Positions 1-64,000 of a stretch of 64,000 nucleotides of DNA are shown piece after piece; the stretch's first letter is position 1; every line of letters begins with the position of its first letter. The DNA is taken from assembly GCA_004298045.1 (NCBI GenBank), contig SCRM01000010.1, forward strand, positions 372,001-436,000, written 5' to 3'. This DNA comes from Rhodanobacter sp. GTDB lineage: Bacteria; Pseudomonadota; Gammaproteobacteria; Xanthomonadales; Rhodanobacteraceae. The translations under genes were made by a program, and so were the position numbers. The notes beneath the pieces are model-generated. The model was not told the origin of the DNA. It saw nothing but the letters and a program-made list of their open reading frames with translations, and did not search any database.

Positions 1-129
1 CTCGGCTACGCCGAGCAAGGCGTCGCCACCGCAGTGAACGGCCGCTTTGTCCCGCGCCCGGAACGCGCCGCCGTGTGCCTGGCCCCACGCGACCGGGTGG
101 AAATCCTCGCCCCGATGCAGGGAGGCTGA
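1..129 (+). CDS. thiS: ThiS sulfur-carrier protein, 3' end only
   Basis: This is the C-terminal 42 residues of a small ubiquitin-like protein; the gene begins before the window. The frame ends in Gly-Gly just before the stop, which is the hallmark of ThiS, the protein whose C-terminal glycine is adenylylated and then thiocarboxylated to deliver sulfur for the thiazole ring of thiamine. The visible part also has the typical 'AVNG' segment and the hydrophobic '[11 protein letters not shown]' end. The stop lies one base before the thiG start, so the two are translationally linked. The identification rests on the Gly-Gly end and on the following thiG, thiE and thiF-like genes. Confidence 0.85.
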
Positions 130-130
130 A

Positions 131-901
131 ATGCGCGTCTTCGACATGGAGATCCACTCCCGGCTGTGGCTGGGCAGCGCGCGCTACCCATCGCCGGCGG
201 TACTGGCCGCCGCCGTGCGTGCTGCCCGCTGCGACGTGGTGACGGTGTCGCTGCGCCGCGAGAATGCGGTGGCCGGGGCCGGTGCGCCGTTCCACGCGCT
301 GATCCGCGAACTGGGCGTCAACCTGCTGCCGAACACCGCCGGCTGCCACAGCGTGCGCGAGGCGGTGACCACCGCCCACATGGCACGCGAACTGTTCGGT
401 ACGCCTTGGATCAAGCTCGAAGTGATCGGCGAGGGCGAGTTGCTGCAGCCGGACGTGTTTGGCCTGGTGGAAGCCGCGCGTTTGTTGTGCGCGGAGGGCT
501 TCCAGGTGTTTCCCTACACCACGACCGACCTGGGCGTCGCCGAGCGCCTGCTGGCCGCCGGATGCGAGGTGCTGATGCCTTGGGCCGGGCCGATCGGCAG
601 CGGCCGCGGGCTCACCGATCCGTTCGCGCTGCGCGCCTTGCGGGCGCACTTTCCCGCGGCGACGCTGGTGGTCGACGCCGGCATCGGCCGCCCCTCGCAC
701 GCGGCCCAGGCCATGGAGCTGGGCTTCGATGCCGTGCTTGCCAATACCGCCGTCGCGTTGGCCGGCAACCCTGAAACCATGGCCGGGGCGTTCGCCGCCA
801 GCACCGCGGCCGGACGCGCGGGGTGGGAAGCCGGGCTGATGTCCGCCCGCGATTTTGCCGAGGCGTCCACGCCCGTGGTCGGGCAGGCGTGGCTCGCATG
901 A
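131..901 (+). CDS. thiG: thiazole synthase ThiG
   Basis: A 256-residue TIM-barrel enzyme that condenses deoxyxylulose phosphate, dehydroglycine and the ThiS thiocarboxylate to form the thiazole phosphate of thiamine. The family features seen are the 'LPNTAGC' motif near residues 66-72, Lys95 in 'WIKLEVIG' as the expected Schiff-base lysine, and the '[11 protein letters not shown]' and '[10 protein letters not shown]' phosphate-binding loops. A longer open frame runs upstream, but the ATG at 131 follows the thiS stop directly, sits after a GGAGG-like sequence inside the thiS end, and gives the usual family length. Its stop overlaps the thiE start by four bases (ATGA). Confidence 0.93.
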
Positions 902-1512
902 CGCGCCTGCTGCCGGACCGCTTCTACCCGGTAGTGGACAGCGCCGCATGGGTGCAGCGCCTCGCCGCACACGGCGTCCGCTTTGCGCAACTGCGGATCA
1001 AATCGGCAGACCCGGCATGGCTGCGCGCCGAAATCGCGGCCGCGCTTGTCGTGGCGGCGGCAGCGCGGCTGACGCTGGTGGTCAACGACCACTGGCGGCT
1101 CGCACTCGAACTCGGGGCGACCTGGGTGCACTTGGGTCAGGAGGATCTCCGGCACGCCGATCTGTCGGCCGTGCGCCACGCCGGCATGCACTTCGGGCTG
1201 AGCACGCACAGCGCGGACGAGCTGGACGCGGCGCTCGCGTGCGCACCCGACTACATCGCGCTCGGTCCGATCTATCCGACCCAACTCAAGGTGATGCCGT
1301 GGGCGCCCCACGGCACCGCGCGGCTGGCCACGTGGAAACGCCGCATCGGCACCCTGCCGCTGGTGGCCATTGGCGGCATCACCCTGGAACGCGCCGCCGG
1401 CTGCTTCGCCGCCGGTGCGGACGCGCTCGCAATGGTGGGCGATATCGTGCGCCACGCCACGCCCGATCCCCGCATCGAGGCGTGGCTGCGCGCCACCCGG
1501 GAGCCGACATGA
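898..1512 (+). CDS. thiE: thiamine-phosphate synthase ThiE (thiazole/pyrimidine joining)
   Basis: A 204-residue protein of the ThiE/TenI TIM-barrel family. ThiE joins hydroxymethylpyrimidine diphosphate to thiazole phosphate to give thiamine monophosphate. Visible motifs are 'VVNDHW' (pyrophosphate/metal loop), 'LGQEDL', '[12 protein letters not shown]', '[11 protein letters not shown]' and the phosphate-binding 'IGGI' near the end. The ATG at 898 overlaps the thiG stop, giving the normal length and removing 25 unrelated upstream residues. A TenI-like regulatory role cannot be excluded because some paralogues lack synthase activity, but its place between thiG and thiF favours ThiE. Confidence 0.88.
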
Positions 1513-2483
1513 ACGAGATACGCTACGCGCGGCAGACCGCCTTGCCCGGCATTGGGCCCGCGGGCCAGGCCCGGCTCGGCGCCGCGGCGGTGCTCGTCGT
1601 CGGCGCCGGCGGCATCGGCTGCCCGGCGCTTGCCTGCCTTGTCGGCGCCGGGGTCGGCCACTTGCTGATCGTCGATCCGGACCGCGTTTCGCTGGCCAAC
1701 CTGCATCGCCAATACCTCTATGCCCCCGGCGACGTTGGCCAACCCAAAGTGCAGGTCGCGCGCGCAGCGTTGCACCGTTTCAACCCGGAGGCCCGGATCT
1801 CAGCCATCGCCTCCACCCTGACGCCCACCAACGCGCCGGGGCTGGTCGCGCAGGCCACGCTGGTGCTCGACGCCAGCGACAACCGCGCGGTGACCTACAT
1901 GCTGGACGAAGCGGCGAGCCACTGCGGCAAGCCGCTGGTGGCGGCCGCAGCGCTTGGTTTCGATGGCTACGTCGGTTGCTACGGCGCCGACGCACCGGAT
2001 TACCGGACGATCTTTCCCGACATGCCGCATGCGGCGGGCAACTGCACGCGCAACGGGGTGCTCGGCAGCGTCACCGGCGTGATCGGCCACCTCGCCGCGC
2101 ACCTCGCGCTGCGCTGGCTGCTCGGCATGCATCCCTCGCCAGCCGGTGACCTGTTGCGCTTCGACGGCTGCCACGGCACGACCACCCGCACCGACTTCCG
2201 CACGGCGCCGCCGGCAACCGCACCCCCCTTGCGCTTCATTGCGCGCGAAGCCGTGCAACCGGAGGACTGCGTCATCGACCTGCGCAGCGTGGACGAGGCC
2301 CCGGCCCCCGCGTTCCCGCACGCACGGCGGCTCCTGCCCGCAGCCCTGCCAGCCGCCCTCAGTGCGCCGACCGGCGCGCGGATCGTGCTGTGCTGTCGGT
2401 CAGGCCTGCGGGCGTGGCATGCCGGGCGGCGGCTGCAGCACGCGGGGTTTCCGCACGTCGCGCTGCTCGCGCTCGGCCCGTGA
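1509..2483 (+). CDS. thiF: ThiF/MoeB-type adenylyltransferase with C-terminal rhodanese domain
   Basis: A 324-residue E1-like enzyme expected to adenylylate the ThiS C-terminus. The N-terminal Rossmann core has 'GAGGIG' at residues 32-37, then 'VDPDRV' and 'DASDN'; 'NCTRNGVLG' corresponds to the conserved cysteine region of the family. The last 60-70 residues form a short rhodanese-like domain with 'CCRSG' at about residue 295, a possible persulfide-carrying cysteine, so sulfur activation and delivery may be combined in one chain as in MoeB-rhodanese fusions. Only part of the usual zinc-binding cysteine set is visible. The ATG overlaps the thiE stop by four bases. MoeB or HesA would be alternatives without the thi context. 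Confidence 0.85.
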   Translation: MNEIRYARQTALPGIGPAGQARLGAAAVLVVGAGGIGCPALACLVGAGVGHLLIVDPDRVSLANLHRQYLYAPGDVGQPKVQVARAALHRFNPEARISAIASTLTPTNAPGLVAQATLVLDASDNRAVTYMLDEAASHCGKPLVAAAALGFDGYVGCYGADAPDYRTIFPDMPHAAGNCTRNGVLGSVTGVIGHLAAHLALRWLLGMHPSPAGDLLRFDGCHGTTTRTDFRTAPPATAPPLRFIAREAVQPEDCVIDLRSVDEAPAPAFPHARRLLPAALPAALSAPTGARIVLCCRSGLRAWHAGRRLQHAGFPHVALLALGP

Positions 2484-2492
2484 GCGCTCCGC

Positions 2493-3194
2493 TCAGGCGG
2501 TCGCCAACGCGGCGCGCGGCGGCAGCGACCAGTCGATCGGCGGCTGGCCGTGCGCTTCGAGGTAGCGGTTGGCGGCGGAGAAGTGGCCGCAACCGATGAA
2601 GCCGCGGTGGGCGGAAAGCGGCGAGGGGTGCACGCTTTTCAGCACGCAATGGCGGGTGGTGTCGATCAATTGCCCCTTGCGCTGCGCGTAGCTGCCCCAG
2701 AGCAGGAACACCAGGCCCTCGCGCTCGCGATTGAGTGCGTCGATGGCGGCGTCGGTGAAGCCTTCCCAACCCTTGCCTTGATGCGACGCGGCATGCCCGC
2801 GCTCGACGGTGAGCACGCTGTTGAGCAGCAGCACGCCGCGGTCAGCCCACGGCGTCAAGCAGCCGTGTCCGGGTGGCGCAATGCCGAGATCGCGCTGGAT
2901 CTCGTGGAAGATATTGATCAGCGATGGCGGCACCGGCACGCCGGGGCGCACGGAAAAGCACAGGCCATGCGCCTGTCCGGGGCCGTGGTAGGGATCCTGG
3001 CCGAGGATCACCACCCGCACGGCATCGAACGGCGTGTGCGCAAAGGCAGCGAATATCTCGTGACCGGGCGGGTAGATCACCTTGCCCGCCTGTTTCTCGG
3101 CGCGCAGGAAAGCGGCCAGCGCGCGCATTTCCGGGCGCTCGAAATAGCCGCCCAAACGCGCCTTCCACGAAGCTTCGAGCCGCAATTCGCTCAT
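2493..3194 (-). CDS. ung: uracil-DNA glycosylase, family 1
   Basis: A 233-residue base-excision repair enzyme that removes uracil from DNA. It carries the family-1 motifs in order: 'GQDPYHG' at residues 65-71 with the water-activating Asp67, 'LLLNSVLTV' near 122-130, 'LLWGSYAQ' near 164-171, and the minor-groove loop 'HPSPLS' at 189-194 with the catalytic histidine. The start was set at the ATG at 3194 ('[10 protein letters not shown]'), which overlaps the end of the response-regulator gene upstream by four bases; a longer frame reads into that gene. It is convergent with the thi operon, with only nine bases between the stops. Confidence 0.96.
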
Positions 3195-4033
3195 GCGTCG
3201 ACGCTGCGTGTACGCAGGTGCCGGGCAACGCGCAACTGGAACAGCAGTTTGGTGACCAGCAGTTTTTCGTCGACCGGCTTCTCGACCAGATCGTTGGCGC
3301 CGGCCTTGATCAAGGCCGCCTGGTTGTCCGGGTTTTCGTCGCCGGTCATCACCAGGATCGGCAGCTTGCCCTTGCCGTAGCCGAAGAACTTGCGCACGCA
3401 TTCCACTAGGTCGCCACCGGTCAACTCGCCTTTCAGGCTGACGTCGGTGAGCACCACGTCAGCACCGACCTCACCGCGCGCCTTTGCCGTCTCCAGGTGT
3501 GCCAGCGCATCTTCGACGCTCACCACGTGGTGCACGGTGAGACCGTATTTTTCCAGCATGCGGCGCGTTGCCAGTGCCACCACGCGACTGTCCTCGACGT
3601 ACAGCACCGTGCCTTCCGCCGTGGCTTCCGGCAGTACGTAGCCGCGAATGAATGCGGCCAGCGCCTGAAAGCCGAGCGACTTGTCGAAGTAATCGGTGAC
3701 GTCGTCGCCCAGCGTGCGCTTGGACAGTCGGGCGTCGACGTCGCCGGAGACGACGACGATCGGCACATAGGTCTGCGGCGCGGATTCGCGCACGAAGTGC
3801 GCCAGCTCCAGGCCATCCATGTCGGGCAGGCGCAGCGCAACAGTGATGAAATCGAACACGCCGTCGGCCAGCAGCCGCTGCGCCTCGTTGCCGGTGCCGC
3901 AGCCAACGATTTCCACGTTCGGCACGTCGGCCTTGAGCACGCGGGCAATCAACTGGCGCACCACCTTGGAACCGTCAACCATCAGCACGCGCGGCGCAGT
4001 GCTGACCAACCGTTTACTGATGCTCGCCGTCAT
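3191..4033 (-). CDS. response regulator with two receiver domains and no output domain
   Basis: A 280-residue protein made of two receiver (REC) domains only. REC2 (about residues 141-270) is canonical: acidic pair 'VED' at 146-148, phospho-acceptor Asp197 in 'VLTDVSLKG', Thr230, and Lys252-Pro in 'LVEKP'. REC1 (about 14-135) is degenerate: the position of the phospho-acceptor is Ala66 in '[10 protein letters not shown]' and the acidic pair is reduced to 'VDG', although Lys118 remains. REC1 may therefore be a non-phosphorylated dimerisation or docking module. No DNA-binding, GGDEF or methylesterase domain follows. It overlaps ung by four bases and lies 19 bases after ftsX, so it may be co-transcribed with ftsEX; the pathway is unknown. 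Confidence 0.85.
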
Positions 4034-4052
4034 GCCCTTGCCCCTGCCGCAT

Positions 4053-5024
4053 TCACGCCGCTCGCCGCAATTGCCACGCACTGACCAGCCGCGCGCCCAG
4101 CCAACCCAGCACCGCGGCGGCCAGCGGCACCGCCACCAATAGCCACGGCGGCAGGCCGCCAAGTTGCAGTTTGCCGGCGTAGGCCGCGTTCAAGCGGGTT
4201 ATCGGCGCCGCCAGCGAGAACTCGATGGCGAGCGCGAGCAGCACCGCCAGCACGCCACTGAACAGCCCATACCAGATGCCGGCGTACAGGTAGGGCCGGC
4301 GCACGAAAGCGCCACTGGCACCCACCAGCACCAGCACCGAAATCTCTTCGCTGCGGCTGGCGATGTCCATCCGCACGGTATTGCCGACCACCAGCAGCGC
4401 GGCCAGCGCCAACAGCGCTGCCAGCACCAGCACGATGCGGTTGCCGACGCCCAGCATGGCGTCCATCCGCGCCCGCCATTGCCCGCTGTCCTGCACCAGT
4501 GCCACGCTGCGCAGGTCGCGCAAGTCCGCGCTCATGCGCGCCACGCCCGGCGCATCGAGATCGGCCCGCGGGGCGATCACCAGCACGTAGGGCAGCGGGT
4601 TCGCGTCCAGCGCATCGAGGGCGCCGGAAAAACCCTGCAGCTTCGCCAGCTCGTCCAACCCCTGTTGCGGGCTCTTGACCGTCACCGTGGCCACATCGCT
4701 GCGCCCACGCAACTGTGTGGCCAGCAACTGCGCCTGCTGCGCGACCTGGTCGTTCTGCAAAAACACGTTGATGGTCTGGTCCTGGCCGAGCGCGCGTCCG
4801 AGTTGCTGCACGTTGCCCAGCAACAGATAGAACGCCAGCGGCAGCGCGAGCGCGAGCCCCATCACCGCCACCGTGAGCAGCGTGCCGAACGGGCGCTGGG
4901 CGAGCCGCTTGAGACTCGACCCCGCGCTCCAGCCGTGGTGCTCGCGCCAGCTGGCAAAGCGACTGGTCGGCGCCGTGCGCTTGCGCGACGCGGTCATTGG
5001 CACCGTTTCGACCGGCACGTTCAC
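4053..5024 (-). CDS. ftsX: cell-division protein FtsX
   Basis: A 323-residue permease-like protein with one membrane helix near residues 45-67, a periplasmic domain of about 100 residues, then three C-terminal helices (about 185-210, 230-255 and 285-310), the standard FtsX layout. It pairs with FtsE to control septal peptidoglycan hydrolysis from the inner membrane, in gammaproteobacteria through EnvC; an envC gene is found in this window at 58826. The N-terminal 40 residues are a basic cytoplasmic tail. The start overlaps the ftsE stop by four bases. Confidence 0.95.
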   Translation of the reverse strand: MNVPVETVPMTASRKRTAPTSRFASWREHHGWSAGSSLKRLAQRPFGTLLTVAVMGLALALPLAFYLLLGNVQQLGRALGQDQTINVFLQNDQVAQQAQLLATQLRGRSDVATVTVKSPQQGLDELAKLQGFSGALDALDANPLPYVLVIAPRADLDAPGVARMSADLRDLRSVALVQDSGQWRARMDAMLGVGNRIVLVLAALLALAALLVVGNTVRMDIASRSEEISVLVLVGASGAFVRRPYLYAGIWYGLFSGVLAVLLALAIEFSLAAPITRLNAAYAGKLQLGGLPPWLLVAVPLAAAVLGWLGARLVSAWQLRRAA

Positions 5025-5698
5025 AGCACCTCCTCGGCGGCAAGGTCGGCCACCAGCCGCCCCTGGTGCAGCACCACCACGCGCTTTTTCATCTGCTTGA
5101 TGAGGCGCAAATCGTGACTGGCCACCAGCACGGTGGTGCCGGTGGTCTGGAACTCGGCGAACAAACCCATGATTTCCAGCGCCAGTTGCGGATCGAGGTT
5201 GCCGGTCGGCTCGTCGGCGATCAGCAACGGTGGATGGCCGACGATGGCACGCGCGATGCCCACGCGCTGCTGTTCGCCGGTCGACAGCGTGGCCGGCAGC
5301 TGGCGCTCGTAATGCAACAAGCCGACGCGGTCGAGCGCGGCACGCACCAGCCGTGCGCGGTCGGCGCGGCCGATGCCGACAATCGTCAGCGGCAGTTCAA
5401 CGTTGGCGAACACGCTGCGATCCATCAGCAGGCGATGGTCCTGGAACACCATGCCGATGCGCCGGCGCAGCTTGGCGATGCCGCGGCCGCGCACCTTGGC
5501 CAGGTTCTGTCCGTCGACGGTGATCGTGCCGTGGCTCGGCCGCTCGATCACCGCAAGGAGTTTGAGCAGCGTGCTTTTGCCGGCACCGGAGTGTCCGGTG
5601 ACGAACGCCATCTCGCCATCGGGCACGTCGAAGGAAAGCTGCAAGAGCGCGTCATGCCCGCCCTCGTAACGCTTGCTTACCGCGTCGAACTGGATCAC
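5021..5698 (-). CDS. ftsE: cell-division ATP-binding protein FtsE
   Basis: A 225-residue ABC ATPase. Walker A 'GHSGAGKS' is at residues 35-42, the Q-loop 'VFQDHRLL' near 84-91, the signature as 'LSTGEQQ' at 138-144 (FtsE proteins typically have LSxGEQQ), and Walker B 'ADEPTGNLD' at 161-169. The start was placed at GTG 5698 ('[11 protein letters not shown]') because it matches the usual FtsE N-terminus and has a GGGG-type ribosome site eight bases upstream; a TTG at 5716 would add six residues without family support. With FtsX it forms the FtsEX complex at the division septum. Confidence 0.95.
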
Positions 5699-5762
5699 CG
5701 CGCATCCCCGCCGCAACTGGCCGCAACCGCAGCAAGGATAAGGGATGCGCGGTGCACCGCGC

Positions 5763-7496
5763 TCAGTGGCGGGTAAACAGCGCCGTCAGGCGCCGGAACA
5801 GGCCCGGCTTCTTCGGCCGTGCGTGCTCGCCGGCCACTGCCGCAACCTGGCGCGAGGGCCGGCTCACTGCCGCAGCCGATGCGGCGACCGGCGTGGTGGG
5901 AATCGGTTCGCGCGGCGGGCGATGTTCCGTGCGCGCGGCGCGACCACTGTGGTCGATGGCGCGCGGCACGGCGGCGCCCGCTGCCGCCACCTCGCCGCCT
6001 TCGCGTCGACGACCGCGACCGCCACGGTGACGGCGGCGCTTGGGCTCGCCGCTGGCGCCCGGCGCCGTTGCGGGTGACTGCGCCTGCGTCGCCGGTGCCG
6101 CTGCCGCTGGCATCGGTGCCGCCGCCGGCTCGGCGCCGGCCCGAGGCGGACGCGCGCCACGCGGACGCTCACCATGTCCGGCGTGCTCGCCGCCATCGCG
6201 GTGTGAACGGCGGCCGCGACTGTCCTTGCGCTCGTCATGCCGCGCTTCGACGCGATCGCCAAACGCCTCGCTGTCGGCAGCCACGTTCTTGACGTACTCC
6301 GGGTCCAGCGCCTTGGGCTTGGGCATCACCAGCAGCTCGGGTTCGAGCTGCGCCACCGGAATGGTCTGGCCGATATAGGCCTCGATGTCCGGCAGGCTCA
6401 TGGCGTACAGGTCGCAGGCGAAGCTGATCGCGTCGCCCTCTTCGCCCAGCCGCGCGGTGCGGCCGATGCGGTGCACGTAGTCCTCGGCATCCTGCGGCAG
6501 GTCGTAGTTGAACACGTGGGTGACGTGCGGAATGTGCAACCCGCGCGCGGCGACGTCGGTGGCCACCAGGTAGTCGAGCTGGCCATCCTCGAAACGCTGC
6601 AAAAGCTTTTGCCGCTTGAGCTGCGGCACGTCGCCCGAAATCGCGCCGACCCGGCAGCCGTGGCGCTTCACCCGCTCGGTGACGCGCTCGGCGGCGGCGC
6701 GGGTGTTGACGAAAATGATCGCGCGCTTGGGCTGATGCTTGTCGATCAGATTCAAGAGCAGCGGCATTTTTTCTTCCTTCGCCGGGAAATACACCACCTG
6801 GCGCACCTTGTCGGCGGTCACGTGGTCGCTTTCGGCGACGATCTTCTGCGCGTCATGCATGTGCTCGTAGGCCAGCTCCAGCACGCGCAGCGACAGCGTG
6901 GCGGAGAACAGCAGCACCTGGCGCTGCTCGCGCGCCGGCAGGCGGTGGAAGATGTAGCGCACGTCCTTGATGAAGCCGAGGTCGAACATGCGGTCGGCTT
7001 CGTCGACCACCATCACCTCGACGCTGTTCAGGCCGAACACGCCCTGTTTGTAGTAGTCGAGCAGGCGCCCCGGCGTGGCGATGACGATGTCGCAGCCGTC
7101 CTTGAGCTGCTGGCGCTGCTTGTCGTAATCGACGCCGCCGTAGATCAGCGCCAGGCGCAGGCCGGTGTGCGCCGCAAGCGCCTGCGCATCCTTGTCGATC
7201 TGGATCGCCAGCTCGCGGGTGGGAGCGATCACCAGCGCGCGCGGGTCGCTGTCCTTGCGCTCGGCATTCGCCGAGTTGGTCAGCAGGTGGTTCATCAGCG
7301 CGACCAGGAATGCGCAGGTCTTGCCGGTGCCGGTCTGCGCTTGACCTGCGACATCGCGGCCGGAGAGCGCCACCGGCAAAGTCAGTTTCTGGATCGGGGT
7401 GCAGCGGGTGAACCCGGCCGCGTCGAGGCCTTGTTGCAGCAGCGGGTGCAGGTTGAAGCTGGAAAAGAGGGTATCGGTGAGTACGGTTTGCGACAT
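5763..7496 (-). CDS. rhlB: ATP-dependent RNA helicase RhlB (DEAD-box)
   Basis: A 577-residue DEAD-box helicase of the RNA-degradosome type. Motifs are in order: Q-motif region 'FTRCTPIQ' (residues 29-36), 'AQTGTGKT' (53-60), 'PTREL' (92-96), 'DEAD' (165-168), 'SAT' (198-200) and 'HRIGRTAR' (342-349). From about residue 425 it continues as a long, low-complexity Arg/Ala/Pro/Gly-rich tail, making it about 150 residues longer than E. coli RhlB; such basic tails commonly bind RNA or partners. The start is ATG 7496 ('[11 protein letters not shown]'); further upstream codons give no homologous sequence. It diverges from trxA and rho, an order also known in enterobacteria. Confidence 0.93.
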
Positions 7497-7911
7497 GAAA
7501 GCGGACAGCCCATGGCTAGCGGGCACGGAACCAAGGCCGGCCCGGCTCCGCGCGACCAGGGTGGGGCGGAGCAAGTGGGGGAGGCGCGTGGCGACGGCGC
7601 GGTTGCGGCGCGGCAAGCCGCAAGTGCAACCGCGGAGCCGCGCAGGGCACCGGTGGACAGCAACGCCACCATCGGCTCCGCTGGCATAGGCGAGGCCACT
7701 GCAGCAGTGGCCTCGCCTATGTCAACGGAACCCGTCGTGGCTGCCCTTGAATCGCTTGAATCGCGCCCCGAGTTACAGTGCAATGATGGCGACGGCCTTG
7801 ACGGCCACGCCCCTTTCCCGGTTCGACCCGCGCTTCTTGGGCGACCCAGTGTAGCCGATGCCGGCTGCGCGGTTGTCAAACCTTCCATCCGCCTGCGTTT
7901 CGGAGATTCCG
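7497..7911. other. divergent intergenic region rhlB-trxA (415 bases)
   Basis: No convincing gene is visible here; the open frames on both strands have no start with a ribosome site and low-complexity translations. The stretch holds the promoters of rhlB (leftward) and trxA (rightward), a 37-base near-perfect palindrome described separately, and a tandem pair of CTTGAATCG nonamers at 7746-7763 upstream of trxA. A GGAG sequence at 7901-7904 serves the trxA GTG start. Confidence 0.6.
7665..7741. repeat. large inverted repeat, 18-base perfect arms inside a 77-base imperfect palindrome
   Basis: Bases 7685-7702 and 7704-7721 are exact reverse complements (left arm begins CATAGGCGAGG) with a single A between them. 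The flanks 7665-7684 and 7722-7741 are also related as inverted copies, matching at about 15 of 20 positions. The whole could fold as a long hairpin or cruciform. It does not resemble a rho-independent terminator because no T-run follows. It may be a small palindromic mobile unit, a protein-binding site or a structured 5' leader of rhlB or trxA. Confidence 0.8.
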
Positions 7912-8238
7912 GTGAGCGAACTCATTACCCATGCCAGCGACGATACTTTTGAGCAGGAAGTGCTGAAATCCGACACTCCGGTGCTGCTCGACTTCTGGGC
8001 CGAGTGGTGCGGCCCGTGCAAGGCCATTGCTCCGGTGCTCGAAGAGCTGGCCAAGGATTACCAGGGCAAGCTGCGCGTGGTGAAGATCGACATCGACGCC
8101 AACCAGAAGACCCCGCGCAACTACAACGTGCGCGGCATCCCCACCCTGATGGTGTTCAAGGGCGGCAAGGTCGAGGCCACCCAGATCGGCGCCGTCGGCA
8201 AGAGCCAGCTCGCGCAAATGATCGACAAGGCCATCTGA
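7912..8238 (+). CDS. trxA: thioredoxin 1
   Basis: A 108-residue cytoplasmic disulfide reductase of the classical thioredoxin fold. The active site 'WCGPC' is at residues 32-36, the buried aspartate at 'LLDFWAEW', and the cis-proline loop is 'GIPTLMVF'. The length matches E. coli Trx1. The start is GTG 7912 ('VSELITHASDD'), supported by GGAG eight bases upstream and by similarity to the known N-terminus; the longer frame from 7858 is not supported. It is followed by its own hairpin terminator and by rho. Confidence 0.96.
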   Translation: MSELITHASDDTFEQEVLKSDTPVLLDFWAEWCGPCKAIAPVLEELAKDYQGKLRVVKIDIDANQKTPRNYNVRGIPTLMVFKGGKVEATQIGAVGKSQLAQMIDKAI

Positions 8239-8250
8239 GCCCGGTTTCAT

Positions 8251-8283
8251 CCCGCTGCGCGCTTTACGACAGCGCGCGGCGGG
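8251..8283 (+). terminator. hairpin after trxA
   Basis: A 12-base-pair stem (8251-8262 with 8272-8283, one G-U pair) with the nine-base loop TTTACGACA lies 13 bases after the trxA stop. There is no clear T-run, so it may act as a transcript-end stabiliser or a weak terminator between trxA and rho. A smaller hairpin, GCGCC-CTTCT-GGCGC, lies further along in the rho leader. Confidence 0.55.
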
Positions 8284-8397
8284 TGCTAGATTCTTCGCGT
8301 CCGTCGGGGTCTTCCTGGCCCCCATGCGCCCTTCTGGCGCGGCGCACACCCTTCCTACCCTCCGTAATTTTTCAACGGCGCCCCGCGAGGATTGCCC

Positions 8398-10161
8398 GTG
8401 TCCGATACCGATAACACCCCACCGACCACCGCCGGCGACGCCAACCCTTCGCCGGAAGCGCGTCCGCGCGCACCGCGCCGCGCACCGCGCGCAAGCCGCA
8501 GCGCCAGCACCGAAACCGCCGCGCCGGCAGCCGCCACACCGGCGCCCGCGCCGGTTGCGGCACCTGCCCCGGTTCCCGCTCCTGTTCCCGTGCCGGTGGC
8601 GCCACCCATGGCAGCCGAGGCTGTCGGCAATGGCGAACCGCGCGAACCGGCACCGTCTGCGGCCACCGCCGCCAACCCCAACGCGGGCCAAAGCCAGGCG
8701 CCGGGTCAAGGCCAAAACCTGCCCGGCAACAATGGCGGCAACCGGCAGGAGCGGGAGGGCCGCGGCCGGCGGCGGCGCCACGAGCGCAACCAGAACCGCC
8801 CGCAAGGCGGCAACCCCAACGGCAACCCGCATCACAACAACAACCCGCGCGGCCTGCCGGTGGACGACGACAATGCCGATCCGGGCGCCGACGACCGCCT
8901 CATCAACCTGACCGAGCTCAAGCGCATGAAGGCGCCGCAGCTCCTGGCGTTTGCCGAATCGCTCGGCATCTCCGAAGGCATTGCCCGCGCGCGCCGGCAG
9001 GACGTGATCTTCGCCGTGCTCAAGGCGCATGCGCGCTCCGGCGGCGGTATCTGGGCCGAAGGCGTGCTGGAGATCCTGCAGGACGGCTTCGGCTTCCTGC
9101 GCTCGGCCGACGAAAGCTATCTCGCCGGCCCGGACGACATCTACGTCAGCCCCAGCCAGATCCGCCGCTTCAACCTGCGCACCGGCGACTACCTCACCGG
9201 GCGCGTGCGCCATCCGAAGGAAGGCGAGCGCTACTTCGCGATGCTGCGCGTGGACGACATCAACGGCGATCCGCCGGAGGCGTCCAAGAACAAGATGCTG
9301 TTCGAGAACCTGACGCCGCTGTTTCCGCGCAAGGCATTCAAGCTCGAGCGCGGTGATGGTTCCAGCGAGGACATTACCGGCCGCATCCTTGACCTGATGG
9401 CGCCGATCGGCAAGGGCCAGCGCGCCCTGATCGTCTCGCAGCCCAAGTCCGGCAAGACGATGATGCTGCAGAACATCGCGCAGGCGCTGCAGTACAACCA
9501 CCCCGAGGCGCACGTCATCATCCTGCTGGTGGACGAGCGCCCGGAGGAAGTGACCGAGATCGCGCGCACGGTGCGCGCCGAAGTCATCAGCTCCACCTTC
9601 GACGAGCCCGCCGTGCGCCACGTGCAGGTGGCCGAGATGGTGATCGAGCGGGCCAAGCGCCTGGTCGAGCACAAGCGCGACGTGGTGATCCTGCTGGATT
9701 CCATCACCCGCCTCGCCCGCGCCTACAACACCGTGGTGCCCAGCTCGGGCAAGGTGCTCACCGGCGGCGTCGACGCCAACGCGCTGCAGCGCCCCAAGCG
9801 CTTCTTCGGCGCCGCGCGCAACGTCGAGGAAGGCGGCAGCCTCACCATCGTCGGCACCGCGCTGATCGACACCGGCTCCAAGATGGACGAGGTGATCTAC
9901 GAGGAGTTCAAGGGCACCGGCAACATGGAAGTGCACCTGAACCGCCGCATCTCGGAAAAGCGCGTCTACCCCGCGATCGACATCAACCGCTCCGGCACCC
10001 GCCGCGAAGAACTGCTGATTCCGCCCGACCTGCTGCAGAAGGTGTGGATTTTGCGCAAGCTGCTGCACCCGATGGATGAGCTCGCCGCGATCGAGTTCAT
10101 GCTCGACAAGATGAAGAACACCAAGTCCAACGACGAGTTCTTCAATTCGATGAAGCGCTGA
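8398..10161 (+). CDS. rho: transcription termination factor Rho with long disordered N-terminal extension
   Basis: A 587-residue Rho, against about 420 in E. coli. Residues 167-587 hold the normal protein: N-terminal helical domain, cold-shock RNA-binding domain with 'DGFGFLRS' (229-236), Walker A 'SQPKSGKT' (347-354), Walker B '[15 protein letters not shown]', and the C-terminal ATPase region. The first about 165 residues are low complexity: Ala/Pro-rich to about 75, then Gly/Asn/Gln/Arg-rich with basic runs. Insertions and extensions of this kind occur in Rho of other phyla and may drive RNA binding or condensation. The start is GTG 8398, with a purine-rich site at 8385-8391; the in-frame TTG at 8392 is less likely. 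Confidence 0.95.
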
Positions 10162-10187
10162 GGTCCGGCGCAGCCGAGCCTCAGCGC

Positions 10188-10303
10188 CGGGCCATGGATG
10201 GCCCGCTCGCGGTGCCGTCGCGCAGCGATGGCACCGTGGAGCCGGTTTCGGGCCACGCCCGAAATCGGCGAGCCCGGAAAGGGCAGGAAAGCCCTTTCCG
10301 GGC
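10188..10303. repeat. four consecutive hairpins in the rho-kinase intergenic region
   Basis: Four stems follow each other with only 2-4 bases between them. H1 has arms 10188-10195/10198-10205 (CGGGCCAT, 8 bp). H2 has arms 10210-10220/10226-10236 (11 bp, one G-U). H3 has arms 10241-10253/10257-10269 (13 bp, one G-U). H4 has arms 10272-10284/10291-10303 (13 bp perfect, GCCCGGAAAGGGC). They sit between the convergent ends of rho and the sensor-kinase gene, so they could act as a two-way terminator, but four such stems are more than termination needs. A composite palindromic intergenic repeat is the likeliest explanation. Confidence 0.8.
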
Positions 10304-10377
10304 ATCCAGTAAAGCCTTCGTCTCCCCCCGAACCGCGCTGCGGTAGTGATCCAGCGAGCCCCGGCTGCGCCGCGGTC

Positions 10378-11736
10378 TCACGCAGCCCCGGAAGCCGACG
10401 GAAAATCCACGCTGACCGCCAGCCCGCGGCCGTCGATGCCGCGGCCAATGCCGACCGTCGCATGGTGGGCCGCGGCAATGCGCTCGACGATCGAGAGCCC
10501 GAGCCCGCTGCCTGCGGCGCTGCGGTCGGCGCCGCGGTAGAAGCGGTCGCGCAGGCGCGGCCAATCCGCTGCGGGTACGCCGGCGCCATCGTCGGCCACG
10601 GTCAGGCGCCAGGCGTCGGCGTGCCGCTCCACGGCAACGGCGAGACGACCACCGGAAACGCCGTACTTGATCGCGTTGTCCACCAGGTTGTCGACCAGGA
10701 TGCGCAACGTGGCCGGGTCGCCATGCACCACGCAACCCGGGTCGGCCTGCAGGTCGACCGCGATGCCGCGGGCATCGGCATCGCCGGCGCGCAGCGCCAG
10801 GCATTCGGCGGCAACCCCGCCAAGGTCCACCGCCTGCAGCGCCAGCTCGCCACCGTGTTCGAGCCGCGCCAGCGTGAGCAACTGCTGCGCCAGATGCGTC
10901 GCGCGATCCACGCCCGCGATCACTTGCACGATGGCTTGCTGGCGGATTGCCGCATCCGGTGCGCCCAGTGCCACCTCGGCCTGCACCTTGATCGCGGCCA
11001 GCGGCGTGCGCAGCTCGTGCGCGGCATCCGCGGTGAACGTGCGCTCGCGATCCAGCGATACCGCCAGCCGGGCGAGCAGCCCATTCAGCGCGGCGACCAG
11101 CGGCACGGCTTCGGCCGGAATCCGCTGCACGTGCAGCGGTTCGAGGTTGCCCGCATCGCGGGTGCCCACGCTGCGCGCGAGGCGCCCCAGCGGGGCGAGG
11201 CCGCGCGCGACGCTGAGCCACACCAGCACCCCCAGCAACGGCAGCGCCCACAGCGCGACGCGACCCACACGCCAGGCCACCTCGTGCACCGGATGCTCGC
11301 GCAGCGCCAGCGGTTCCAGCACCGTCACCTGGTAGCCGCGGCGGGCGTCGCGCAGGCTGTAGCTGCGCCATGCGCGGGCGTCGATCACGCGCGTCGCATA
11401 GCCGTCGTCGGGATGGAAGCGCGCCGCCGGCGCATCCGGGCTGGCCAGCAGCAGGCGCTGGTCGCCGCCCCACACCTGGAACGCGAGCGGCGCGACCTGA
11501 TTGCCGTGATCGCGCCCGTTGCCGGCATCGCCATCACCGGCCTGCGCCAAGCGCGTGAGGCGCTTCAGGTCGAGCGCCAGCAACGTGCGCGCGCCCTGTT
11601 GCAGGCGCGCATCGGCCAGCTCGTGGATCTCCTCGCGCACCTCGTCATAGCCGACCGCCAGCATCGCGCCCCACGCCAGCACGAGGCTGCCGATCAGCAG
11701 CAGCAACAGCCGCATGCGCAGCGAACGCGGCGTCAT
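10378..11736 (-). CDS. sensor histidine kinase, QseC/PmrB-like
   Basis: A 452-residue inner-membrane kinase. TM1 is at residues 8-30, a periplasmic domain of about 125 residues follows, TM2 is at 159-180, then HAMP, a dimerisation domain with His240 in 'AAHELRTPLA', N-box 'DNLVDNAIKYG', G1 'DDGAGVP' and G2 'GSGLGLSI'. It overlaps the response-regulator stop by four bases (ATGA), so the pair is co-translated. The start is ATG 11736; the frame further upstream belongs to the regulator region. The PmrA/QseB-type box upstream of the pair supports this subfamily; the signal is not known. Confidence 0.9.
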   Translation of the reverse strand: MTPRSLRMRLLLLLIGSLVLAWGAMLAVGYDEVREEIHELADARLQQGARTLLALDLKRLTRLAQAGDGDAGNGRDHGNQVAPLAFQVWGGDQRLLLASPDAPAARFHPDDGYATRVIDARAWRSYSLRDARRGYQVTVLEPLALREHPVHEVAWRVGRVALWALPLLGVLVWLSVARGLAPLGRLARSVGTRDAGNLEPLHVQRIPAEAVPLVAALNGLLARLAVSLDRERTFTADAAHELRTPLAAIKVQAEVALGAPDAAIRQQAIVQVIAGVDRATHLAQQLLTLARLEHGGELALQAVDLGGVAAECLALRAGDADARGIAVDLQADPGCVVHGDPATLRILVDNLVDNAIKYGVSGGRLAVAVERHADAWRLTVADDGAGVPAADWPRLRDRFYRGADRSAAGSGLGLSIVERIAAAHHATVGIGRGIDGRGLAVSVDFPSASGAA

Positions 11737-12398
11737 GGCCGATCCCTCGGCACCAGATAGCCGACGCCACGGATGGTCTTGATCAGGTCGGCGCCGAGCT
11801 TCTTGCGCAGGTTGGAGATGTGCACTTCCACCGCGTTGCTCTCGATCTCCTCGTTCCAGCCGTACAGGCCCTCTTCGAGCCGCGCGCGCGACAGCGCGGT
11901 GCCGCGGTGTTCGAGCAGGTCGACGAGGATCGCGCACTCGCGGCCAGACAGCACGATGGTGTCGTCGCCGCGCGTCACGGTGAGGCTTTCCGGCGCGAGC
12001 ACGAGGTCGCGGTAACGGATGACCTCGCTGCTGCGGCCATGCGCGCGGCGCAGCAGCGCACGGATGCGCGCCACCAGCTCGGCCAGCGCGAACGGCTTGA
12101 CCAGGTAGTCGTCGGCCCCGGCGTCCAGCCCGGCGACGCGGTCGTGCACGGTGTCGCGCGCGGTGAGGATCAGCACCGGCAGGTCGCTGCCCCGGGCGCG
12201 CAGCGCCTTCAGCACCTCCATGCCGCCGACGCGCGGCAGGCCGAGGTCGAGCACGACCAGTTCGTAGCCGGTGGTGGCCAGCGCCAATTGCGCGCTGCGG
12301 CCATCGCGTGTCCAGTCCACGGCGAAACCCGCCTGTTTCAGCCCGGCCTCGAGGCCGTTGCCGAGCAACTCGTCGTCTTCCACCAGCAGCAGGCGCAT
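11733..12398 (-). CDS. OmpR-family response regulator, QseB/PmrA-like
   Basis: A 221-residue regulator with a receiver domain (acidic pair 'VEDD' at residues 6-9, phospho-acceptor Asp51, Thr79, Lys101 in 'LVKPF') and a C-terminal winged helix (about 125-218) ending in 'LIKTIRGVGYLVP', typical of OmpR/PhoB proteins. With the kinase behind it, it forms a complete two-component system. A CTTAAG-N5-CTTCAG box at 12482-12498, between it and the divergent PepSY gene, fits PmrA/QseB recognition and suggests autoregulation as well as control of the divergent pair. Confidence 0.93.
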   Translation of the reverse strand: MRLLLVEDDELLGNGLEAGLKQAGFAVDWTRDGRSAQLALATTGYELVVLDLGLPRVGGMEVLKALRARGSDLPVLILTARDTVHDRVAGLDAGADDYLVKPFALAELVARIRALLRRAHGRSSEVIRYRDLVLAPESLTVTRGDDTIVLSGRECAILVDLLEHRGTALSRARLEEGLYGWNEEIESNAVEVHISNLRKKLGADLIKTIRGVGYLVPRDRP

Positions 12399-12481
12399 CG
12401 CGGTTCTCCAGGCATGCCGCGCGATTGTCCGCGACCGAGCTTAAGCGGTTCCTGCGGCCGCGCGCGAAACGGCCCGGGCGG

Positions 12482-12498
12482 CTTAAGACCGGCTTCAG
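12482..12498. promoter_or_regulatory. PmrA/QseB-type direct-repeat box
   Basis: The sequence CTTAAG-ACCGG-CTTCAG matches the known PmrA/QseB consensus of two CTTAAG-like half-sites five bases apart (11 of 12 bases). A second single CTTAAG is at 12440-12445. Both lie between the divergent regulator gene (start 12398) and the PepSY gene (start 12571), so one box could serve either or both. The assignment of the regulator to this family and the presence of its box support each other; binding itself is inferred. Confidence 0.7.
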
Positions 12499-12570
12499 CA
12501 CCAACCGCCACCTTGGCACCGTGCCGATCGGCACGCCGGCTGCGGCCGGATACCCCACTGGAGAAGAACC

Positions 12571-12858
12571 ATGCGCAACCCTGTCATCCACACCGTCGTC
12601 GCGCTCGGCCTGCTCGGGCTGTCAGCCGGCGCGTTCGCCTCCACCTACAACGGCGAGTGCACGACCCGGCCGAAGTCCGAATGGAAGAGCACCGCCGACG
12701 TCAAGGCACAGTTCACCGCGCAGGGCTACACCGTCGGCAAGGTCAAGGCCGGCGGCAGTTGCTACGAGGTGTACGCCAAGGACAAGAACGGGCAGAAAGT
12801 CGAGCTGTTCGTCGACCCGATGAAGGGCGCCGTGGTCGGGCAGGCCGGCAAGCCATGA
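12571..12858 (+). CDS. periplasmic PepSY-domain protein
   Basis: A 95-residue protein with a signal peptide (about residues 1-23, '...LSAGAFAS') and a single PepSY-like fold: 'KSEWKSTADVKAQFTAQGYTVGKVK', then 'CYEVYAKDKNG' and 'VELFVDPMKGAVV'. Two cysteines in the mature part (in 'GECTT' and 'GSCYEV') could form a disulfide. PepSY modules are often found near redox or peptidase proteins and with QseBC-like systems. It overlaps the cytochrome b561 start by four bases. An AGAAGAA-like ribosome site precedes the ATG. Its exact role is unknown. Confidence 0.82.
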   Translation: MRNPVIHTVVALGLLGLSAGAFASTYNGECTTRPKSEWKSTADVKAQFTAQGYTVGKVKAGGSCYEVYAKDKNGQKVELFVDPMKGAVVGQAGKP

Positions 12859-13439
12859 GCGCCCGGGCGCCGATGGTGCGCGTCTGGGATCCGCTGGTGC
12901 GGGTCTTCCACTGGTCGCTGGTGGCCGCGTTCTTCGGCGCCTGGTTCCTGGGCGAGGACGGCGGCGCGCTGCATCAGGCGCTCGGCTACACGGTGCTCGG
13001 GCTGGTCGCGTTCCGGCTGGTCTGGGGCGTGGTCGGCAGCCGCCATGCGCGGTTTGCCGACTTCGTGCCCACGCCGCGCCGGCTCGCCGGTTACGTCCGC
13101 GACATGCTGGCGCGCAGGGAAGCGCGCCACCTCGGCCACAACCCGGCCGGGGCGGTGATGATCCTTGCCCTCATCACCCTGTTGGCGGCCACCGGCTTCA
13201 CCGGCTGGCTGCAGACCACCGACGCGTTCTGGGGCAGCGAACTGCTGGAAGAGGTGCACGGACTGCTCGCCCACACCACGCTGGTGCTGGTCGGGCTGCA
13301 CGTTGCGGGCGTCGTCTACAGCAGCCTGCGCCACCGCGAAAACCTGGTTCGCGCCATGGTGACCGGGCGCAAGCGGCCGCTCGGCGACGCCGCCACCGCA
13401 CGGTCTCCGGAAGCCGCGTCGGCCGAGCGGCACCCCTGA
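12855..13439 (+). CDS. cytochrome b561-family membrane protein
   Basis: A 194-residue integral membrane protein with four predicted helices (about 18-34, 40-58, 95-115 and 135-158). Histidines suitable for haem b ligation are His19 in 'VFHWSL', His40 in 'ALHQALGY', and those in 'EVHGLLAH' and 'VGLHVAGV'. The family moves electrons between the quinone pool and periplasmic acceptors. Its overlap with the PepSY gene and the divergent two-component system suggest an envelope electron-transfer response. The last 30 residues are a hydrophilic tail. Confidence 0.88.
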   Translation: MSARAPMVRVWDPLVRVFHWSLVAAFFGAWFLGEDGGALHQALGYTVLGLVAFRLVWGVVGSRHARFADFVPTPRRLAGYVRDMLARREARHLGHNPAGAVMILALITLLAATGFTGWLQTTDAFWGSELLEEVHGLLAHTTLVLVGLHVAGVVYSSLRHRENLVRAMVTGRKRPLGDAATARSPEAASAERHP

Positions 13440-13483
13440 CGACATGCGACAAAACGCAGCAGTTGCAGCCGGCCCCGGTTTGC

Positions 13484-13507
13484 GTAAGATAGTAACCAAT
13501 TACTTAC
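13484..13507. promoter_or_regulatory. nested inverted repeat in front of tetR-family gene
   Basis: An inner repeat AGTAA-CCAA-TTACT (13491-13504) is framed by GTAAG (13484-13488) and CTTAC (13503-13507). It is markedly A+T-rich for this window and ends 19 bases before the TetR start, the position expected for an operator that overlaps the promoter and mediates autorepression. No strong separate -35/-10 pair was found. Confidence 0.65.
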
Positions 13508-13526
13508 TGCAAGGCCGAACGCCAGC

Positions 13527-14135
13527 ATGCCTGTCCGCCACCATCTCCCTGCCGACGAACGCCGCACCGCCACGGTTGAAGCCGTGGTGGAGCTGGCGGC
13601 CAAACAGAACCCCAGCGACATCACCACCGCCGCGATCGCCCAGCACATGGGACTGACCCAGGGCGCGCTGTTTCGCCACTTCCCCACCAAGGACGCGGTG
13701 ATGCAGGCCGTGATGGCCTGGGTGACCGACCGCCTGCTGGGGCGCGTGGACGAGGCCATCGCGAATGCGCCGACGCCAGTCGCCGGGTTGGAGGCCGCGT
13801 TCATGGCGCACGTCGATTTCGTCGTGCGCCATCCCGGCGTGCCGCGCATGCTGTTCGGCGAGCTGCAACGCCCGGCGGCCACGCCGACGAAAAAGGTGGT
13901 GAAGGCTCTGCTACAGCAATACGCCAAGCGTGTCGCCACCCTGCTCGCCGCCGGCAAGGCGCAAGGCGCGCTGGATGCGAAGCTCGATGTCGACGCCGCC
14001 ACGATCGCCTTCGTCGGCACCTTCCAGGGGCTGGTGATGCGCACGCTGCTCGTCGGCACACCCTCCCTGATGCGGCGCGAGGCCGGTGCGGTATTCGCGA
14101 TCTACCTGCGCGGCATCGGCGGAGGCACGCCATGA
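13527..14135 (+). CDS. TetR-family transcriptional regulator of the downstream exporter operon
   Basis: A 202-residue regulator. The N-terminal helix-turn-helix (about residues 30-55) reads 'DITTAAIAQHMGLTQGALF' followed by 'RHFPTKDAVM', a typical TetR recognition region; the remaining about 140 residues would form the ligand-binding dimer domain. It is the first gene of an apparent five- or six-gene operon with an ABC exporter and an outer-membrane factor, and its stop overlaps the adaptor gene start (ATGA). By family precedent it represses the operon until a substrate binds; the inverted repeat upstream is the likely operator. Confidence 0.9.
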   Translation: MPVRHHLPADERRTATVEAVVELAAKQNPSDITTAAIAQHMGLTQGALFRHFPTKDAVMQAVMAWVTDRLLGRVDEAIANAPTPVAGLEAAFMAHVDFVVRHPGVPRMLFGELQRPAATPTKKVVKALLQQYAKRVATLLAAGKAQGALDAKLDVDAATIAFVGTFQGLVMRTLLVGTPSLMRREAGAVFAIYLRGIGGGTP

Positions 14136-15283
14136 AACGCCTCCACCTGCAACGCCGCACCTGGGCCCTGCTCGGCGTCGCGGCCGCCATCGCCGGCCTG
14201 CTCGGCTACGTCGCGGTGAGCACCGGGCCGTTCGCCGCCGTACCGGTCACCACCGCCACCGTGCAGAGCCGCGCGATCCATCCGGCGCTGTTCGGTATCG
14301 GCACGGTGGAAGCCCGCTACACCTACCGCATCGGCCCGACCAGCGCCGGCCGCGTCGCGCGCCTCGCCGTGCACGTGAGCGACCGGGTGCACGCCGGGCA
14401 GGTGCTGGGCACGATGGACGCGGTCGATCTCGACGAGCGCATCCGCGCGCAGCAGGCCGCACTCGCCAGCGCGCAGGCGGCGCTGGCGCAGGCGGGCAGC
14501 CAGCGCGCGTACGCGGCCACGCAGGCGCAGCGCTATGCGAAGCTGCTGGACGCGCGCGGCACCAGCGCGGAAATCACTGCCGGCAAGCGCCAGGAACTCG
14601 CCAGCGCCAGTGCGGCGCGGGATGCCGCCGGCGCCAACGTGGAACGCCTGCGCGCGGACGTGCTGGCGCTCAAGGCGCAGCGCGCAAATCTCGACCTGGT
14701 ATCGCCGGTGGACGGGCTGGTGGTCGCGCGCCACGCCGAACCGGGCAGCACGCTGGTCGCCGGGCAGGCCGCGCTGGACGTGATCGACCCGCGGCAGTTG
14801 TGGGTCGACGCGCGCTTCGACCAGTTGGGCGCGGGCGGGCTCGCCGCCGGCCTGCCGGTGGGCATCGTGCTGCGCTCGCGCCAGGGCCAGACCCTGCACG
14901 GCCGCGTGCTGCGCGTCGATCCGCTGGCCGACGCGGTGACCGAGGAGACGACGGCGAAGATCGTGTTCGACACACTGCCCGCGCCGCTGCCGCCGCTGGG
15001 CGAACTGGCGGAGGTCACGGTGGCGCTGCCGGCGACGGCGGCCGCGCCGACCGTGCCCAACGCCGCGATCCGCACCCTGGGCGACCGTCGCGGCGTGTGG
15101 GAGATGAACCACGGCAAGCCGCGCTTCGCCAGCGTCGCGCTGGGCGCCGCCGACCTCGACGGTGCGGTGCAGGTCACCCGCGGGCTCGCCGCCGGCGACC
15201 GCGTGATCGCCTACAGCGCCGCCGCCATCACGCCGCACAGCCGGGTCAAGGTGGTGCCGCGCATCCCCGGGGTCGCGCCATGA
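14132..15283 (+). CDS. periplasmic adaptor (HlyD/MacA-like) of ABC exporter
   Basis: A 383-residue membrane-fusion protein. One N-terminal membrane anchor (about residues 10-32) is followed by the split lipoyl domain ('VSDRVHAGQVLGTMD' near 88-102 and 'LVSPVDGLVVAR' near 188-199), a coiled-coil hairpin rich in Ala/Gln/Arg (about 105-180), and beta-barrel and membrane-proximal domains. It would link the inner-membrane ABC unit to the outer-membrane lipoprotein encoded later in the operon. It overlaps both neighbours by four bases. Confidence 0.9.
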   Translation: MKRLHLQRRTWALLGVAAAIAGLLGYVAVSTGPFAAVPVTTATVQSRAIHPALFGIGTVEARYTYRIGPTSAGRVARLAVHVSDRVHAGQVLGTMDAVDLDERIRAQQAALASAQAALAQAGSQRAYAATQAQRYAKLLDARGTSAEITAGKRQELASASAARDAAGANVERLRADVLALKAQRANLDLVSPVDGLVVARHAEPGSTLVAGQAALDVIDPRQLWVDARFDQLGAGGLAAGLPVGIVLRSRQGQTLHGRVLRVDPLADAVTEETTAKIVFDTLPAPLPPLGELAEVTVALPATAAAPTVPNAAIRTLGDRRGVWEMNHGKPRFASVALGAADLDGAVQVTRGLAAGDRVIAYSAAAITPHSRVKVVPRIPGVAP

Positions 15284-16473
15284 TCAGCCTCGCCGGCCGC
15301 GACATCCTGCACGCCTGGGGCAAGTTCGTGTTCACCGGCATCGGCCTCGGCCTCCTGATCGGCGTGACCCTGACGATGGCCGGCGTGTACCGCGGCATGG
15401 TCGCCGACGCGCAGGCGACGCTCGACAACAGCGGCGCCGACCTGTGGGTGGTGCAGCAGGGCACGCTCGGGCCGTATGCGGAATCCTCCAGCGTGTACGA
15501 CGACCTGTGGCGCGGCATCCGCGCCATGCCCGGCGTCGCGCAGGCGGCCAACGTCACCTACCTGACGATGCAGGTGCGCGCCGGCAACCGCGACGTGCGC
15601 GCAATGGTCGCCGGCATCGCCGCCGCCGAACCGGGCGCGCCGGGCTGGCCGCCGTATCTCGTCGCCGGGCGCCAGATCACGCGCAGCCATTACGAGGCCG
15701 TGGCCGACATCGCCACCGGCTTCAAGCTCGGCGACGTGCTCACCATCCGCCGCAACCAGTACACCGTGGTCGGCCTGACCCGGCGCATGGTGTCCTCCAA
15801 CGGCGACCCGATGGTGTTCATTCCGCTGAAGGACGCCCAGCAGGCGCAGTTCCTGAAGGACAACGACGCGATCCGCATGCAGCGCCGGCGCAGCGCCGAA
15901 AACCCGGCGTTCGCGGCGCCCGGCGTGCTGGCGGCGGTGAACGCCAGCCAGGCGAGCAACCCGTTCGTCAACGCGATCCTGGTGCGCATCCAGCCGGGCT
16001 GGACGCCGCCGGAGGTCGCCGCGCCGATCGCGCGCTGGAAGCGGCTCACGGTGTACGACCGCTCACAGATGAACCACATCCTCGTCGGCAAGCTGATCGA
16101 GTCCTCGGCCAAGCAGATCGGCATGTTCCTGGTCATTCTCGCGATGGTCAGCGCGGCCATCGTCGCCTTCATCATCTACACGCTGACGATGGACAAGATC
16201 CGCGAGATCGCGGTGCTGAAACTGATCGGCACGCGCGACCGCACGATCGCCGCGATGATCCTGCAGCAGGCGCTGGTGCTGGGCGTGATCGGTTTTGCGG
16301 TGGGCAAGATCAGCGCCAGCTTTGCCGCGCCGTATTTCCCCAAATACGCGCTGCTGATTCCGTCCGACGCCGTCGCCGGTTTCGCCGCGATCCTCGTCAT
16401 CTGCGCGCTGGCCAGCGTGGTCGCGATCCGCATGGCGCTGCGCGTCGACCCTGCCGCAGCGATCGGAGGCTGA
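15280..16473 (+). CDS. ABC transporter permease, MacB/DevC/FtsX type
   Basis: A 397-residue permease with the MacB-like plan: one N-terminal helix (about 17-40), a large periplasmic domain of about 230 residues, then three C-terminal helices (about 277-300, 320-345 and 360-385). 'MDKIREIAVLKLIGTR' at about 302-317 is the coupling-helix sequence of the FtsX family. Such type VII ABC proteins act as mechanotransmitters or exporters in tripartite pumps. It is overlapped by the adaptor gene and followed one base later by the ATPase gene. Confidence 0.9.
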   Translation: MISLAGRDILHAWGKFVFTGIGLGLLIGVTLTMAGVYRGMVADAQATLDNSGADLWVVQQGTLGPYAESSSVYDDLWRGIRAMPGVAQAANVTYLTMQVRAGNRDVRAMVAGIAAAEPGAPGWPPYLVAGRQITRSHYEAVADIATGFKLGDVLTIRRNQYTVVGLTRRMVSSNGDPMVFIPLKDAQQAQFLKDNDAIRMQRRRSAENPAFAAPGVLAAVNASQASNPFVNAILVRIQPGWTPPEVAAPIARWKRLTVYDRSQMNHILVGKLIESSAKQIGMFLVILAMVSAAIVAFIIYTLTMDKIREIAVLKLIGTRDRTIAAMILQQALVLGVIGFAVGKISASFAAPYFPKYALLIPSDAVAGFAAILVICALASVVAIRMALRVDPAAAIGG

Positions 16474-16474
16474 G

Positions 16475-17182
16475 ATGGGCCACGGCATCCGCATCGAAGG
16501 CCTGCGCAAGCGCTACGGCAGCGGCGACACCGCGGTGGACGCGCTGAAGAACGTCGACATGACGGTCGCGCCCGGCGAGGTCGTGGGCCTCATCGGGCCG
16601 TCGGGCTCGGGCAAGAGCACGCTGCTGAAATGCCTGGGCGCGGTGATCGACCCGACCGCCGGGCGCATGGTGCTGGGCGACGAGGTGATCTTCGACGAAG
16701 GCTGGAAGGCGCGCGACCTGCGCGCCCTGCGCCGCGACAAGATCGGTTTCGTGTTCCAGGCGCCGTACCTGATCCCGTTTCTCGATGTGGCCGACAACGT
16801 GGCGCTGCTGCCGATGCTGGCCGGCGTGCCAAACGCCGAGGCCCGCGCCCGCGCACTGGAGCTGTTGACCGCGCTCGACGTGCAGCACCGTGCGAACGCG
16901 ATGCCGGTGCAGCTTTCCGGCGGCGAGCAGCAGCGCGTCGCGATCGCCCGCGGGCTGGTCAACCGGCCGCCGGTGATCCTCGCCGACGAGCCCACCGCGC
17001 CGCTCGACCTGGAGCGCGCGATGGCCGTGATCCGCGTGCTGAACGACATGGCGCGGCAACTGCAGACCGCCGTCATCGTGGTCACCCACGACGAGAAGAT
17101 CATCCCCACCTTCAAGCGCATCTATCACATCCGCGACGGCGTCACCGTCGAGGAACCCGGCGAAGGTCGCGCCTTCGACTGA
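16475..17182 (+). CDS. ABC transporter ATP-binding protein, MacB/LolD type
   Basis: A 235-residue ATPase with Walker A 'GPSGSGKS' (41-48), Q-loop 'FVFQAPYLIP', signature 'LSGGEQQR' (147-154), Walker B 'ILADEPT' (168-174) and the switch histidine in 'VVTHDEK'. It belongs to the LolD/MacB/DevA group that pairs with FtsX-like permeases. 'APLD' replaces the usual 'GNLD' D-loop context, a minor variation. The substrate is not predictable from sequence. Confidence 0.92.
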   Translation: MGHGIRIEGLRKRYGSGDTAVDALKNVDMTVAPGEVVGLIGPSGSGKSTLLKCLGAVIDPTAGRMVLGDEVIFDEGWKARDLRALRRDKIGFVFQAPYLIPFLDVADNVALLPMLAGVPNAEARARALELLTALDVQHRANAMPVQLSGGEQQRVAIARGLVNRPPVILADEPTAPLDLERAMAVIRVLNDMARQLQTAVIVVTHDEKIIPTFKRIYHIRDGVTVEEPGEGRAFD

Positions 17183-17206
17183 CGCCCCCACCACGAGGAA
17201 CCTGCC

Positions 17207-17686
17207 ATGCATCGCCCACCCATCATCGCCACGCTTGCCGCACTCATCGCCCTCCCCGCGCTGCCCGCGCTGGCCGCACCCCAGCACGCGCACGACGCCG
17301 CCGGCACGCAGCACACGCTGCAGCTCAACGCCGGACAAAAGTGGCAGACCGACGCGCCGCTGCGCGCCAACATGGCGAGCCTGCGCACGAGCCTGCAGCC
17401 GCTGCTGCCGGGGATCCACGCCGACACCCTGAAGCCGGATGACTACCGCCAGCTGGCCGCCACCGTCGAGGCGCGCGTCACCGACATCGTGCGCCAGTGC
17501 CGGCTGCCGGCCGCGGCCGACGCCCAGTTGCACATCATCGTCGGCGAGCTTTTTGCCGGTGCCGGCGCGATGAAGGGCACCGACACGGCCCACACCCCAC
17601 GCGACGGCGCCGTCCAGGTCGTGGCCGCGATCAACGACTATGCGCGCTACTTCAACGACCCCGGCTTCAAGCCGCTCGGCCACTGA
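17207..17686 (+). CDS. small periplasmic protein of unknown function (DnrO-like)
   Basis: A 159-residue protein with a clear signal peptide (residues 1-24, ending 'LPALAAPQ'), a His-containing linker and a helical mature domain with 'LNAGQKWQTDAPLRANM', 'IVRQCRLPAAADAQLHII' and a C-terminal 'INDYARYFNDPGFKPL'. Small secreted proteins of this appearance are annotated 'DnrO' in related genomes, but I know no established function. Its place between the ATPase and the outer-membrane factor suggests that it serves the exporter or binds its substrate. A GAGGAA ribosome site precedes the ATG. Confidence 0.75.
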   Translation: MHRPPIIATLAALIALPALPALAAPQHAHDAAGTQHTLQLNAGQKWQTDAPLRANMASLRTSLQPLLPGIHADTLKPDDYRQLAATVEARVTDIVRQCRLPAAADAQLHIIVGELFAGAGAMKGTDTAHTPRDGAVQVVAAINDYARYFNDPGFKPLGH

Positions 17687-17709
17687 CCGCTGCCCGACGA
17701 GCCCACGCC

Positions 17710-19197
17710 ATGCACTTCGCCATCTTGCCTCCGCTGCGGCACACCGCCCTCGCGCTGACCCTCGCCGGCCTGCTCGCGGGCTGCATGGCCGGGCCGGACT
17801 ACGTGCGCCCGGCGGCGCCGACCGCCACCGGCTACACCGCCACCCCGCTGCCGGCGCACACCGCGTCGGCCGCGGGTGCGGTACAGGCGTTCGCCCCCGC
17901 CGCGGCGCCCGACGCGGAGTGGTGGCGTGCCTTCGGCTCGCCCGAACTCGACGGCCTGGTCGCGCGTGCGCTGCGCGACAGCCCCACCCTCGCCGCAGCC
18001 GAGGCGAAACTGCGCGAGGCCGGCGCCAACCAGGCGGCGCAGGCCGGCGCCACCTACCTGCCGCGCGTGGACGCCGGCGTCGGCGCGCAGCGCCAGCGCT
18101 TCAATCCCAACCTGCTCGGCCAGGCCGGCACGCCGCGCGAGTTCGACCTGTACACCGCCAATGTCGGCGTGCATTACCGGCTCGACCTCGGCGGCGGCAA
18201 CCGGCGCGCACTGGAAGCGCTGGCCGCACGCACCGACTACCAGCGCTACCAGCTCGAAGCCACGCGCCTGACGCTGGCGGCCAGCGTGGTGGGCACCGCC
18301 ATCAACCGTGCGCAGCTCGCCGACCAGATCGCGGCGACCGAAGCCCTGCTGCGCGACGAGGACGCGCGCGTCGCCCTGCTGCGTGCGCAACTGCGCCTGG
18401 GCCACGCCACGCCGGATGCGCTGGCCGCACTGCAGGCCGAAGCGGAGCAGGACCGTGCCGGCCTGCCGGCACTGCAGCAGTCGTTCGACCAGAGCGGGCA
18501 CCGGCTCGCGGTGCTCACCGGCCAGCCGCCGGCGGAAGCAAACCTGCCGACGCTGACGCTGGCCGACCTGCACCTGCCGCGCGCGCTGCCGGTGGTCGTG
18601 CCTTCCGAACTCGTGCGCCGCCGCCCCGACATCGGCGCCGCCGAGGCGCTGCTGCACGCGGCCACGGCGGACTACGGCGTTGCCGTCGCCAAGGCCTACC
18701 CGCAACTCGATCTGAGCGCCAGCCTCGGGTCACAGGCGCTCAGCACCGGCGCACTGTTCGGCAGCGGCGCGGCAGTGTGGAGCCTGCTCGCCCAACTGAC
18801 CCAGCCGTTGTTCGACCCCGCGCTGCCGGCGAAAAAGCGCGCGGCCTTGGCCGCGGTCGACGCGGCCGGCGCGCAGTACCAGGGCGTGGTGCTGGATGCG
18901 CTGCGCGAGGTCGCCGACGCGCTGCGCGCCAGCCAGCACGACGCCGAAACGGTGGCCGCCCTGCAGGCCGCCGACACCGCGGCCCGCGACCGCCTGGCGA
19001 TCGCCACCCGTCGCCACGCCCTGGGTGCCGCCGCGGACGACGACGTGCTGCAGGCCCGGATCGGCGCCACCCACGCGCGCCGGCAGCTCGACGCCGGCCG
19101 CGGCGCGCGACTGGCCAGCACGCTGCAGCTGTTCCAGGCCATGGGCAACAGCCAGCCGCCGGTGGCCCGCGCGACGTCGCCGGCCGCCGCGCCATGA
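17710..19197 (+). CDS. outer-membrane efflux lipoprotein (OprM/NodT family)
   Basis: A 495-residue TolC-superfamily protein. The signal peptide ends in a lipobox 'LLAGC' with Cys25, and 'GPDYVRP' follows, as in OprM-type proteins. The two halves repeat the helical-barrel pattern: 'WWRAFGSPELDGLVARAL' near 75-92 and 'LVRRRPDIGAAEALLHAA' near 302-319 are the classical repeat motifs. It would complete the tripartite pump with the adaptor and ABC unit. NodT-type factors more often serve RND pumps, so use with an ABC exporter is a mild oddity. It is the last gene of the operon. Confidence 0.92.
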   Translation: MHFAILPPLRHTALALTLAGLLAGCMAGPDYVRPAAPTATGYTATPLPAHTASAAGAVQAFAPAAAPDAEWWRAFGSPELDGLVARALRDSPTLAAAEAKLREAGANQAAQAGATYLPRVDAGVGAQRQRFNPNLLGQAGTPREFDLYTANVGVHYRLDLGGGNRRALEALAARTDYQRYQLEATRLTLAASVVGTAINRAQLADQIAATEALLRDEDARVALLRAQLRLGHATPDALAALQAEAEQDRAGLPALQQSFDQSGHRLAVLTGQPPAEANLPTLTLADLHLPRALPVVVPSELVRRRPDIGAAEALLHAATADYGVAVAKAYPQLDLSASLGSQALSTGALFGSGAAVWSLLAQLTQPLFDPALPAKKRAALAAVDAAGAQYQGVVLDALREVADALRASQHDAETVAALQAADTAARDRLAIATRRHALGAAADDDVLQARIGATHARRQLDAGRGARLASTLQLFQAMGNSQPPVARATSPAAAP

Positions 19198-19200
19198 CCC

Positions 19201-19228
19201 GCGTCAAATCACTGTACTGACGCGTACA
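19201..19228. promoter_or_regulatory. interlocked inverted repeats upstream of gshA
   Basis: GCGTCA (19201-19206) pairs with TGACGC (19218-19223), and TGTAC (19213-19217) pairs with GTACA (19224-19228); the two repeats interlock. They begin just after the exporter operon stop (19197) and end 77 bases before gshA, and an A+T-rich run (AAATATTTT) follows. This may be an operator with the gshA promoter, or two alternative RNA stems. Confidence 0.4.
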
Positions 19229-19305
19229 AATATTTTCGGTCAAGCCCTTTTCGTCGGACACCCGCGCCTCCATAGTCGTCAGGTCGGATTACCAAGGCAG
19301 CACGC

Positions 19306-20673
19306 GTGTCCATAGCCAGCACCATTGAAAGCACCCCGATCACGGGGCGCCAGCAGCTTCTCGACTACATTGCGGCGGGCGAAAAACCGCTTGAGCGCTG
19401 GCGAATCGGCACCGAACACGAGAAATTCGGCTTCCGCACCGACGACCTGAAACCGCCCACGTACGAGGGCGAACGCGGCATCCGCGCGCTGCTGGAAGGC
19501 ATCGCGACGCGCCACGGCTGGAACCCGATCGCGGAGAACGGCAACCCCATCGCGCTCACCCGCGAGAAGGCCAACATCACGCTGGAGCCCGCCGGCCAGC
19601 TCGAGCTTTCCGGCGCGCCGCTGGAAACCATCCACCAGACCTGCTGCGAGGTGAGCACCCACCTCGCCGAGGTGCGGTCCGTCGCCGAACCGCTCGGCCT
19701 CGGCTTTCTCGGCATGGGCTTCCAGCCCAAGTGGCGGCGCGACGAGATGCCGTGGATGCCCAAGGGCCGCTACGCGATCATGCGCAAGTACATGCCCAAG
19801 GTCGGCAATCTCGGGCTGGACATGATGACCCGCACCTGCACGGTGCAGGTCAATCTCGATTTCGGCAGCGAAGCGGACATGGTGGAGAAGTTCCGCGTGG
19901 GCCTGGCGTTGCAGCCGATCGCCACCGCGCTGTTCGCCGACTCGCCGTTCACCGAGGGCAAGCCGAACGGCTACGACTCCTACCGCTCGCACATCTGGGA
20001 AGACACCGACCCCGACCGCACCGGCATGCTCGATTTCGTGTTCGAGGACGGCTTCGGCTACGAGCGCTATCTCGACTACATCCTCGACGTGCCGATGTAT
20101 TTCAGCGACCAGGCCACGGGCTACGTCGACCTCGCCGGCGAGGGCTTCAAGCGCTTCATGCGCGGCGAGCTGCCCCAGCTCCCCGGCGTCAAGGCAACCA
20201 TGCGCGACTTTGCCGACCACCTCACCACCGCGTTCCCCGAGGTGCGGCTCAAGCAATACCTGGAAATGCGCGGCGCCGACGGCGGCCCGTGGAACCGCCT
20301 GTGCGCGCTGCCGGCGCTGTGGGTCGGCCTGCTCTACGACCAGACCGCACTCGACTCGGCGTGGGATCTGGTCAAGGATTTCTCGCCCGCCGAACGCCAC
20401 GCGCTGCGCGCCGGCGTGCCGCAGCAGGCGCTGAAGCTGCCGTTCCGCAAAGGCACCGTGCGCGACCTCGCGCGCGAGGCGCTGAAGATCGCCGCCCACG
20501 GCCTCGAGCGCCGCGCCAAACTCAACCAGAACGGCGCCGACGAACGCATCTATCTGGGACCGCTGATCGAGATCGTCGAAGCCAACCAGACCCCGGCCGA
20601 ACGCAAGCTGGAGCTCTACCGCGGCGCCTGGGGCGGCAACGTGGACCACGTGTTCCGCGAGTTTGCGTATTGA
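19306..20673 (+). CDS. gshA: glutamate-cysteine ligase, plant/alphaproteobacterial type
   Basis: A 455-residue enzyme catalysing the first step of glutathione synthesis. It belongs to the GCS2 group found in plants, alphaproteobacteria and xanthomonads, not to the enterobacterial group: '[14 protein letters not shown]', '[22 protein letters not shown]' split across 78-100, '[19 protein letters not shown]' and '[11 protein letters not shown]' are characteristic. The start is GTG 19306 with AAGG ten bases upstream. It is convergent with the frameshifted ATPase gene, with seven bases between stops. This GshA type is one reason for suggesting Xanthomonadales. Confidence 0.94.
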
Positions 20674-20680
20674 GCGCTGG

Positions 20681-21722
20681 TCAATCCGCGAACCGGTCGC
20701 GTGCCACTTCGGCACGCCGGATCATTTGTTGGATTTCCGACACTACGTGGATGGCTTCCAGCTCGATGGCCGGGTGATCCAGCGCAAACACCCGGAAGAT
20801 CTCGTCCGCAAACGCCTGCCCGATGCTGCCGACCTCGGCAAAGTCGAGGACCACATGGCGGAAGCGATCCAGCCGCTGCATCAGCCACTTGGCCTGCGAG
20901 CGTGACACGAGGTTTCGCGCCCACGCGGGCCAGGCGCACCGGCACAACGGTCTTGGCAAAGTCGTAATCGTCCGGGCCACTGGAATACGCGTCGAACACC
21001 TGCTTCAGCGTGCGCGGCGACGTGGTGGCAATGGCCATGAAAACGGCAGTGCCGGCAGGCGGCAAATCGTCCGTATCGAACAAGACGTCGTGCGCGTCGC
21101 CTTCGGCATGCGCGTAGGTGAGGTCGTTGGCGACGATGCGGAACTCGTCGAACACGCGGGTGGTGAAAAACACGCCTTCGCCGGTGTGATGGCGCGGATC
21201 GGTGGTGAGCTTGCCTTTTGCCAGTTCCAGCAGCGACAAGCGCTCATCGGGAAGCACCAGCGCCTGCGCAATCTTGCGGAAAATGCCGACGCCATCGTCG
21301 GCAACCACGAGATGCAGCACGTCGTCGCGCAGATCGGCGGCCACCGTGACATGCACGGCACCCGAATGGTCGATTGCGTTGTTGACCATCTCGGTCACGC
21401 CGTAGTGGGCGATGTCGAACACGTTCGGTGCCAGTCCTCGCAGGACCGGCGCGAGCTGCGATGACCAGACGACATCCTCGGCCAGGCTGCGCCGGACGTA
21501 GCGTTGGACCGAGCGCCGGTTGCGCCCGAGCGAGTAGGTCGGCCGGGTGGTGCCGGACTTGTCGAGGTAGCCACTGGCAACCAAGTGCCGCACCTGCGTG
21601 CTGATGCGCGCGGTCGACAGGCCCAATTGCCGCGCGACCACGCTGACCAAGTCGCGCGGGTGGGCATCCACCGCTTGCAGCATGGCAAGCTCGATTTCGC
21701 TGGATCGGCTGGGTCGGGCCAT
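20681..21722 (-). pseudogene. HTH + histidine-kinase-like ATPase + DUF4325 protein, interrupted by a frameshift
   Basis: Two overlapping frames encode one recognisable protein. Residues 1-268 (21722-20919) give a winged helix (about 1-66), then a GHKL ATPase with N-box 'EMVNNAIDHSG' (111-121), G1 'DDGVGI' (142-147) and G2 'GEGVFFTTR' (181-189), but no histidine-phosphotransfer domain. The protein then continues in another frame from 20917 for 78 residues ('RNLVSRSQAKW' to 'RRAEVARDRFAD'), matching a STAS-like DUF4325 domain. A single extra base near 20918, in GGCGCGAAACC, explains the shift. Without repair, translation runs about 100 residues into unrelated sequence and overlaps gshA. The cause may be a true mutation, a sequencing error or, less likely, programmed shifting. 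The family role is not established; regulation by an ATPase/STAS pair is an inference. Confidence 0.8.
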
Positions 21723-21807
21723 GCGCCGACTCTGAAGTTAACCGGCTCTATTTGCTAGTTAAGGGTGATGCATTGACAATTTATGTCGTGCGAATCTGAG
21801 CTGCGAC

Positions 21808-21840
21808 GCGCTCAGGGATGGCATGGCCAGCCCTGAGCGC
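21808..21840 (-). terminator. hairpin terminator-like structure after dcp
   Basis: Arms GCGCTCAGGG (21808-21817) and CCCTGAGCGC (21831-21840) pair perfectly; after one A-G mismatch four more pairs follow, with the loop ATG. It lies 30 bases past the dcp stop on the minus strand. No T-run is obvious, so efficiency is uncertain. Confidence 0.6.
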
Positions 21841-21869
21841 CGGAACGTCGGACCAAGCTCGGCCCGCTG

Positions 21870-24080
21870 TCACTTCTTCTTCGGCGCGTCCTTGAGCCCG
21901 CGGTTCTCCAGCATCGGCTCGATGCTGGGCTGCTGGCCACGCCAGGTGTCGTAGAGCTTGGCGAGATCTTCGGTGTTGCCGCGGGAGAGGATCATGTCGC
22001 GGAAGCGCTGGCCGTTGGCGGCGGTCATGCCGCCGTGCTCCTGGAACCACTCGAAGGCGTCGTCGGCGAGCATCTCGGTCCACAGGTAGGCGTAGTAGCC
22101 GGCGGCGTAGCCATTGCCCCAGATGTGCTGGAAGTAGCTGGAGCGGTAGCGCGGCGGCACATAGGAGAGATCCACGCCGTCCTTCTTGAGCGCGGCGGTC
22201 TCGAACTTGTCGGCATCCTGCTTGGGCGCGCTCGCCGGCAGCATGTGCCAGTTCATGTCGAGCATGGCGGCGGCGACCAGCTCGGTCATGTCGTAGCCCT
22301 TGTTGAACTTGCCGGCCTTGCGCATCTTGTCGACCAGCGCCTGCGGCATCGGCGCGCCGGTCTGGTAGTTCTTGGCGAAGTTGGCGAACACCTTGGGATT
22401 CGACGCCCAGTGCTCGTTGAACTGCGACGGGAACTCGACGAAATCGCGCGCGGTGCTGGTGCCGGAGAGCGTCGGGTACTGCTCGTCGGCCAGCATGCCG
22501 TGCAGCGCGTGGCCGAACTCGTGGAACATGGTGATGACGTCATCCCACGACAGCAGCGCCGGCTGCCCGGCGGCGGGCTTGGTGAAGTTGGCGACGTTGT
22601 AGATCACCGGCTTGGTACCCAGGAGCTTCGACTGGCCGACGAAGTTGTCCATCCACGCGCCGCCGTTCTTGTTGTCGCGCTTGAAGTAGTCGCAATAGAA
22701 CAGCGCCAGTGACTTGCCGTCCTTGTCGAACACCTCGAACACGCGCACATCCGGGTTGTACACCGGGATGTCCTTGCGCTCCTTGAAGGTGAGCCCGTAG
22801 AGCTGGTTGGCGGCGTAGAACACGCCGTTTTCGAGGACATTGTTCAACTCGAAATACGGCTTGATCTGGCTCTCGTCCAGGTCGTACTTGGCCTTGCGCA
22901 CCTGCTCGGCGTAGTACTGCCAATCCCACGGTTCGAGCTTGAACGTCGGCTGGCCGGCGGCCTTCTGGTCCTGGTCGATCTGCGCCTGGATCTCCGCCGC
23001 CTCGGACTTGGCGCGCGCGACCGCGGCCGGCGCGAGCTTGTCCATGAACGCCATCGCCGTCTGCGGCGTCTTCGCCATCTGGTCTTCGAGCTTCCATGCA
23101 GCGTAATCCGGGAAGCCGAGCAGCTTGGCCTCTTCGGCGCGGATCTGCGCGATGCGCTCGATCGTGTCGCGGGTGTCGTCGGCGCCGCCCTTCTCGGCGC
23201 GGTTCCACGAGGCCTCGAACAGCGCCTTGCGCACGTCGCGATCCTTGAGATCCCGCAGCTCCGGCTGCTGGGTGGTGTTCTGCAGCGTCAGCACCCACTT
23301 GCCGTCCAGCCCGCGCGCCTTCGCGGCCTGCGCGGCGGCGGCGATGTCGGCGTCGGACAGGCCGGCGAGCTTGGCCTTGTCGTCGATCACCAGCGCGCCG
23401 TCCTTGGTGGCGGCGAGCAGCTTGTTGGTGAACTGCGTGCTGAGCGTGGAGACTTCCTGGTTCAGCGCCTCGAGCTTGGCCTTGTCGGCCGGCGCGAGCT
23501 TGGCGCCGGCGTGCACGAAGTTGCGGTACACCACGTCGACCAGGCGCGCGGATTCGGGGTCGAGCTTGAGCGTGGCGCGCTCGTCGTAGACCTTCTGGAT
23601 GCGCGCGAACAGCTTGTCGTTCAGGTGAATGGCATCCTCGTGCTTGGCGAGCTGCGGCGCCACGGTTTCCTGCACCTTCTGCAGCGTGTCGTCGGTGTTG
23701 GCGGCGGTGACGCCGCTGAACACGGCTATCACGCGGTTGAGCAGCACGCCGGTTTTTTCCAGCGCCACGTAGGTGTTCTCGAACGTGGCAGGCTCGGGGT
23801 TGTCGGCGATCTTCTGCACTTCGGCCAGTTGCTCGGCCATGCCCTTTTCGATCGCCGGCTGGTAGTCGGCGTCCTTGATGTGGTCGAACGGCGGCGCCTG
23901 GAATGGCAGCGTGCTGGCGGTGAAGAACGGATTGGCAGCCGTGGCATCAGCCACCGATGCGGCGCTGGCCGGCGCACTGGCGCTGGGCGCCGGCGCGGTC
24001 TTGGCGGCGTCGTTGCTGCCTTGCGAGCAGCCGGCAAGAGCAATGCTGGTGGCAATCACGATGGTGCGGAGAGGAAGCAT
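21870..24080 (-). CDS. dcp: M3-family zinc peptidase, Dcp-like lipoprotein
   Basis: A 736-residue thimet/peptidyl-dipeptidase family enzyme. The zinc site is 'HEFGH' at residues 520-524 with the third ligand Glu549 in 'FVEFPSQ'. The closing region 'YLWTEMLADDAFEWF' is typical of Dcp/OpdA. It starts with a lipoprotein signal, 'ALAGC' with Cys18, so unlike cytosolic E. coli OpdA it should sit in the periplasm or outer membrane. An Ala/Pro/Ser-rich linker covers about residues 20-45. The start was chosen at ATG 24080 because it gives the signal peptide; the open frame upstream adds unrelated sequence. Likely role: removal of dipeptides from the C-terminus of peptides. Confidence 0.92.
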   Translation of the reverse strand: MLPLRTIVIATSIALAGCSQGSNDAAKTAPAPSASAPASAASVADATAANPFFTASTLPFQAPPFDHIKDADYQPAIEKGMAEQLAEVQKIADNPEPATFENTYVALEKTGVLLNRVIAVFSGVTAANTDDTLQKVQETVAPQLAKHEDAIHLNDKLFARIQKVYDERATLKLDPESARLVDVVYRNFVHAGAKLAPADKAKLEALNQEVSTLSTQFTNKLLAATKDGALVIDDKAKLAGLSDADIAAAAQAAKARGLDGKWVLTLQNTTQQPELRDLKDRDVRKALFEASWNRAEKGGADDTRDTIERIAQIRAEEAKLLGFPDYAAWKLEDQMAKTPQTAMAFMDKLAPAAVARAKSEAAEIQAQIDQDQKAAGQPTFKLEPWDWQYYAEQVRKAKYDLDESQIKPYFELNNVLENGVFYAANQLYGLTFKERKDIPVYNPDVRVFEVFDKDGKSLALFYCDYFKRDNKNGGAWMDNFVGQSKLLGTKPVIYNVANFTKPAAGQPALLSWDDVITMFHEFGHALHGMLADEQYPTLSGTSTARDFVEFPSQFNEHWASNPKVFANFAKNYQTGAPMPQALVDKMRKAGKFNKGYDMTELVAAAMLDMNWHMLPASAPKQDADKFETAALKKDGVDLSYVPPRYRSSYFQHIWGNGYAAGYYAYLWTEMLADDAFEWFQEHGGMTAANGQRFRDMILSRGNTEDLAKLYDTWRGQQPSIEPMLENRGLKDAPKKK

Positions 24081-24174
24081 GCGATGGTCCCGGTCAGGGG
24101 CGCCGCGCGCGGCGCCGAAGTGAATGGCCATCGACTGTAACGATTCTCTCCGGCACAAGGCCAGCCGCAGCGCG

Positions 24175-24855
24175 TCATACCCCAAGCCATGCCAGATCGA
24201 GCGCCGAAGCGGCCGCTTCCGGCGCCATGCCGTGCGGCAGCACGCCCAGGCACGGCGCCGGCAGGCGCTCACGCAGGGTGGCGAGGTTTTCCTCCACCGC
24301 GTCCATCGCCGGGTCGATGCGGTTGGCGATCCAGCCGGCGAGCGTGCAGCGGTCGGCGCGGATCGCCTCGATGCTGAGCAGCGTGTGGTTCAAACAGCCG
24401 AGCTTGAGGCCCACCACGAAGATCACCGGCAGCTGCCACGCGCGCGGGATCTCCGAGGCGTACAAGCCCGGCGACAGCGGCACGCGCCAGCCACCGACAC
24501 CTTCGACCACCACCGCGTCGTGCGTGGCGCACAGGGCATCGAACGCCGCGCGCAGCGGCGCCAGGCTGATGGCGACGCCATCATGCGCGGCGGCAAGATG
24601 CGGCGACAGCGGCTCGCGCAGCGCCACCGGATTGCTCGACGCGTAGTCCGGCAAGGGCGTGCTGCTCGCGGCACGCAAGGCTTGAGCGTCTTCGCTGATG
24701 AGCCCGGCGAGCGACGGCAAACAGCCGCTGGCCACCGGTTTCATGCCGGTGGCGCGCAAGCCCCTGGCGCGCAGCGCGTGGATCAGCGCGCAGCTCGCAT
24801 GCGTCTTGCCGATGCCGGTATCAGTGCCGGCGATGAAAAAGCTACGAGCGGTCAT
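24175..24855 (-). CDS. bioD: dethiobiotin synthetase
   Basis: A 226-residue ATP-dependent carboxylase that closes the ureido ring of dethiobiotin in biotin synthesis. The P-loop 'GTDTGIGKT' is at residues 10-18, followed by 'MKPVASGC' (38-45), 'VEGVGGWRVPL' and 'GWIANRID', all characteristic of BioD. No other bio gene is seen nearby. A TATTAT -10-like element at 24887-24892 precedes it on the minus strand. Confidence 0.94.
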   Translation of the reverse strand: MTARSFFIAGTDTGIGKTHASCALIHALRARGLRATGMKPVASGCLPSLAGLISEDAQALRAASSTPLPDYASSNPVALREPLSPHLAAAHDGVAISLAPLRAAFDALCATHDAVVVEGVGGWRVPLSPGLYASEIPRAWQLPVIFVVGLKLGCLNHTLLSIEAIRADRCTLAGWIANRIDPAMDAVEENLATLRERLPAPCLGVLPHGMAPEAAASALDLAWLGV

Positions 24856-24886
24856 GGCAGGCGCGGTTCAAAGAGGGAGGCCGCGC

Positions 24887-24892
24887 ATAATA
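24887..24892 (-). promoter_or_regulatory. putative -10 element of bioD
   Basis: TATTAT on the minus strand lies 32 bases before the bioD ATG within an otherwise GC-rich stretch. No convincing -35 partner was identified. Confidence 0.35.
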
Positions 24893-25053
24893 GGCGCTAC
24901 GCACACAGCGGCCCGCCGGCATGGTTGAAGTTGAAATGGCGCCGCGGCCCCACACTTGCAAACCAGGGCCGCGCGAGCCTTCGCACCAGGCTTGGCCGCG
25001 CGTGGCACGAACGCGGTCGACGCGGCATCTCACCTCCATTCGAGCAACGTTCC

Positions 25054-25545
25054 ATGTTTGAAGCCAAACCCCTCACCCACGCCAGCAAACCCGAGCTCTA
25101 CGCCGATCTCGCCCAGCAGGCGCGCAGCCTGGTCAGCGGCGAGCCGAGCATGGTCGCCAACGCGGCCAACTTTTCGGCACTGGTCTATCACGCACTGCCG
25201 GACATCAACTGGTGCGGGTTTTACCTGCACGACGGCAACGAGCTGGTGGTCGGTCCGTTCCAGGGCAAGCCGGCGTGCATCCGCATTGCACTCGGGCGTG
25301 GTGTGTGCGGCACCGCGGCGCACACGCGCCAGACGCAGGTGGTGCGCGACGTCAGCGTGCACCCCAACCACGTCTACTGCGACACCGCCTCGCAGTCGGA
25401 GATCGTGGTGCCACTGGTGCGCGCCGACGGCAGCCTGTTCGGCGTGTGGGATGTGGACAGCCCGCACACCGACCGCTTCGACGACGAAGACCGCGCCGGC
25501 ATGGAAACGCTGTGCACCACCTTCATGAATGCGGCGGGGCTGTAG
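25054..25545 (+). CDS. msrC: free methionine-(R)-sulfoxide reductase (GAF domain)
   Basis: A 163-residue single-GAF-domain enzyme that reduces free Met-R-sulfoxide. The catalytic cysteines keep the spacing of E. coli fRMsr (84, 94, 118): here Cys75 in 'GKPACIRI', Cys85 in 'GRGVCGTA' and Cys109 in 'HVYCD'. 'WCGFYL' and 'VVGPFQGKPAC' are family signatures. The start is ATG 25054 ('MFEAKPLTHAS'); an upstream open frame of about 300 residues is rejected as low complexity and lacking similarity. It would draw electrons from thioredoxin (trxA at 7912). Confidence 0.92.
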   Translation: MFEAKPLTHASKPELYADLAQQARSLVSGEPSMVANAANFSALVYHALPDINWCGFYLHDGNELVVGPFQGKPACIRIALGRGVCGTAAHTRQTQVVRDVSVHPNHVYCDTASQSEIVVPLVRADGSLFGVWDVDSPHTDRFDDEDRAGMETLCTTFMNAAGL

Positions 25546-25620
25546 GCAAGTTGCAACAAAAGCCCCGCTGGCTCCGCGGGTTGAGATCTATCCCAATGAG
25601 GCTCTTCGCAGAGGACGCGT

Positions 25621-25687
25621 CGGGCTGAAGCCCGGCCCACCGCGCCCCTTGCCAAGAACCGCTCTGCCGAATCTCCAATCCCAGCCT
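25621..25687. repeat. REP-like hairpin plus heptamer repeat (copy A)
   Basis: A palindrome CGGGCT-GA-AGCCCG (25621-25634; GGGCTTCAGCCC on the other strand) is followed 16 bases later by GCCAAGAACCGCTCTGCCGA (from 25651) and by heptamers CCGAATC-TCCAATC (25667-25680). The same arrangement recurs at 61740-61824. It fills the 143-base gap between msrC and engB. Confidence 0.7.
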
Positions 25688-25688
25688 T

Positions 25689-26306
25689 TCACTCCCGCGG
25701 CGTGTGCAGGAGTTCGACCACCCGCGCGCGCGCTTCATCCACGCCGGTGCCGGCCGGGGTGGAAAACGCCTGCAGCGTTGCGTGCAGGCCGTCGGGAAAA
25801 CTCTTGCGCACGGCGGCCAGCGCCTGCGCCACCTGATTGCGTGACAGCTTGTCGGCCTTGGTCAAGAGCAGGTGGCACGGCAGCGCGCTGGCAAAGCAGA
25901 AATCCAGCATCTGGCGATCAAAGTCCTTGAGCGGGTGACGAATGTCCGCGATCAGCACCACGCCGCGCAGGCTGGCGCGCTGCTGCAGGTAAGCGTCGAT
26001 TTCGTGCTTCCAGTGCGCACGCAACTCCTCCGGCACCTTCGCGTAGCCGTAGCCTGGCAGGTCGATCAGGCGCAATGCCTCGTCACCCCCGGCGGCCGGC
26101 AGGTCGAACACCACCATCTGCTGCGTGCGGCCGGGCGTTTTCGAGGTGCGCGCCAGGCCTTTCTGCCCGGTGAGCGCGTTCAGCGCGCTGGATTTGCCGG
26201 CGTTGGAGCGCCCGGCAAACGCCACTTCGGCACCGGTGTCCGCGGGCAACTGGTTGATCTGGTGGGCGGCAAGGGCGAACTGCGCCCGCTGCAAGGGGTT
26301 TGGCAT
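25689..26306 (-). CDS. engB: ribosome-biogenesis GTP-binding protein EngB/YsxC
   Basis: A 205-residue GTPase of the TrmE-Era-EngA-YihA family, acting in large-subunit assembly and cell division. Motifs: G1 'GRSNAGKS' (32-39), G2 region 'TSKTPGRTQ' with the conserved Thr, G3 'DLPGYGYAKV', G4 'TKAD' and G5 'FSTPAGTG'. The start is ATG 26306 ('MPNPLQRAQFAL'), leaving about 107 bases to the divergent cytochrome c4 gene; the longer upstream frame runs through that gene and is discarded. Confidence 0.95.
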   Translation of the reverse strand: MPNPLQRAQFALAAHQINQLPADTGAEVAFAGRSNAGKSSALNALTGQKGLARTSKTPGRTQQMVVFDLPAAGGDEALRLIDLPGYGYAKVPEELRAHWKHEIDAYLQQRASLRGVVLIADIRHPLKDFDRQMLDFCFASALPCHLLLTKADKLSRNQVAQALAAVRKSFPDGLHATLQAFSTPAGTGVDEARARVVELLHTPRE

Positions 26307-26309
26307 CGT

Positions 26310-26339
26310 TTGACCAGAGTACGAGGGCACGGAGATAAT
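26310..26339 (+). promoter_or_regulatory. sigma70-type promoter for cytochrome c4 gene
   Basis: TTGACC (26310-26315) and GATAAT (26334-26339) are separated by 18 bases, close to the sigma70 consensus. They lie about 75 bases upstream of the cytochrome c4 ATG and just outside the divergent engB start. Confidence 0.6.
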
Positions 26340-26412
26340 CCGACGGTTTCTGCCCGCTGCGCCGATGCCGGCCCGCGATGGCAGCCTTCGAGGTTTCTCG
26401 GGAGAGCAGTGT

Positions 26413-27210
26413 ATGAGTTTTCGGTTCGCGGGTTTTCGGCCGGCTGCGCTGGGTGCCGCGGCCGCATTGATGTTCGCATTCGGTGCGGGCACGGTGGCGG
26501 CGCAGGATTCCGCCACAGCGGCCAGCACGCCGGCGCCGGCAGGCACGGCAGCGCCCGCGGCGGCGGCCACTGCAGCGGCACCGGCGGTGGCAGCCGCACC
26601 GGCCACCGCCGAAGCATCGAAGCCGGGTGACCCGAAAGTGGGCCAGACCAAGGCCACGGCGTGTGCTGCCTGCCATGGCGCCGACGGCAACTCGACCGAT
26701 CCGCAGTACCCCAAGCTGGCCGGCCAGAGCGAGCAGTACATCGTCCGCCAGCTGGAAAACTTCAAGAGCCAGAAACGCAAGAACGCGATCATGTTCGGCA
26801 TGGCGTCCACCCTGTCCACACAGGACATGCACGACATCGCCGCGTATTTCTCCAGCCAGAAACGCCTGCCGGGCGTGGCCGATCAGGCGCTGGTCGAAGC
26901 CGGGCAAAAGCTCTATCGCGAGGGTGATGTGAAAACCGGGGTACCGGCCTGCATGGCCTGCCACGGCATGGACGGTCGCGGCAACCCCGGCGCGATGTAC
27001 CCGGCGATCGAGGGCCAGCATGCGCAATATGTGCAGACCCAGCTCAAGGCCTGGCACGACGGCAATGCGTGGGGCACCGATGCCCACTCGCAGATCATGC
27101 CCACCATTGCCAAGAAGCTGAGCGCCAACGATATCTCCGCGGTTTCCAGTTACGTCGAAGGCCTGCACTCGGCTGCCGCCAGCGCCAAGGGCGCGCCTGC
27201 CACGCCGTGA
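26413..27210 (+). CDS. cytochrome c4 (dihaem)
   Basis: A 265-residue periplasmic dihaem cytochrome. The signal peptide (1-30) ends at 'GTVAAQ', followed by an unusual about 45-residue Ala/Pro/Thr linker, then two homologous haem domains with 'CAACH' (84-88) and 'CMACH' (180-184). The distal methionines are in 'AIMFGMAS' and 'QIMPTIA'. C4 proteins carry electrons from the bc1 complex to terminal oxidases. It is the first gene of a run with two DsbA-like lipoproteins, an order seen in other xanthomonads. The start is ATG 26413, with GGAGAG eight bases before it. Confidence 0.93.
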   Translation: MSFRFAGFRPAALGAAAALMFAFGAGTVAAQDSATAASTPAPAGTAAPAAAATAAAPAVAAAPATAEASKPGDPKVGQTKATACAACHGADGNSTDPQYPKLAGQSEQYIVRQLENFKSQKRKNAIMFGMASTLSTQDMHDIAAYFSSQKRLPGVADQALVEAGQKLYREGDVKTGVPACMACHGMDGRGNPGAMYPAIEGQHAQYVQTQLKAWHDGNAWGTDAHSQIMPTIAKKLSANDISAVSSYVEGLHSAAASAKGAPATP

Positions 27211-27279
27211 CGTCAGGCGCCGGGCTGGCCACGCTGGCCCGGTCGCGCCGCAGTGACCCGGTTTTGTCGAGGTGATTCC

Positions 27280-28161
27280 ATGTTGAAGCGTTTGACGTTG
27301 GTGTGCGCCGCCGTGCTGGCGCTGAGTGCGTGCGGCCATTCCGCCGACAACGCGGTCACGCCGCCCGCTCCGGCCATCCCGGCCAGCGCACCGGCAACAC
27401 CGGCGGCATCCGCCACCGCGGCAGCGCCAAGTGCCGCCACGACGGCCAGTGCGGCCACCGCGCCGGCCACTGCCGGCACGACACCCGCACCTGCCACCAC
27501 CGCCGCCGCGACACCGCCACCGGCGCAGCCATTCGTGGACGATGGCAAGTGGGTGGAAGGCAAAAATTATTTCCGCATCAATCCGCAGCAACCCAAGGCC
27601 ACCAACACCAGCAAGATCGAAGTGGTCGAGGTGTTCTCCTACGCCTGCCCGGCGTGCAACGCCTTCCACGGCACGATGGATGCGATCGCGAAGAGCCTGC
27701 CGGCGGATGCGGTGGTGGATTACCTGCCCGCCTCGTTCCGCCCGGACGAAAACTGGCCGGTGTATCAGCGTGCGTTCTTTGCTGCCGAAGCACTCGGCGT
27801 ACGCGCCAAGACCCAGGACGCGATGTTCGACGCCACCTGGAAAACCGGCGAAACCGCCACCTACGACCTTTCCACCGGTCGACCCAAGCCCAAAGGCGCA
27901 TGGCCAACGATCGAGACGCTGGCGAGGTTCTACGCCAAATACGGGGTCGATCCGAAGGAATTCGTCGCCGTGGCGAACTCGTTCTCGGTGAATACCAAGA
28001 TGAAACAGGCCGACGACCTCATCAAGGCCTACGGCGTGCCTGGCACTCCCACCATCGTGGTCGACGGCAAGTACCGTTTCTCGCCGTCGGACGTGGGCAG
28101 CATGCAGCGCGCGATCGAACTGACCCAGTGGCTGGTGGCGAAGGAAGCTGCCGGCAAATAG
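27280..28161 (+). CDS. DsbA-like thiol-disulfide lipoprotein with CPAC active site
   Basis: A 293-residue envelope protein. The signal ends in 'LSAC' (Cys18), so it is probably lipid-anchored; residues 20-85 are an Ala/Pro/Thr spacer that could let the catalytic domain reach away from the membrane. The thioredoxin-like domain has 'CPAC' at 123-126 in 'VFSYACPACNAFH' and a cis-proline loop 'GVPGTPTIVVDGKY'. The CPAC dipeptide differs from CPHC of E. coli DsbA and should change the redox potential. It is followed at once by a second DsbA-like gene. Confidence 0.9.
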   Translation: MLKRLTLVCAAVLALSACGHSADNAVTPPAPAIPASAPATPAASATAAAPSAATTASAATAPATAGTTPAPATTAAATPPPAQPFVDDGKWVEGKNYFRINPQQPKATNTSKIEVVEVFSYACPACNAFHGTMDAIAKSLPADAVVDYLPASFRPDENWPVYQRAFFAAEALGVRAKTQDAMFDATWKTGETATYDLSTGRPKPKGAWPTIETLARFYAKYGVDPKEFVAVANSFSVNTKMKQADDLIKAYGVPGTPTIVVDGKYRFSPSDVGSMQRAIELTQWLVAKEAAGK

Positions 28162-28195
28162 GTCGCCGCCGCAACCCGTTGTGGAGCAATTCGTG

Positions 28196-28882
28196 ATGAA
28201 GCATCTCGCCAAACTGCGTTTTCTTGCCCTCGCCCTGGGCCTCGTGCTAGCCAGCGCGTGCACCGCGCAATCCGGCACCGGCACCACCGCCGCCAGCAAC
28301 GCGCCGGCGCCGTACACCGAGGGCGATCAGTACGTGACGCTGCCGGCGCCGCACCGGCGCTACAGCAGCGACGGCAAGGTGGAAGTGGCCGAGGTGTTCT
28401 CCTATGGCTGCATCCACTGCGCCGAGTTCGCGCCGATTGCGGAAAAGCTCAAGGCGCAGTTGCCCAAGGGCGTGGTGTTCAAGTTGGTGCCGGCGCCGTT
28501 CAGCGCGCAATGGCTGCCGTTTGCGCGCGCCTACTACGCGGCCAACCAGTTGGGCGTGGTGGATCGCACGCACCTGCAGTTGTTCACCGCCAAGTTTGCC
28601 CAGCACTACCCGATCAACACGCTGGACGAGCTGGCCGATTTCTATGCCCGCGAAGGTGTGGATCGGGCCAAGTTCATGAGCATTGCCACTTCCGACGCCG
28701 CCACTGCCAAGCTCAAGGCCGATCTCGCCCTGATCCAGCAGTGGGGCGTGGACGGTACACCGAGCGTCGTGGTGGACGGCAAGTACAAGGTCGTCAACGT
28801 GCACACGCTCGATGAGCTCTCCGCCGTCGCCCAATGGCTGGCAAAACGCGAGCTGACCGCTGCCGACAAGGGCGGCAAATAG
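28196..28882 (+). CDS. DsbA-like thiol-disulfide lipoprotein with CIHC active site
   Basis: A 228-residue DsbA-family protein. The lipobox is 'LASAC' with Cys22; the active site is 'CIHC' at 72-75 in 'VFSYGCIHCAEF', and the cis-proline loop is 'GVDGTPSVVVDGKY'. The start at ATG 28196 has GGAG at 28182-28185; in-frame GTG codons lie at 28193 and 28181. It is a diverged tandem partner of the preceding gene: the same family, different active-site dipeptides, and no long spacer. The two may divide oxidase and isomerase or substrate-specific tasks; this is inferred. Confidence 0.9.
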   Translation: MKHLAKLRFLALALGLVLASACTAQSGTGTTAASNAPAPYTEGDQYVTLPAPHRRYSSDGKVEVAEVFSYGCIHCAEFAPIAEKLKAQLPKGVVFKLVPAPFSAQWLPFARAYYAANQLGVVDRTHLQLFTAKFAQHYPINTLDELADFYAREGVDRAKFMSIATSDAATAKLKADLALIQQWGVDGTPSVVVDGKYKVVNVHTLDELSAVAQWLAKRELTAADKGGK

Positions 28883-28890
28883 GGCACGGC

Positions 28891-29712
28891 ATGTTCACGC
28901 GCAGTGCGACCGGCCGCGCGCACCATGGCAACGTCATGAGCCGCCCCCAACCCGCCAACCAGCACCTGCGCCTGCTGAGCTGCAACATCCTCGCCGGCGC
29001 CAGCGTGCGCAGCTACCGCGACTACGTCACGCACAGCCTGAACGCGATGCTGCCCGGCCGGCGCAAGATCGACAACCTTGATCGCCTCGCGGCGCTGTTG
29101 CCGCAATTCGACGTGATCGGCCTGCAGGAGGCCGATGCCGGCAGCCTGCGCTCGGGTTTCCTGAACCAGACGCGTTACCTCGCCGAAGCCTCGGGCATGC
29201 CGTACTGGAGCTACCAGTCGAATCGCCCGGTGGCCAAGCTGTCACACACCGCCAACGGCCTCATCAGCCGGATCGAGCCCACCGCGGTGCTCGATTACCC
29301 GTTGCCCGGCCACGGCCGCGGCGCGCTGCTGGTGCGCTTTGGCGAGGGTGAACACGCGTTTGCCGTGGTCATTGCCCACCTGTCGCTGCGCGCCCCATCG
29401 CGCGCGCGGCAACTGGCGTTCATCAGCGAAATCCTGGCCGACTACCCGCAGGCGGTGCTGATGGGTGACCTCAACACCAGCGCCGACAGCAGCGAAATGC
29501 GCCAGCTGTTTGCGCGCACCAACCTGCAGCCGCCGATGCTGGATGCGCCCACTTTCCCCAGCTGGAAACCACGGCGCGCGCTCGACCACATCCTGGTGTC
29601 GCCCAGCGTGCAGCTGGAAAAGGTGTGGACCCTGCCGCAGGCGTTTTCCGACCACCTCCCGCTGGCGGCGGAAATCCGCCTGCCGGGCGCCAGCACGACC
29701 AAGGCGCGCTGA
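28891..29712 (+). CDS. endonuclease/exonuclease/phosphatase (EEP) family protein
   Basis: A 273-residue member of the EEP metal-dependent hydrolase fold. Motifs: 'LRLLSCNILAG' (strand 1 with Asn), 'DVIGLQEAD' (catalytic Glu), 'VVIAHLSLRAP', 'LMGDLNTSADS' (Asp-x-Asn), and 'LDHILVS' and 'FSDHLPLAAEI' (Asp-His). No signal peptide is obvious. The start at 28891 has AGGG seven bases before it; ATG 28936 ('MSRPQPANQH') is an alternative closer to the first conserved strand. The substrate (nucleic acid or phospholipid-type) cannot be told from sequence. Its stop overlaps the next ATG (TGATG). Confidence 0.82.
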   Translation: MFTRSATGRAHHGNVMSRPQPANQHLRLLSCNILAGASVRSYRDYVTHSLNAMLPGRRKIDNLDRLAALLPQFDVIGLQEADAGSLRSGFLNQTRYLAEASGMPYWSYQSNRPVAKLSHTANGLISRIEPTAVLDYPLPGHGRGALLVRFGEGEHAFAVVIAHLSLRAPSRARQLAFISEILADYPQAVLMGDLNTSADSSEMRQLFARTNLQPPMLDAPTFPSWKPRRALDHILVSPSVQLEKVWTLPQAFSDHLPLAAEIRLPGASTTKAR

Positions 29713-30113
29713 TGCCACGCATCGCCCGCGCCGCCCTGCCCTGGCTGGCGATCGTGCTGGCGGGCACCGGTGCGACGTGGCTGCGGCTGGGCCTGATCGA
29801 ACAACCCCTGCTTGCCGACCTGTGCACGCGCGCGGCGCCGCCGTGGTGGTGCCCGTTACGCCAGGCGCTGGTGCTGGGCTTTTTGCACGGCGTCTACGGC
29901 TGGCTGGCGCTGGCGGCGCTTGCCCTGGCCCTGCTGCGCCGTGCGCGCGGGCTGGCCGCGCTGGCCGCCGCGCTCGGCGCCTTTGCGCTGGTGCTGTATT
30001 GCCCGGAGTCCGGCGCGTTCGTGCTGCTCGCCGGCTGCCTGCGGCTGGTGCACCTCGACAGCGGGCGCGCCCTGCCTACACCCGCCCCGTCACCGGTATC
30101 AGCGCGCCAGTAA
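29712..30113 (+). CDS. small membrane protein of unknown function
   Basis: A 133-residue protein with three or four hydrophobic segments (about 8-26, 50-75, 82-100 and 100-115), and 'CTRAAPPWWCPLRQ' between the first two, whose two cysteines could face the periplasm. The ATG shares its A with the stop of the EEP gene, so the two are translationally coupled. Its last 38 bases overlap the end of the convergent dehydrogenase gene. I do not recognise the family. Confidence 0.7.
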   Translation: MPRIARAALPWLAIVLAGTGATWLRLGLIEQPLLADLCTRAAPPWWCPLRQALVLGFLHGVYGWLALAALALALLRRARGLAALAAALGAFALVLYCPESGAFVLLAGCLRLVHLDSGRALPTPAPSPVSARQ

Positions 30114-30756
30114 TCGCGCTGGCGTCGTCGGACAGCAGAAACAGGATCACTGCCGCCAGTTGTTCCGGCCGCACCCAGCGGCTGAAATCCGCCTTTGGCA
30201 TGTCGGCGCGGTTGGGCGCGGTGTCGATGATGCTGGGCAGCAGCGCATTGACGGTGATGCCGCGCGTCTTGACCTCCTCGGCCAGCGCTTCGGTAAAACG
30301 CATCACGCCCGATTTGGACGCCGCATACGCGCCCATGCCGGCGCCCGCCTTGAGTGCTGCCGCGGCGCCGATGTTGACGATGCGGCCGCGCTCGTCCGGC
30401 AGGTGCGCCAACGCGGCGCGGCTAGCGGCAATCGCGGTACGCAGGTTCACCCGGTAGAGCAGATCCCAGGTTTCCGCGCTGCCATCGGCCAGCGTCTCGA
30501 AGCGGAAGGTGCCGGCAATGTTGACCAGCGCATCGAGCCCGCCCAGCGCCGCGGCCGCGGCATCGAGTGCACCTTTGGCCGCCGTGGTGTCGGCCAGGTC
30601 CACCCCGCCAAAACCATGTGCGGCGCCCAGCCCCGCCGGTACCGGTGCGCGGTCGATCGCCGCCACCGCGTGGCCAGCGGCCAGCGCCGCGCGTACCACG
30701 GCGGCGCCGAGCGTGCCGAAGGCGCCGGTTACTGCAATGCGTCGTTGCTGGGCCAT
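30076..30756 (-). CDS. short-chain dehydrogenase/reductase
   Basis: A 226-residue classical SDR. The cofactor motif is 'VTGAFGTLG' (TGxxxGxG form), the substrate-side motif is 'NIAGTF', and the catalytic tetrad includes Ser/Ala in 'VNIGAAAAL', Tyr and Lys in 'YAASK', and Asn in 'RVNLRTA'. The serine position appears as Gly-Ala, which would be unusual for an active SDR. The start is ATG 30756 ('MAQQRRIAV'). No operon partner suggests a substrate. Confidence 0.85.
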   Translation of the reverse strand: MAQQRRIAVTGAFGTLGAAVVRAALAAGHAVAAIDRAPVPAGLGAAHGFGGVDLADTTAAKGALDAAAAALGGLDALVNIAGTFRFETLADGSAETWDLLYRVNLRTAIAASRAALAHLPDERGRIVNIGAAAALKAGAGMGAYAASKSGVMRFTEALAEEVKTRGITVNALLPSIIDTAPNRADMPKADFSRWVRPEQLAAVILFLLSDDASAITGALIPVTGRV

Positions 30757-30769
30757 GTCCGTGTCCTCG

Positions 30770-32386
30770 TCAAGATGAAACGCCGAGCATAGTCCGCGCG
30801 GTGACCAGACCGGAACGGCTGTGCGCCCATGCGACGACAACCGGCAGCGCCAGCGCAAGATTCAGCGCCAGCCACCACCATGTTGCGGGATCGAGACCCA
30901 GTTCGAGCGCCACGCTGGCGCCGCCGAGCAGTGGCAGGCAGCCGGCGAGAAACAGCGTCTCGCGGCTTGGCGCGCGCACGCGTGCATCCAGCCAGGCAGT
31001 GAGCGCGTAGCCGGCGCACGGCAGCGCAAACAACCCCAGCGGAAAATCGCGATAGCGCCCGTCGAACACCAGCAGCAGGCCGTACAGCGCCAGCGCAAAC
31101 AGCCAGATTGAGCGCCAACGTCCGGCCGGCGCACGCCGATACGGCGCACCGGCCAGCCGTCCGGCCAGCCAGCGCGCCAACCGCACGCCGGTGAACAGCG
31201 CAACCAGCCAGGCGACGCCGGACACGCTCCACTCCCAGGCGTCGTGGCAGGCAAACAGCATTTGCCGCACCTGCCACCCCAGCGCCATGCCGCCGGCCGC
31301 ACCGGCCAACGCCAACGCGAGCGCATGGCGCCAGCCGCGCGCCCGCCGTTGCCGCGCACCGAGCAGCATGAACAGCGCCGCGCCCAGCGCGCCAGCCAGC
31401 CAGCCCAGCCACCAGCGCGGAATCTCCACCACCGGGCCCTGCATCGGGAATTTCGGCTGCGCGTGCGCGTCGAAAATGCCCCAGTAGCCGCCCACCGTGC
31501 CTTCCTGCGCACGCTTCCACGGCTGGTCGAACGCCTCGATCACGTTGTACGGCATGTGCACGCTGGCGGCGTAATCGAGAAACTCGCGCAAGTAGCGCGC
31601 CTCGTTCACCCGGCTGGCGGCGGCACCACGGCGCGGGCGGCCCTCGCTCGGCCAGCCGGTTTCGCCGATCATCACGGCCTTGCCGGGAAACGCATGCTCG
31701 ACCCGCGCGTACACATCGGCCACATGCTGCACCGCGGCCTCCGGCGGTACCGGCTGATCCTCCCAGTACGGCAGGATGTGCACGGTGACGAAATCCACGC
31801 CCCCGGCGAGCGCCGGGTGCGCCAGCCAGAACTCCCATACATCGGCATAGGTGACCGGAATCGCCGCCGGCAACGCGGCGCGCACCTCGCGCAGATACCC
31901 CGCCAGCTCGCGCTCGCTGAGGTCGCCGCGCAACAAGACCTCGTTGCCCACCACCACGCCGCGCAGCACCTGCGGATATTTGCGCGCGGTGGCGATGCCC
32001 AGCGCGATCTGCCGCGCGTTCGCCTTGCGGTCGCTGCCCAGCCAGATGCCCATCAGTACGCGCATGTGGTAGCGCGCGGCGATCTCCGGCACCACTGACA
32101 GCCCTTGCCCCTGTGAATAGGTACGCACGCAATCGAAACGCGCCGACAGCGCGCGCAAATCGGCGTCGATGCGTCCCGGACTGACAAAGGCGTGCGGATC
32201 GAGCGGCGTCTCGCCCGGCTTGCGGAACGGCGCGTAGGACACGCAGGCGATGCGCGCCGACGGCGCATCCGGCAACGGTACCGGCCGCCCCGCGTTCCAC
32301 CACCACGCCGCGCCGGCCGCAGCCATCACCACCAGCGCCAACCAGGCGACCACGCGGCGCGCGCGCGACGACGGGGAGAACGACAT
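30770..32386 (-). CDS. GH17-like glucanase/transglycosylase fused to a C-terminal membrane domain
   Basis: A 538-residue protein. After an N-terminal membrane anchor (about 10-30), residues 45-325 match a glycoside hydrolase family 17 barrel: the acid/base Glu149 lies in 'VVGNEV' and the nucleophile Glu242 in 'MIGETGWPSEG'. From about 338 to the end six or seven hydrophobic segments follow. Bacterial GH17 proteins with membrane parts are linked to beta-1,3-glucan processing or cyclic-glucan synthesis (NdvC-type transferases), so this may remodel periplasmic glucans and not digest external ones. The minus strand ATG at 32386 is separated by 109 bases from divergent slt. Confidence 0.82.
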   Translation of the reverse strand: MSFSPSSRARRVVAWLALVVMAAAGAAWWWNAGRPVPLPDAPSARIACVSYAPFRKPGETPLDPHAFVSPGRIDADLRALSARFDCVRTYSQGQGLSVVPEIAARYHMRVLMGIWLGSDRKANARQIALGIATARKYPQVLRGVVVGNEVLLRGDLSERELAGYLREVRAALPAAIPVTYADVWEFWLAHPALAGGVDFVTVHILPYWEDQPVPPEAAVQHVADVYARVEHAFPGKAVMIGETGWPSEGRPRRGAAASRVNEARYLREFLDYAASVHMPYNVIEAFDQPWKRAQEGTVGGYWGIFDAHAQPKFPMQGPVVEIPRWWLGWLAGALGAALFMLLGARQRRARGWRHALALALAGAAGGMALGWQVRQMLFACHDAWEWSVSGVAWLVALFTGVRLARWLAGRLAGAPYRRAPAGRWRSIWLFALALYGLLLVFDGRYRDFPLGLFALPCAGYALTAWLDARVRAPSRETLFLAGCLPLLGGASVALELGLDPATWWWLALNLALALPVVVAWAHSRSGLVTARTMLGVSS

Positions 32387-32495
32387 GCCGATCCTGTGAG
32401 CCGCAACGGGGAAGGCCGCAGCTTATCAGGCCGCCCGGCGCAAGGCCGTGCGAGCCCATCCACTACAATGCAACCGCCTTCCCCAAGGAGTCGTC

Positions 32496-34517
32496 ATGTT
32501 CGCCCACGTCGTGCGGCGCTGCCGCGTGTGGTTCGCGGTTTCATCCTTGCTGCTGGCCGCCGGCCTGCCGATCGCCGCCAGCGGTCAGGCCGCCGCGTCG
32601 CTCGACGCGCAGCGTGCCGCCTTCAAGCAGGCGTGGGCCGCCGCCAAGCAGGGCGGCGACGGCTGGCGCACCTACGCGCCGCAACTGCGCGGCTACGCGC
32701 TGTATCCCTACCTGCAGGCCGCCGCGCTGGAGCACGACATCGCCAGCGTCGACGACGCGACGGTGCAGGCATATCTCACCCAATATCCGGATCTGATTCC
32801 GGCGCAGGACCTGCGACGCACCTACCTGCGCGAGCTGGCCTCGCGGCAGGATTGGGCGGGTTTCCGCACGTTCTACCAGTCCGGCCTGGGCGACGCCTTC
32901 ACCTGCTACGCGCTTGAGGCCACGCTGGCTGCCGGCGCGCCGCTGGATTTTGACCGCGACCTCGCCGCGCTGTGGGCCAAGCCGGAGCTGCCGGGCGCAT
33001 GCGACCCGGTGCTGCAGGCGGCACACGCGCAAGGACTCCTGACCGACACCCACCTCTGGGCGCGCATCGACCGCGCCGCCAGCGCCGGCAAGGGCGGCAC
33101 CGTGGCCGCGCTGGCAGCATGGTTGCCCTCCGCGCAAGCGGAAGAGGCGCAGCGCATCGCGCTGGCGCTGCGCGACCCGAATGCCGCCGTGACCGCTGCC
33201 GCCAGCTGGCCGGACACGCTGCGCGCACGCCAGGCCGCGGCGATCGCGCTTGAACGCGCGGCGCGCCGCAACGTCGATGCCGCCGACGCCGCGTGGCAAC
33301 GACTGCAGCTCAATTTCCGCTTCAGCCAGGCCCAGCGCGACGACATCACCCGCGCGCTGGCGCTGTTCCACGCGACCGACTTTGAACCCGACGCCGGCGC
33401 CCAACTCGCCGCACTGCCGGCCAGCGCGCAAACCGACGCCACCCGCGAATGGCGCGCCCGGGTGGCGCTGGCCGCCCAGGATTGGCCGGGCGTGCTGGCG
33501 GCGATCGCGGCGATGCCGGCCAACCTGCAGCAGGATGGCGAGTGGCGCTGGTTCCGCGCGCGGGCGCTGCGCGCCACCAACCACCCGGTTCAGGCGCGCG
33601 ACCTGGTCACCGCGCTTGCCGGCGAAGCCACGTACTACGGCTTCCTCGCCGCCGACCAGGTGCAACAACCGTACGCGATCTGTCCGCAGACGCCGCCGGT
33701 CGACGCCAGCCAGGCGCCGGCGCTGCTCGGCCAGATGCCCGGCCTCGATCGCGCCTTCGAGCTGTATGCCGTCGACCTGCCGCAACTCGCCCGACGCGAA
33801 TGGAACCGCGCACTCGACGGCAGCGACGCCAGCACCCGCGCGCTGGCCGCGGAGCTGGCCAACCAGCGCGGCTGGTTCGATCGCGCGGTATTCACCTTCA
33901 CCAGCGGCAAGGCGCTGCGCTACTACACGCTGCGTTTCCCGCTCGCCGCCGAAGATGGGTTGGTCGCGCAGGCGCGGCAGGCCGGCGTCGCCCCGGCCTG
34001 GGCGTACGGCATCCTGCGTTCGGAAAGTGCGTGGGTGACCGACGCGCGCTCCGGCGCCGACGCGCGCGGGTTGATGCAGCTCCTGCCCGCCACCGCGGCC
34101 AGGGTCGCGCAGCAGAACGGCCTGCCATGGGCCGGCGGCGACAGCCTGTACGTGCCGACCGTCAATATCGCGCTCGGCACCCGCCACCTGGCCGAGCTCG
34201 CCGCGCGCTTCAACGGTTCGCCGTGGCTCGCCAGCGCCGCCTACAACGCTGGCGCGGCCAAGGTCGAGCAATGGCTCGCCGCACGCGGCACGCTCAGCCC
34301 CGATCTCTTCGTCGCCACCATCCCGTACAAGGAAACCCGCGAATACGTCGCCCGCGTGATGGCTTTCAGCGTGATCTACGACTGGCGCCTGCACGGCAAC
34401 CCGTTGCCGATGAGCGCGCGCATGCCGGCCATCGGCCAAGCCTACACACCACCGGGCGCCGACGCGACACGCAAGACCGTGGCGTGCCCGGCGGCGACCA
34501 CTGCCAGCACACCATAG
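32496..34517 (+). CDS. slt: soluble lytic murein transglycosylase (Slt70-like)
   Basis: A 673-residue periplasmic enzyme that cleaves glycan strands of peptidoglycan to 1,6-anhydro products. It has a signal peptide (about 1-35, 'PIAASGQAA'), a long alpha-superhelical ring domain (about 40-480), and a C-terminal family 1 transglycosylase domain with catalytic Glu510 in 'LRSESAWV', 'GLMQLLPATA', and 'LASAAYNAG'. The start is ATG 32496, six bases after AAGGAG. The length and order match Slt70. The 20-residue end after 'WRLHGNPLP' is Ala/Thr-rich. Confidence 0.94.
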   Translation: MFAHVVRRCRVWFAVSSLLLAAGLPIAASGQAAASLDAQRAAFKQAWAAAKQGGDGWRTYAPQLRGYALYPYLQAAALEHDIASVDDATVQAYLTQYPDLIPAQDLRRTYLRELASRQDWAGFRTFYQSGLGDAFTCYALEATLAAGAPLDFDRDLAALWAKPELPGACDPVLQAAHAQGLLTDTHLWARIDRAASAGKGGTVAALAAWLPSAQAEEAQRIALALRDPNAAVTAAASWPDTLRARQAAAIALERAARRNVDAADAAWQRLQLNFRFSQAQRDDITRALALFHATDFEPDAGAQLAALPASAQTDATREWRARVALAAQDWPGVLAAIAAMPANLQQDGEWRWFRARALRATNHPVQARDLVTALAGEATYYGFLAADQVQQPYAICPQTPPVDASQAPALLGQMPGLDRAFELYAVDLPQLARREWNRALDGSDASTRALAAELANQRGWFDRAVFTFTSGKALRYYTLRFPLAAEDGLVAQARQAGVAPAWAYGILRSESAWVTDARSGADARGLMQLLPATAARVAQQNGLPWAGGDSLYVPTVNIALGTRHLAELAARFNGSPWLASAAYNAGAAKVEQWLAARGTLSPDLFVATIPYKETREYVARVMAFSVIYDWRLHGNPLPMSARMPAIGQAYTPPGADATRKTVACPAATTASTP

Positions 34518-34628
34518 GCCAACTGTCGGGCTTTCGAACCGGGCCCCAAGATGGACGGCAACGGCATTCCCTGCGAGCAACAGTGGTGCAACTGAGCGTC
34601 TGACCGCCTGCATGCGAGAATGCTGCGC

Positions 34629-35864
34629 ATGCGTATCTATCTCGTCGGCGGCGCCGTGCGCGACCGGTTGCTCGGCTTGCCGGCAGGCGACCGCGATTAC
34701 GTGGTGACCGGCGCGCGGCCGGAGGAGTTGCTGGCGCTGGGCTACGCGCCAGTGGGCAAGGATTTCCCGGTGTTCCTGCACCCGCGCACGCACGAGGAAT
34801 ATGCGCTGGCGCGCACCGAGCGCAAGGCGGGGCACGGTTACCACGGCTTCGTGTTCCAGGCCGATCCCTCGGTGACGCTGGAAGCCGACCTGGCGCGCCG
34901 CGACCTCACCATCAACGCCATCGCGCAGGATGAGCACGGCACGCTCGTCGACCCTTACGGCGGCGCGGCGGATATCGAGGCGCGGGTACTGCGCCACGTG
35001 TCGCCGGCGTTTGGCGAGGACCCGGTGCGCCTGTTGCGCGTGGCGCGCTTCGCCGCGCGCTTTGCGCCACTGGGGTTCACGCTGGCGCCGGAAACCCTGG
35101 CGCTGCTCCGGCAGATGGTGACCGACGGCGAGGTGGATCACCTGGTGCCCGAGCGCGTCTGGGCGGAAACCCGCAAGGCGCTGGCCGCACCGCAGCCGTC
35201 CGCTTTCCTGCGGGTGCTGCGCGAAACCGGCGCACTGGCCGTGCTGTTGCCCGAGGTGGAGGCGCTCTACGGCGTGCCCCAACGCGCCGATTACCACCCG
35301 GAGATCGACACCGGCGCGCATATGGAGCTGGTGCTGGATGCGGCGGCGCGACTCGCGCCTGGCGACGACCTCGTCGGCTTCTGCGCGCTGGTCCACGACC
35401 TCGGCAAGGCGCTGACCCCACGCGCAGAATGGCCGCGTCACGTCGGCCACGAGGCGCGCGGCGTGGTGCCCACGCGGGCGCTCGCAGCGCGGCTCAAGGT
35501 ACCGGCGGAACATGCCGCACTGGGCGAGCTGGTATGTCGCGAGCATTTGAACGGCCACCGCGCCCTGGAGCTGAAGCCGGCGACGGTGCTGAAACTGCTG
35601 GGCGCGCTGGACGCCCTGCGCCGCCCACAGCGGCTGGAAACCTTCGTGCGGGCCTGCATGGCGGACGCGCTGGGCCGGCTCGGCCACGCGGATGACGCCT
35701 ACCCGCAGGCGGACTACCTGCGCGCCGCACAGACTGCCGCCGCGGCGGTGCATGCCGCACCGTTTCTTGCCCGTGGCCTCGTCGGGCCAGCCATCGGCGC
35801 GGCCGTGCAGCGTGCGCGCATCGACGCGATCGCCGCCTTGCCCCACCAGCCGGGCACCGGTTGA
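34629..35864 (+). CDS. cca: CCA-adding tRNA nucleotidyltransferase with HD domain
   Basis: A 411-residue class II CCA enzyme of the gammaproteobacterial multifunctional type. The nucleotidyltransferase head has 'YLVGGAVRD' (4-12) and the metal-binding pair Asp21/Asp23 in 'GDRDYVV', then 'RRDLTINA'. The C-terminal HD phosphohydrolase domain has 'HDLGK' at 256-260. ATG 34629 ('MRIYLVGG') is preferred because it gives the standard N-terminus; ATG 34620 would add three residues. The enzyme builds or repairs the tRNA 3'-CCA end; the HD domain gives phosphatase and phosphodiesterase activities in E. coli. Confidence 0.95.
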
Positions 35865-36071
35865 ACGCGGCGTAGCCCGGGAGCGAGGGCGGTGGAAAGC
35901 CAGCGGTTGCAACTGCGCCGTTTTGGCCATCTTTCCCACCGGCTCTTGGCCCATGCTGGCAAACCGGCACGCAAGCGGACACAAACGGCTTTGCGTCGCT
36001 TGCCTGCTTTCGATCACCTGCGCTTCCGGCGCAAACCCGCGCCACTTCGGACATCGGCGCGCCACTACGTG

Positions 36072-36077
36072 TATAAA
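36072..36077 (+). promoter_or_regulatory. putative -10 element of the LtaS-like gene
   Basis: TATAAA in the context GTGTATAAAACG is the strongest promoter-like element in the 261-base gap between cca and the LtaS-like gene. It lies 49 bases before the GTG start. A clear -35 was not found; the rest of the gap shows no gene. Confidence 0.4.
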
Positions 36078-36125
36078 ACGCGCTGGTACCTGATCCGCAG
36101 CTACCGTTTGCCGGAGTCGTCGTCC

Positions 36126-38468
36126 GTGTCGCGCACCTTGTTCATATCCTCGCCGCTGCGTCAGCGGTTCCGGCCCTTGTGGTGGCTGGGCATCACCTAC
36201 CTCATCCTCAGTTTCATCACCCACGTGGCACTGCTGGTGATGAGCGGGCGCAACGTACCGCTGAACCCGCTGGACTGGTTGTATGCGTTCGGCGTCGGGC
36301 TGGGCTACGACCTCGTCACGTTCCTCTATCTGGCCTGGCCGCTGGTGCTTTATCTATGGCTGGTGCCGACGCGACGCGCGCCGGTCACCGGGGGCGCACG
36401 CTGGCTGGCTTGGCTCATCGGCATGGCCGCGCTGTACGGCGCGTGCCTGCTGGCGGTGTTCCTCTTGTGGCACGTGCACCTCAAGGAATCCTGGCCGCTG
36501 CTGGCGGTGTTCCTGTTTTTCCTGCCGCTGCCGGCGCTCAGTTACACCCGCGGCAGTGGCCAGTGGGGGTTGTACCTGCTTGGCCTCGCACTGCTCTACG
36601 GGCTGTTGTTCGTGGCCGCGTCCGAGCTGGTGTTCTGGAACGAGTTCAGCGTGCGCTTCAATTTCATCGCGGTGGACTACCTCGTCTACACCACCGAGGT
36701 GATCGGCAATATCCGCGAGTCGTATCCGGTCGGCACCTGGCTGGCGCTGCTGGTGGTGCTGGCGCTGGTGATGTTCATCGCCTCGCGACGCAAATTGCGT
36801 GCGCGCGACGACGGCAGCACGCTGTGGCAGCGCGCGCGGGTGCCACTGGTGTGGCTGGTGTTGACGGTAGCCACAGTGGCCGGCATCAACGGCGAAATGA
36901 AGGACCGCACCGCCAACAACTACGTCAACGAGCTTTCCGGCAACGGCATCTATCAGTTCTTTGCCGCGTTCCGGTCGAGCCACCTGGATTTCAAGAAGTT
37001 CTACCGCTCACTGCCGGATGCCGAGGCGTTTGCCCTCGTGCGCAAGGATCTTGCCGCACCAAATGCCACCTTCATCAGCAACGACCCGCGCGACCTGACG
37101 CGCGAGATCCGCGCCGCCGGACCGGAAAAGCACCTGAACGTGGTGCTGATCAGCGTGGAAAGCCTCTCCGGCGACTACCTCGCCACCTTCGGCAACCAGC
37201 AGGGCATCACGCCGTTCCTGGATTCGCTGGTCGGCAAGAGCCTGTTTTTCGACAACCTGTATGCCAACGGCACGCGCACGGTGCGCGGGCTCGAAGCACT
37301 GTCGCTGTCGGTGCCGCCGACACCGGGTGACTCGCTGGTGCGTGCAAAGGACAACGAAAACCTGTTCTCGCTGGCCAGCGTGTTCAATGATCGCGGCTAC
37401 GTGTCGGAGTTTGTCTACGGCGGCTACGGCTACTTCGACAACATGAATTATTTCTTCGGCCACAACGGCTACATCGATGTGGACCGCAGCGCGATTCCGA
37501 AGGACATGCCGATCCACAGCCAGAACGTGTGGGGCGTGTCCGACGAGGATCTCTACACCCTGGCGCTGCGCCAGATGGACCAGATCGCGGGCGAGCACAA
37601 GCCGTTCTTCCTGCACATCATGACCACCTCCAACCACCGGCCGTACACCTACCCGGCCGGGCGGGTGAAGTGGCCGGCGCCCTCGCGCCTGGGCGCGGTG
37701 GCCTACACTGACTGGGCGATCAAGGACTTGATCGAGCGCGCGCGCACCAAGCCGTACTTCGCCAACACGGTGTTCGTGATCACCGCCGACCATTGCGCAT
37801 CGAGCGCCGGCAAGACCAGCATCCCGATCAACCGTTACCACATCCCGTTGTGGATCTACGCGCCGAAATGGGTCACCCCGCGCCGGGTGGGGACGCTCAT
37901 GGGCCAGCTCGACATCCCGCCGACGCTGCTTGGTCTTTTGGACTTCAGCTACCGCTCGCGCTTCTTTGGCCAGGATGTATTCCAGCGCCCGGCGGACGCG
38001 GGCCACGCCTTCCCCGGCACCTACGAAAAACTCGGCTACGTGCACGGCGACACGCTGACCATCCTCGAACCGCGCCAGCGCATCGAACAGTTGAAGCCGG
38101 ACTTTGCGACCGGCGACGCGACCCCGGTCAGCCCGGTCAACCAGTCGCTGCTGGACACCACGATCGCCTATTACCAGGTAGCCAGCGATCTGTACCAGCA
38201 CGGCGGGCTCGCGCGTCGCGCCGCGGACAGCACCAAGGTGGCGCCGCTGCCGACGGCAACGCCTGCGCCGGCCGCTCCTGCACCGGAGACACCTGCGACC
38301 CAGCCTGCGCCTGTGGGCAACGCGGCGCCTGCGGCCAGCGCGACCGTACCGGCCACTGCGACGAGCACGGCGGTAAAGCCGGTATCCATGGTTGCGTTGC
38401 ACGCTGCTCCGTCCATGGCGCCAGCGGCGAGCACGGTCGCGCCTGCCGCTGCGGGTTCGGCCGGATGA
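36126..38468 (+). CDS. LTA-synthase-like membrane phosphotransferase/sulfatase-superfamily protein
   Basis: A 780-residue protein of the alkaline-phosphatase superfamily. Five membrane helices occupy about residues 18-240; the extracytoplasmic domain follows. Metal and catalytic motifs are 'ISVESLSGDYL' with Glu345, 'YANGTRTVRGLEA' with the likely nucleophile Thr385 (Thr383 is adjacent), and 'VITADHCAS' with Asp-His. In Gram-negatives such proteins (OpgB/MdoB, or phosphoethanolamine transferases) modify periplasmic glucans or LPS; the nearby GH17 protein makes glucan substitution attractive but unproven. The last about 80 residues are Ala/Pro/Thr-rich and probably disordered. The start is GTG 36126 with CGGAG ten bases upstream; the frame open from 35892 is not supported. 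Confidence 0.85.
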   Translation: MSRTLFISSPLRQRFRPLWWLGITYLILSFITHVALLVMSGRNVPLNPLDWLYAFGVGLGYDLVTFLYLAWPLVLYLWLVPTRRAPVTGGARWLAWLIGMAALYGACLLAVFLLWHVHLKESWPLLAVFLFFLPLPALSYTRGSGQWGLYLLGLALLYGLLFVAASELVFWNEFSVRFNFIAVDYLVYTTEVIGNIRESYPVGTWLALLVVLALVMFIASRRKLRARDDGSTLWQRARVPLVWLVLTVATVAGINGEMKDRTANNYVNELSGNGIYQFFAAFRSSHLDFKKFYRSLPDAEAFALVRKDLAAPNATFISNDPRDLTREIRAAGPEKHLNVVLISVESLSGDYLATFGNQQGITPFLDSLVGKSLFFDNLYANGTRTVRGLEALSLSVPPTPGDSLVRAKDNENLFSLASVFNDRGYVSEFVYGGYGYFDNMNYFFGHNGYIDVDRSAIPKDMPIHSQNVWGVSDEDLYTLALRQMDQIAGEHKPFFLHIMTTSNHRPYTYPAGRVKWPAPSRLGAVAYTDWAIKDLIERARTKPYFANTVFVITADHCASSAGKTSIPINRYHIPLWIYAPKWVTPRRVGTLMGQLDIPPTLLGLLDFSYRSRFFGQDVFQRPADAGHAFPGTYEKLGYVHGDTLTILEPRQRIEQLKPDFATGDATPVSPVNQSLLDTTIAYYQVASDLYQHGGLARRAADSTKVAPLPTATPAPAAPAPETPATQPAPVGNAAPAASATVPATATSTAVKPVSMVALHAAPSMAPAASTVAPAAAGSAG

Positions 38469-38483
38469 CGCCAACCGGCGGCG

Positions 38484-39251
38484 TCACGCCGCCGGTTTCG
38501 CGTCGACCTTCGCCGGCACCAGCCAGCGCACGGCCAAGATGCCAAGCTCATAGAGCAGCGTCATCGGCACCGCCAGCATCACCATCGAGGTGACGTCCGG
38601 CGGGGTCAGCACGGCGGCAATCGCGAATGCGCCGACGATCGCGTAGCGCCGTGCGCTGCGCAGCCTGGCCACATCGACCACGCCCACCGCCGCCAGGATC
38701 ACCACCGCCACCGGCACCTCGAAACACAGGCCGAAGGCGAAGAACATCAGCATCACGAAATCGAGGTAATGCGTGATGTCGGTCATCATCTCCACCCCGG
38801 CCGGCGTCACTGCGGTGAGAAACCGGAACGCCGCCGGCAGCACCAGAAAATACGCAAATGCGCAGCCGCAGTAGAACAGCACCATCGCCGCCAGCAGCAG
38901 CGGTCGCGCCAGGCGCTTTTCGCGCTTGTACAGGCCGGGGCTGACGAACGCCCACAGCTGGTAGACGATCACCGGCATGCTGATGAACAGCGCGGTGTAG
39001 AACGCGAGCTTCAGCGGCGTGAGGAACGGGCTGGTGACCTGGGTGGCAATGAGATGCGCGCCCTGCGGCAGGCGCGCCACCAACGGCGCGGCCAGCTCCG
39101 CATACAGCCGGTTGGCGAACGGCACCAGCGCCAGCAGCACCACCAGCACGCACGCGGCCGCCTTCAGCAGCCGCGAGCGCAGCTCGATCAGGTGCGAAAT
39201 GATGCCTTCCTGCAGGTCGCTGCCGAGGCCGTCGGGTTCAGGCTCCGCCAT
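38484..39251 (-). CDS. tatC: Sec-independent protein translocase TatC
   Basis: A 255-residue protein with six membrane helices. Conserved features: 'HLIELRSRLL' near residues 20-29, 'FVSPGLYKREKR' after helix 2, and 'FGLCFEVPV' near 171-179. TatC binds twin-arginine signals and recruits TatB and TatA. Its start overlaps the tatB end by 14 bases, and the minus-strand order tatA-tatB-tatC is the usual operon. Confidence 0.97.
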   Translation of the reverse strand: MAEPEPDGLGSDLQEGIISHLIELRSRLLKAAACVLVVLLALVPFANRLYAELAAPLVARLPQGAHLIATQVTSPFLTPLKLAFYTALFISMPVIVYQLWAFVSPGLYKREKRLARPLLLAAMVLFYCGCAFAYFLVLPAAFRFLTAVTPAGVEMMTDITHYLDFVMLMFFAFGLCFEVPVAVVILAAVGVVDVARLRSARRYAIVGAFAIAAVLTPPDVTSMVMLAVPMTLLYELGILAVRWLVPAKVDAKPAA

Positions 39252-39672
39252 GCGCGCCTCCCTTGCCGGCGGCGTGCGGCATCGCCAGCGGCAGCTCCTG
39301 TTGCGGATCGGGCTCGGCCGGCGGCTCCGGTTCCGGCGGCGGCTCCGAGGTCAGCTCCATGGGCGCGGGTTCCGCCACTGCCTCGCGCATATCGTTGCCC
39401 GCCTGCTTCACCGCGGTTTCCACCGCGCCGACCGATTGCCGAAAATCGTCCTGCGCGGCTTCGGCGCGCGCCGCGGCCTCGCGCGCGGCGCGGCGGATCT
39501 CCTCCACCTCCAGCTCGCGCTCCACCTCGGAGCGCACGCTGTCCCAGCCGCTGCGCATGCGGCGCAGCAGCGCGCCGGCGGTACGCGCGGCACCGGGCAG
39601 TTTCTCCGGGCCCAGCACGATCAGTGCCACCAGCGCCAGCAGCACCAGCTTGGCGAAGCTGATCTCGATCAT
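39238..39672 (-). CDS. tatB: Sec-independent protein translocase TatB
   Basis: A 144-residue protein with one N-terminal helix ('FAKLVLLALVALIVLGPEKLP' covers 6-26), a Pro hinge, an amphipathic charged helix to about residue 95, and a Pro/Glu-rich tail. The 'GPEKLP' turn separates it from TatA. It forms the receptor complex with TatC. Confidence 0.93.
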   Translation of the reverse strand: MIEISFAKLVLLALVALIVLGPEKLPGAARTAGALLRRMRSGWDSVRSEVERELEVEEIRRAAREAAARAEAAQDDFRQSVGAVETAVKQAGNDMREAVAEPAPMELTSEPPPEPEPPAEPDPQQELPLAMPHAAGKGGAHGGA

Positions 39673-39690
39673 CGCCGACGCCTGCCGCGG

Positions 39691-39954
39691 CTACTTCGAC
39701 TCGTGCGTGTCGTGCTGCTCCTGCGCGCTGGGCTGCGCCGGGCCGGGGCTCGGGCTCGGCGCATCGGCGCGCAATTTTTCCTGCTCCGCCGGCGTCGGCT
39801 TGGACTTGTCGTCGTCCTCGCCGTGCATCGCCTTCTTGAACCCGCGCACGGCGTTGCCGAGGTCGGAGCCGATGTTGCCGATCTTCTTGGTGCCGAACAC
39901 CAGCACCACGATGAGCAGAAGCAGGAGCCAGTGCCAGATGCTGTCGAAACCCAT
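39691..39954 (-). CDS. tatA: Sec-independent protein translocase TatA
   Basis: An 87-residue pore-forming subunit: '[18 protein letters not shown]', then '[20 protein letters not shown]' as amphipathic helix, and a charged, Pro-rich tail. The start is ATG 39954, as upstream codons code for unrelated Pro-rich residues. It is the first gene of tatABC. Confidence 0.94.
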
Positions 39955-40031
39955 GTCAACCTCGGTTGGAGGGGGCGGAAACGGCGCCGCCCGCAATACC
40001 GCGATCTTCGCACATGGCCCGTACCGGCGCG

Positions 40032-40721
40032 TTATTTCGCGGTGTATTCCTCCAGCGTGTCGCGAAACTTCACCACATCCGGCGGCACGTTCTGAACCCC
40101 GCCCTCGAAAATGCGGCGCGGCGTGATGTCCTTGCCGTACACCTCGGCGTTGGCGTCATAGTCGATCCGCAGCGCGCCGCCGTTGATCGCGGCACCGGCG
40201 AACAGGCCGCGCGAGCGCGAGTAGGAGTAGATCTCGGCCTTCATGTTCTGGTCGGTGTCAGCGCTGGCGCTGCGCCCGACCGGGCCGGCGGCGGCGGTGG
40301 CATCCACGCCGAAGGTGAATTTGCCGTTCACGATGGTATCGACGCCGTGCTGCGTGCGGAACACCAGCACCACGTCAGTCGAGGACACGCCGATCTGGAA
40401 CCCGACGCTGGCGCCGGTCAGCGTGATGAAGCTCGGATCGGACCAGGTGCCGTCGGCACGCTTCACCGAAATCAGCCCCTCGCCGCGGCGCCCGCCGAAG
40501 ATGAAACCAGCCTTGAGCAGACTCGGGATCACCGCGATCGCACGCGCCTCCTTCAGCAGGTCGGACGGGATCGACTTGTCCGGCGACTGCTCGATGGTGT
40601 TCAGCACTTCGACCGCGTTGTGCACGCGCACCAGCGGCGGGTCTTCCGCCTGCGCGGCGGCAACCGGCAACAGCAGCGCGGCAGCCAGCAGGAGCAGGGG
40701 ATGCAGGGGCCTCTTGGACAT
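40032..40721 (-). CDS. secreted SYLF-domain (lipid-binding) protein
   Basis: A 229-residue protein with a signal peptide (1-26, 'AAAQAED') and a SYLF/YSC84 domain: '[18 protein letters not shown]' and '[14 protein letters not shown]', and the repeated Gly-Ala loops of that family. Such bacterial proteins are annotated as Ysc84-like and are thought to bind lipids. The start is ATG 40721, with GGAG eight bases upstream. It diverges from hemH with 71 bases between them. Confidence 0.85.
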
Positions 40722-40792
40722 GGGCAACTCCGTCATGGAAGGGGGAACATGCAGCGGGACGCCACCACGCTTGTGGCAAACTCGACGCCACG

Positions 40793-41830
40793 ATGCCTGA
40801 CCACAATCACTATACCGGCGCCGATGCGGCGTCCAGCACGGCACCGGCGACCGGCGTTCAGACTGCCGTGCTGCTGGTGAACCTTGGCACACCGACCGCA
40901 CCCACCGCCGCTGCGGTGCGGCCGTATCTCGCCGAGTTCCTCTCCGACCCGCGCGTGATCGAACTGCCGCGCTGGCAATGGTGGCCGATCCTGCACGGCA
41001 TCATCCTGCGCGTGCGGCCCAAACGCTCGGCGCATGCCTACGGACGCATCTGGGATGCGCAAGGTTCCCCGCTGCGCTGGCACAGCGAAGCGCTCGCCCG
41101 CGCGCTGCAGGCGGAGCTGGGCGACGAGGTGCGGGTCGCGCTGGCGATGCGCTACGGCCAGCCGGCCGTGGCGCCGACCATCGCCGAGCTGCAGCGCGAC
41201 GGCGTGCGCCGGTTGCTGGTGCTGCCGCTCTACCCGCAATACTCGGCCACCTCGATCGGCTCGGTGATCGACGCCGTCGCCGACGCGATGAAAGCCCTGC
41301 GCTGGCCGCCGGAGCTGCGGCTCATCAACGGCTACCACGACGACACCGGGCACATCGACGCCTTGGCCAGCTCGATCGAACGCTGGTGGGCCACGAACGG
41401 TCGCGGCGAAAAACTGCTGATCTCGTTCCACGGCATCCCCGAGCGCTACGCGCGTGCCGGCGACCCCTACCCCGAGCAATGCCGCGCCACCGCGCACCTG
41501 CTCGCCAGCCGCCTGCAGCTTGCCGCTGAACAGTGGACGCTGAGCTTCCAGTCGCGGCTCGGTCGCGAGCGCTGGCTGTCGCCCTACACCGACGCCACCG
41601 TGCGCAAGCTGGCTGCCGACGGGGTGAAGAAACTCGACGTCGTGTGCCCCGGCTTTGCGGTGGACTGCCTCGAGACGCTGGAAGAAATCGGCATGCAAAA
41701 CCGCGACTTCTTCCTTGCGGCCGGCGGCACGGCGCTGCGCTACATCCCGGCGTTGAACACCAGCCCCACGCAAATCGCCAGCCTCGCCGCGCTGCTGCGC
41801 CGCCACCTTGGCGGCTGGCTCGCGCCGTGA
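40793..41830 (+). CDS. hemH: ferrochelatase
   Basis: A 345-residue enzyme inserting Fe2+ into protoporphyrin IX. Motifs: 'LLVNLGTP' (27-34), 'PLYPQYS' (146-152), the catalytic histidine His213 in 'SFHGIPERY', and the acidic patch 'CPGFAVDCLETLEEI' near 284-298. The length is normal. The haem would serve the cytochromes c4 and b561 seen in this window. Its stop overlaps the GTG start of the next gene. Confidence 0.95.
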   Translation: MPDHNHYTGADAASSTAPATGVQTAVLLVNLGTPTAPTAAAVRPYLAEFLSDPRVIELPRWQWWPILHGIILRVRPKRSAHAYGRIWDAQGSPLRWHSEALARALQAELGDEVRVALAMRYGQPAVAPTIAELQRDGVRRLLVLPLYPQYSATSIGSVIDAVADAMKALRWPPELRLINGYHDDTGHIDALASSIERWWATNGRGEKLLISFHGIPERYARAGDPYPEQCRATAHLLASRLQLAAEQWTLSFQSRLGRERWLSPYTDATVRKLAADGVKKLDVVCPGFAVDCLETLEEIGMQNRDFFLAAGGTALRYIPALNTSPTQIASLAALLRRHLGGWLAP

Positions 41831-42669
41831 GCGCGCCGCGCGAGCGGCGCATCGCCTTGCCGCAAGGCGACCTGGCGGCGCTGACCTGGGGCGATCCGGC
41901 CGCACCGCCGCTGGTGGCCTTGCACGGCTGGCTCGACAACGCGGCGAGTTTTGCCCTGCTGGCGCCGCTCCTGGCCGAGCGGCATCACGTCATCGCCCTC
42001 GACCTGCCCGGCCACGGCGCCAGCGCCCATGTGGCCCCCGGCGCGCACTACCACTACGTCGACTACGTACGCACAGTGCTGGCGGCGCTGGACGCGCAGG
42101 ACCTCGCGCACTGCACGCTGCTCGGCCACTCGCTCGGCGCCGGCATCGCCGCACTGGTGGCCGCCGCCGCGCCGCAACGCATCAACCGCCTGTTTCTGAT
42201 CGAAGGCCTCGGCCCGCTGGCCGACGACGGCAGCCGCACGCTGGAACGCTACCGCAACGCGCTGGCCAAACCGGTGGCGGACGGCAAGGGACTGCGCACG
42301 TTTGCCAGCATCGACCAAGCAGTCAGTGCCCGCACCATGGCCACCGGTCTGCGCGCAGAACTGGCGCGCCCCATCGTCGAACGCGGCCTGCGCCAAGCCG
42401 CCGAGGGCTGGCAATGGCGCAGCGACCCGCGCCTCGCCCGCGCCAGCGCCATCCGCCTCGCCGAAAGCCAGGTGCGCGCGCTGCTGGCCGGCATCGCAGC
42501 GCCCACCGCCCTGCTGCTCGCCACGCCGGCCACGCCCTACCTGCCTTCCGCGCTGATGCAGGCGCGCGCCGCCTGCGTGGCGCGCATCACCGTCGACACC
42601 CTTGCCGGCGGGCACCACTTGCAGCTGGAACATCCCGCGGCCGTGGCGCAATGGCTGATGGGAACGTGA
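41827..42669 (+). CDS. alpha/beta-hydrolase fold protein
   Basis: A 280-residue hydrolase with 'ALHGWLDNAASF' (oxyanion loop, 31-42), nucleophile Ser102 in 'LLGHSLGAGIA', a likely acidic residue past the fifth strand, and the catalytic histidine in 'LAGGHHLQLEHP' near the C-terminus. No signal peptide is present. The GTG at 41827 overlaps the hemH stop by four bases; there is no ATG upstream in a free region, so it is coupled to hemH translation. The substrate is unknown; MhpC- or lipase-like esters are possible. Confidence 0.88.
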   Translation: MSAPRERRIALPQGDLAALTWGDPAAPPLVALHGWLDNAASFALLAPLLAERHHVIALDLPGHGASAHVAPGAHYHYVDYVRTVLAALDAQDLAHCTLLGHSLGAGIAALVAAAAPQRINRLFLIEGLGPLADDGSRTLERYRNALAKPVADGKGLRTFASIDQAVSARTMATGLRAELARPIVERGLRQAAEGWQWRSDPRLARASAIRLAESQVRALLAGIAAPTALLLATPATPYLPSALMQARAACVARITVDTLAGGHHLQLEHPAAVAQWLMGT

Positions 42670-43291
42670 AGACCAAGGGCAGAGCCGGCCTCTACCATCT
42701 GCCCCCAGCACCACGCCCCCCCCATCAAGCCGACTGCGACCCCTCGCCATCGGCTCAGGTTCCGGCCCCCGTGGCGGCGCGGATGCCTGATGAAAGGCCC
42801 CGCCCCCTGGTGCTTCCGCGCAGCTCGTCAACAAGTGACGGACTTAGTCATTAGTCGTATTTGTTTCAAAGCGCGAAATACGTCACATTTTTGTATGATG
42901 ACAACGTGACGGCCGTCACATTAACCGGCGTTCAGCGTCCCGTTAGGAACGCATACGCCGTCGTTGGCGAGAATCGTCGGACAAGACTGTCGTTTCTGGC
43001 GGAACGATGACAGGGACAAGTCACCCGCCGTACTTGAGGTGAAACGCTGACGTCCTTATCGCCGCCTCCCACCATCGCATCAAGCCCACGCACTGCGCTG
43101 CGCATGCAGTCATTCGCCACCGTGTGGCTCACCACATTTTGATCCAGCGCGCGCGCGGCACGGCGATTGCTTAGTCCGCGTCTGACAGCCTTGCGCTTCG
43201 AGCCGAGGGGTGGACAGCCACCGCGAGCCGGTCGGGGAGACCACGGCAAGCTGCTCAAAACCCATTCCATACCTGCCACCAAGGAAACATC
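42670..43291. other. long non-coding leader upstream of fimbrial operon (622 bases)
   Basis: No supported gene is seen. The first about 170 bases are GC-rich; an A+T-rich patch follows (about 42845-42925) with the duplicated 9-mer CGTCACATT (42881-42889 and 42914-42922), a TATGAT -10-like element at 42894-42899 and the CRP-like palindrome described separately. If transcription starts near 42905, the pilin mRNA would have a leader of about 380 bases, long enough for RNA-level control. AAGGAAA precedes the pilin ATG. Confidence 0.6.
42905..42920. promoter_or_regulatory. CRP/Clp/Vfr-type palindrome
   Basis: CGTGA-CGGCCG-TCACA matches the CRP-family consensus TGTGA-N6-TCACA at nine of ten positions. 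In xanthomonads the relative Clp reads the same motif. Its position just downstream of the TATGAT element would suit repression if that is the promoter, or activation of a promoter further down. The function is inferred. Confidence 0.55.
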
Positions 43292-43846
43292 ATGAGCAAA
43301 TCGCTACTTTCCGCTGCTTTGGTCGCCGCTCTTGGCACCTTCGCGTTCATCCCGTCGGCCCAGGCGGCCACCGCCATCGACGGCACCATCACCATCAACG
43401 GCCAGGTGGTGGCCGCCACCTGCACAGTCGCCGTCAACGGCACCAGTGGCGGCAACGGCACCGTGGTGCTGAAGCCCGCTCCGACCAGCGCGCTGGCCGC
43501 CGCCGCCGCCACCTATGGCGACATGCCGTTCACCATCGCCGTGACCGGCTGCGACTCCAGCCTCAACGGCAAGACCGTGACCCCGTACTGGAGCGGCACC
43601 AACGTCAACGGCAGCGGCCGCCTGAACAGCACCGGCACGGCAAACAACGTCAACCTGCAGCTGCTGAACAGTGACGACAGCACGGCCATCGCCCTGAACG
43701 GCGCCGAAGGCAACCAGGGCACGTCTAGCGCCACCGTTGCGAGCCAAGCGGCCACGATGACCTACTACGCTCGCTACTACGCCACCGGCGCGGCTACCGC
43801 CGGTACCGTCAGCAGCACGGTCGACTACACGCTGATCTACCAGTAA
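43292..43846 (+). CDS. major fimbrial subunit of chaperone-usher type
   Basis: A 184-residue secreted pilin. The signal peptide (1-25, 'PSAQAAT') is followed by 'GTITINGQVVAATCTV', a typical first strand with the first cysteine; the second cysteine is in 'VTGCDSS'. The C-terminal part, 'MTYYARYYATG' and 'VDYTLIYQ', is the conserved last strand that interacts with chaperone and usher. High Thr/Ser/Asn/Ala content fits an extended immunoglobulin-like pilin. It leads an operon of chaperone, usher and tip gene. Confidence 0.93.
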   Translation: MSKSLLSAALVAALGTFAFIPSAQAATAIDGTITINGQVVAATCTVAVNGTSGGNGTVVLKPAPTSALAAAAATYGDMPFTIAVTGCDSSLNGKTVTPYWSGTNVNGSGRLNSTGTANNVNLQLLNSDDSTAIALNGAEGNQGTSSATVASQAATMTYYARYYATGAATAGTVSSTVDYTLIYQ

Positions 43847-43947
43847 GCGACTACCGTCGCCCGCACTCCGTCGCGGCACTGCCGCCGCGACGGAGCTGTA
43901 TCCAGCCGGCGCCATGCTGAGCTCATCCCTGCCGGAGCACCTCCCCA

Positions 43948-44688
43948 ATGAAGCCTTTCAACCTTGCGGCCCGTGCTGCGGCGATCGCCGTGTGCCTGTG
44001 TATGGCAACCACGGCCCGCGCCGGCGTCGTCATCGGCGGCACCCGCGTCGTGTTCGCGGCCCAGCAGGGCGAAGCCACCGTGCGCCTGACCAACGAGAAC
44101 AATTACGCGGCGCTGGTCGAGGCGTGGATCGATACCGGCAACCTCAAATCGACCCCGAACAGCGTGAGCACGCCCTTCCTGATCACGCCGCCGCTGTTCC
44201 GCATGGATCAGCACAAGGACCAAAGCCTGCGGATCATCTACACCCAGGGTTCCCAGCCACTGCCGATCGACCGCGAGTCGCTGTTCTGGCTGAACGTGCT
44301 CGAGATCCCGCCGAGGCCCACTGCGGCGCAGACCGCCGGCCAGAATTACCTGCAGTTCGCGATACGTTCGCGGCTGAAACTGTTCTATCGCCCGGCCAGC
44401 TTGCCGGGCAGCGCGATGAAGGCCCCCGACCAGCTGAGCTTCACCGCCCGGGGCGCCACGCTGGTCGTGCACAACCCCACGCCGTACTACGTCACGATCA
44501 GCAGCCTTTCGCTCGGCGCTAACACCAAGCCGATCGAGGACGCCAGCGGCATGGTCGCACCGTTCGGCGACCTGCGCCTGCCGCTGAAGGGCCACGCGCA
44601 GGCACCATCCGTCGGCACACCGGTCGCGTTCACCACCATCGACGACTACGGCGCGGCTGATGCCCACAAGGGCACCGTGGCGCCGTGA
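43948..44688 (+). CDS. periplasmic fimbrial chaperone
   Basis: A 246-residue PapD-like chaperone with signal peptide (1-25). 'GGTRVVFAAQQGEATVRLTN' (28-47) gives the G1-type start with the conserved Arg, and 'LKLFYRP' near 147-153 the conserved Lys that anchors the pilin C-terminus. 'LFRMDQHKDQSLRIIY' is the usual alternating strand. It delivers pilins to the usher by donor-strand complementation. Its stop overlaps the usher GTG. Confidence 0.95.
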   Translation: MKPFNLAARAAAIAVCLCMATTARAGVVIGGTRVVFAAQQGEATVRLTNENNYAALVEAWIDTGNLKSTPNSVSTPFLITPPLFRMDQHKDQSLRIIYTQGSQPLPIDRESLFWLNVLEIPPRPTAAQTAGQNYLQFAIRSRLKLFYRPASLPGSAMKAPDQLSFTARGATLVVHNPTPYYVTISSLSLGANTKPIEDASGMVAPFGDLRLPLKGHAQAPSVGTPVAFTTIDDYGAADAHKGTVAP

Positions 44689-47450
44689 AATCACGCCGCG
44701 CCATGCTTCGCCAGTTAAGCGGGCGCCGTACAGCGCTCGCTCTGGCATGCGGCATGGCGTTGGCCACCGCCATGGGGTGGCCGTACCCCGCATGGGCGGC
44801 GACCGCCGACGCAGGTGCATCATCCGCCGTTGACGCCGCCGGTGGCGGCTACGCCAATTTCGACCGCAGCATGCTGGCCGGGGCCGGGCACGGCACTGCC
44901 GATCTCTCGCGCTTCGAGCATGGCAACCCCGTGCTACCTGGCATCTACAACCTCGATGTCTACCTCAACGGCAGCTGGGTGGGCCGCCTGGACGTGCGCT
45001 TCGCCGCACCATCGGTCGATGCCAATGCCCTGCCCTGCGCCAGCACCGAACTGCTCGACCGCGTGGGCCTGGCGCCGGCAAAAGCCGATGCTGCGGCAGC
45101 CGCGAAACTGTCGTCCCCGTCGGACTGCGTGGTCCTGGGCGACCTGATCCCCGGCGCCACGTTGTCCTTCGACATGCCCGACTTGCGCATGGACGCTACC
45201 GTGCCGCAGGCGTACATGCACCTGCGGCCGCGCGGCTGGGTCAACCCGGCCTCCTGGGATGCCGGCGTGCCCGCGTTCCTGCTCAACTACAACCTCAACA
45301 GCTACCACACCAGCAACCGCGGACAGAACCAGACCAGCACCTATCTGGGCTTGCGTTCCGGCTTCAATATCGGCCTCTGGCAGTTCCGGCAGAACAGCAC
45401 CGCTACCTGGCAGTCGGGCGTCGTCGGCCAACCAAGCCAGCATCACTGGCACAACATCAATGCCTATGTACAGCGCGCGCTGCCGAAGTTGGGCGCCGTG
45501 CTGAGCCTGGGCGACAGCTACACCGACGGCGCGGTGTTCGACAGCTATGGCATCCGCGGCGTGCAGCTGGGCACCGACGACCGCATGCTGCCGCAGTCGC
45601 TGCGCGGTTACGCGCCCGTGGTCCGCGGCACGGCCTATACCAACGCCAAGGTCGTGGTGACCCAGAACGGCGTGCAGATCTACCAGACCACGGTCGCACC
45701 CGGTCCGTTCGTCATCGATGACCTCTACCCCACCGGGTACGGCGGCAACCTGGTCGTGACTGTGACCGAGGCCGACGGCCGCCAGCGCAGCTATACCGTG
45801 CCGTATGCCGCAGTGGCACAGCTGATGCGCCCCGGCGTCACCCGCTTCGACATCGCCGCCGGCCAACTGCGCGACACGGTGCTGCGGGACAACTCCAATG
45901 TGGTCCAGGCCGCGGTGCAGCACGGCTTCGGCAACCGCCTCACCGGCTACGCGGGCGTGCAGGGTTCGGAAGGCTACGCGGCGGCGCTGGTCGGCAGCGC
46001 GTTCAACACGCGTTTCGGCGCGCTGGCGCTGGACATCACCCAGGCCCACACGAGCATCCCCGGCCATGGCAGCTACGACGGCCAGAGCTTCCGCGTGACC
46101 TACAGCAAGATCATCCCGGAAACCGAAACCTCGCTGAGCGTCGCCGCCGACCGCTACTCCACCGGCGGCTTCCTGAGCCTGGGCGACGCCGAGGCCGCAC
46201 GCGACTACGCCAGGCGCGGCATGAACGCCCTGCAATACCAGCCGTCCAGCGTGCAGACCATCGACGGCCTGCCAGCACAGAGCCTGCTCACCCCGGCCCA
46301 GCTCGCGGCGCTGAGCGGCAGCCTCTACAACAACCGCCCCTACACCGCGCGCGGCCTGGTGCAGCAGCGCAACCGCTTCACCCTGACGCTCAACCAGCAA
46401 CTGGGGCGCAACGGCGGCTCGCTGTACGCCAACGCCTCGATCAACGACTACTGGAACCGCGACGGCAGCGACACGCAGTTCCAGGTCGGCTACAACAGCC
46501 ACGTCGGGCGCCTGACCTACGGGGTTTCCGTCAGTCGCGGGCGCACGGCGCTCGGCGGCTACGACAACCAGGTCGCCTTCAACGCCAGCCTGCCACTGGG
46601 CAACACGCCGCATGCACCGAGCATGTCGTTCAACCTCGACCACGGCACCGGCAACAGCACGCAGGAACAGGCCACCATCAACGGCACGCTGGGCCAGTGG
46701 AGCCAGTTCAACTATGGCGCCACCGCCTCGCATGGCGGCAACGGCATCGGCAACGCTTACAGCGCGAACGGCGGCTACAACAGCCCCTATGCCACATTCA
46801 ACGCCAGCGTCGGCAACGGCAGCGGCTACTCGCAGGCATCCTTCGGCGCCAGCGGCGCGGTGGTCGCGCACGCGGGCGGCATCACCTTCGGCCAGTCGAC
46901 CGGCGACACGGTCGCCATCGTGCATGCACCAGGCGCCGCGGGCGCGCACATCCTCAGCGCACCGGGCCTGAGCGTGGGCCGCTCCGGCTACGCGCTGGTG
47001 CCGTACCTGGCCCCATACCAGCTCGACACCATCCGGATCGACCCGCAGGGGCTGCCGCTGGGTGTGCAGATGGATGCCACCAGCGCGCAGGTGGCACCGT
47101 ATGCCGGCGCCGTGGTGATGGTGGACTTCAAGAGCAAGGCCGGTCGGGCGCTGGTTGCGCTCATCCGCATGCCCGACGGCCAGCCTGCGCCCTTCGGCGC
47201 GCAGGTGTTCAACGCTCAAAACGAACCGCTGGGCGTCGTCGGGCAGGCTGGCCTGTCGCTGCTGCGCGGCGTCGGCGCGAGCGGCAAGCTCAACGTGCAG
47301 TGGGACGACGAGCAAGGCGCGGCGCATGCCTGCGCATTCCAATACGCCCTGCCCAGGACCGGCAAGCCCGAGGCGGTGTACCGGCAGATCCAGGCCACGT
47401 GCGTCGCGGGCAATGCCGCGACACAACCGCAGGAGAAAGGTGGAACATGA
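44685..47450 (+). CDS. outer-membrane fimbrial usher
   Basis: A 921-residue usher. The signal peptide ends about residue 38; the periplasmic N-domain has 'GIYNLDVYLNGSWVGRLDV' near 86-104; the about 24-strand barrel with plug covers about 170-720, and C-terminal domains follow with 'FGAQVFNAQNEPLGVVG' typical of CTD1. It threads folded pilins outward. The start is GTG 44685, overlapping the chaperone stop; ATG 44703 would remove six residues and is possible. The segment between 470 and 560, with a 'QYQPSSVQTIDG' stretch, is not one I can place in the usual barrel pattern. Confidence 0.95.
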   Translation: MKSRRAMLRQLSGRRTALALACGMALATAMGWPYPAWAATADAGASSAVDAAGGGYANFDRSMLAGAGHGTADLSRFEHGNPVLPGIYNLDVYLNGSWVGRLDVRFAAPSVDANALPCASTELLDRVGLAPAKADAAAAAKLSSPSDCVVLGDLIPGATLSFDMPDLRMDATVPQAYMHLRPRGWVNPASWDAGVPAFLLNYNLNSYHTSNRGQNQTSTYLGLRSGFNIGLWQFRQNSTATWQSGVVGQPSQHHWHNINAYVQRALPKLGAVLSLGDSYTDGAVFDSYGIRGVQLGTDDRMLPQSLRGYAPVVRGTAYTNAKVVVTQNGVQIYQTTVAPGPFVIDDLYPTGYGGNLVVTVTEADGRQRSYTVPYAAVAQLMRPGVTRFDIAAGQLRDTVLRDNSNVVQAAVQHGFGNRLTGYAGVQGSEGYAAALVGSAFNTRFGALALDITQAHTSIPGHGSYDGQSFRVTYSKIIPETETSLSVAADRYSTGGFLSLGDAEAARDYARRGMNALQYQPSSVQTIDGLPAQSLLTPAQLAALSGSLYNNRPYTARGLVQQRNRFTLTLNQQLGRNGGSLYANASINDYWNRDGSDTQFQVGYNSHVGRLTYGVSVSRGRTALGGYDNQVAFNASLPLGNTPHAPSMSFNLDHGTGNSTQEQATINGTLGQWSQFNYGATASHGGNGIGNAYSANGGYNSPYATFNASVGNGSGYSQASFGASGAVVAHAGGITFGQSTGDTVAIVHAPGAAGAHILSAPGLSVGRSGYALVPYLAPYQLDTIRIDPQGLPLGVQMDATSAQVAPYAGAVVMVDFKSKAGRALVALIRMPDGQPAPFGAQVFNAQNEPLGVVGQAGLSLLRGVGASGKLNVQWDDEQGAAHACAFQYALPRTGKPEAVYRQIQATCVAGNAATQPQEKGGT

Positions 47451-48526
47451 CCTTCAGTGCAACCATCGGCGCGTCGGCTCTGCACCATGTATCCCGCCTC
47501 GCGGGAGGACCACGGTTCGCGACCGCCACTGTCCGGACGGAACGCGCGGCTCGTGGGCCATGGTTGCTGGCGCTGCTGGCCTTGGTTGCGCTGGCCTTGT
47601 CCGGCCGCGCCCACGCCGATTGTTCTTACACCAACAATCCGGGCACCGTGACGTTCACTCCGCCCGGCGGCAAGATCGTACTGTCGAACACCGGTGCCGG
47701 CATAGGCACCGTCCTGTGGACGTCGGCGCAAGCCACCCCTGCGAACTACCCCGTCCTCGACTGCTCGGGCGCCACCAACAATGGCATCGTGAGCAATTAC
47801 GGCCCGCCGACGGGTGGCGATCAAGCCCTCTTTCCCACCAATCTTCCGTGGTTGTCCTTCCGGATCCTGCACCCGGATTCATCCAATCTCTTGTCGGCCT
47901 ACCCGAACAATGCATCCGTGCCGACGGGAAGGATTCGGTTCAGCGTGGCCTCTGCCTTGCAGCTGGTGGTGACAGGCACCATTCCCCAGGGTCAGCAAGG
48001 CAGCACGCAGCAAATGGTGATACCGGCCGGACAGCTCGCGCAGTGGAACGTGGACATGTTCGGCAGCAGCAATCCTGTCGAGATCTTCAACATCACCAAC
48101 ATCACCTTCGTCATCCCCACCTGCACGGCGGCTGTCGACCCCACCGTGGTGACGTTGCCCCCGGTGCCCGCCACCGCTTTTGCCCGCAAGGGCACCACCG
48201 CAGGCCAGCTGCCCTTCCAGGTGCAACTGAACTGCGTCGCCGGCGCCAACCTCCGCATCACCTTGAGCACAACCAGCGCTTACAGCAACACGCTCGGCGT
48301 GATCAACAACACCGCAGGCGCGGGATACGCGACGAACGCGGGCGTGCAGATCCTTCAATCGGACGGCGCCACTCCCGTCAAATTCGGTACCGCAATCTCC
48401 GAGGGCGCCACCCAGACAGGCACCATGAACCTGCCCTTTTTTGCGCGCTATTACCAAACCTCCAATCGCGGCGTGACAGCCGGCCAGGTCAGTGCCACCG
48501 CCACCTATACACTGACCTATCAATAG
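47447..48526 (+). CDS. fimbrial tip protein/adhesin
   Basis: A 359-residue two-domain fimbrial protein. An unusually long N-terminus (57 residues) ends in a signal-peptide core 'LLALLALVALALSGRAHA' and cleavage before 'DCSY'. An about 150-residue N-terminal domain would be the receptor-binding part; the C-terminal domain (about 225-359) is pilin-like, with cysteines in 'VIPTCTA' and 'LNCVAG', and ends 'ATYTLTYQ', matching the major pilin end. The ATG overlaps the usher stop. No binding specificity can be read. Confidence 0.9.
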   Translation: MTFSATIGASALHHVSRLAGGPRFATATVRTERAARGPWLLALLALVALALSGRAHADCSYTNNPGTVTFTPPGGKIVLSNTGAGIGTVLWTSAQATPANYPVLDCSGATNNGIVSNYGPPTGGDQALFPTNLPWLSFRILHPDSSNLLSAYPNNASVPTGRIRFSVASALQLVVTGTIPQGQQGSTQQMVIPAGQLAQWNVDMFGSSNPVEIFNITNITFVIPTCTAAVDPTVVTLPPVPATAFARKGTTAGQLPFQVQLNCVAGANLRITLSTTSAYSNTLGVINNTAGAGYATNAGVQILQSDGATPVKFGTAISEGATQTGTMNLPFFARYYQTSNRGVTAGQVSATATYTLTYQ

Positions 48527-48572
48527 GCCCACGGCAGGTTCCGGCGCATCGGCGCGAGCCCAAACCGCGCTT

Positions 48573-48926
48573 CTATTCGTAGGTCCGGGTCACCATCTGC
48601 GTGGTGGTAGCGTGCGCGGCGACGCGATAGCCGACGAAGTACTGCAGCAACGGGCTACCCGCGGCAGCCACATTGTCCATGCGCTGCATCGAGAACACAT
48701 AAACCGGGGTATCGACGACGCCGTACCCTCGGGACTGGCCACCACAGGCATAGAGGTGACCGGTCCGCGGGTTGCCCATCGCCAGCGCCGCAGTCTCGGC
48801 TTGTGCCACACAAGTCGGCACCAGGACGGCACCGCTGAAACTGATCCGCCCGCTGCTCGCCGCCCACGCGCTCGACGTTGCCAGCGCCATGAGCGAAACA
48901 ATTATCCAGCGATACCGGGTGCGCAC
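48573..48926 (-). CDS. short secreted pilin-like protein on the opposite strand
   Basis: A 117-residue protein with a clear signal peptide (1-23, '...ATSSAWAAS') and then 'GRISFSGAVLVPTCVAQ', the standard start of chaperone-usher pilins with the first cysteine; a second cysteine is in 'LYACGGQ'. The end 'LLQYFVGYRVAAHATTTQM' plus 'VTRTYE' resembles a pilin C-terminus, but the middle is about 65 residues shorter than in the major pilin. The start is GTG 48926 with GAGGTGG upstream. It may be a minor subunit, a terminator of fibre growth, or a decaying pilin gene. It faces the operon tail-to-tail. Confidence 0.68.
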   Translation of the reverse strand: MRTRYRWIIVSLMALATSSAWAASSGRISFSGAVLVPTCVAQAETAALAMGNPRTGHLYACGGQSRGYGVVDTPVYVFSMQRMDNVAAAGSPLLQYFVGYRVAAHATTTQMVTRTYE

Positions 48927-49180
48927 GATCCACCTCGCTCGGCACGCGAGAAACTGCGTGTCCTATGAGAGCTGTCGACACCTTCCCCAATGACTTGACG
49001 GTATGCGTCCGCCTCCCTTCCCGAAGTGAGAAGTCCATCACGCTTTGGCCGCGCCTGGCTTCTGCCTGTCGTTTAGCGAACTGGGAGTGAATACGGTGTC
49101 TGCGCGCGTGGCGGGTTTATCGACGAGGCGGCAACAATCTGTACCGCCCCGACGGGATCACACGGCCGCCGCGGCCATGC

Positions 49181-49927
49181 TCAGCGCGAGCTGACGTACT
49201 TTTCGCGACGGACCTGGCCGATCGGCAGGCCGTATGCCTTGAGCGCGGCATACGCGGCGTCGACCATGGCGGGGTTGCCGCACAGGTAGGCGATATCCCG
49301 CTCGGCACTGGGTTGCAGTTCGGCGAGCAGATCCTGCACGTGGCCGGCGTGGTCGCCGGGGTGCGGCACGGCGCGCGGGGCGCGGCTCAGGCAGGCATGG
49401 AAATGGAAGTTCGGGTGGCTGGCGGCGAAGGCTTCGAACTCGTCGGCATAGAGCAGCTCCGCCTCGTTGCGCGCGCCGTACAGCAGCACGGCTTCGCGAT
49501 TGGTGTCGGCGAGAATGCGGTCGAGCTGCGGCAGCATCGCGCGGTAGGGCGCAATACCGGTGCCGGTGGCGATCAGGAGATAACGCGGCTGTGCATCGTT
49601 CGGCAGCAGGCAAAAGCGCCCGTTGGGGCCGCTGGCGTCGATCACGCTGCCGGTTTCCAGCTCGGCAAACAGCTTGGTCGCCGCACCGCCATTGACATAG
49701 CTCACCACCAGCTCGACGCGCACCACCGGCGCGCTGCCGTCGCCTACGCTGGCGATCGAGTAACTGCGCTTGGCCGGCGCGCCATCCGGGTAGGCAAAAT
49801 GCACCTGCAGGAACTGCCCCGGCTTGAACGCCAGCGGCGCGCCATCGGCCCGCTCGAACGCAAGGTGCCGCACGCTCGGCGCCAGCATGCGGCTGTCGAC
49901 GAGGCGTAGCTGAAAGGTTTCGGCCAT
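49181..49927 (-). CDS. fpr: ferredoxin/flavodoxin-NADP+ reductase
   Basis: A 248-residue FAD enzyme. The FAD motif is 'RSYSIAS', the NADP site 'ATGTGIAPYRAMLP', and 'YLCGNPAMVDA' is the conserved Cys-Gly loop; it ends 'REKYVSSR'. Length and motifs fit bacterial subclass I/II Fpr, used in redox balance and for Fe-S or biotin enzymes. The start is ATG 49927. The divergent ABC operon starts 94 bases away. Confidence 0.92.
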   Translation of the reverse strand: MAETFQLRLVDSRMLAPSVRHLAFERADGAPLAFKPGQFLQVHFAYPDGAPAKRSYSIASVGDGSAPVVRVELVVSYVNGGAATKLFAELETGSVIDASGPNGRFCLLPNDAQPRYLLIATGTGIAPYRAMLPQLDRILADTNREAVLLYGARNEAELLYADEFEAFAASHPNFHFHACLSRAPRAVPHPGDHAGHVQDLLAELQPSAERDIAYLCGNPAMVDAAYAALKAYGLPIGQVRREKYVSSR

Positions 49928-49987
49928 GGGTGGTTCCGGGAAACGATGCGTGCGTCCGGTGGAGCCGGCCGCGTGGGGTTGACTGGC

Positions 49988-49993
49988 TATAAT
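49988..49993 (+). promoter_or_regulatory. consensus -10 element for the YadGH-type ABC operon
   Basis: A perfect TATAAT in the context TGGCTATAATAAG lies 27 bases before the ATPase ATG at 50021. A TG dinucleotide just upstream resembles an extended -10, and no good -35 is visible. Confidence 0.55.
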
Positions 49994-50020
49994 AAGCGGC
50001 TTGTTTCCTGACATGCAGCC

Positions 50021-50980
50021 ATGAGCCCGGTTCCCGCCCTCGTCGTCGACAATTTGCGCAAGACCTACGAGGGCGGCGTCGAAGCGCTCAAGGGTGTCAG
50101 CTTTCGCGTGGAGCAGGGCGATTTCTTCGCGCTCCTGGGGCCGAACGGCGCCGGCAAATCCACCTTGATCGGCATCCTGTCCTCGCTGGTCAACGCCTCC
50201 GGCGGCGATGCGCACATCTTCGGTGTGTCGGTCCGAAAGCAGCGCAACGCGGCGATGCGGCTGATCGGACTGGTGCCGCAGGAGCTCAACTTCAACCAGT
50301 TCGAGAAGCCGTTCGACATCTGCGTGAACGAGGCCGGGTTCTACGGCATTCCGCGCGCGGTTGCCATCGAACGCGCCGAAAAATACCTCGCCACGATGAG
50401 CCTGTCGGACAAGGCGCACGAGCAGGCGCGCCGGCTGTCGGGCGGCATGAAGCGGCGGCTGATGATCGCGCGGGCGATGATGAACGAGCCCAAGCTGTTG
50501 ATCCTCGACGAGCCCACCGCGGGCGTCGACATCGAGATCCGCCGCTCGATGTGGCAGTTCATCGACGGCATCAACGCCGCCGGCACCACGGTCATTCTCA
50601 CCACGCATTACCTGGAGGAGGCCGAGCAGCTCTGCCGCAACATCGCCATCATCGACCACGGCACCATCGTGGAAAACACCTCGATGCGCAGCCTGCTGGC
50701 GAAGCTCGATATCGAAACCTTCGTGCTCGACATCGCCGCGCCGGTGGCCACGCTGCCCGCGATCGACGGCTGCACCCTGCGCCGCAGGGACGAGCGCCGG
50801 CTGGAGGTCACTCTGCCCCGCACGCAAAACATCAATGCCCTGTTTGCCGCGCTCTCCGCGCACGGCATCACCGTCATCTCCATGCGCAACAAGACCAACC
50901 GGCTGGAGGAGCTGTTCGTGCGCGTGGTGGAGCACGGGCGCGACGACGCCCCGCGCGCCACCGCGGAGGCCGGCGCATGA
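50021..50980 (+). CDS. ABC transporter ATP-binding protein, YadG/DrrA type
   Basis: A 319-residue ATPase with Walker A 'GPNGAGKS' near residues 41-48, signature 'LSGGMKRRL', Walker B 'LLILDEPTAGVD' and 'LTTHYLEEAEQLC' (switch His). The LSGGMKRR signature and the about 90-residue C-terminal extension are typical of the DrrA/NodI/YadG ABC-2 exporters. It overlaps the permease ATG by four bases, so the two form one system. Confidence 0.92.
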   Translation: MSPVPALVVDNLRKTYEGGVEALKGVSFRVEQGDFFALLGPNGAGKSTLIGILSSLVNASGGDAHIFGVSVRKQRNAAMRLIGLVPQELNFNQFEKPFDICVNEAGFYGIPRAVAIERAEKYLATMSLSDKAHEQARRLSGGMKRRLMIARAMMNEPKLLILDEPTAGVDIEIRRSMWQFIDGINAAGTTVILTTHYLEEAEQLCRNIAIIDHGTIVENTSMRSLLAKLDIETFVLDIAAPVATLPAIDGCTLRRRDERRLEVTLPRTQNINALFAALSAHGITVISMRNKTNRLEELFVRVVEHGRDDAPRATAEAGA

Positions 50981-51756
50981 GCCAGTCATCGGCCAACCTG
51001 ATTGCGCTCAAGACCGTCGTGCACCGCGAAATCATGCGCATCCTGCGCATCTGGACGCAGACGCTGATCCCGCCTGCCATCACGATGACGCTGTATTTCG
51101 TCATCTTCGGCACCCTGATCGGCAGCCGCATCGGCTCGATCTCCGGCCACTTCACCTACATGCAGTTCATCGTGCCGGGCCTGGTGATGATGGCGATCAT
51201 CACCAACAGCTACGGCAACATCACCAGCTCGTTTTTTGGCGCCAAGTTCGGCCGCTACGTGGAAGAGATGCTGGTGTCGCCGATGCCCGCCTGGGTGATG
51301 CTCACCGGCTATGTGCTCGGCGCCACCGTGCGCGGGCTGGCGGTCGGCGTGATCGTGCTCGGCATCGCGCTGTTCTTCACCTCGCTCGACATCCAGCATC
51401 CGCTGATCACCGCCGGCTCGGTCGTGCTTGGCGCGGTGATCTTTTCGCTCGCCGGTTTCATCAACGCGGTTTTCGCGAAAAAGTTCGACGACATCGCGCT
51501 GGTGCCCACTTTCATCCTTACCCCGCTCACCTATCTGGGCGGCGTGTTCTACTCGATCAACATGCTCGGCGAGCCGTGGCGCACGCTGTCCAAGGCCAAC
51601 CCGATCCTGTACATGGTCAACGCGTTCCGCTACGGCGTGCTCGGCATCAGCGACGTCAACGTGGCATGGTCATTCGTGGTGATGATCGGCTTTGTCGTGC
51701 TGCTCGGCGGCTTCTCGCTGTGGGTGCTCAAGCGCGGCATCGGGCTGCGGTCGTAG
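50977..51756 (+). CDS. ABC-2 type transporter permease, YadH-like
   Basis: A 259-residue membrane protein with six helices: about 30-50, 65-85, 110-135, 145-165, 175-195 and 230-252. 'NITSSFFGAKFGRYVEEML' and 'TFILTPLTYLGGVFYSI' are ABC-2 family signatures. It pairs with the preceding ATPase; enterobacterial YadGH has no well-defined substrate, so an export function is inferred only. Confidence 0.9.
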   Translation: MSQSSANLIALKTVVHREIMRILRIWTQTLIPPAITMTLYFVIFGTLIGSRIGSISGHFTYMQFIVPGLVMMAIITNSYGNITSSFFGAKFGRYVEEMLVSPMPAWVMLTGYVLGATVRGLAVGVIVLGIALFFTSLDIQHPLITAGSVVLGAVIFSLAGFINAVFAKKFDDIALVPTFILTPLTYLGGVFYSINMLGEPWRTLSKANPILYMVNAFRYGVLGISDVNVAWSFVVMIGFVVLLGGFSLWVLKRGIGLRS

Positions 51757-51818
51757 GCCCCACAAGCGGGGTCAGGTTCACTTCCCGATAGCCCGTGCCA
51801 TCACGTGCACGGTCGCGT

Positions 51819-53210
51819 TCACAACAGCCAGTTGACCAGCCGGTCCAGCCGCACGCGGCTCATCCGCCGCAGCAGCTTGCGCACTTCCGGCGGGTATTGG
51901 CGCTGGCTCTGCAGCGCACGGTAATCGGCGATGCGCGTGGCATGCCGGCGCAGCGCGATCCACTCGGCCTCGTGCATCGCCCGCAGGCGATGCTCCGGGT
52001 CGCGCAACAACAGGCCGTTTTCCAGATCGAGCGCCCACGCGCGCGGATTCAGGTTGTGCCCGGTGATGAGCGCCGCGTGGTCGTCCACCAGCACACCCTT
52101 CAGGTGGTAGGTGTTGTCGCCGTCGCGCCACAGCCACAGGTTCAACTGCTCGCTGGCGATCTGGCGCGCATGCGCGCGCGCAAAGCGGCGCAGATTGTTT
52201 TCGTACAGGTACGGCAGCACGCCGATGGTGGTGAACGGCCGCTCCGGCGGGATGTAGAAATCGTTCGCGGTCTTGTCGCCGACCATGATGTCGATCCGGC
52301 AGCCGCGCCGCAGCGCATGCCCCACCGCGGCGCGCACCGGGCGCGGCAGATTGAAATACGGCGTCAGCAGCACCACCCGCTCGCGTGCCGAGGCGATGAG
52401 ATCCAGCACCACGGCGTTCAACGCATTGTCATGCCGGCCGAGCCCGACCAGCGGCGTCACCACCACCTCGCCGGCGCGCGGCGCCGTATCGGGTGCCGTG
52501 TAGTTCGCGCCCTGCAGGCCCTGGCGCAAATCACGGATCGCACCCAGCAGGCTGCGCGTGGTCGGCATGGCATCGGTACCGAACCGGGTCACCGCCGCGC
52601 TGTCGGCAAAATGCTCGGCGGCAAAGGCGGCCAGCGCATCGGCCAAGGCACGATCGCGCAGCAGGTGGTAGCGGTCGAGCCGGTAACGCCCATGGCGGGC
52701 CAGGTACACATCGTTCAAGCTGGCGCCGGTGTAGAGCACCGCGTCGTCGATCACCCAGCCTTTCAAATGCAGCACGCCGAGCAGCTCGCGGCTCTGCACC
52801 GGCACGCCGCGGATCACCACGCCATCGCCCAGCCGCTGCGCGTACTCGCGGTACATCCCGGCGTTGCCCTCGGCGCGCTTGTCACCGATCAACCCGCGCC
52901 GTGCGCGGTGCCAGTCGACGTACACCGAGATGGCCAGCCCCGGTCGCCGCGCCTTGGCCGCGTACAACGCCTCCAGCACCTCGCGCCCGCCGTCGTCGTC
53001 CTGCAGGTATAGCGCCACGATCACGATGCGCCGCTGCGCGGCGGCAATCATCGACAGCAGGGTTTGGCGCATCGCCGCTGGATCGGGCAAGGCCGTGATC
53101 GCACCCGCCGGCAGCGCAAACCCCGGCAGCGCCGCCAACCGCGCCGCACCGCGCCGGCGCGGCAACCACCGCCGGGCCAACCGCCCCGGCGCACTCAACA
53201 GACTGTTCAT
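51819..53210 (-). CDS. pssA: CDP-diacylglycerol-serine O-phosphatidyltransferase, PLD-type
   Basis: A 463-residue phospholipase-D-superfamily protein, the length of E. coli PssA (451). The two HKD motifs are 'HLKGWVIDDAVLYTGASLN' near 155-173 and 'HLKGVLVDDHAALITGHNLN' near 376-395. 'EGNAGMYREYA' and 'PRAWALDLENGLLL' are further PssA-type sequences. The enzyme makes phosphatidylserine, precursor of phosphatidylethanolamine. The start is ATG 53210 ('MNSLLSAPGRL'). A cardiolipin synthase is less likely because of the lack of N-terminal membrane helices. Confidence 0.9.
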   Translation of the reverse strand: MNSLLSAPGRLARRWLPRRRGAARLAALPGFALPAGAITALPDPAAMRQTLLSMIAAAQRRIVIVALYLQDDDGGREVLEALYAAKARRPGLAISVYVDWHRARRGLIGDKRAEGNAGMYREYAQRLGDGVVIRGVPVQSRELLGVLHLKGWVIDDAVLYTGASLNDVYLARHGRYRLDRYHLLRDRALADALAAFAAEHFADSAAVTRFGTDAMPTTRSLLGAIRDLRQGLQGANYTAPDTAPRAGEVVVTPLVGLGRHDNALNAVVLDLIASARERVVLLTPYFNLPRPVRAAVGHALRRGCRIDIMVGDKTANDFYIPPERPFTTIGVLPYLYENNLRRFARAHARQIASEQLNLWLWRDGDNTYHLKGVLVDDHAALITGHNLNPRAWALDLENGLLLRDPEHRLRAMHEAEWIALRRHATRIADYRALQSQRQYPPEVRKLLRRMSRVRLDRLVNWLL

Positions 53211-53301
53211 GGGGACGCATGATCGCAAAAGGGGACCGGGGTTGCCTACCGGGCACGCGTGTTGCCGGTGCGCCCGAGTGATGGGTGCATGCGTCAACCA
53301 C

Positions 53302-53330
53302 TTGACTGCACGATACGCTGTATATACGAA
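53302..53330 (+). promoter_or_regulatory. brnTA promoter with palindromic operator
   Basis: TTGACT (53302-53307) is followed by an A+T-rich TATATACGAA; within it GTATATAC (53320-53327) is a perfect eight-base palindrome in the -10 region. The brnT ATG is only about ten bases further, so the transcript has a very short leader. Antitoxin BrnA is a ribbon-helix-helix repressor of its own promoter, so the palindrome is a likely operator. Confidence 0.6.
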
Positions 53331-53335
53331 ACGTC

Positions 53336-53611
53336 ATGGCGTTCACTTGGTCAAAAGCCGAATGCACCACGAACCTGAAAACACACGGGCTCGACTTTGC
53401 CGACGCACCGCGCGTGTTCGAGGGTCTGACGTTCACCTATGAAGATGACCGCTTCGCATACGGCGAGCAGCGCTTCGTCACCTTGGGCTTGCTCGCGGGT
53501 ATCCCCGTATCCAACGTCCACACCGAGACCCCATATGAAATCCGCATCATCTCGTTCCGCAAAGCCAGGCAACGCGAAGCACACCTCTACTTCGCGCAAG
53601 TCCAAGACTGA
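53336..53611 (+). CDS. brnT: BrnT-family toxin
   Basis: A 91-residue toxin of the RelE-like fold, an mRNA-cleaving ribonuclease in Brucella. Family features: 'FTWSKAECTTNLKTHGLDF' (3-21), 'FEGLTFTYEDDRF', 'GEQRFVTLGL', and 'RIISFRKARQREAHLY' near 70-85 with the conserved Arg and Glu/Tyr residues. No ribosome site is visible, consistent with a very short leader. The brnA start lies 77 bases before the brnT stop. Confidence 0.9.
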   Translation: MAFTWSKAECTTNLKTHGLDFADAPRVFEGLTFTYEDDRFAYGEQRFVTLGLLAGIPVSNVHTETPYEIRIISFRKARQREAHLYFAQVQD

Positions 53612-53852
53612 TTGGGCCAAGCTTCAGGCCGAGGCACCGGGCAAGCCCGTCCCCGAACACCCTGAGGCAGACATCCGGCACATCGTCCGCAGCGTGGTGC
53701 GTCACGGTCTGCAGCCAAGGGCGACCAAGACCGCCGTCTCCCTGCGGGTCGACGAGGACGTCATCGAATGGTTCAAGGCACAAGGGCCGGGCTACCAGAC
53801 CCGCATCAACGCCGTGCTTCGCGCGTTTCGGGACGCGTCAGCGGTTCGATAG
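53535..53852 (+). CDS. brnA: BrnA-family antitoxin
   Basis: A 105-residue antitoxin. Residues 20-40 ('SRKSKTDWAKLQAEA') and the C-terminal ribbon-helix-helix ('KTAVSLRVDEDVIEWFKAQ' near 66-84, then 'GYQTRINAVLRAF') are the family signature. It neutralises BrnT and represses the pair. The chosen ATG at 53535 has GAGA upstream and gives a 77-base overlap with brnT, which is long for this family. The gene ends 27 bases before the convergent uppP stop. Confidence 0.9.
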   Translation: MKSASSRSAKPGNAKHTSTSRKSKTDWAKLQAEAPGKPVPEHPEADIRHIVRSVVRHGLQPRATKTAVSLRVDEDVIEWFKAQGPGYQTRINAVLRAFRDASAVR

Positions 53853-53879
53853 GTGAACCTGGCCCTGTCCTGGATTCGC

Positions 53880-54680
53880 TTAGTGCGAAGTCGCCAGCAG
53901 CGGCAGCACCAGCAGGATGGCGCCCAACGCGATGCGATAGACGGCGAACACGGTGAAGCGGTGGGTGCGGATGTAGCGCAGCAGCCATTTCACGGCAATG
54001 AAGGCCACGACCATCGAGGTCAGGAAGCCGACGCCAAAGCCGGTCCAGTCCACCTGGGCCACACCGCCGCTGGTGAAAATCTTCAGAAGCTCAACGGCGG
54101 TGGCGGCAAACATGGTGGGGATGCCGACCAGAAACGCGAACTGGGTGGCGGCGGAACGGTTGTTGGTGCCGAACAGCATGGCGGCAAAGATGGTGCTGGC
54201 GGAACGCGACGTGCCGGGAAAGATGCCGGCGACGATCTGCGCGATGCCGACCAGGATCGCCACCGTCCACGTCACCCGGGTCGATTCCGGCCGCCGTTCG
54301 GCGAGCTTTTCGGCCGCGATCATCCACACGCCGCCGATGACCAGCGCCCAGGCTACCGGCGTGATCGAGGTCGGAAGTTTGAAGCCGAGTTTGAGCGCGA
54401 CCACCCCCAGCGCGGAAGTGATGACGAACGCGCCCACCAACTTCAGCAGGTAGGCGCGGGTTTGCGGGTCTTTCCAGCCGGTCAGCAATTGCCAGATCTG
54501 CTGCCAGTAGATCAACGTGATGGCGAGGATCGCGCCAGCCTGGATGCCGATGTTGAACAGGTCGGAACGGTGCCCCAGCCAGCGCTCCGCAATCAGCAGG
54601 TGCCCGGTACTCGAGATCGGCAGAAACTCGGTGATGCCCTCAATGACGCCGAGCAGGATGACATTGATGAGATCAGGCAT
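53880..54680 (-). CDS. uppP: undecaprenyl-diphosphatase (UppP/BacA)
   Basis: A 266-residue membrane enzyme recycling undecaprenyl pyrophosphate, the lipid carrier of cell-wall synthesis. 'EGITEFLPISSTGHL' near 14-28 and 'PGTSRSAST' near 155-163 are the two catalytic motifs; seven or eight helices are visible. The ATG at 54680 ('MPDLINVILLG') is the usual start. Confidence 0.96.
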   Translation of the reverse strand: MPDLINVILLGVIEGITEFLPISSTGHLLIAERWLGHRSDLFNIGIQAGAILAITLIYWQQIWQLLTGWKDPQTRAYLLKLVGAFVITSALGVVALKLGFKLPTSITPVAWALVIGGVWMIAAEKLAERRPESTRVTWTVAILVGIAQIVAGIFPGTSRSASTIFAAMLFGTNNRSAATQFAFLVGIPTMFAATAVELLKIFTSGGVAQVDWTGFGVGFLTSMVVAFIAVKWLLRYIRTHRFTVFAVYRIALGAILLVLPLLATSH

Positions 54681-54910
54681 GGGGAGCCGGTGGTGGCGGG
54701 ACGCCGCATCCTAAACCACGACGGGGTGCGTTGGCGCGATCCGTCCTGCCGCGACCACGATGGGCGACTTCACGCAGATTCGAACCGCGACCATCGGTTT
54801 CCGTGGCGTAGCTGAAAAAACCAGGTTCATCTTTCAACTGCCCACACACTCGCGAGTGGCAATCGCAAAGTGCGCGTGACCCGTTCCGCGCGACGCGGGC
54901 GAAAGGCGGT

Positions 54911-54950
54911 GGAACAAAGCGGGGCGCCCCAAGGCGCCCCGCTTTGTTCC
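54911..54950. terminator. strong hairpin terminator between icd and uppP
   Basis: A perfect 18-base-pair stem (54911-54928 with 54933-54950, arms GGAACAAAGCGGGGCGCC) with the loop CCAA lies 23 bases beyond the icd stop and about 230 bases before uppP. The outer part of each arm is A/T-rich (AACAAAG, CTTTGTT), so the RNA ends in a U-containing segment in either direction. Most of the rest of 54681-54973 shows no gene. Confidence 0.85.
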
Positions 54951-54973
54951 ATACCAACGTGCGATAACCCGCC

Positions 54974-57492
<2,519 letters not shown>

Positions 57493-58722
57493 TCAGCCAA
57501 AAAACCAATAGCACACGGCGATGGCGGCGAGGACGCCGGCGAGGTCGGCGAGCAGGGCGCAGCCGATGGTGTGGCGCACGCGGGTGATGCCGACGGCGCC
57601 GTAATAGACGGCGACGACGTAGAAGGTGGTTTCGGTGCTGCCTTGCACGGTGGCGGCGAGCAGTGCGGGGAAGCTGTCCACGCCGTAGTGGTGCATGGTC
57701 TCGATCAGCATGGCGCGCGCGGCGCTGCCGGAAAACGGCTTGACCAGGGCGGTGGGCAGCGCGTCCACGAAACGGGTGTCGAGGTGGGCGTGCACCGCGC
57801 TCCAGCGGATGCCTTCGAGCACGAAGTCGAGCACGCCGGAGGCACGCAGCGCGCCGACCGCGCACAACATCGCCACCAGATACGGCAGCAGGTTTTTCGC
57901 CACCTCGAAACCCTGCTTCGCGCCGTCGACGAAGCTGTCGAACAGCGGCACGCGCTTGTACGCGCCGACGCACAGAAACAGCACGATCACGCCGAACAGC
58001 ATGAGGTTGCCGAGCAGGCCGGAAAGCGCCGCCAGCGCGGCGGCGGAGAGCGAGGCCAGCAGCGCCATGAAACCGCCGAGCACCAGCGCGGCGCCGCCGA
58101 GCCAGGCAAGCACCACCGGGTCGCGCACGCGCAGGCGCTGCATGAATGCCACGCTCAGGAACCCGGCCAGGGTCGAGGCGCTGGTGGCCAACAGGATCGG
58201 CAGGAACACCAGCGTGGGGTCGTGCGCGCCAGCCTGTGCGCGGTACATGAAGATGGTCACCGGCAACAGCGTCAGCGACGAGGCGTTGAGCACCAGAAAC
58301 AGAATCTGCGCATTGCTGGCGGTGTCTGCGGATGGATTGAGCGTCTGCAATTCGCGCATCGCGCGCAGACCGATCGGCGTGGCCGCATTGTCCATGCCCA
58401 GCGCGTTGGCGGCGAAATTGAGCGTGATGAGGCCGATCGCCGGATGCCCGCGCGGCACCTCGGGCATCAGGCGCGCAAACAGCGGGCCGAGCCACACTGC
58501 CAGCCGTTCGACCAGCCCGGCCTGCTCGGCAATGCGCAGAAAACCCAGCCACAGCGTGAGCGTGCCGAACAAGAGCAGCATCACCTTGACGCTGAGGTCG
58601 GCCATGTCGAACAGTGCGCCGACGATGGCGGCGAACACGCCGGCATCGCCACCGACGAGCCAGCGCGCGAGCGCTGCCACCGCCGCGGCGAGGAAAAAGC
58701 CGTACCAGAGCCGATTGAGCAT
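57493..58722 (-). CDS. SpmA/SpmB-like nucleoside-recognition (Gate) membrane protein
   Basis: A 409-residue membrane protein that appears to be a fusion of the sporulation proteins SpmA (first about 200 residues, 'PRGHPAIGLITLNFAANALG') and SpmB (from about 235). Both halves carry a Gate motif: 'NALGMDNAATPIG' near 95-107 and 'ETMHHYGVDSFPALLAATVQ' near 343-362. In non-sporulating bacteria the function is unknown; transport is suspected for this fold. The start is ATG 58722 ('MLNRLWYGFFLAAAV'). It diverges from envC. Confidence 0.85.
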   Translation of the reverse strand: MLNRLWYGFFLAAAVAALARWLVGGDAGVFAAIVGALFDMADLSVKVMLLLFGTLTLWLGFLRIAEQAGLVERLAVWLGPLFARLMPEVPRGHPAIGLITLNFAANALGMDNAATPIGLRAMRELQTLNPSADTASNAQILFLVLNASSLTLLPVTIFMYRAQAGAHDPTLVFLPILLATSASTLAGFLSVAFMQRLRVRDPVVLAWLGGAALVLGGFMALLASLSAAALAALSGLLGNLMLFGVIVLFLCVGAYKRVPLFDSFVDGAKQGFEVAKNLLPYLVAMLCAVGALRASGVLDFVLEGIRWSAVHAHLDTRFVDALPTALVKPFSGSAARAMLIETMHHYGVDSFPALLAATVQGSTETTFYVVAVYYGAVGITRVRHTIGCALLADLAGVLAAIAVCYWFFG

Positions 58723-58825
58723 GCGCCTCGCGCCGCCGGGGAACCCACGCATTGTGCGTGATCGCGGCCAGTGTGGCGCGCACCATCGACTCGCCGCGGG
58801 TGCCCGGCTCGGCGATAATCCGCGC

Positions 58826-60052
58826 ATGCTGCGCCAACCCCTCGCCTTCCCCATGCCTCTTCTCGTCAGCCTGCTGTTGGCGGCCACGTTGACCGCGCTC
58901 CCGGTGCAGGCGCGCCAGGACAAGGCGCAAACCGAACAGGCGACGGCCAAACAAAAACTCGGCAGCGTGCAACAGCAGCTGAAAACCCTGGGCAAGCAGC
59001 AGGCGGAAACCGCCAGCAAACGCACGCAGCTCAACGCCGAGCTGGCCAAGCAGACCACCGCGCTGGCCGCCGCCGCGCGCGCCTTGCGCGACACCGACGC
59101 GCAGATCGCCGCCAAGCAGCGCCAGCTGGACGACCTGCAGCAGCAACGCGCCGACCTCAAGCAAAAACTGGACAGCCAGAAGGCTGCCATCGCCGACCTC
59201 TTGCGCGCCAGCTACGCGCTGGGCCACGGTTCGGACCTGCGCACGCTGCTCGACGGCGCCGACACCAGCCGCATCGCCCGGGCTCTCACCTACTCGAAGT
59301 ATTTCCAGGCCGATCGCGTGCAGAAGGTGCAGCAGCTGGTGGCCGATCTCGCACAACTGCAAGCGCTGGAAGCGCAGATCACCACCGAGCAGCAAGCCTT
59401 GCAGGCCGCACGCGCGGAACGCGAGCAGCAAAACCAGCAACTTGCCGCGCAACGCGCCGTGCAGCAAAAGCTGGCGGCGGAAACCGACGCCACCTACCAG
59501 AATCAGGCCCAACGCCTTGCCGCGCTCAAGCAGGACGAGCAAGCGCTGAACAATCTGGTGGATCGGCTGCAAAAGCAGATCGACCAGGCCATGCGCGAAG
59601 CCGCCGCGCGCGAGGCCGCAAGGCAAGCCGCAGCTCGCAGGCACGGCGGCAAGGCACCGCCGCCGCTGGCCGTGGGGGCCGCCGGGCAGAACATCCGCGG
59701 CAACCTGCCGTGGCCGGCGGCCGGCGAGGTGCACAGCTACGGCAACGGCGTGCTGATCCGCGCGCCGGGCGGCAGCGAGGTGCGCGCGGTGGCTGGCGGC
59801 CGCGTGGTCTACGCCGGTTTCCTGCGCGGCTACGGCATGCTGCTCATCGTCAACCACGGCAATGGCTGGATGAGCATGTACGGCAACAACGAAACCCTGC
59901 TGCATGGCGTGGGCGACGCGGTCAAGGCCGGCGAGGCGGTGGGCACGGCGGCCGGCGCGACCGGGGTCAACACCGGTGCGTATTTCGAGCTGCGCCACGA
60001 CGGCAAACCGGTCGACCCGCGCAGCTGGCTGGGCAAGCGCGGCGGTGCGTGA
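58826..60052 (+). CDS. envC: murein-hydrolase activator EnvC-like
   Basis: A 408-residue periplasmic protein: signal peptide (1-29), coiled coil (about 30-265, Gln/Ala/Lys/Arg-rich), and a LytM-like (M23) domain (about 290-400). The metal-binding HxH is 'AYFELR' and the first His-Asp pair is missing ('VLIRAPGG'), so the domain is degenerate, as in EnvC, which activates amidases and has no hydrolase activity of its own. It would couple to FtsEX (4053-5698). The start at 58826 has no clear ribosome site; ATG 58853 is an alternative. Confidence 0.88.
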   Translation: MLRQPLAFPMPLLVSLLLAATLTALPVQARQDKAQTEQATAKQKLGSVQQQLKTLGKQQAETASKRTQLNAELAKQTTALAAAARALRDTDAQIAAKQRQLDDLQQQRADLKQKLDSQKAAIADLLRASYALGHGSDLRTLLDGADTSRIARALTYSKYFQADRVQKVQQLVADLAQLQALEAQITTEQQALQAARAEREQQNQQLAAQRAVQQKLAAETDATYQNQAQRLAALKQDEQALNNLVDRLQKQIDQAMREAAAREAARQAAARRHGGKAPPPLAVGAAGQNIRGNLPWPAAGEVHSYGNGVLIRAPGGSEVRAVAGGRVVYAGFLRGYGMLLIVNHGNGWMSMYGNNETLLHGVGDAVKAGEAVGTAAGATGVNTGAYFELRHDGKPVDPRSWLGKRGGA

Positions 60053-60157
60053 GCCGTGCCGGTGCGCGTACGGGCAGCGATCCAAGCGTGAGGCAAGACC
60101 GTAGTCGGACGGCAACGACGCACGCGGTCAGCCGTGGCCTGGTGCCGGCAGCTGTTG

Positions 60158-60185
60158 CCGAATCCCGCATCCCGTATCTCCTATC
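60158..60185. repeat. CCGNATC heptamer repeat, four units
   Basis: Four adjacent heptamers, CCGAATC, CCGCATC, CCGTATC and TCCTATC, followed by CCGG. They sit in the 296-base gap between envC and ctpA, which also holds the small palindromes GTCAC-AGGC-GTGAC (60237-60250) and CGGCCGT-TG-ACGGCCG (60254-60269). The same units occur at 61797-61824 and 25667-25680. Confidence 0.75.
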
Positions 60186-60348
60186 CCGGCCGCTCGGGCC
60201 AAAGCGCGACGCCCATGACTGCCGGATTTCCGAGCCGTCACAGGCGTGACTGCCGGCCGTTGACGGCCGCACGCGGACGTCGCACGCTGGACATTGTCGG
60301 CCTGACCGCGCCTCGCGGTATGCGCCCCTGCCCCTGCGGAGTTGCTGC

Positions 60349-61707
60349 ATGCGGTTTTCCACTTTGAGTCTGTGTTCGCTGCTGCTGGCGGCGCCGTTGG
60401 TGTATGCGCAAACCGCGCCGGCACCCGCCACCAGTGCGCCCGAACCGCCGACCGACCTTGCTCCCGCCCACGTGCGCGCCGATGCCACCAAGGCCAAAGA
60501 CCAGCCGATTGATCTGCAGGACATCCGCCGTTTCAGCCGCGTGGTGGACATCGTGCGCCAGGCCTATGTGGAGCCGGTCTCGAACCACGACCTGATGAAA
60601 GACGCAATCACCGGCATGCTCGCCGGGCTCGACCCGCACAGCGAGTACCTGGACAAGGACGGCCTGGCTCAGCTCAACGAAGACACCACCGGGCAATACA
60701 GCGGCCTGGGCATCGAAGTGCTGCAACAGGATGGCGGCCTCCTGATCGTCACCCCGATCGACGACACGCCCGCGTCGCGCGCCGGCGTCAAACCCGGCGA
60801 CAGCATCGTCAAGATCAACGGCACCCTGGTCGATCCGCAAAACGTCGATACGATGTTCAAGCAACTGCGCGGCAAGCCCGGCACCAAGATCACGTTGACC
60901 GTGCTGCACAAGGGCAGCGACACCCCGGTGGATATGCCGCTGACGCGCGAGAACATCGCCATCACCAGCGTCAAGGTGCGCCAGCTCGAACCCGGCTACG
61001 ACTACATCCGCATCACCCAGTTCCAGAGCGACACCGCGGCCGATCTTGAGCACAAGCTCGCCACGCTGATCACCAAGGACGGCGCGCCGAAAGGCGCCGT
61101 GCTCGACCTGCGCAACAACCCCGGCGGCCTGCTGACGGCGGCAGTCGCGGTAAGCGACGACCTGCTCGATGCCGGCACCATCGTCACCACCCGCGGTCGC
61201 CTGCCGGACGCCAACATGAGCTTTGCCGCACACCCCGGCGATCTTCTGAACGGTGCGCCGCTGGTCGTGCTGGTGAACCACGGCACGGCATCCGCCGCGG
61301 AGATCGTCTCCGGCGCGCTGAAAGACAACCACCGGGCACTGCTGATGGGCCAGCGCACGTTCGGCAAGGGCGTGGTGCAAACCGTGCTGCCGCTGGACGC
61401 CGACCACGCGGTGAAACTCACCACGGCCCGTTATTACACGCCCAACGGCACCTCGATCCAGGCCGAAGGCATCAAGCCCGACATCCCGCTCGCCGACCTC
61501 ACGGTGCACAAAGCCGACCAAGCCCCGGCGCTGATCAACTCGGAAGCCGACCTGCCGCACCACCTCGCCAACGAAAACACGAAAACCAGCGGCAGCATCG
61601 ACAACGACGGCAGCGCCGCCGAAGGCGCCCTCGCCACCCGCGACTACGCGCTGGCGCAGGCCCTCAACGTGCTGAAAGGCATGGCGCTGCGGCCAAGCGC
61701 AAAGTAG
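60349..61707 (+). CDS. ctpA: C-terminal processing peptidase, S41 (CtpA/Prc-like)
   Basis: A 452-residue periplasmic serine protease. Signal peptide 1-20; PDZ domain about 100-205 with 'YSGLGIEV' and 'SRAGVKPGDSIVKING'; catalytic Ser315 in 'NHGTASAAEIVSGAL' and Lys340 in 'RTFGKGVVQ', with Gln344. The protease trims or degrades proteins by their C-terminus and in related bacteria controls murein hydrolases. The gene after envC fits that role. The end is a hydrophilic, Asn/Asp-rich tail. Confidence 0.94.
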   Translation: MRFSTLSLCSLLLAAPLVYAQTAPAPATSAPEPPTDLAPAHVRADATKAKDQPIDLQDIRRFSRVVDIVRQAYVEPVSNHDLMKDAITGMLAGLDPHSEYLDKDGLAQLNEDTTGQYSGLGIEVLQQDGGLLIVTPIDDTPASRAGVKPGDSIVKINGTLVDPQNVDTMFKQLRGKPGTKITLTVLHKGSDTPVDMPLTRENIAITSVKVRQLEPGYDYIRITQFQSDTAADLEHKLATLITKDGAPKGAVLDLRNNPGGLLTAAVAVSDDLLDAGTIVTTRGRLPDANMSFAAHPGDLLNGAPLVVLVNHGTASAAEIVSGALKDNHRALLMGQRTFGKGVVQTVLPLDADHAVKLTTARYYTPNGTSIQAEGIKPDIPLADLTVHKADQAPALINSEADLPHHLANENTKTSGSIDNDGSAAEGALATRDYALAQALNVLKGMALRPSAK

Positions 61708-61739
61708 CCCGCGGCCACCGGCCTCGGCGCCTCATGTCC

Positions 61740-61824
61740 TGTGGGTGGGGCTTCAGCCCCACCCACAAAGCGGGTGTCTCGCCACGGCCCGCTCTTCCGA
61801 TTCCCGCATCCCCAATCCCGAATC
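61740..61824. repeat. REP-like hairpin plus heptamer repeat (copy B)
   Basis: Arms 61740-61752 and 61755-61767 form a perfect 13-base-pair stem with a TC loop (core GGGCTTCAGCCC). GCCACGGCCCGCTCTTCCGA starts at 61781, and four heptamers CCGATTC, CCGCATC, CCCAATC and CCGAATC cover 61797-61824. The order and spacing repeat copy A at 25621. The stem lies 33 bases after the ctpA stop and may also serve as its terminator. Confidence 0.8.
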
Positions 61825-61831
61825 CCGGCCC

Positions 61832-63025
61832 CTACAACCGCCCGCCCTGGTCGGCAGCGAGCAGCTCGGCCGACAGTGGCAGGGCATCCAGCCCGCGGGC
61901 CAGCACCATCGCCTGGAACCGCTCGCCCATCTGGTCGGGCAGGGTGAGGCGTTTCACTTCCTGCGCGATGCGGTAGCGCATCGCCTCGTCGCCGGCGGCG
62001 GCGTGCGCGGCGGCGAAAATGTCCTGCAAGCCGCTGGCGATCAGGAATTGCGCCTGCGGCACGTAGGCGGCCATGCCAAACCCGGCGTGGTTGCCGGCTT
62101 CCGCCAGCGCGGTGAAATCGACCGAGGCGGTGAGGTCGTTGAGGCCCGGCAGCCACAGCGGGTCGTTGTGCGCGAGGTGGCGGTAGTGCGCCATCAGCGT
62201 GCCGTCGCGGCGCTCGGGCAGGTAGAACTCGCGGCGCACGTAACCGTAGTCGACGAACAGCAGCACGCCGACTTCGAGCGCGCCGGCCACCGCCTGCATC
62301 CAGTACGGCAATTGCGGCAGCACCTCGGAGCGATAGCCCTCGGCAAACGGCTGGCCGAGGTCGTGTTCGAGATGGCGCACGGCGCCGGACACCAGCGGAT
62401 CGGCCGGACGATCGGTGCGCATGAGGTTGCCGGCGCCATCGAGCGCCACATACTCCTCGTACACTTCGCCGCCCTTGAGCGCAAAGCGCGTGGTGGGCAG
62501 CGCGTCGAGCACTTCGTTGGCAAACAGCACGCCGCGCCATGCCGTTTCGGGTGGGCGATCGAGCCAGGCGACGCGCGCGTTCAAATCCGCCGGCAAGGCG
62601 GCGGCCAGGCGTTCGCGCTGACGCTCGCGCAGGTCGGCGCTGGGTTCGAGGATGAGATAGCGGCGCGGCAAGGTGCCGGCCTGCGCCAGCGCCTTGAGCG
62701 CCACCTCGGCAAATGCGCCGCTGCCGCCGCCCAGCTCGAGAAAATCCGCTTCGGCGCCCAGCATGCCGAGCACCGGCGCGATGGCGTTGACGACGCAGCG
62801 CGCGAAGATTTCGCCCAGCTCCGGCGCAGTGATGAAATCGCCGGCGGGGCCGAACTTGGTCTTGCCGGCGCTGTAGTAGCCAAGCCCCGGCGCGTACAGG
62901 CACTGGTGCATGTATTGCGAAAACGGCAACGGCCCGTGTGTCACCAGTTGGGCGCGCAGGTGCTGCAGCAGCAAGTCGGAGTGGGCGCGTTCTTCGGCGC
63001 TGGGTTCGGGCAGGCGGGCGACCAT
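61832..63025 (-). CDS. SAM-dependent methyltransferase, MidA/NDUFAF7-like (DUF185)
   Basis: A 397-residue protein of the DUF185 family. 'PFSQYMHQCLYAPGLGYYS' near 34-52 and 'GDFITAPELGEIF' near 62-74 are the family start; the SAM-binding loop is 'LELGGGSG' at 96-103; 'ANEVLDALP' and 'LFVDYGY' follow. The mitochondrial relative NDUFAF7 methylates an arginine of complex I, so a protein-arginine methylation role is known for the family, not shown here. The start is ATG 63025. Confidence 0.9.
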   Translation of the reverse strand: MVARLPEPSAEERAHSDLLLQHLRAQLVTHGPLPFSQYMHQCLYAPGLGYYSAGKTKFGPAGDFITAPELGEIFARCVVNAIAPVLGMLGAEADFLELGGGSGAFAEVALKALAQAGTLPRRYLILEPSADLRERQRERLAAALPADLNARVAWLDRPPETAWRGVLFANEVLDALPTTRFALKGGEVYEEYVALDGAGNLMRTDRPADPLVSGAVRHLEHDLGQPFAEGYRSEVLPQLPYWMQAVAGALEVGVLLFVDYGYVRREFYLPERRDGTLMAHYRHLAHNDPLWLPGLNDLTASVDFTALAEAGNHAGFGMAAYVPQAQFLIASGLQDIFAAAHAAAGDEAMRYRIAQEVKRLTLPDQMGERFQAMVLARGLDALPLSAELLAADQGGRL

Positions 63026-63084
63026 GGAGGCGTTCGATTCGGCAAGGCGATCAGGATAGCCGATCGCCCGCCTGCGGCCGCAGC

Positions 63085-64000
63085 TCAGAAGTCCTTTTGC
63101 ACGCTGAGATACACCCCGCGGCGCGGGCCGAATTGCGGCGCGCCGACGCCCACGCCGGTGCCGTCGCGCAGCTCGTACCCGCGGTCGAACGCGTTGACCA
63201 AGGCCAGTTGCGTGTGCAGCTTGCCGAAGCGGTCCCAGCTGAAGTCGTGCGACACGCTGAGGTTCAGCTGGAAATATGCCGGAAGGTGCGCGCCGTTCGG
63301 CACCGCGCCGTCGCGGCGCAGGCCGCTGCCGAACAGGTAGTCGGCGCCGAGCCTGGTGCCGTCGTCCAGCGTGTAGCCGATGCCGGCGGAGGAGGTGTAC
63401 TTCTGGTCGTGGTCGAGATGGATGTAATGGCCGGCGATCCAGGCCAGGTCATCCGGGGCGAAGTTGTACTGGCTGGTGATCACGTCCTTGCCCATCGCCT
63501 TGCTCCAGGCAAAGTTGAACCAGCCCGTCCACGGGCCATTGTCGTAGTTGGCGGTGAACTCCACGCCGCGCACGCGGCCGCGCCGGTAGTTGAAGGTGGA
63601 GTAGACCAGCGCGGTGCCGAACTGGCCCTCGTCCTGCAGGCGCTGCACGTCGCGGTAATAGGTGTCCAACCCCAGCGTCCAGGCCTTGCCGAGGTTCTGC
63701 GAGATGCCCAGGTCGTAGTAGTCGGCGCGCTCGGCCAGCGGCTGCGCGTTGCCGGGGTTGGCCACCGCGTTGGTGGTGCCGTCGAACTTGGCGATGTTCG
63801 AGACCGCGATCATCTCGGTGGCCGGCGGCGTGAAGTAGCTCGCATAGCCCGCATGCACGGTGGTGCTGTCGGTGGCCTGCCAGACTGCGCCGAGGCGCGG
63901 GCTGAGCTGGCTGCTGGTGGTGCCGGCCAGGGTGTAGCGGTCGCCGCGCAGGCCGTAGTTCAGCGTCCAGTCCTCGCCGAGGCTCCATTCGTCCTGCACG
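63085..64000 (-). CDS. TonB-dependent outer-membrane receptor, C-terminal part
   Basis: About 305 residues of a beta-barrel; the gene continues past the window end. Alternating strands are clear: 'WTLNYGLRGDRYT', 'LSPRLGAVWQATDSTTVHAG' and 'YASYFTPPATEM', characteristic of TonB receptors, then 'RRGRVRGVEFTANYDNGPW'. It ends in 'YLSVQKDF' with the terminal Phe that marks outer-membrane proteins for assembly. The ligand is unknown, since the plug domain is outside. Confidence 0.9.
   Translation of the reverse strand, partial: VQDEWSLGEDWTLNYGLRGDRYTLAGTTSSQLSPRLGAVWQATDSTTVHAGYASYFTPPATEMIAVSNIAKFDGTTNAVANPGNAQPLAERADYYDLGISQNLGKAWTLGLDTYYRDVQRLQDEGQFGTALVYSTFNYRRGRVRGVEFTANYDNGPWTGWFNFAWSKAMGKDVITSQYNFAPDDLAWIAGHYIHLDHDQKYTSSAGIGYTLDDGTRLGADYLFGSGLRRDGAVPNGAHLPAYFQLNLSVSHDFSWDRFGKLHTQLALVNAFDRGYELRDGTGVGVGAPQFGPRRGVYLSVQKDF

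Follow-up and report, generated by a model that had tools for sequence, protein, structure and literature searches.

Several described regulators come close to the gene family treated here. SpoIIAB and RsbW act with the partner proteins SpoIIAA and RsbV, and SpoIIAA docks on SpoIIAB. Rv1364c-type regulators (PDB 3ke6) have an RsbW-like domain fused to further regulatory domains, and we know of no winged helix or operator array among them. Autoregulated one-component repressors of the IclR/MarR type use palindromic operators. The C-terminal domain of the family scores above the gathering threshold of Pfam DUF4325 (PF14213), a name that carries no function; in the literature searched no role for DUF4325 was found, the term being met there as table entries. 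No description of the domain combination, or of regulation through a repeat array of the type reported below, was found in the literature searched. The family is nevertheless widespread: scanning GTDB genomes gave at least 493 relatives. Our reading, to which we give a probability of about two in three, joins two statements: the copy in the window is a pseudogene in the making, and the intact family works as a self-regulating, ATP-gated switch made of a single gene.

The window is the whole 64-kb stretch of DNA that was analysed. On its minus strand, from 21722 to 20681, the HTH/GHKL-ATPase portion of the gene and its DUF4325 (STAS-like) portion are in different reading frames. The N part (20919 to 21722, minus; residues 1 to about 268) comprises a winged helix and a SpoIIAB/RsbW-like GHKL ATPase, as judged from the open reading frame, Pfam and the predicted fold of an intact relative. 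It belongs to an ORF of 368 amino acids (21722 to 20616, minus) that begins with the family sequence and then continues out of frame for about 100 residues (20616 to 20910, minus), entering the 3' end of the oppositely oriented glutamate-cysteine ligase gene. The C part (20681 to 20911, minus) lies within a separate ORF of 99 amino acids (20980 to 20681, minus), and in it the alignment shows one residue replaced that is the same in all 48 intact relatives compared. The gene is flanked by the glutamate-cysteine ligase gene gshA (TIGR01436; 19306 to 20673, plus) and by a peptidyl-dipeptidase Dcp of the M3 type (NF007624; 21870 to 24131, minus), both identified by ORF and profile.

Pfam matches back the three domains that the earlier note had named. 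DUF4325 is found in the tail ORF (E 4.9e-12; 45.8 bits against a gathering score of 23) and HATPase_c_2 in the N part (E 8e-7; 29.6 against 27.4 bits), along with a MarR_2-type HTH that falls slightly below its curated cut-off (E 1.2e-5). The ATPase had also been described as kinase-like with no phospho-acceptor histidine domain, in agreement with the lack of any HisKA model among the Pfam matches of the window pieces (E 1) and of two intact relatives, L061 and L112 (E 0.001).

The break itself, between two reading frames as the note had it, is well placed. A join pattern occurs once within the window, at 20911 to 20921 on the minus strand, and a frame-aware coding model puts the switch at 20914. 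Of the 33 gene copies that served to train this model, 32 came from relatives and one was the gshA of the window, with retraining on the window as a second step; one peptidase piece in the training set was probably in the wrong frame. Intact relatives cross the join without interruption through VGDENLVSRSQAKR or close variants, and in the window the break sits at a run of three A, with no long homopolymer. The description of the break as a one-base frameshift is right as to the net shift, which equally corresponds to two bases modulo three, the event itself not being readable from the sequence. The interval given earlier (20681 to 21722) also leaves out a repeat array immediately upstream, at 21728 to 21784.

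Intact copies were sampled as the best 80 of the at least 493 GTDB relatives, and best-scoring rows favour intact copies. They fall in Pseudomonadota (64), Cyanobacteriota (8), Acidobacteriota (4) and, with one each, Bacteroidota, Planctomycetota and Verrucomicrobiota, one being unassigned; many are metagenome-assembled genomes (MAGs), and the phyla with a single row may reflect contamination. One open frame of at least 342 amino acids is present in 79 of the 80. The tail motif was detected in 75, and the remaining five have full-length frames. The sole broken copy among them, in the cyanobacterial relative L115, has an in-frame stop in the N part. DUF4325 is recognised in L061 (51.2 bits) and L112 (56.9 bits), and HTH_IclR in L061 (28.5 against 22 bits); no NCBIfam model matches either protein at E 1e-10, and the solved structures matched by sequence cover the ATPase region only. 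The copy in L072, a MAG named Tagaea (Rhodospirillaceae), is nested among Lysobacterales copies in the tree, by contamination or transfer.

The fold was predicted for the intact protein of Rhodanobacter sp. PCA2, to which that of the nearest genome, G001, is 100% identical. The AlphaFold2 model, built with a 48-row alignment, has a pLDDT of 83.5 and a pTM of 0.74. In the PDB it comes closest to SpoIIAB chains, with a Foldseek E of 9.8e-7 and a Z of 13.8 (3.3 A, 135 residues, model residues 67 to 236); Rv1364c, RsbW and further anti-sigma chains follow at Z 11.7 to 12.5, then LvrC at 11.0 and DesK at 9.1. The winged helix (model residues 5 to 66) matches common winged helices with Z up to 9.0. 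E111, N114, N115, D142, G144, G146, G181 and G183 are invariant in 48 relatives, and we take these residues to represent the N, G1 and G2 boxes of a GHKL ATPase.

Modelled alone, the tail reaches a pLDDT of 74 and matches RsbS (Z 7.3) and SpoIIAA (Z 7.0), with a best Foldseek E of 8e-3. Many of the matches listed are STAS domains, but every match is below Z 8, short of what we would regard as secure, and clamp-loader chains are found there as well. The residue preceding the IGQ/VGQ motif of the tail, which we assume to be the STAS phospho-acceptor position, is variable (A, T, R, S, M, E or Q in the aligned rows shown). Judged by alignment, the STAS-like domain thus appears to have no conserved phospho-acceptor Ser/Thr.

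Among the genomes searched, the gene is patchy. Of 99 genomes, with that of the window included, 12 gave matches: the window's own, eight in which the family protein is complete, and three in which weak matches are confined to the ATPase. One of the eight whole-family genomes has a second, weak match, and the weak matches range from E 4.9e-6 to 5.3e-4. The gene is thus present in 9 of the 99, and the eight close relatives each have it as one open frame of 346 to 355 amino acids. At E 1e-3 it is absent from 13 of the 14 other genomes of the genus, three of the 13 being only 85-87% complete.

The position between gshA and dcp is shared by the window and three other genomes (G001, G036 and G045). 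The gshA locus was compared in 12 of the 13 gene-free congeners, and dcp lies inside 1.5 kb in ten. In those ten the gap measures 61 to 71 bp in five, 153 bp in one and 609 to 1,435 bp, filled with other sequence, in four. A tblastn search of 19 gaps with the family at E 1 (12 of them from the same genus, the whole flank being used where dcp was not seen) gave one match at chance level (E 0.042). Between gshA and dcp, the locus L041 (714 to 1501) holds two small genes that by eye resemble a toxin-antitoxin pair of the ParD/RelE type, at the place taken by the family gene in other species. The broken copy in the window is itself most likely a case of ordinary gene loss.

Rates of change argue that the break belongs to real decay rather than to sequencing error, through an acceleration specific to this lineage. 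With Rudaea as the outgroup, the N part has 32 window-only against 11 G001-only changes (p 0.0019), and the flanking genes show no significant difference (gshA 26 against 18, Dcp 36 against 28); the tail, at 9 against 4, is likewise not significant (p 0.27). With G036 as the reference the counts are 40 against 8 for the N part, 16 against 2 for the tail and 29 against 37 for Dcp, in a comparison weakened by a flanking gshA that is fast as well (37 against 15, p 0.003). In the 81-row tree the window copy has a terminal branch of 0.41, against 0.085, 0.034 and 0.040 for the three intact relatives closest to it. Of 55 positions that do not vary among 48 relatives, the window copy differs at two, including a tail arginine; when each of the 48 intact rows is left out in turn, the mean is 0.35 such changes and the maximum two, reached by two rows.

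The best surviving alternative is that a sequencing or assembly error interrupts an otherwise working gene. Its dN/dS is low in both parts (0.18-0.32 in the N part, 0.07-0.27 in the C part, overlapping the values of intact pairs), which fits an error or a recent break alike, and the nearest repeat copy upstream still stands 6 nt from the ATG by eye, as would be expected of a working gene. Against this, a single error leaves both the acceleration and the altered invariant residue unexplained, and the site is a run of three A, not a long homopolymer. Frame errors in the assembly are at most occasional. In the window the coding model reports six frame events, four of them ordinary gene junctions, one at 38177 near the end of a gene model, and the break at 20914. 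A further 200 kb of the same contig yields seven candidates, two at the ends of stretches and five others. In all, 264 kb (225 kb called coding) contain nine frame events outside junctions, the break included. Five events on the same contig that the coding model does not explain as gene junctions lie at 2554, 7113 and 17973 in L146, at 6554 in L141 and at 4046 in L150. Decay is accordingly the likelier cause of the break and an error a possible but unlikely one, and the window gene is probably a decaying copy, a pseudogene in the making.

Upstream of the gene, relatives carry direct repeats close to TAACTTTACAATC or TAAGGTTGACAATA. A 14-base matrix refined on the counted regions detects pairs or longer series of copies spaced by 20-23 bp in 72 of 81 loci (the 80 relatives and the window); 46 loci have at least three in register, and 122 of the 140 spacings are 21 or 22 bp. 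Applied to 20 shuffled sets of the 81 regions, this matrix gives no locus with an in-register pair in any set; in 20 random draws from other parts of these loci it gives 0 or 1 per draw. A motif-free self-match over shifts of 10 to 40 gives 21 or 22 as the best shift in 67 of the 81 loci; with one shuffle of each locus, 21 and 22 fall outside the 12 commonest shifts. Nine loci have no in-register pair. Two of these, L080 and L123, have another repeat sequence at the same 21-22 bp period (0 of 100 shuffles as good); L081 is borderline at a different shift (11 of 13 at shift 15, 5 of 100 shuffles as good), and in L066, L072, L074, L089, L097 and L127 the self-match is no better than in shuffles. 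In L123, whose terminal branch is the longest in the tree (0.93), two direct repeats of different sequence are spaced by 22 bp, and a third, inverted copy can be seen by eye immediately before the start codon.

The array reaches down to the gene. The last counted repeat ends a median of 6 nt from the start codon and lies within 9 nt of it in 47 of 71 loci. In many Xanthomonadales copies (L061 to L094) a last repeat of TTTACAAT or a close variant is followed by exactly 6 nt and the ATG, a fixed distance that suggests a leaderless transcript. In L096 and L103 a stretch resembling a ribosome-binding site and the start codon itself are both overlapped by the last repeat, which in L103 reads GGAGGTTGACAAATG. 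The window retains copies at 21771-21784, 21749-21762 and 21728-21741 on the minus strand, spaced 22 and 21 bp apart (profile match E 0.0017, for an array outside the training set). The matrix counted the first two, the second of which is 27 nt from the ATG, and the third, below threshold, stands by eye 6 nt from it, as in close relatives. A separate decay of the window operator was considered and dropped, since one intact relative scores as low (20.0 bits, against 20.1 in the window).

Genome-wide, the array keeps to its own gene. Two profiles were built from sequence only, R1 from 19 arrays and R2 from 20. R1 matches each of 19 gene-bearing genomes once, at E 0.0023 or below, and by coordinates every match lies no more than about 10 nt from the gene; eight of the matched arrays were outside its training set (G000, G036, G037, G040 and the genomes of L062, L065, L066 and L077). 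R2 has a single strong match in each of 20 genomes, located at the own gene with E 0.003 or lower, with L111, L136 and L138 outside training; its 34 further rows are at E 0.03 or above, and one of them lies beside an own array. R2 scored 150 first-look candidates in 14 of its 20 genomes, and R1 did likewise in one of 19, so that weak second sites can escape. A strong array at the own gene is therefore found once per genome in 39 of 39 genomes, and R1 has no match in 20 gene-free relatives, the 19 gene-bearing genomes serving as the positive control. The pattern TTGACAA-13..15-TTGACAA occurs at 31 places in the 20 genomes of R2, 26 of them at the own gene and five elsewhere; the reversed pattern occurs at four. 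In the genomes searched, arrays of two or more repeats are not found elsewhere beyond chance. One Rhodocyclaceae MAG holds two relatives of the gene, L086 and L104, and their arrays are of different types.

These features bear on what reads the array. It accompanies the gene and is absent from the gene-free relatives searched, two loci have kept its period with an altered sequence, and the arrays of L086 and L104 differ; binding by the protein's own winged helix would be the simplest account. The alternative is that the array consists of overlapping promoters and nothing more, or is the site of another regulator. Consecutive repeats do generate, by arithmetic on the motif, TTGACA/TTTACA and GACAAT/TACAAT 17-18 bp apart, which we take to be -35-like and -10-like hexamers, and the short distance from the last repeat to the start codon suits a promoter as well. 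A general promoter, or the site of a global regulator, should however recur at other places in the genome or in relatives that lack the gene, and no strong copy was found there. The conservation of the repeats also reaches beyond the two hexamers, and L080 and L123 keep the 21-22 bp period with repeats of other sequence. We consider this alternative unlikely, slightly more so than an error at the break. A specific covariation of recognition helix and operator was tried and rejected, because, although HTH sequence does follow array sequence, an ATPase window tracks the array as well or better (13-residue windows; Spearman 0.66 for residues 33-45 and 0.69 for residues 207-219 in the ATPase, partial correlation 0.53 for both).

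Under the preferred reading of a self-regulating switch, the winged helix would bind the direct repeats, which recur every two helical turns along one face of the DNA. Since the repeats contain -35/-10-like hexamers and the array extends over the promoter to the start codon, the bound protein most likely shuts its own promoter; it would in any case control its own transcription, repression being likelier than activation. The SpoIIAB/RsbW-like GHKL domain may bind ATP and pair subunits, making the switch depend on ATP, and the STAS-like tail may dock on the GHKL domain of the same chain, in the manner of SpoIIAA on SpoIIAB, and so tune it. A bolder version is that the family acts on itself alone in several phyla, with one operator array per genome, no regulon, and an output through protein contact or read-through. 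We hold this tentatively, at somewhat less than even odds; Pseudomonadota, Cyanobacteriota and Acidobacteriota are represented by more than one row, and three more phyla by single MAG rows. The odd feature would be a conserved regulator that is itself the one visible target. The array offers a precise and cheap handle on the family, with a predicted site, register and promoter geometry.

In one group of copies the setting goes further. At L094 (2910 to 8602) the gene stands in an olefin cluster, between 3-oxoacyl-ACP synthase III and a hydrolase, olefin beta-lactone synthetase and OleD, and it overlaps the start of the hydrolase gene. Neighbour clusters suggest the same setting, in part, in L066, L073, L077 and L078. 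In some Lysobacteraceae the array would thus also drive the downstream enzymes.

A role in defence or stress, which the earlier note had raised as a possible kind of switch, looks improbable. The patchy occurrence of the gene is what such a module would show, but the defence, neighbourhood, phage and plasmid searches gave it no support. The best PADLOC match of the window pieces has E 0.0097 and is confined to the HTH. No neighbour cluster is common to more than six of the 80 loci, by a simple gene caller that at times chose the antisense frame and called the family gene itself in 75 of the 80. There were no matches in 50,697 phage records (Rhodanobacter query only, E 1e-5) or in 72,556 plasmid records (one gammaproteobacterial query, E 1e-10). 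An identity with phrog_142, 'Ren-like exclusion protein', was set aside, the weak HTH match (E 3.5e-4) being read as a shared HTH only.

The note had also allowed that the frame is intact in the cell through an error or a programmed shift; the first keeps the small chance given above, and the second, a programmed frameshift yielding a short and a full-length protein, is very improbable, for although the tail is recognisable in its own frame, the eight close relatives translate through the join without a stop and 79 of the 80 GTDB relatives are open in one frame, none of the eight or the 80 has a shift or break at the join, and the switch reads GCG AAA CCT, by eye with neither a stop nor a shift motif familiar to us. 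None of these relatives was found to end at residue 268 or to read the out-of-frame tail.

Set beside the known systems, the family resembles SpoIIAB/SpoIIAA and RsbW/RsbV. It appears to share their GHKL fold, SpoIIAB coming first in both fold searches with the full model, and its tail may be a STAS-like counterpart of their partner proteins, RsbS and SpoIIAA leading the list for the tail alone. Unlike them, it has both domains in one chain, behind a DNA-binding domain, and no conserved Ser/Thr next to IGQ/VGQ; nor is it a SpoIIAB in the strict sense, the window N part scoring 16 bits against the cut-off of 135 for the SpoIIAB equivalog TIGR01925. Rv1364c-type regulators offer a precedent for fusion of an RsbW-like domain (Z 12.5 over 109 residues). 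With the IclR/MarR-type repressors the family shares a winged helix and its own promoter as the likely target, but it has an ATPase where they have a ligand domain, and direct repeats two turns apart in place of their palindrome.
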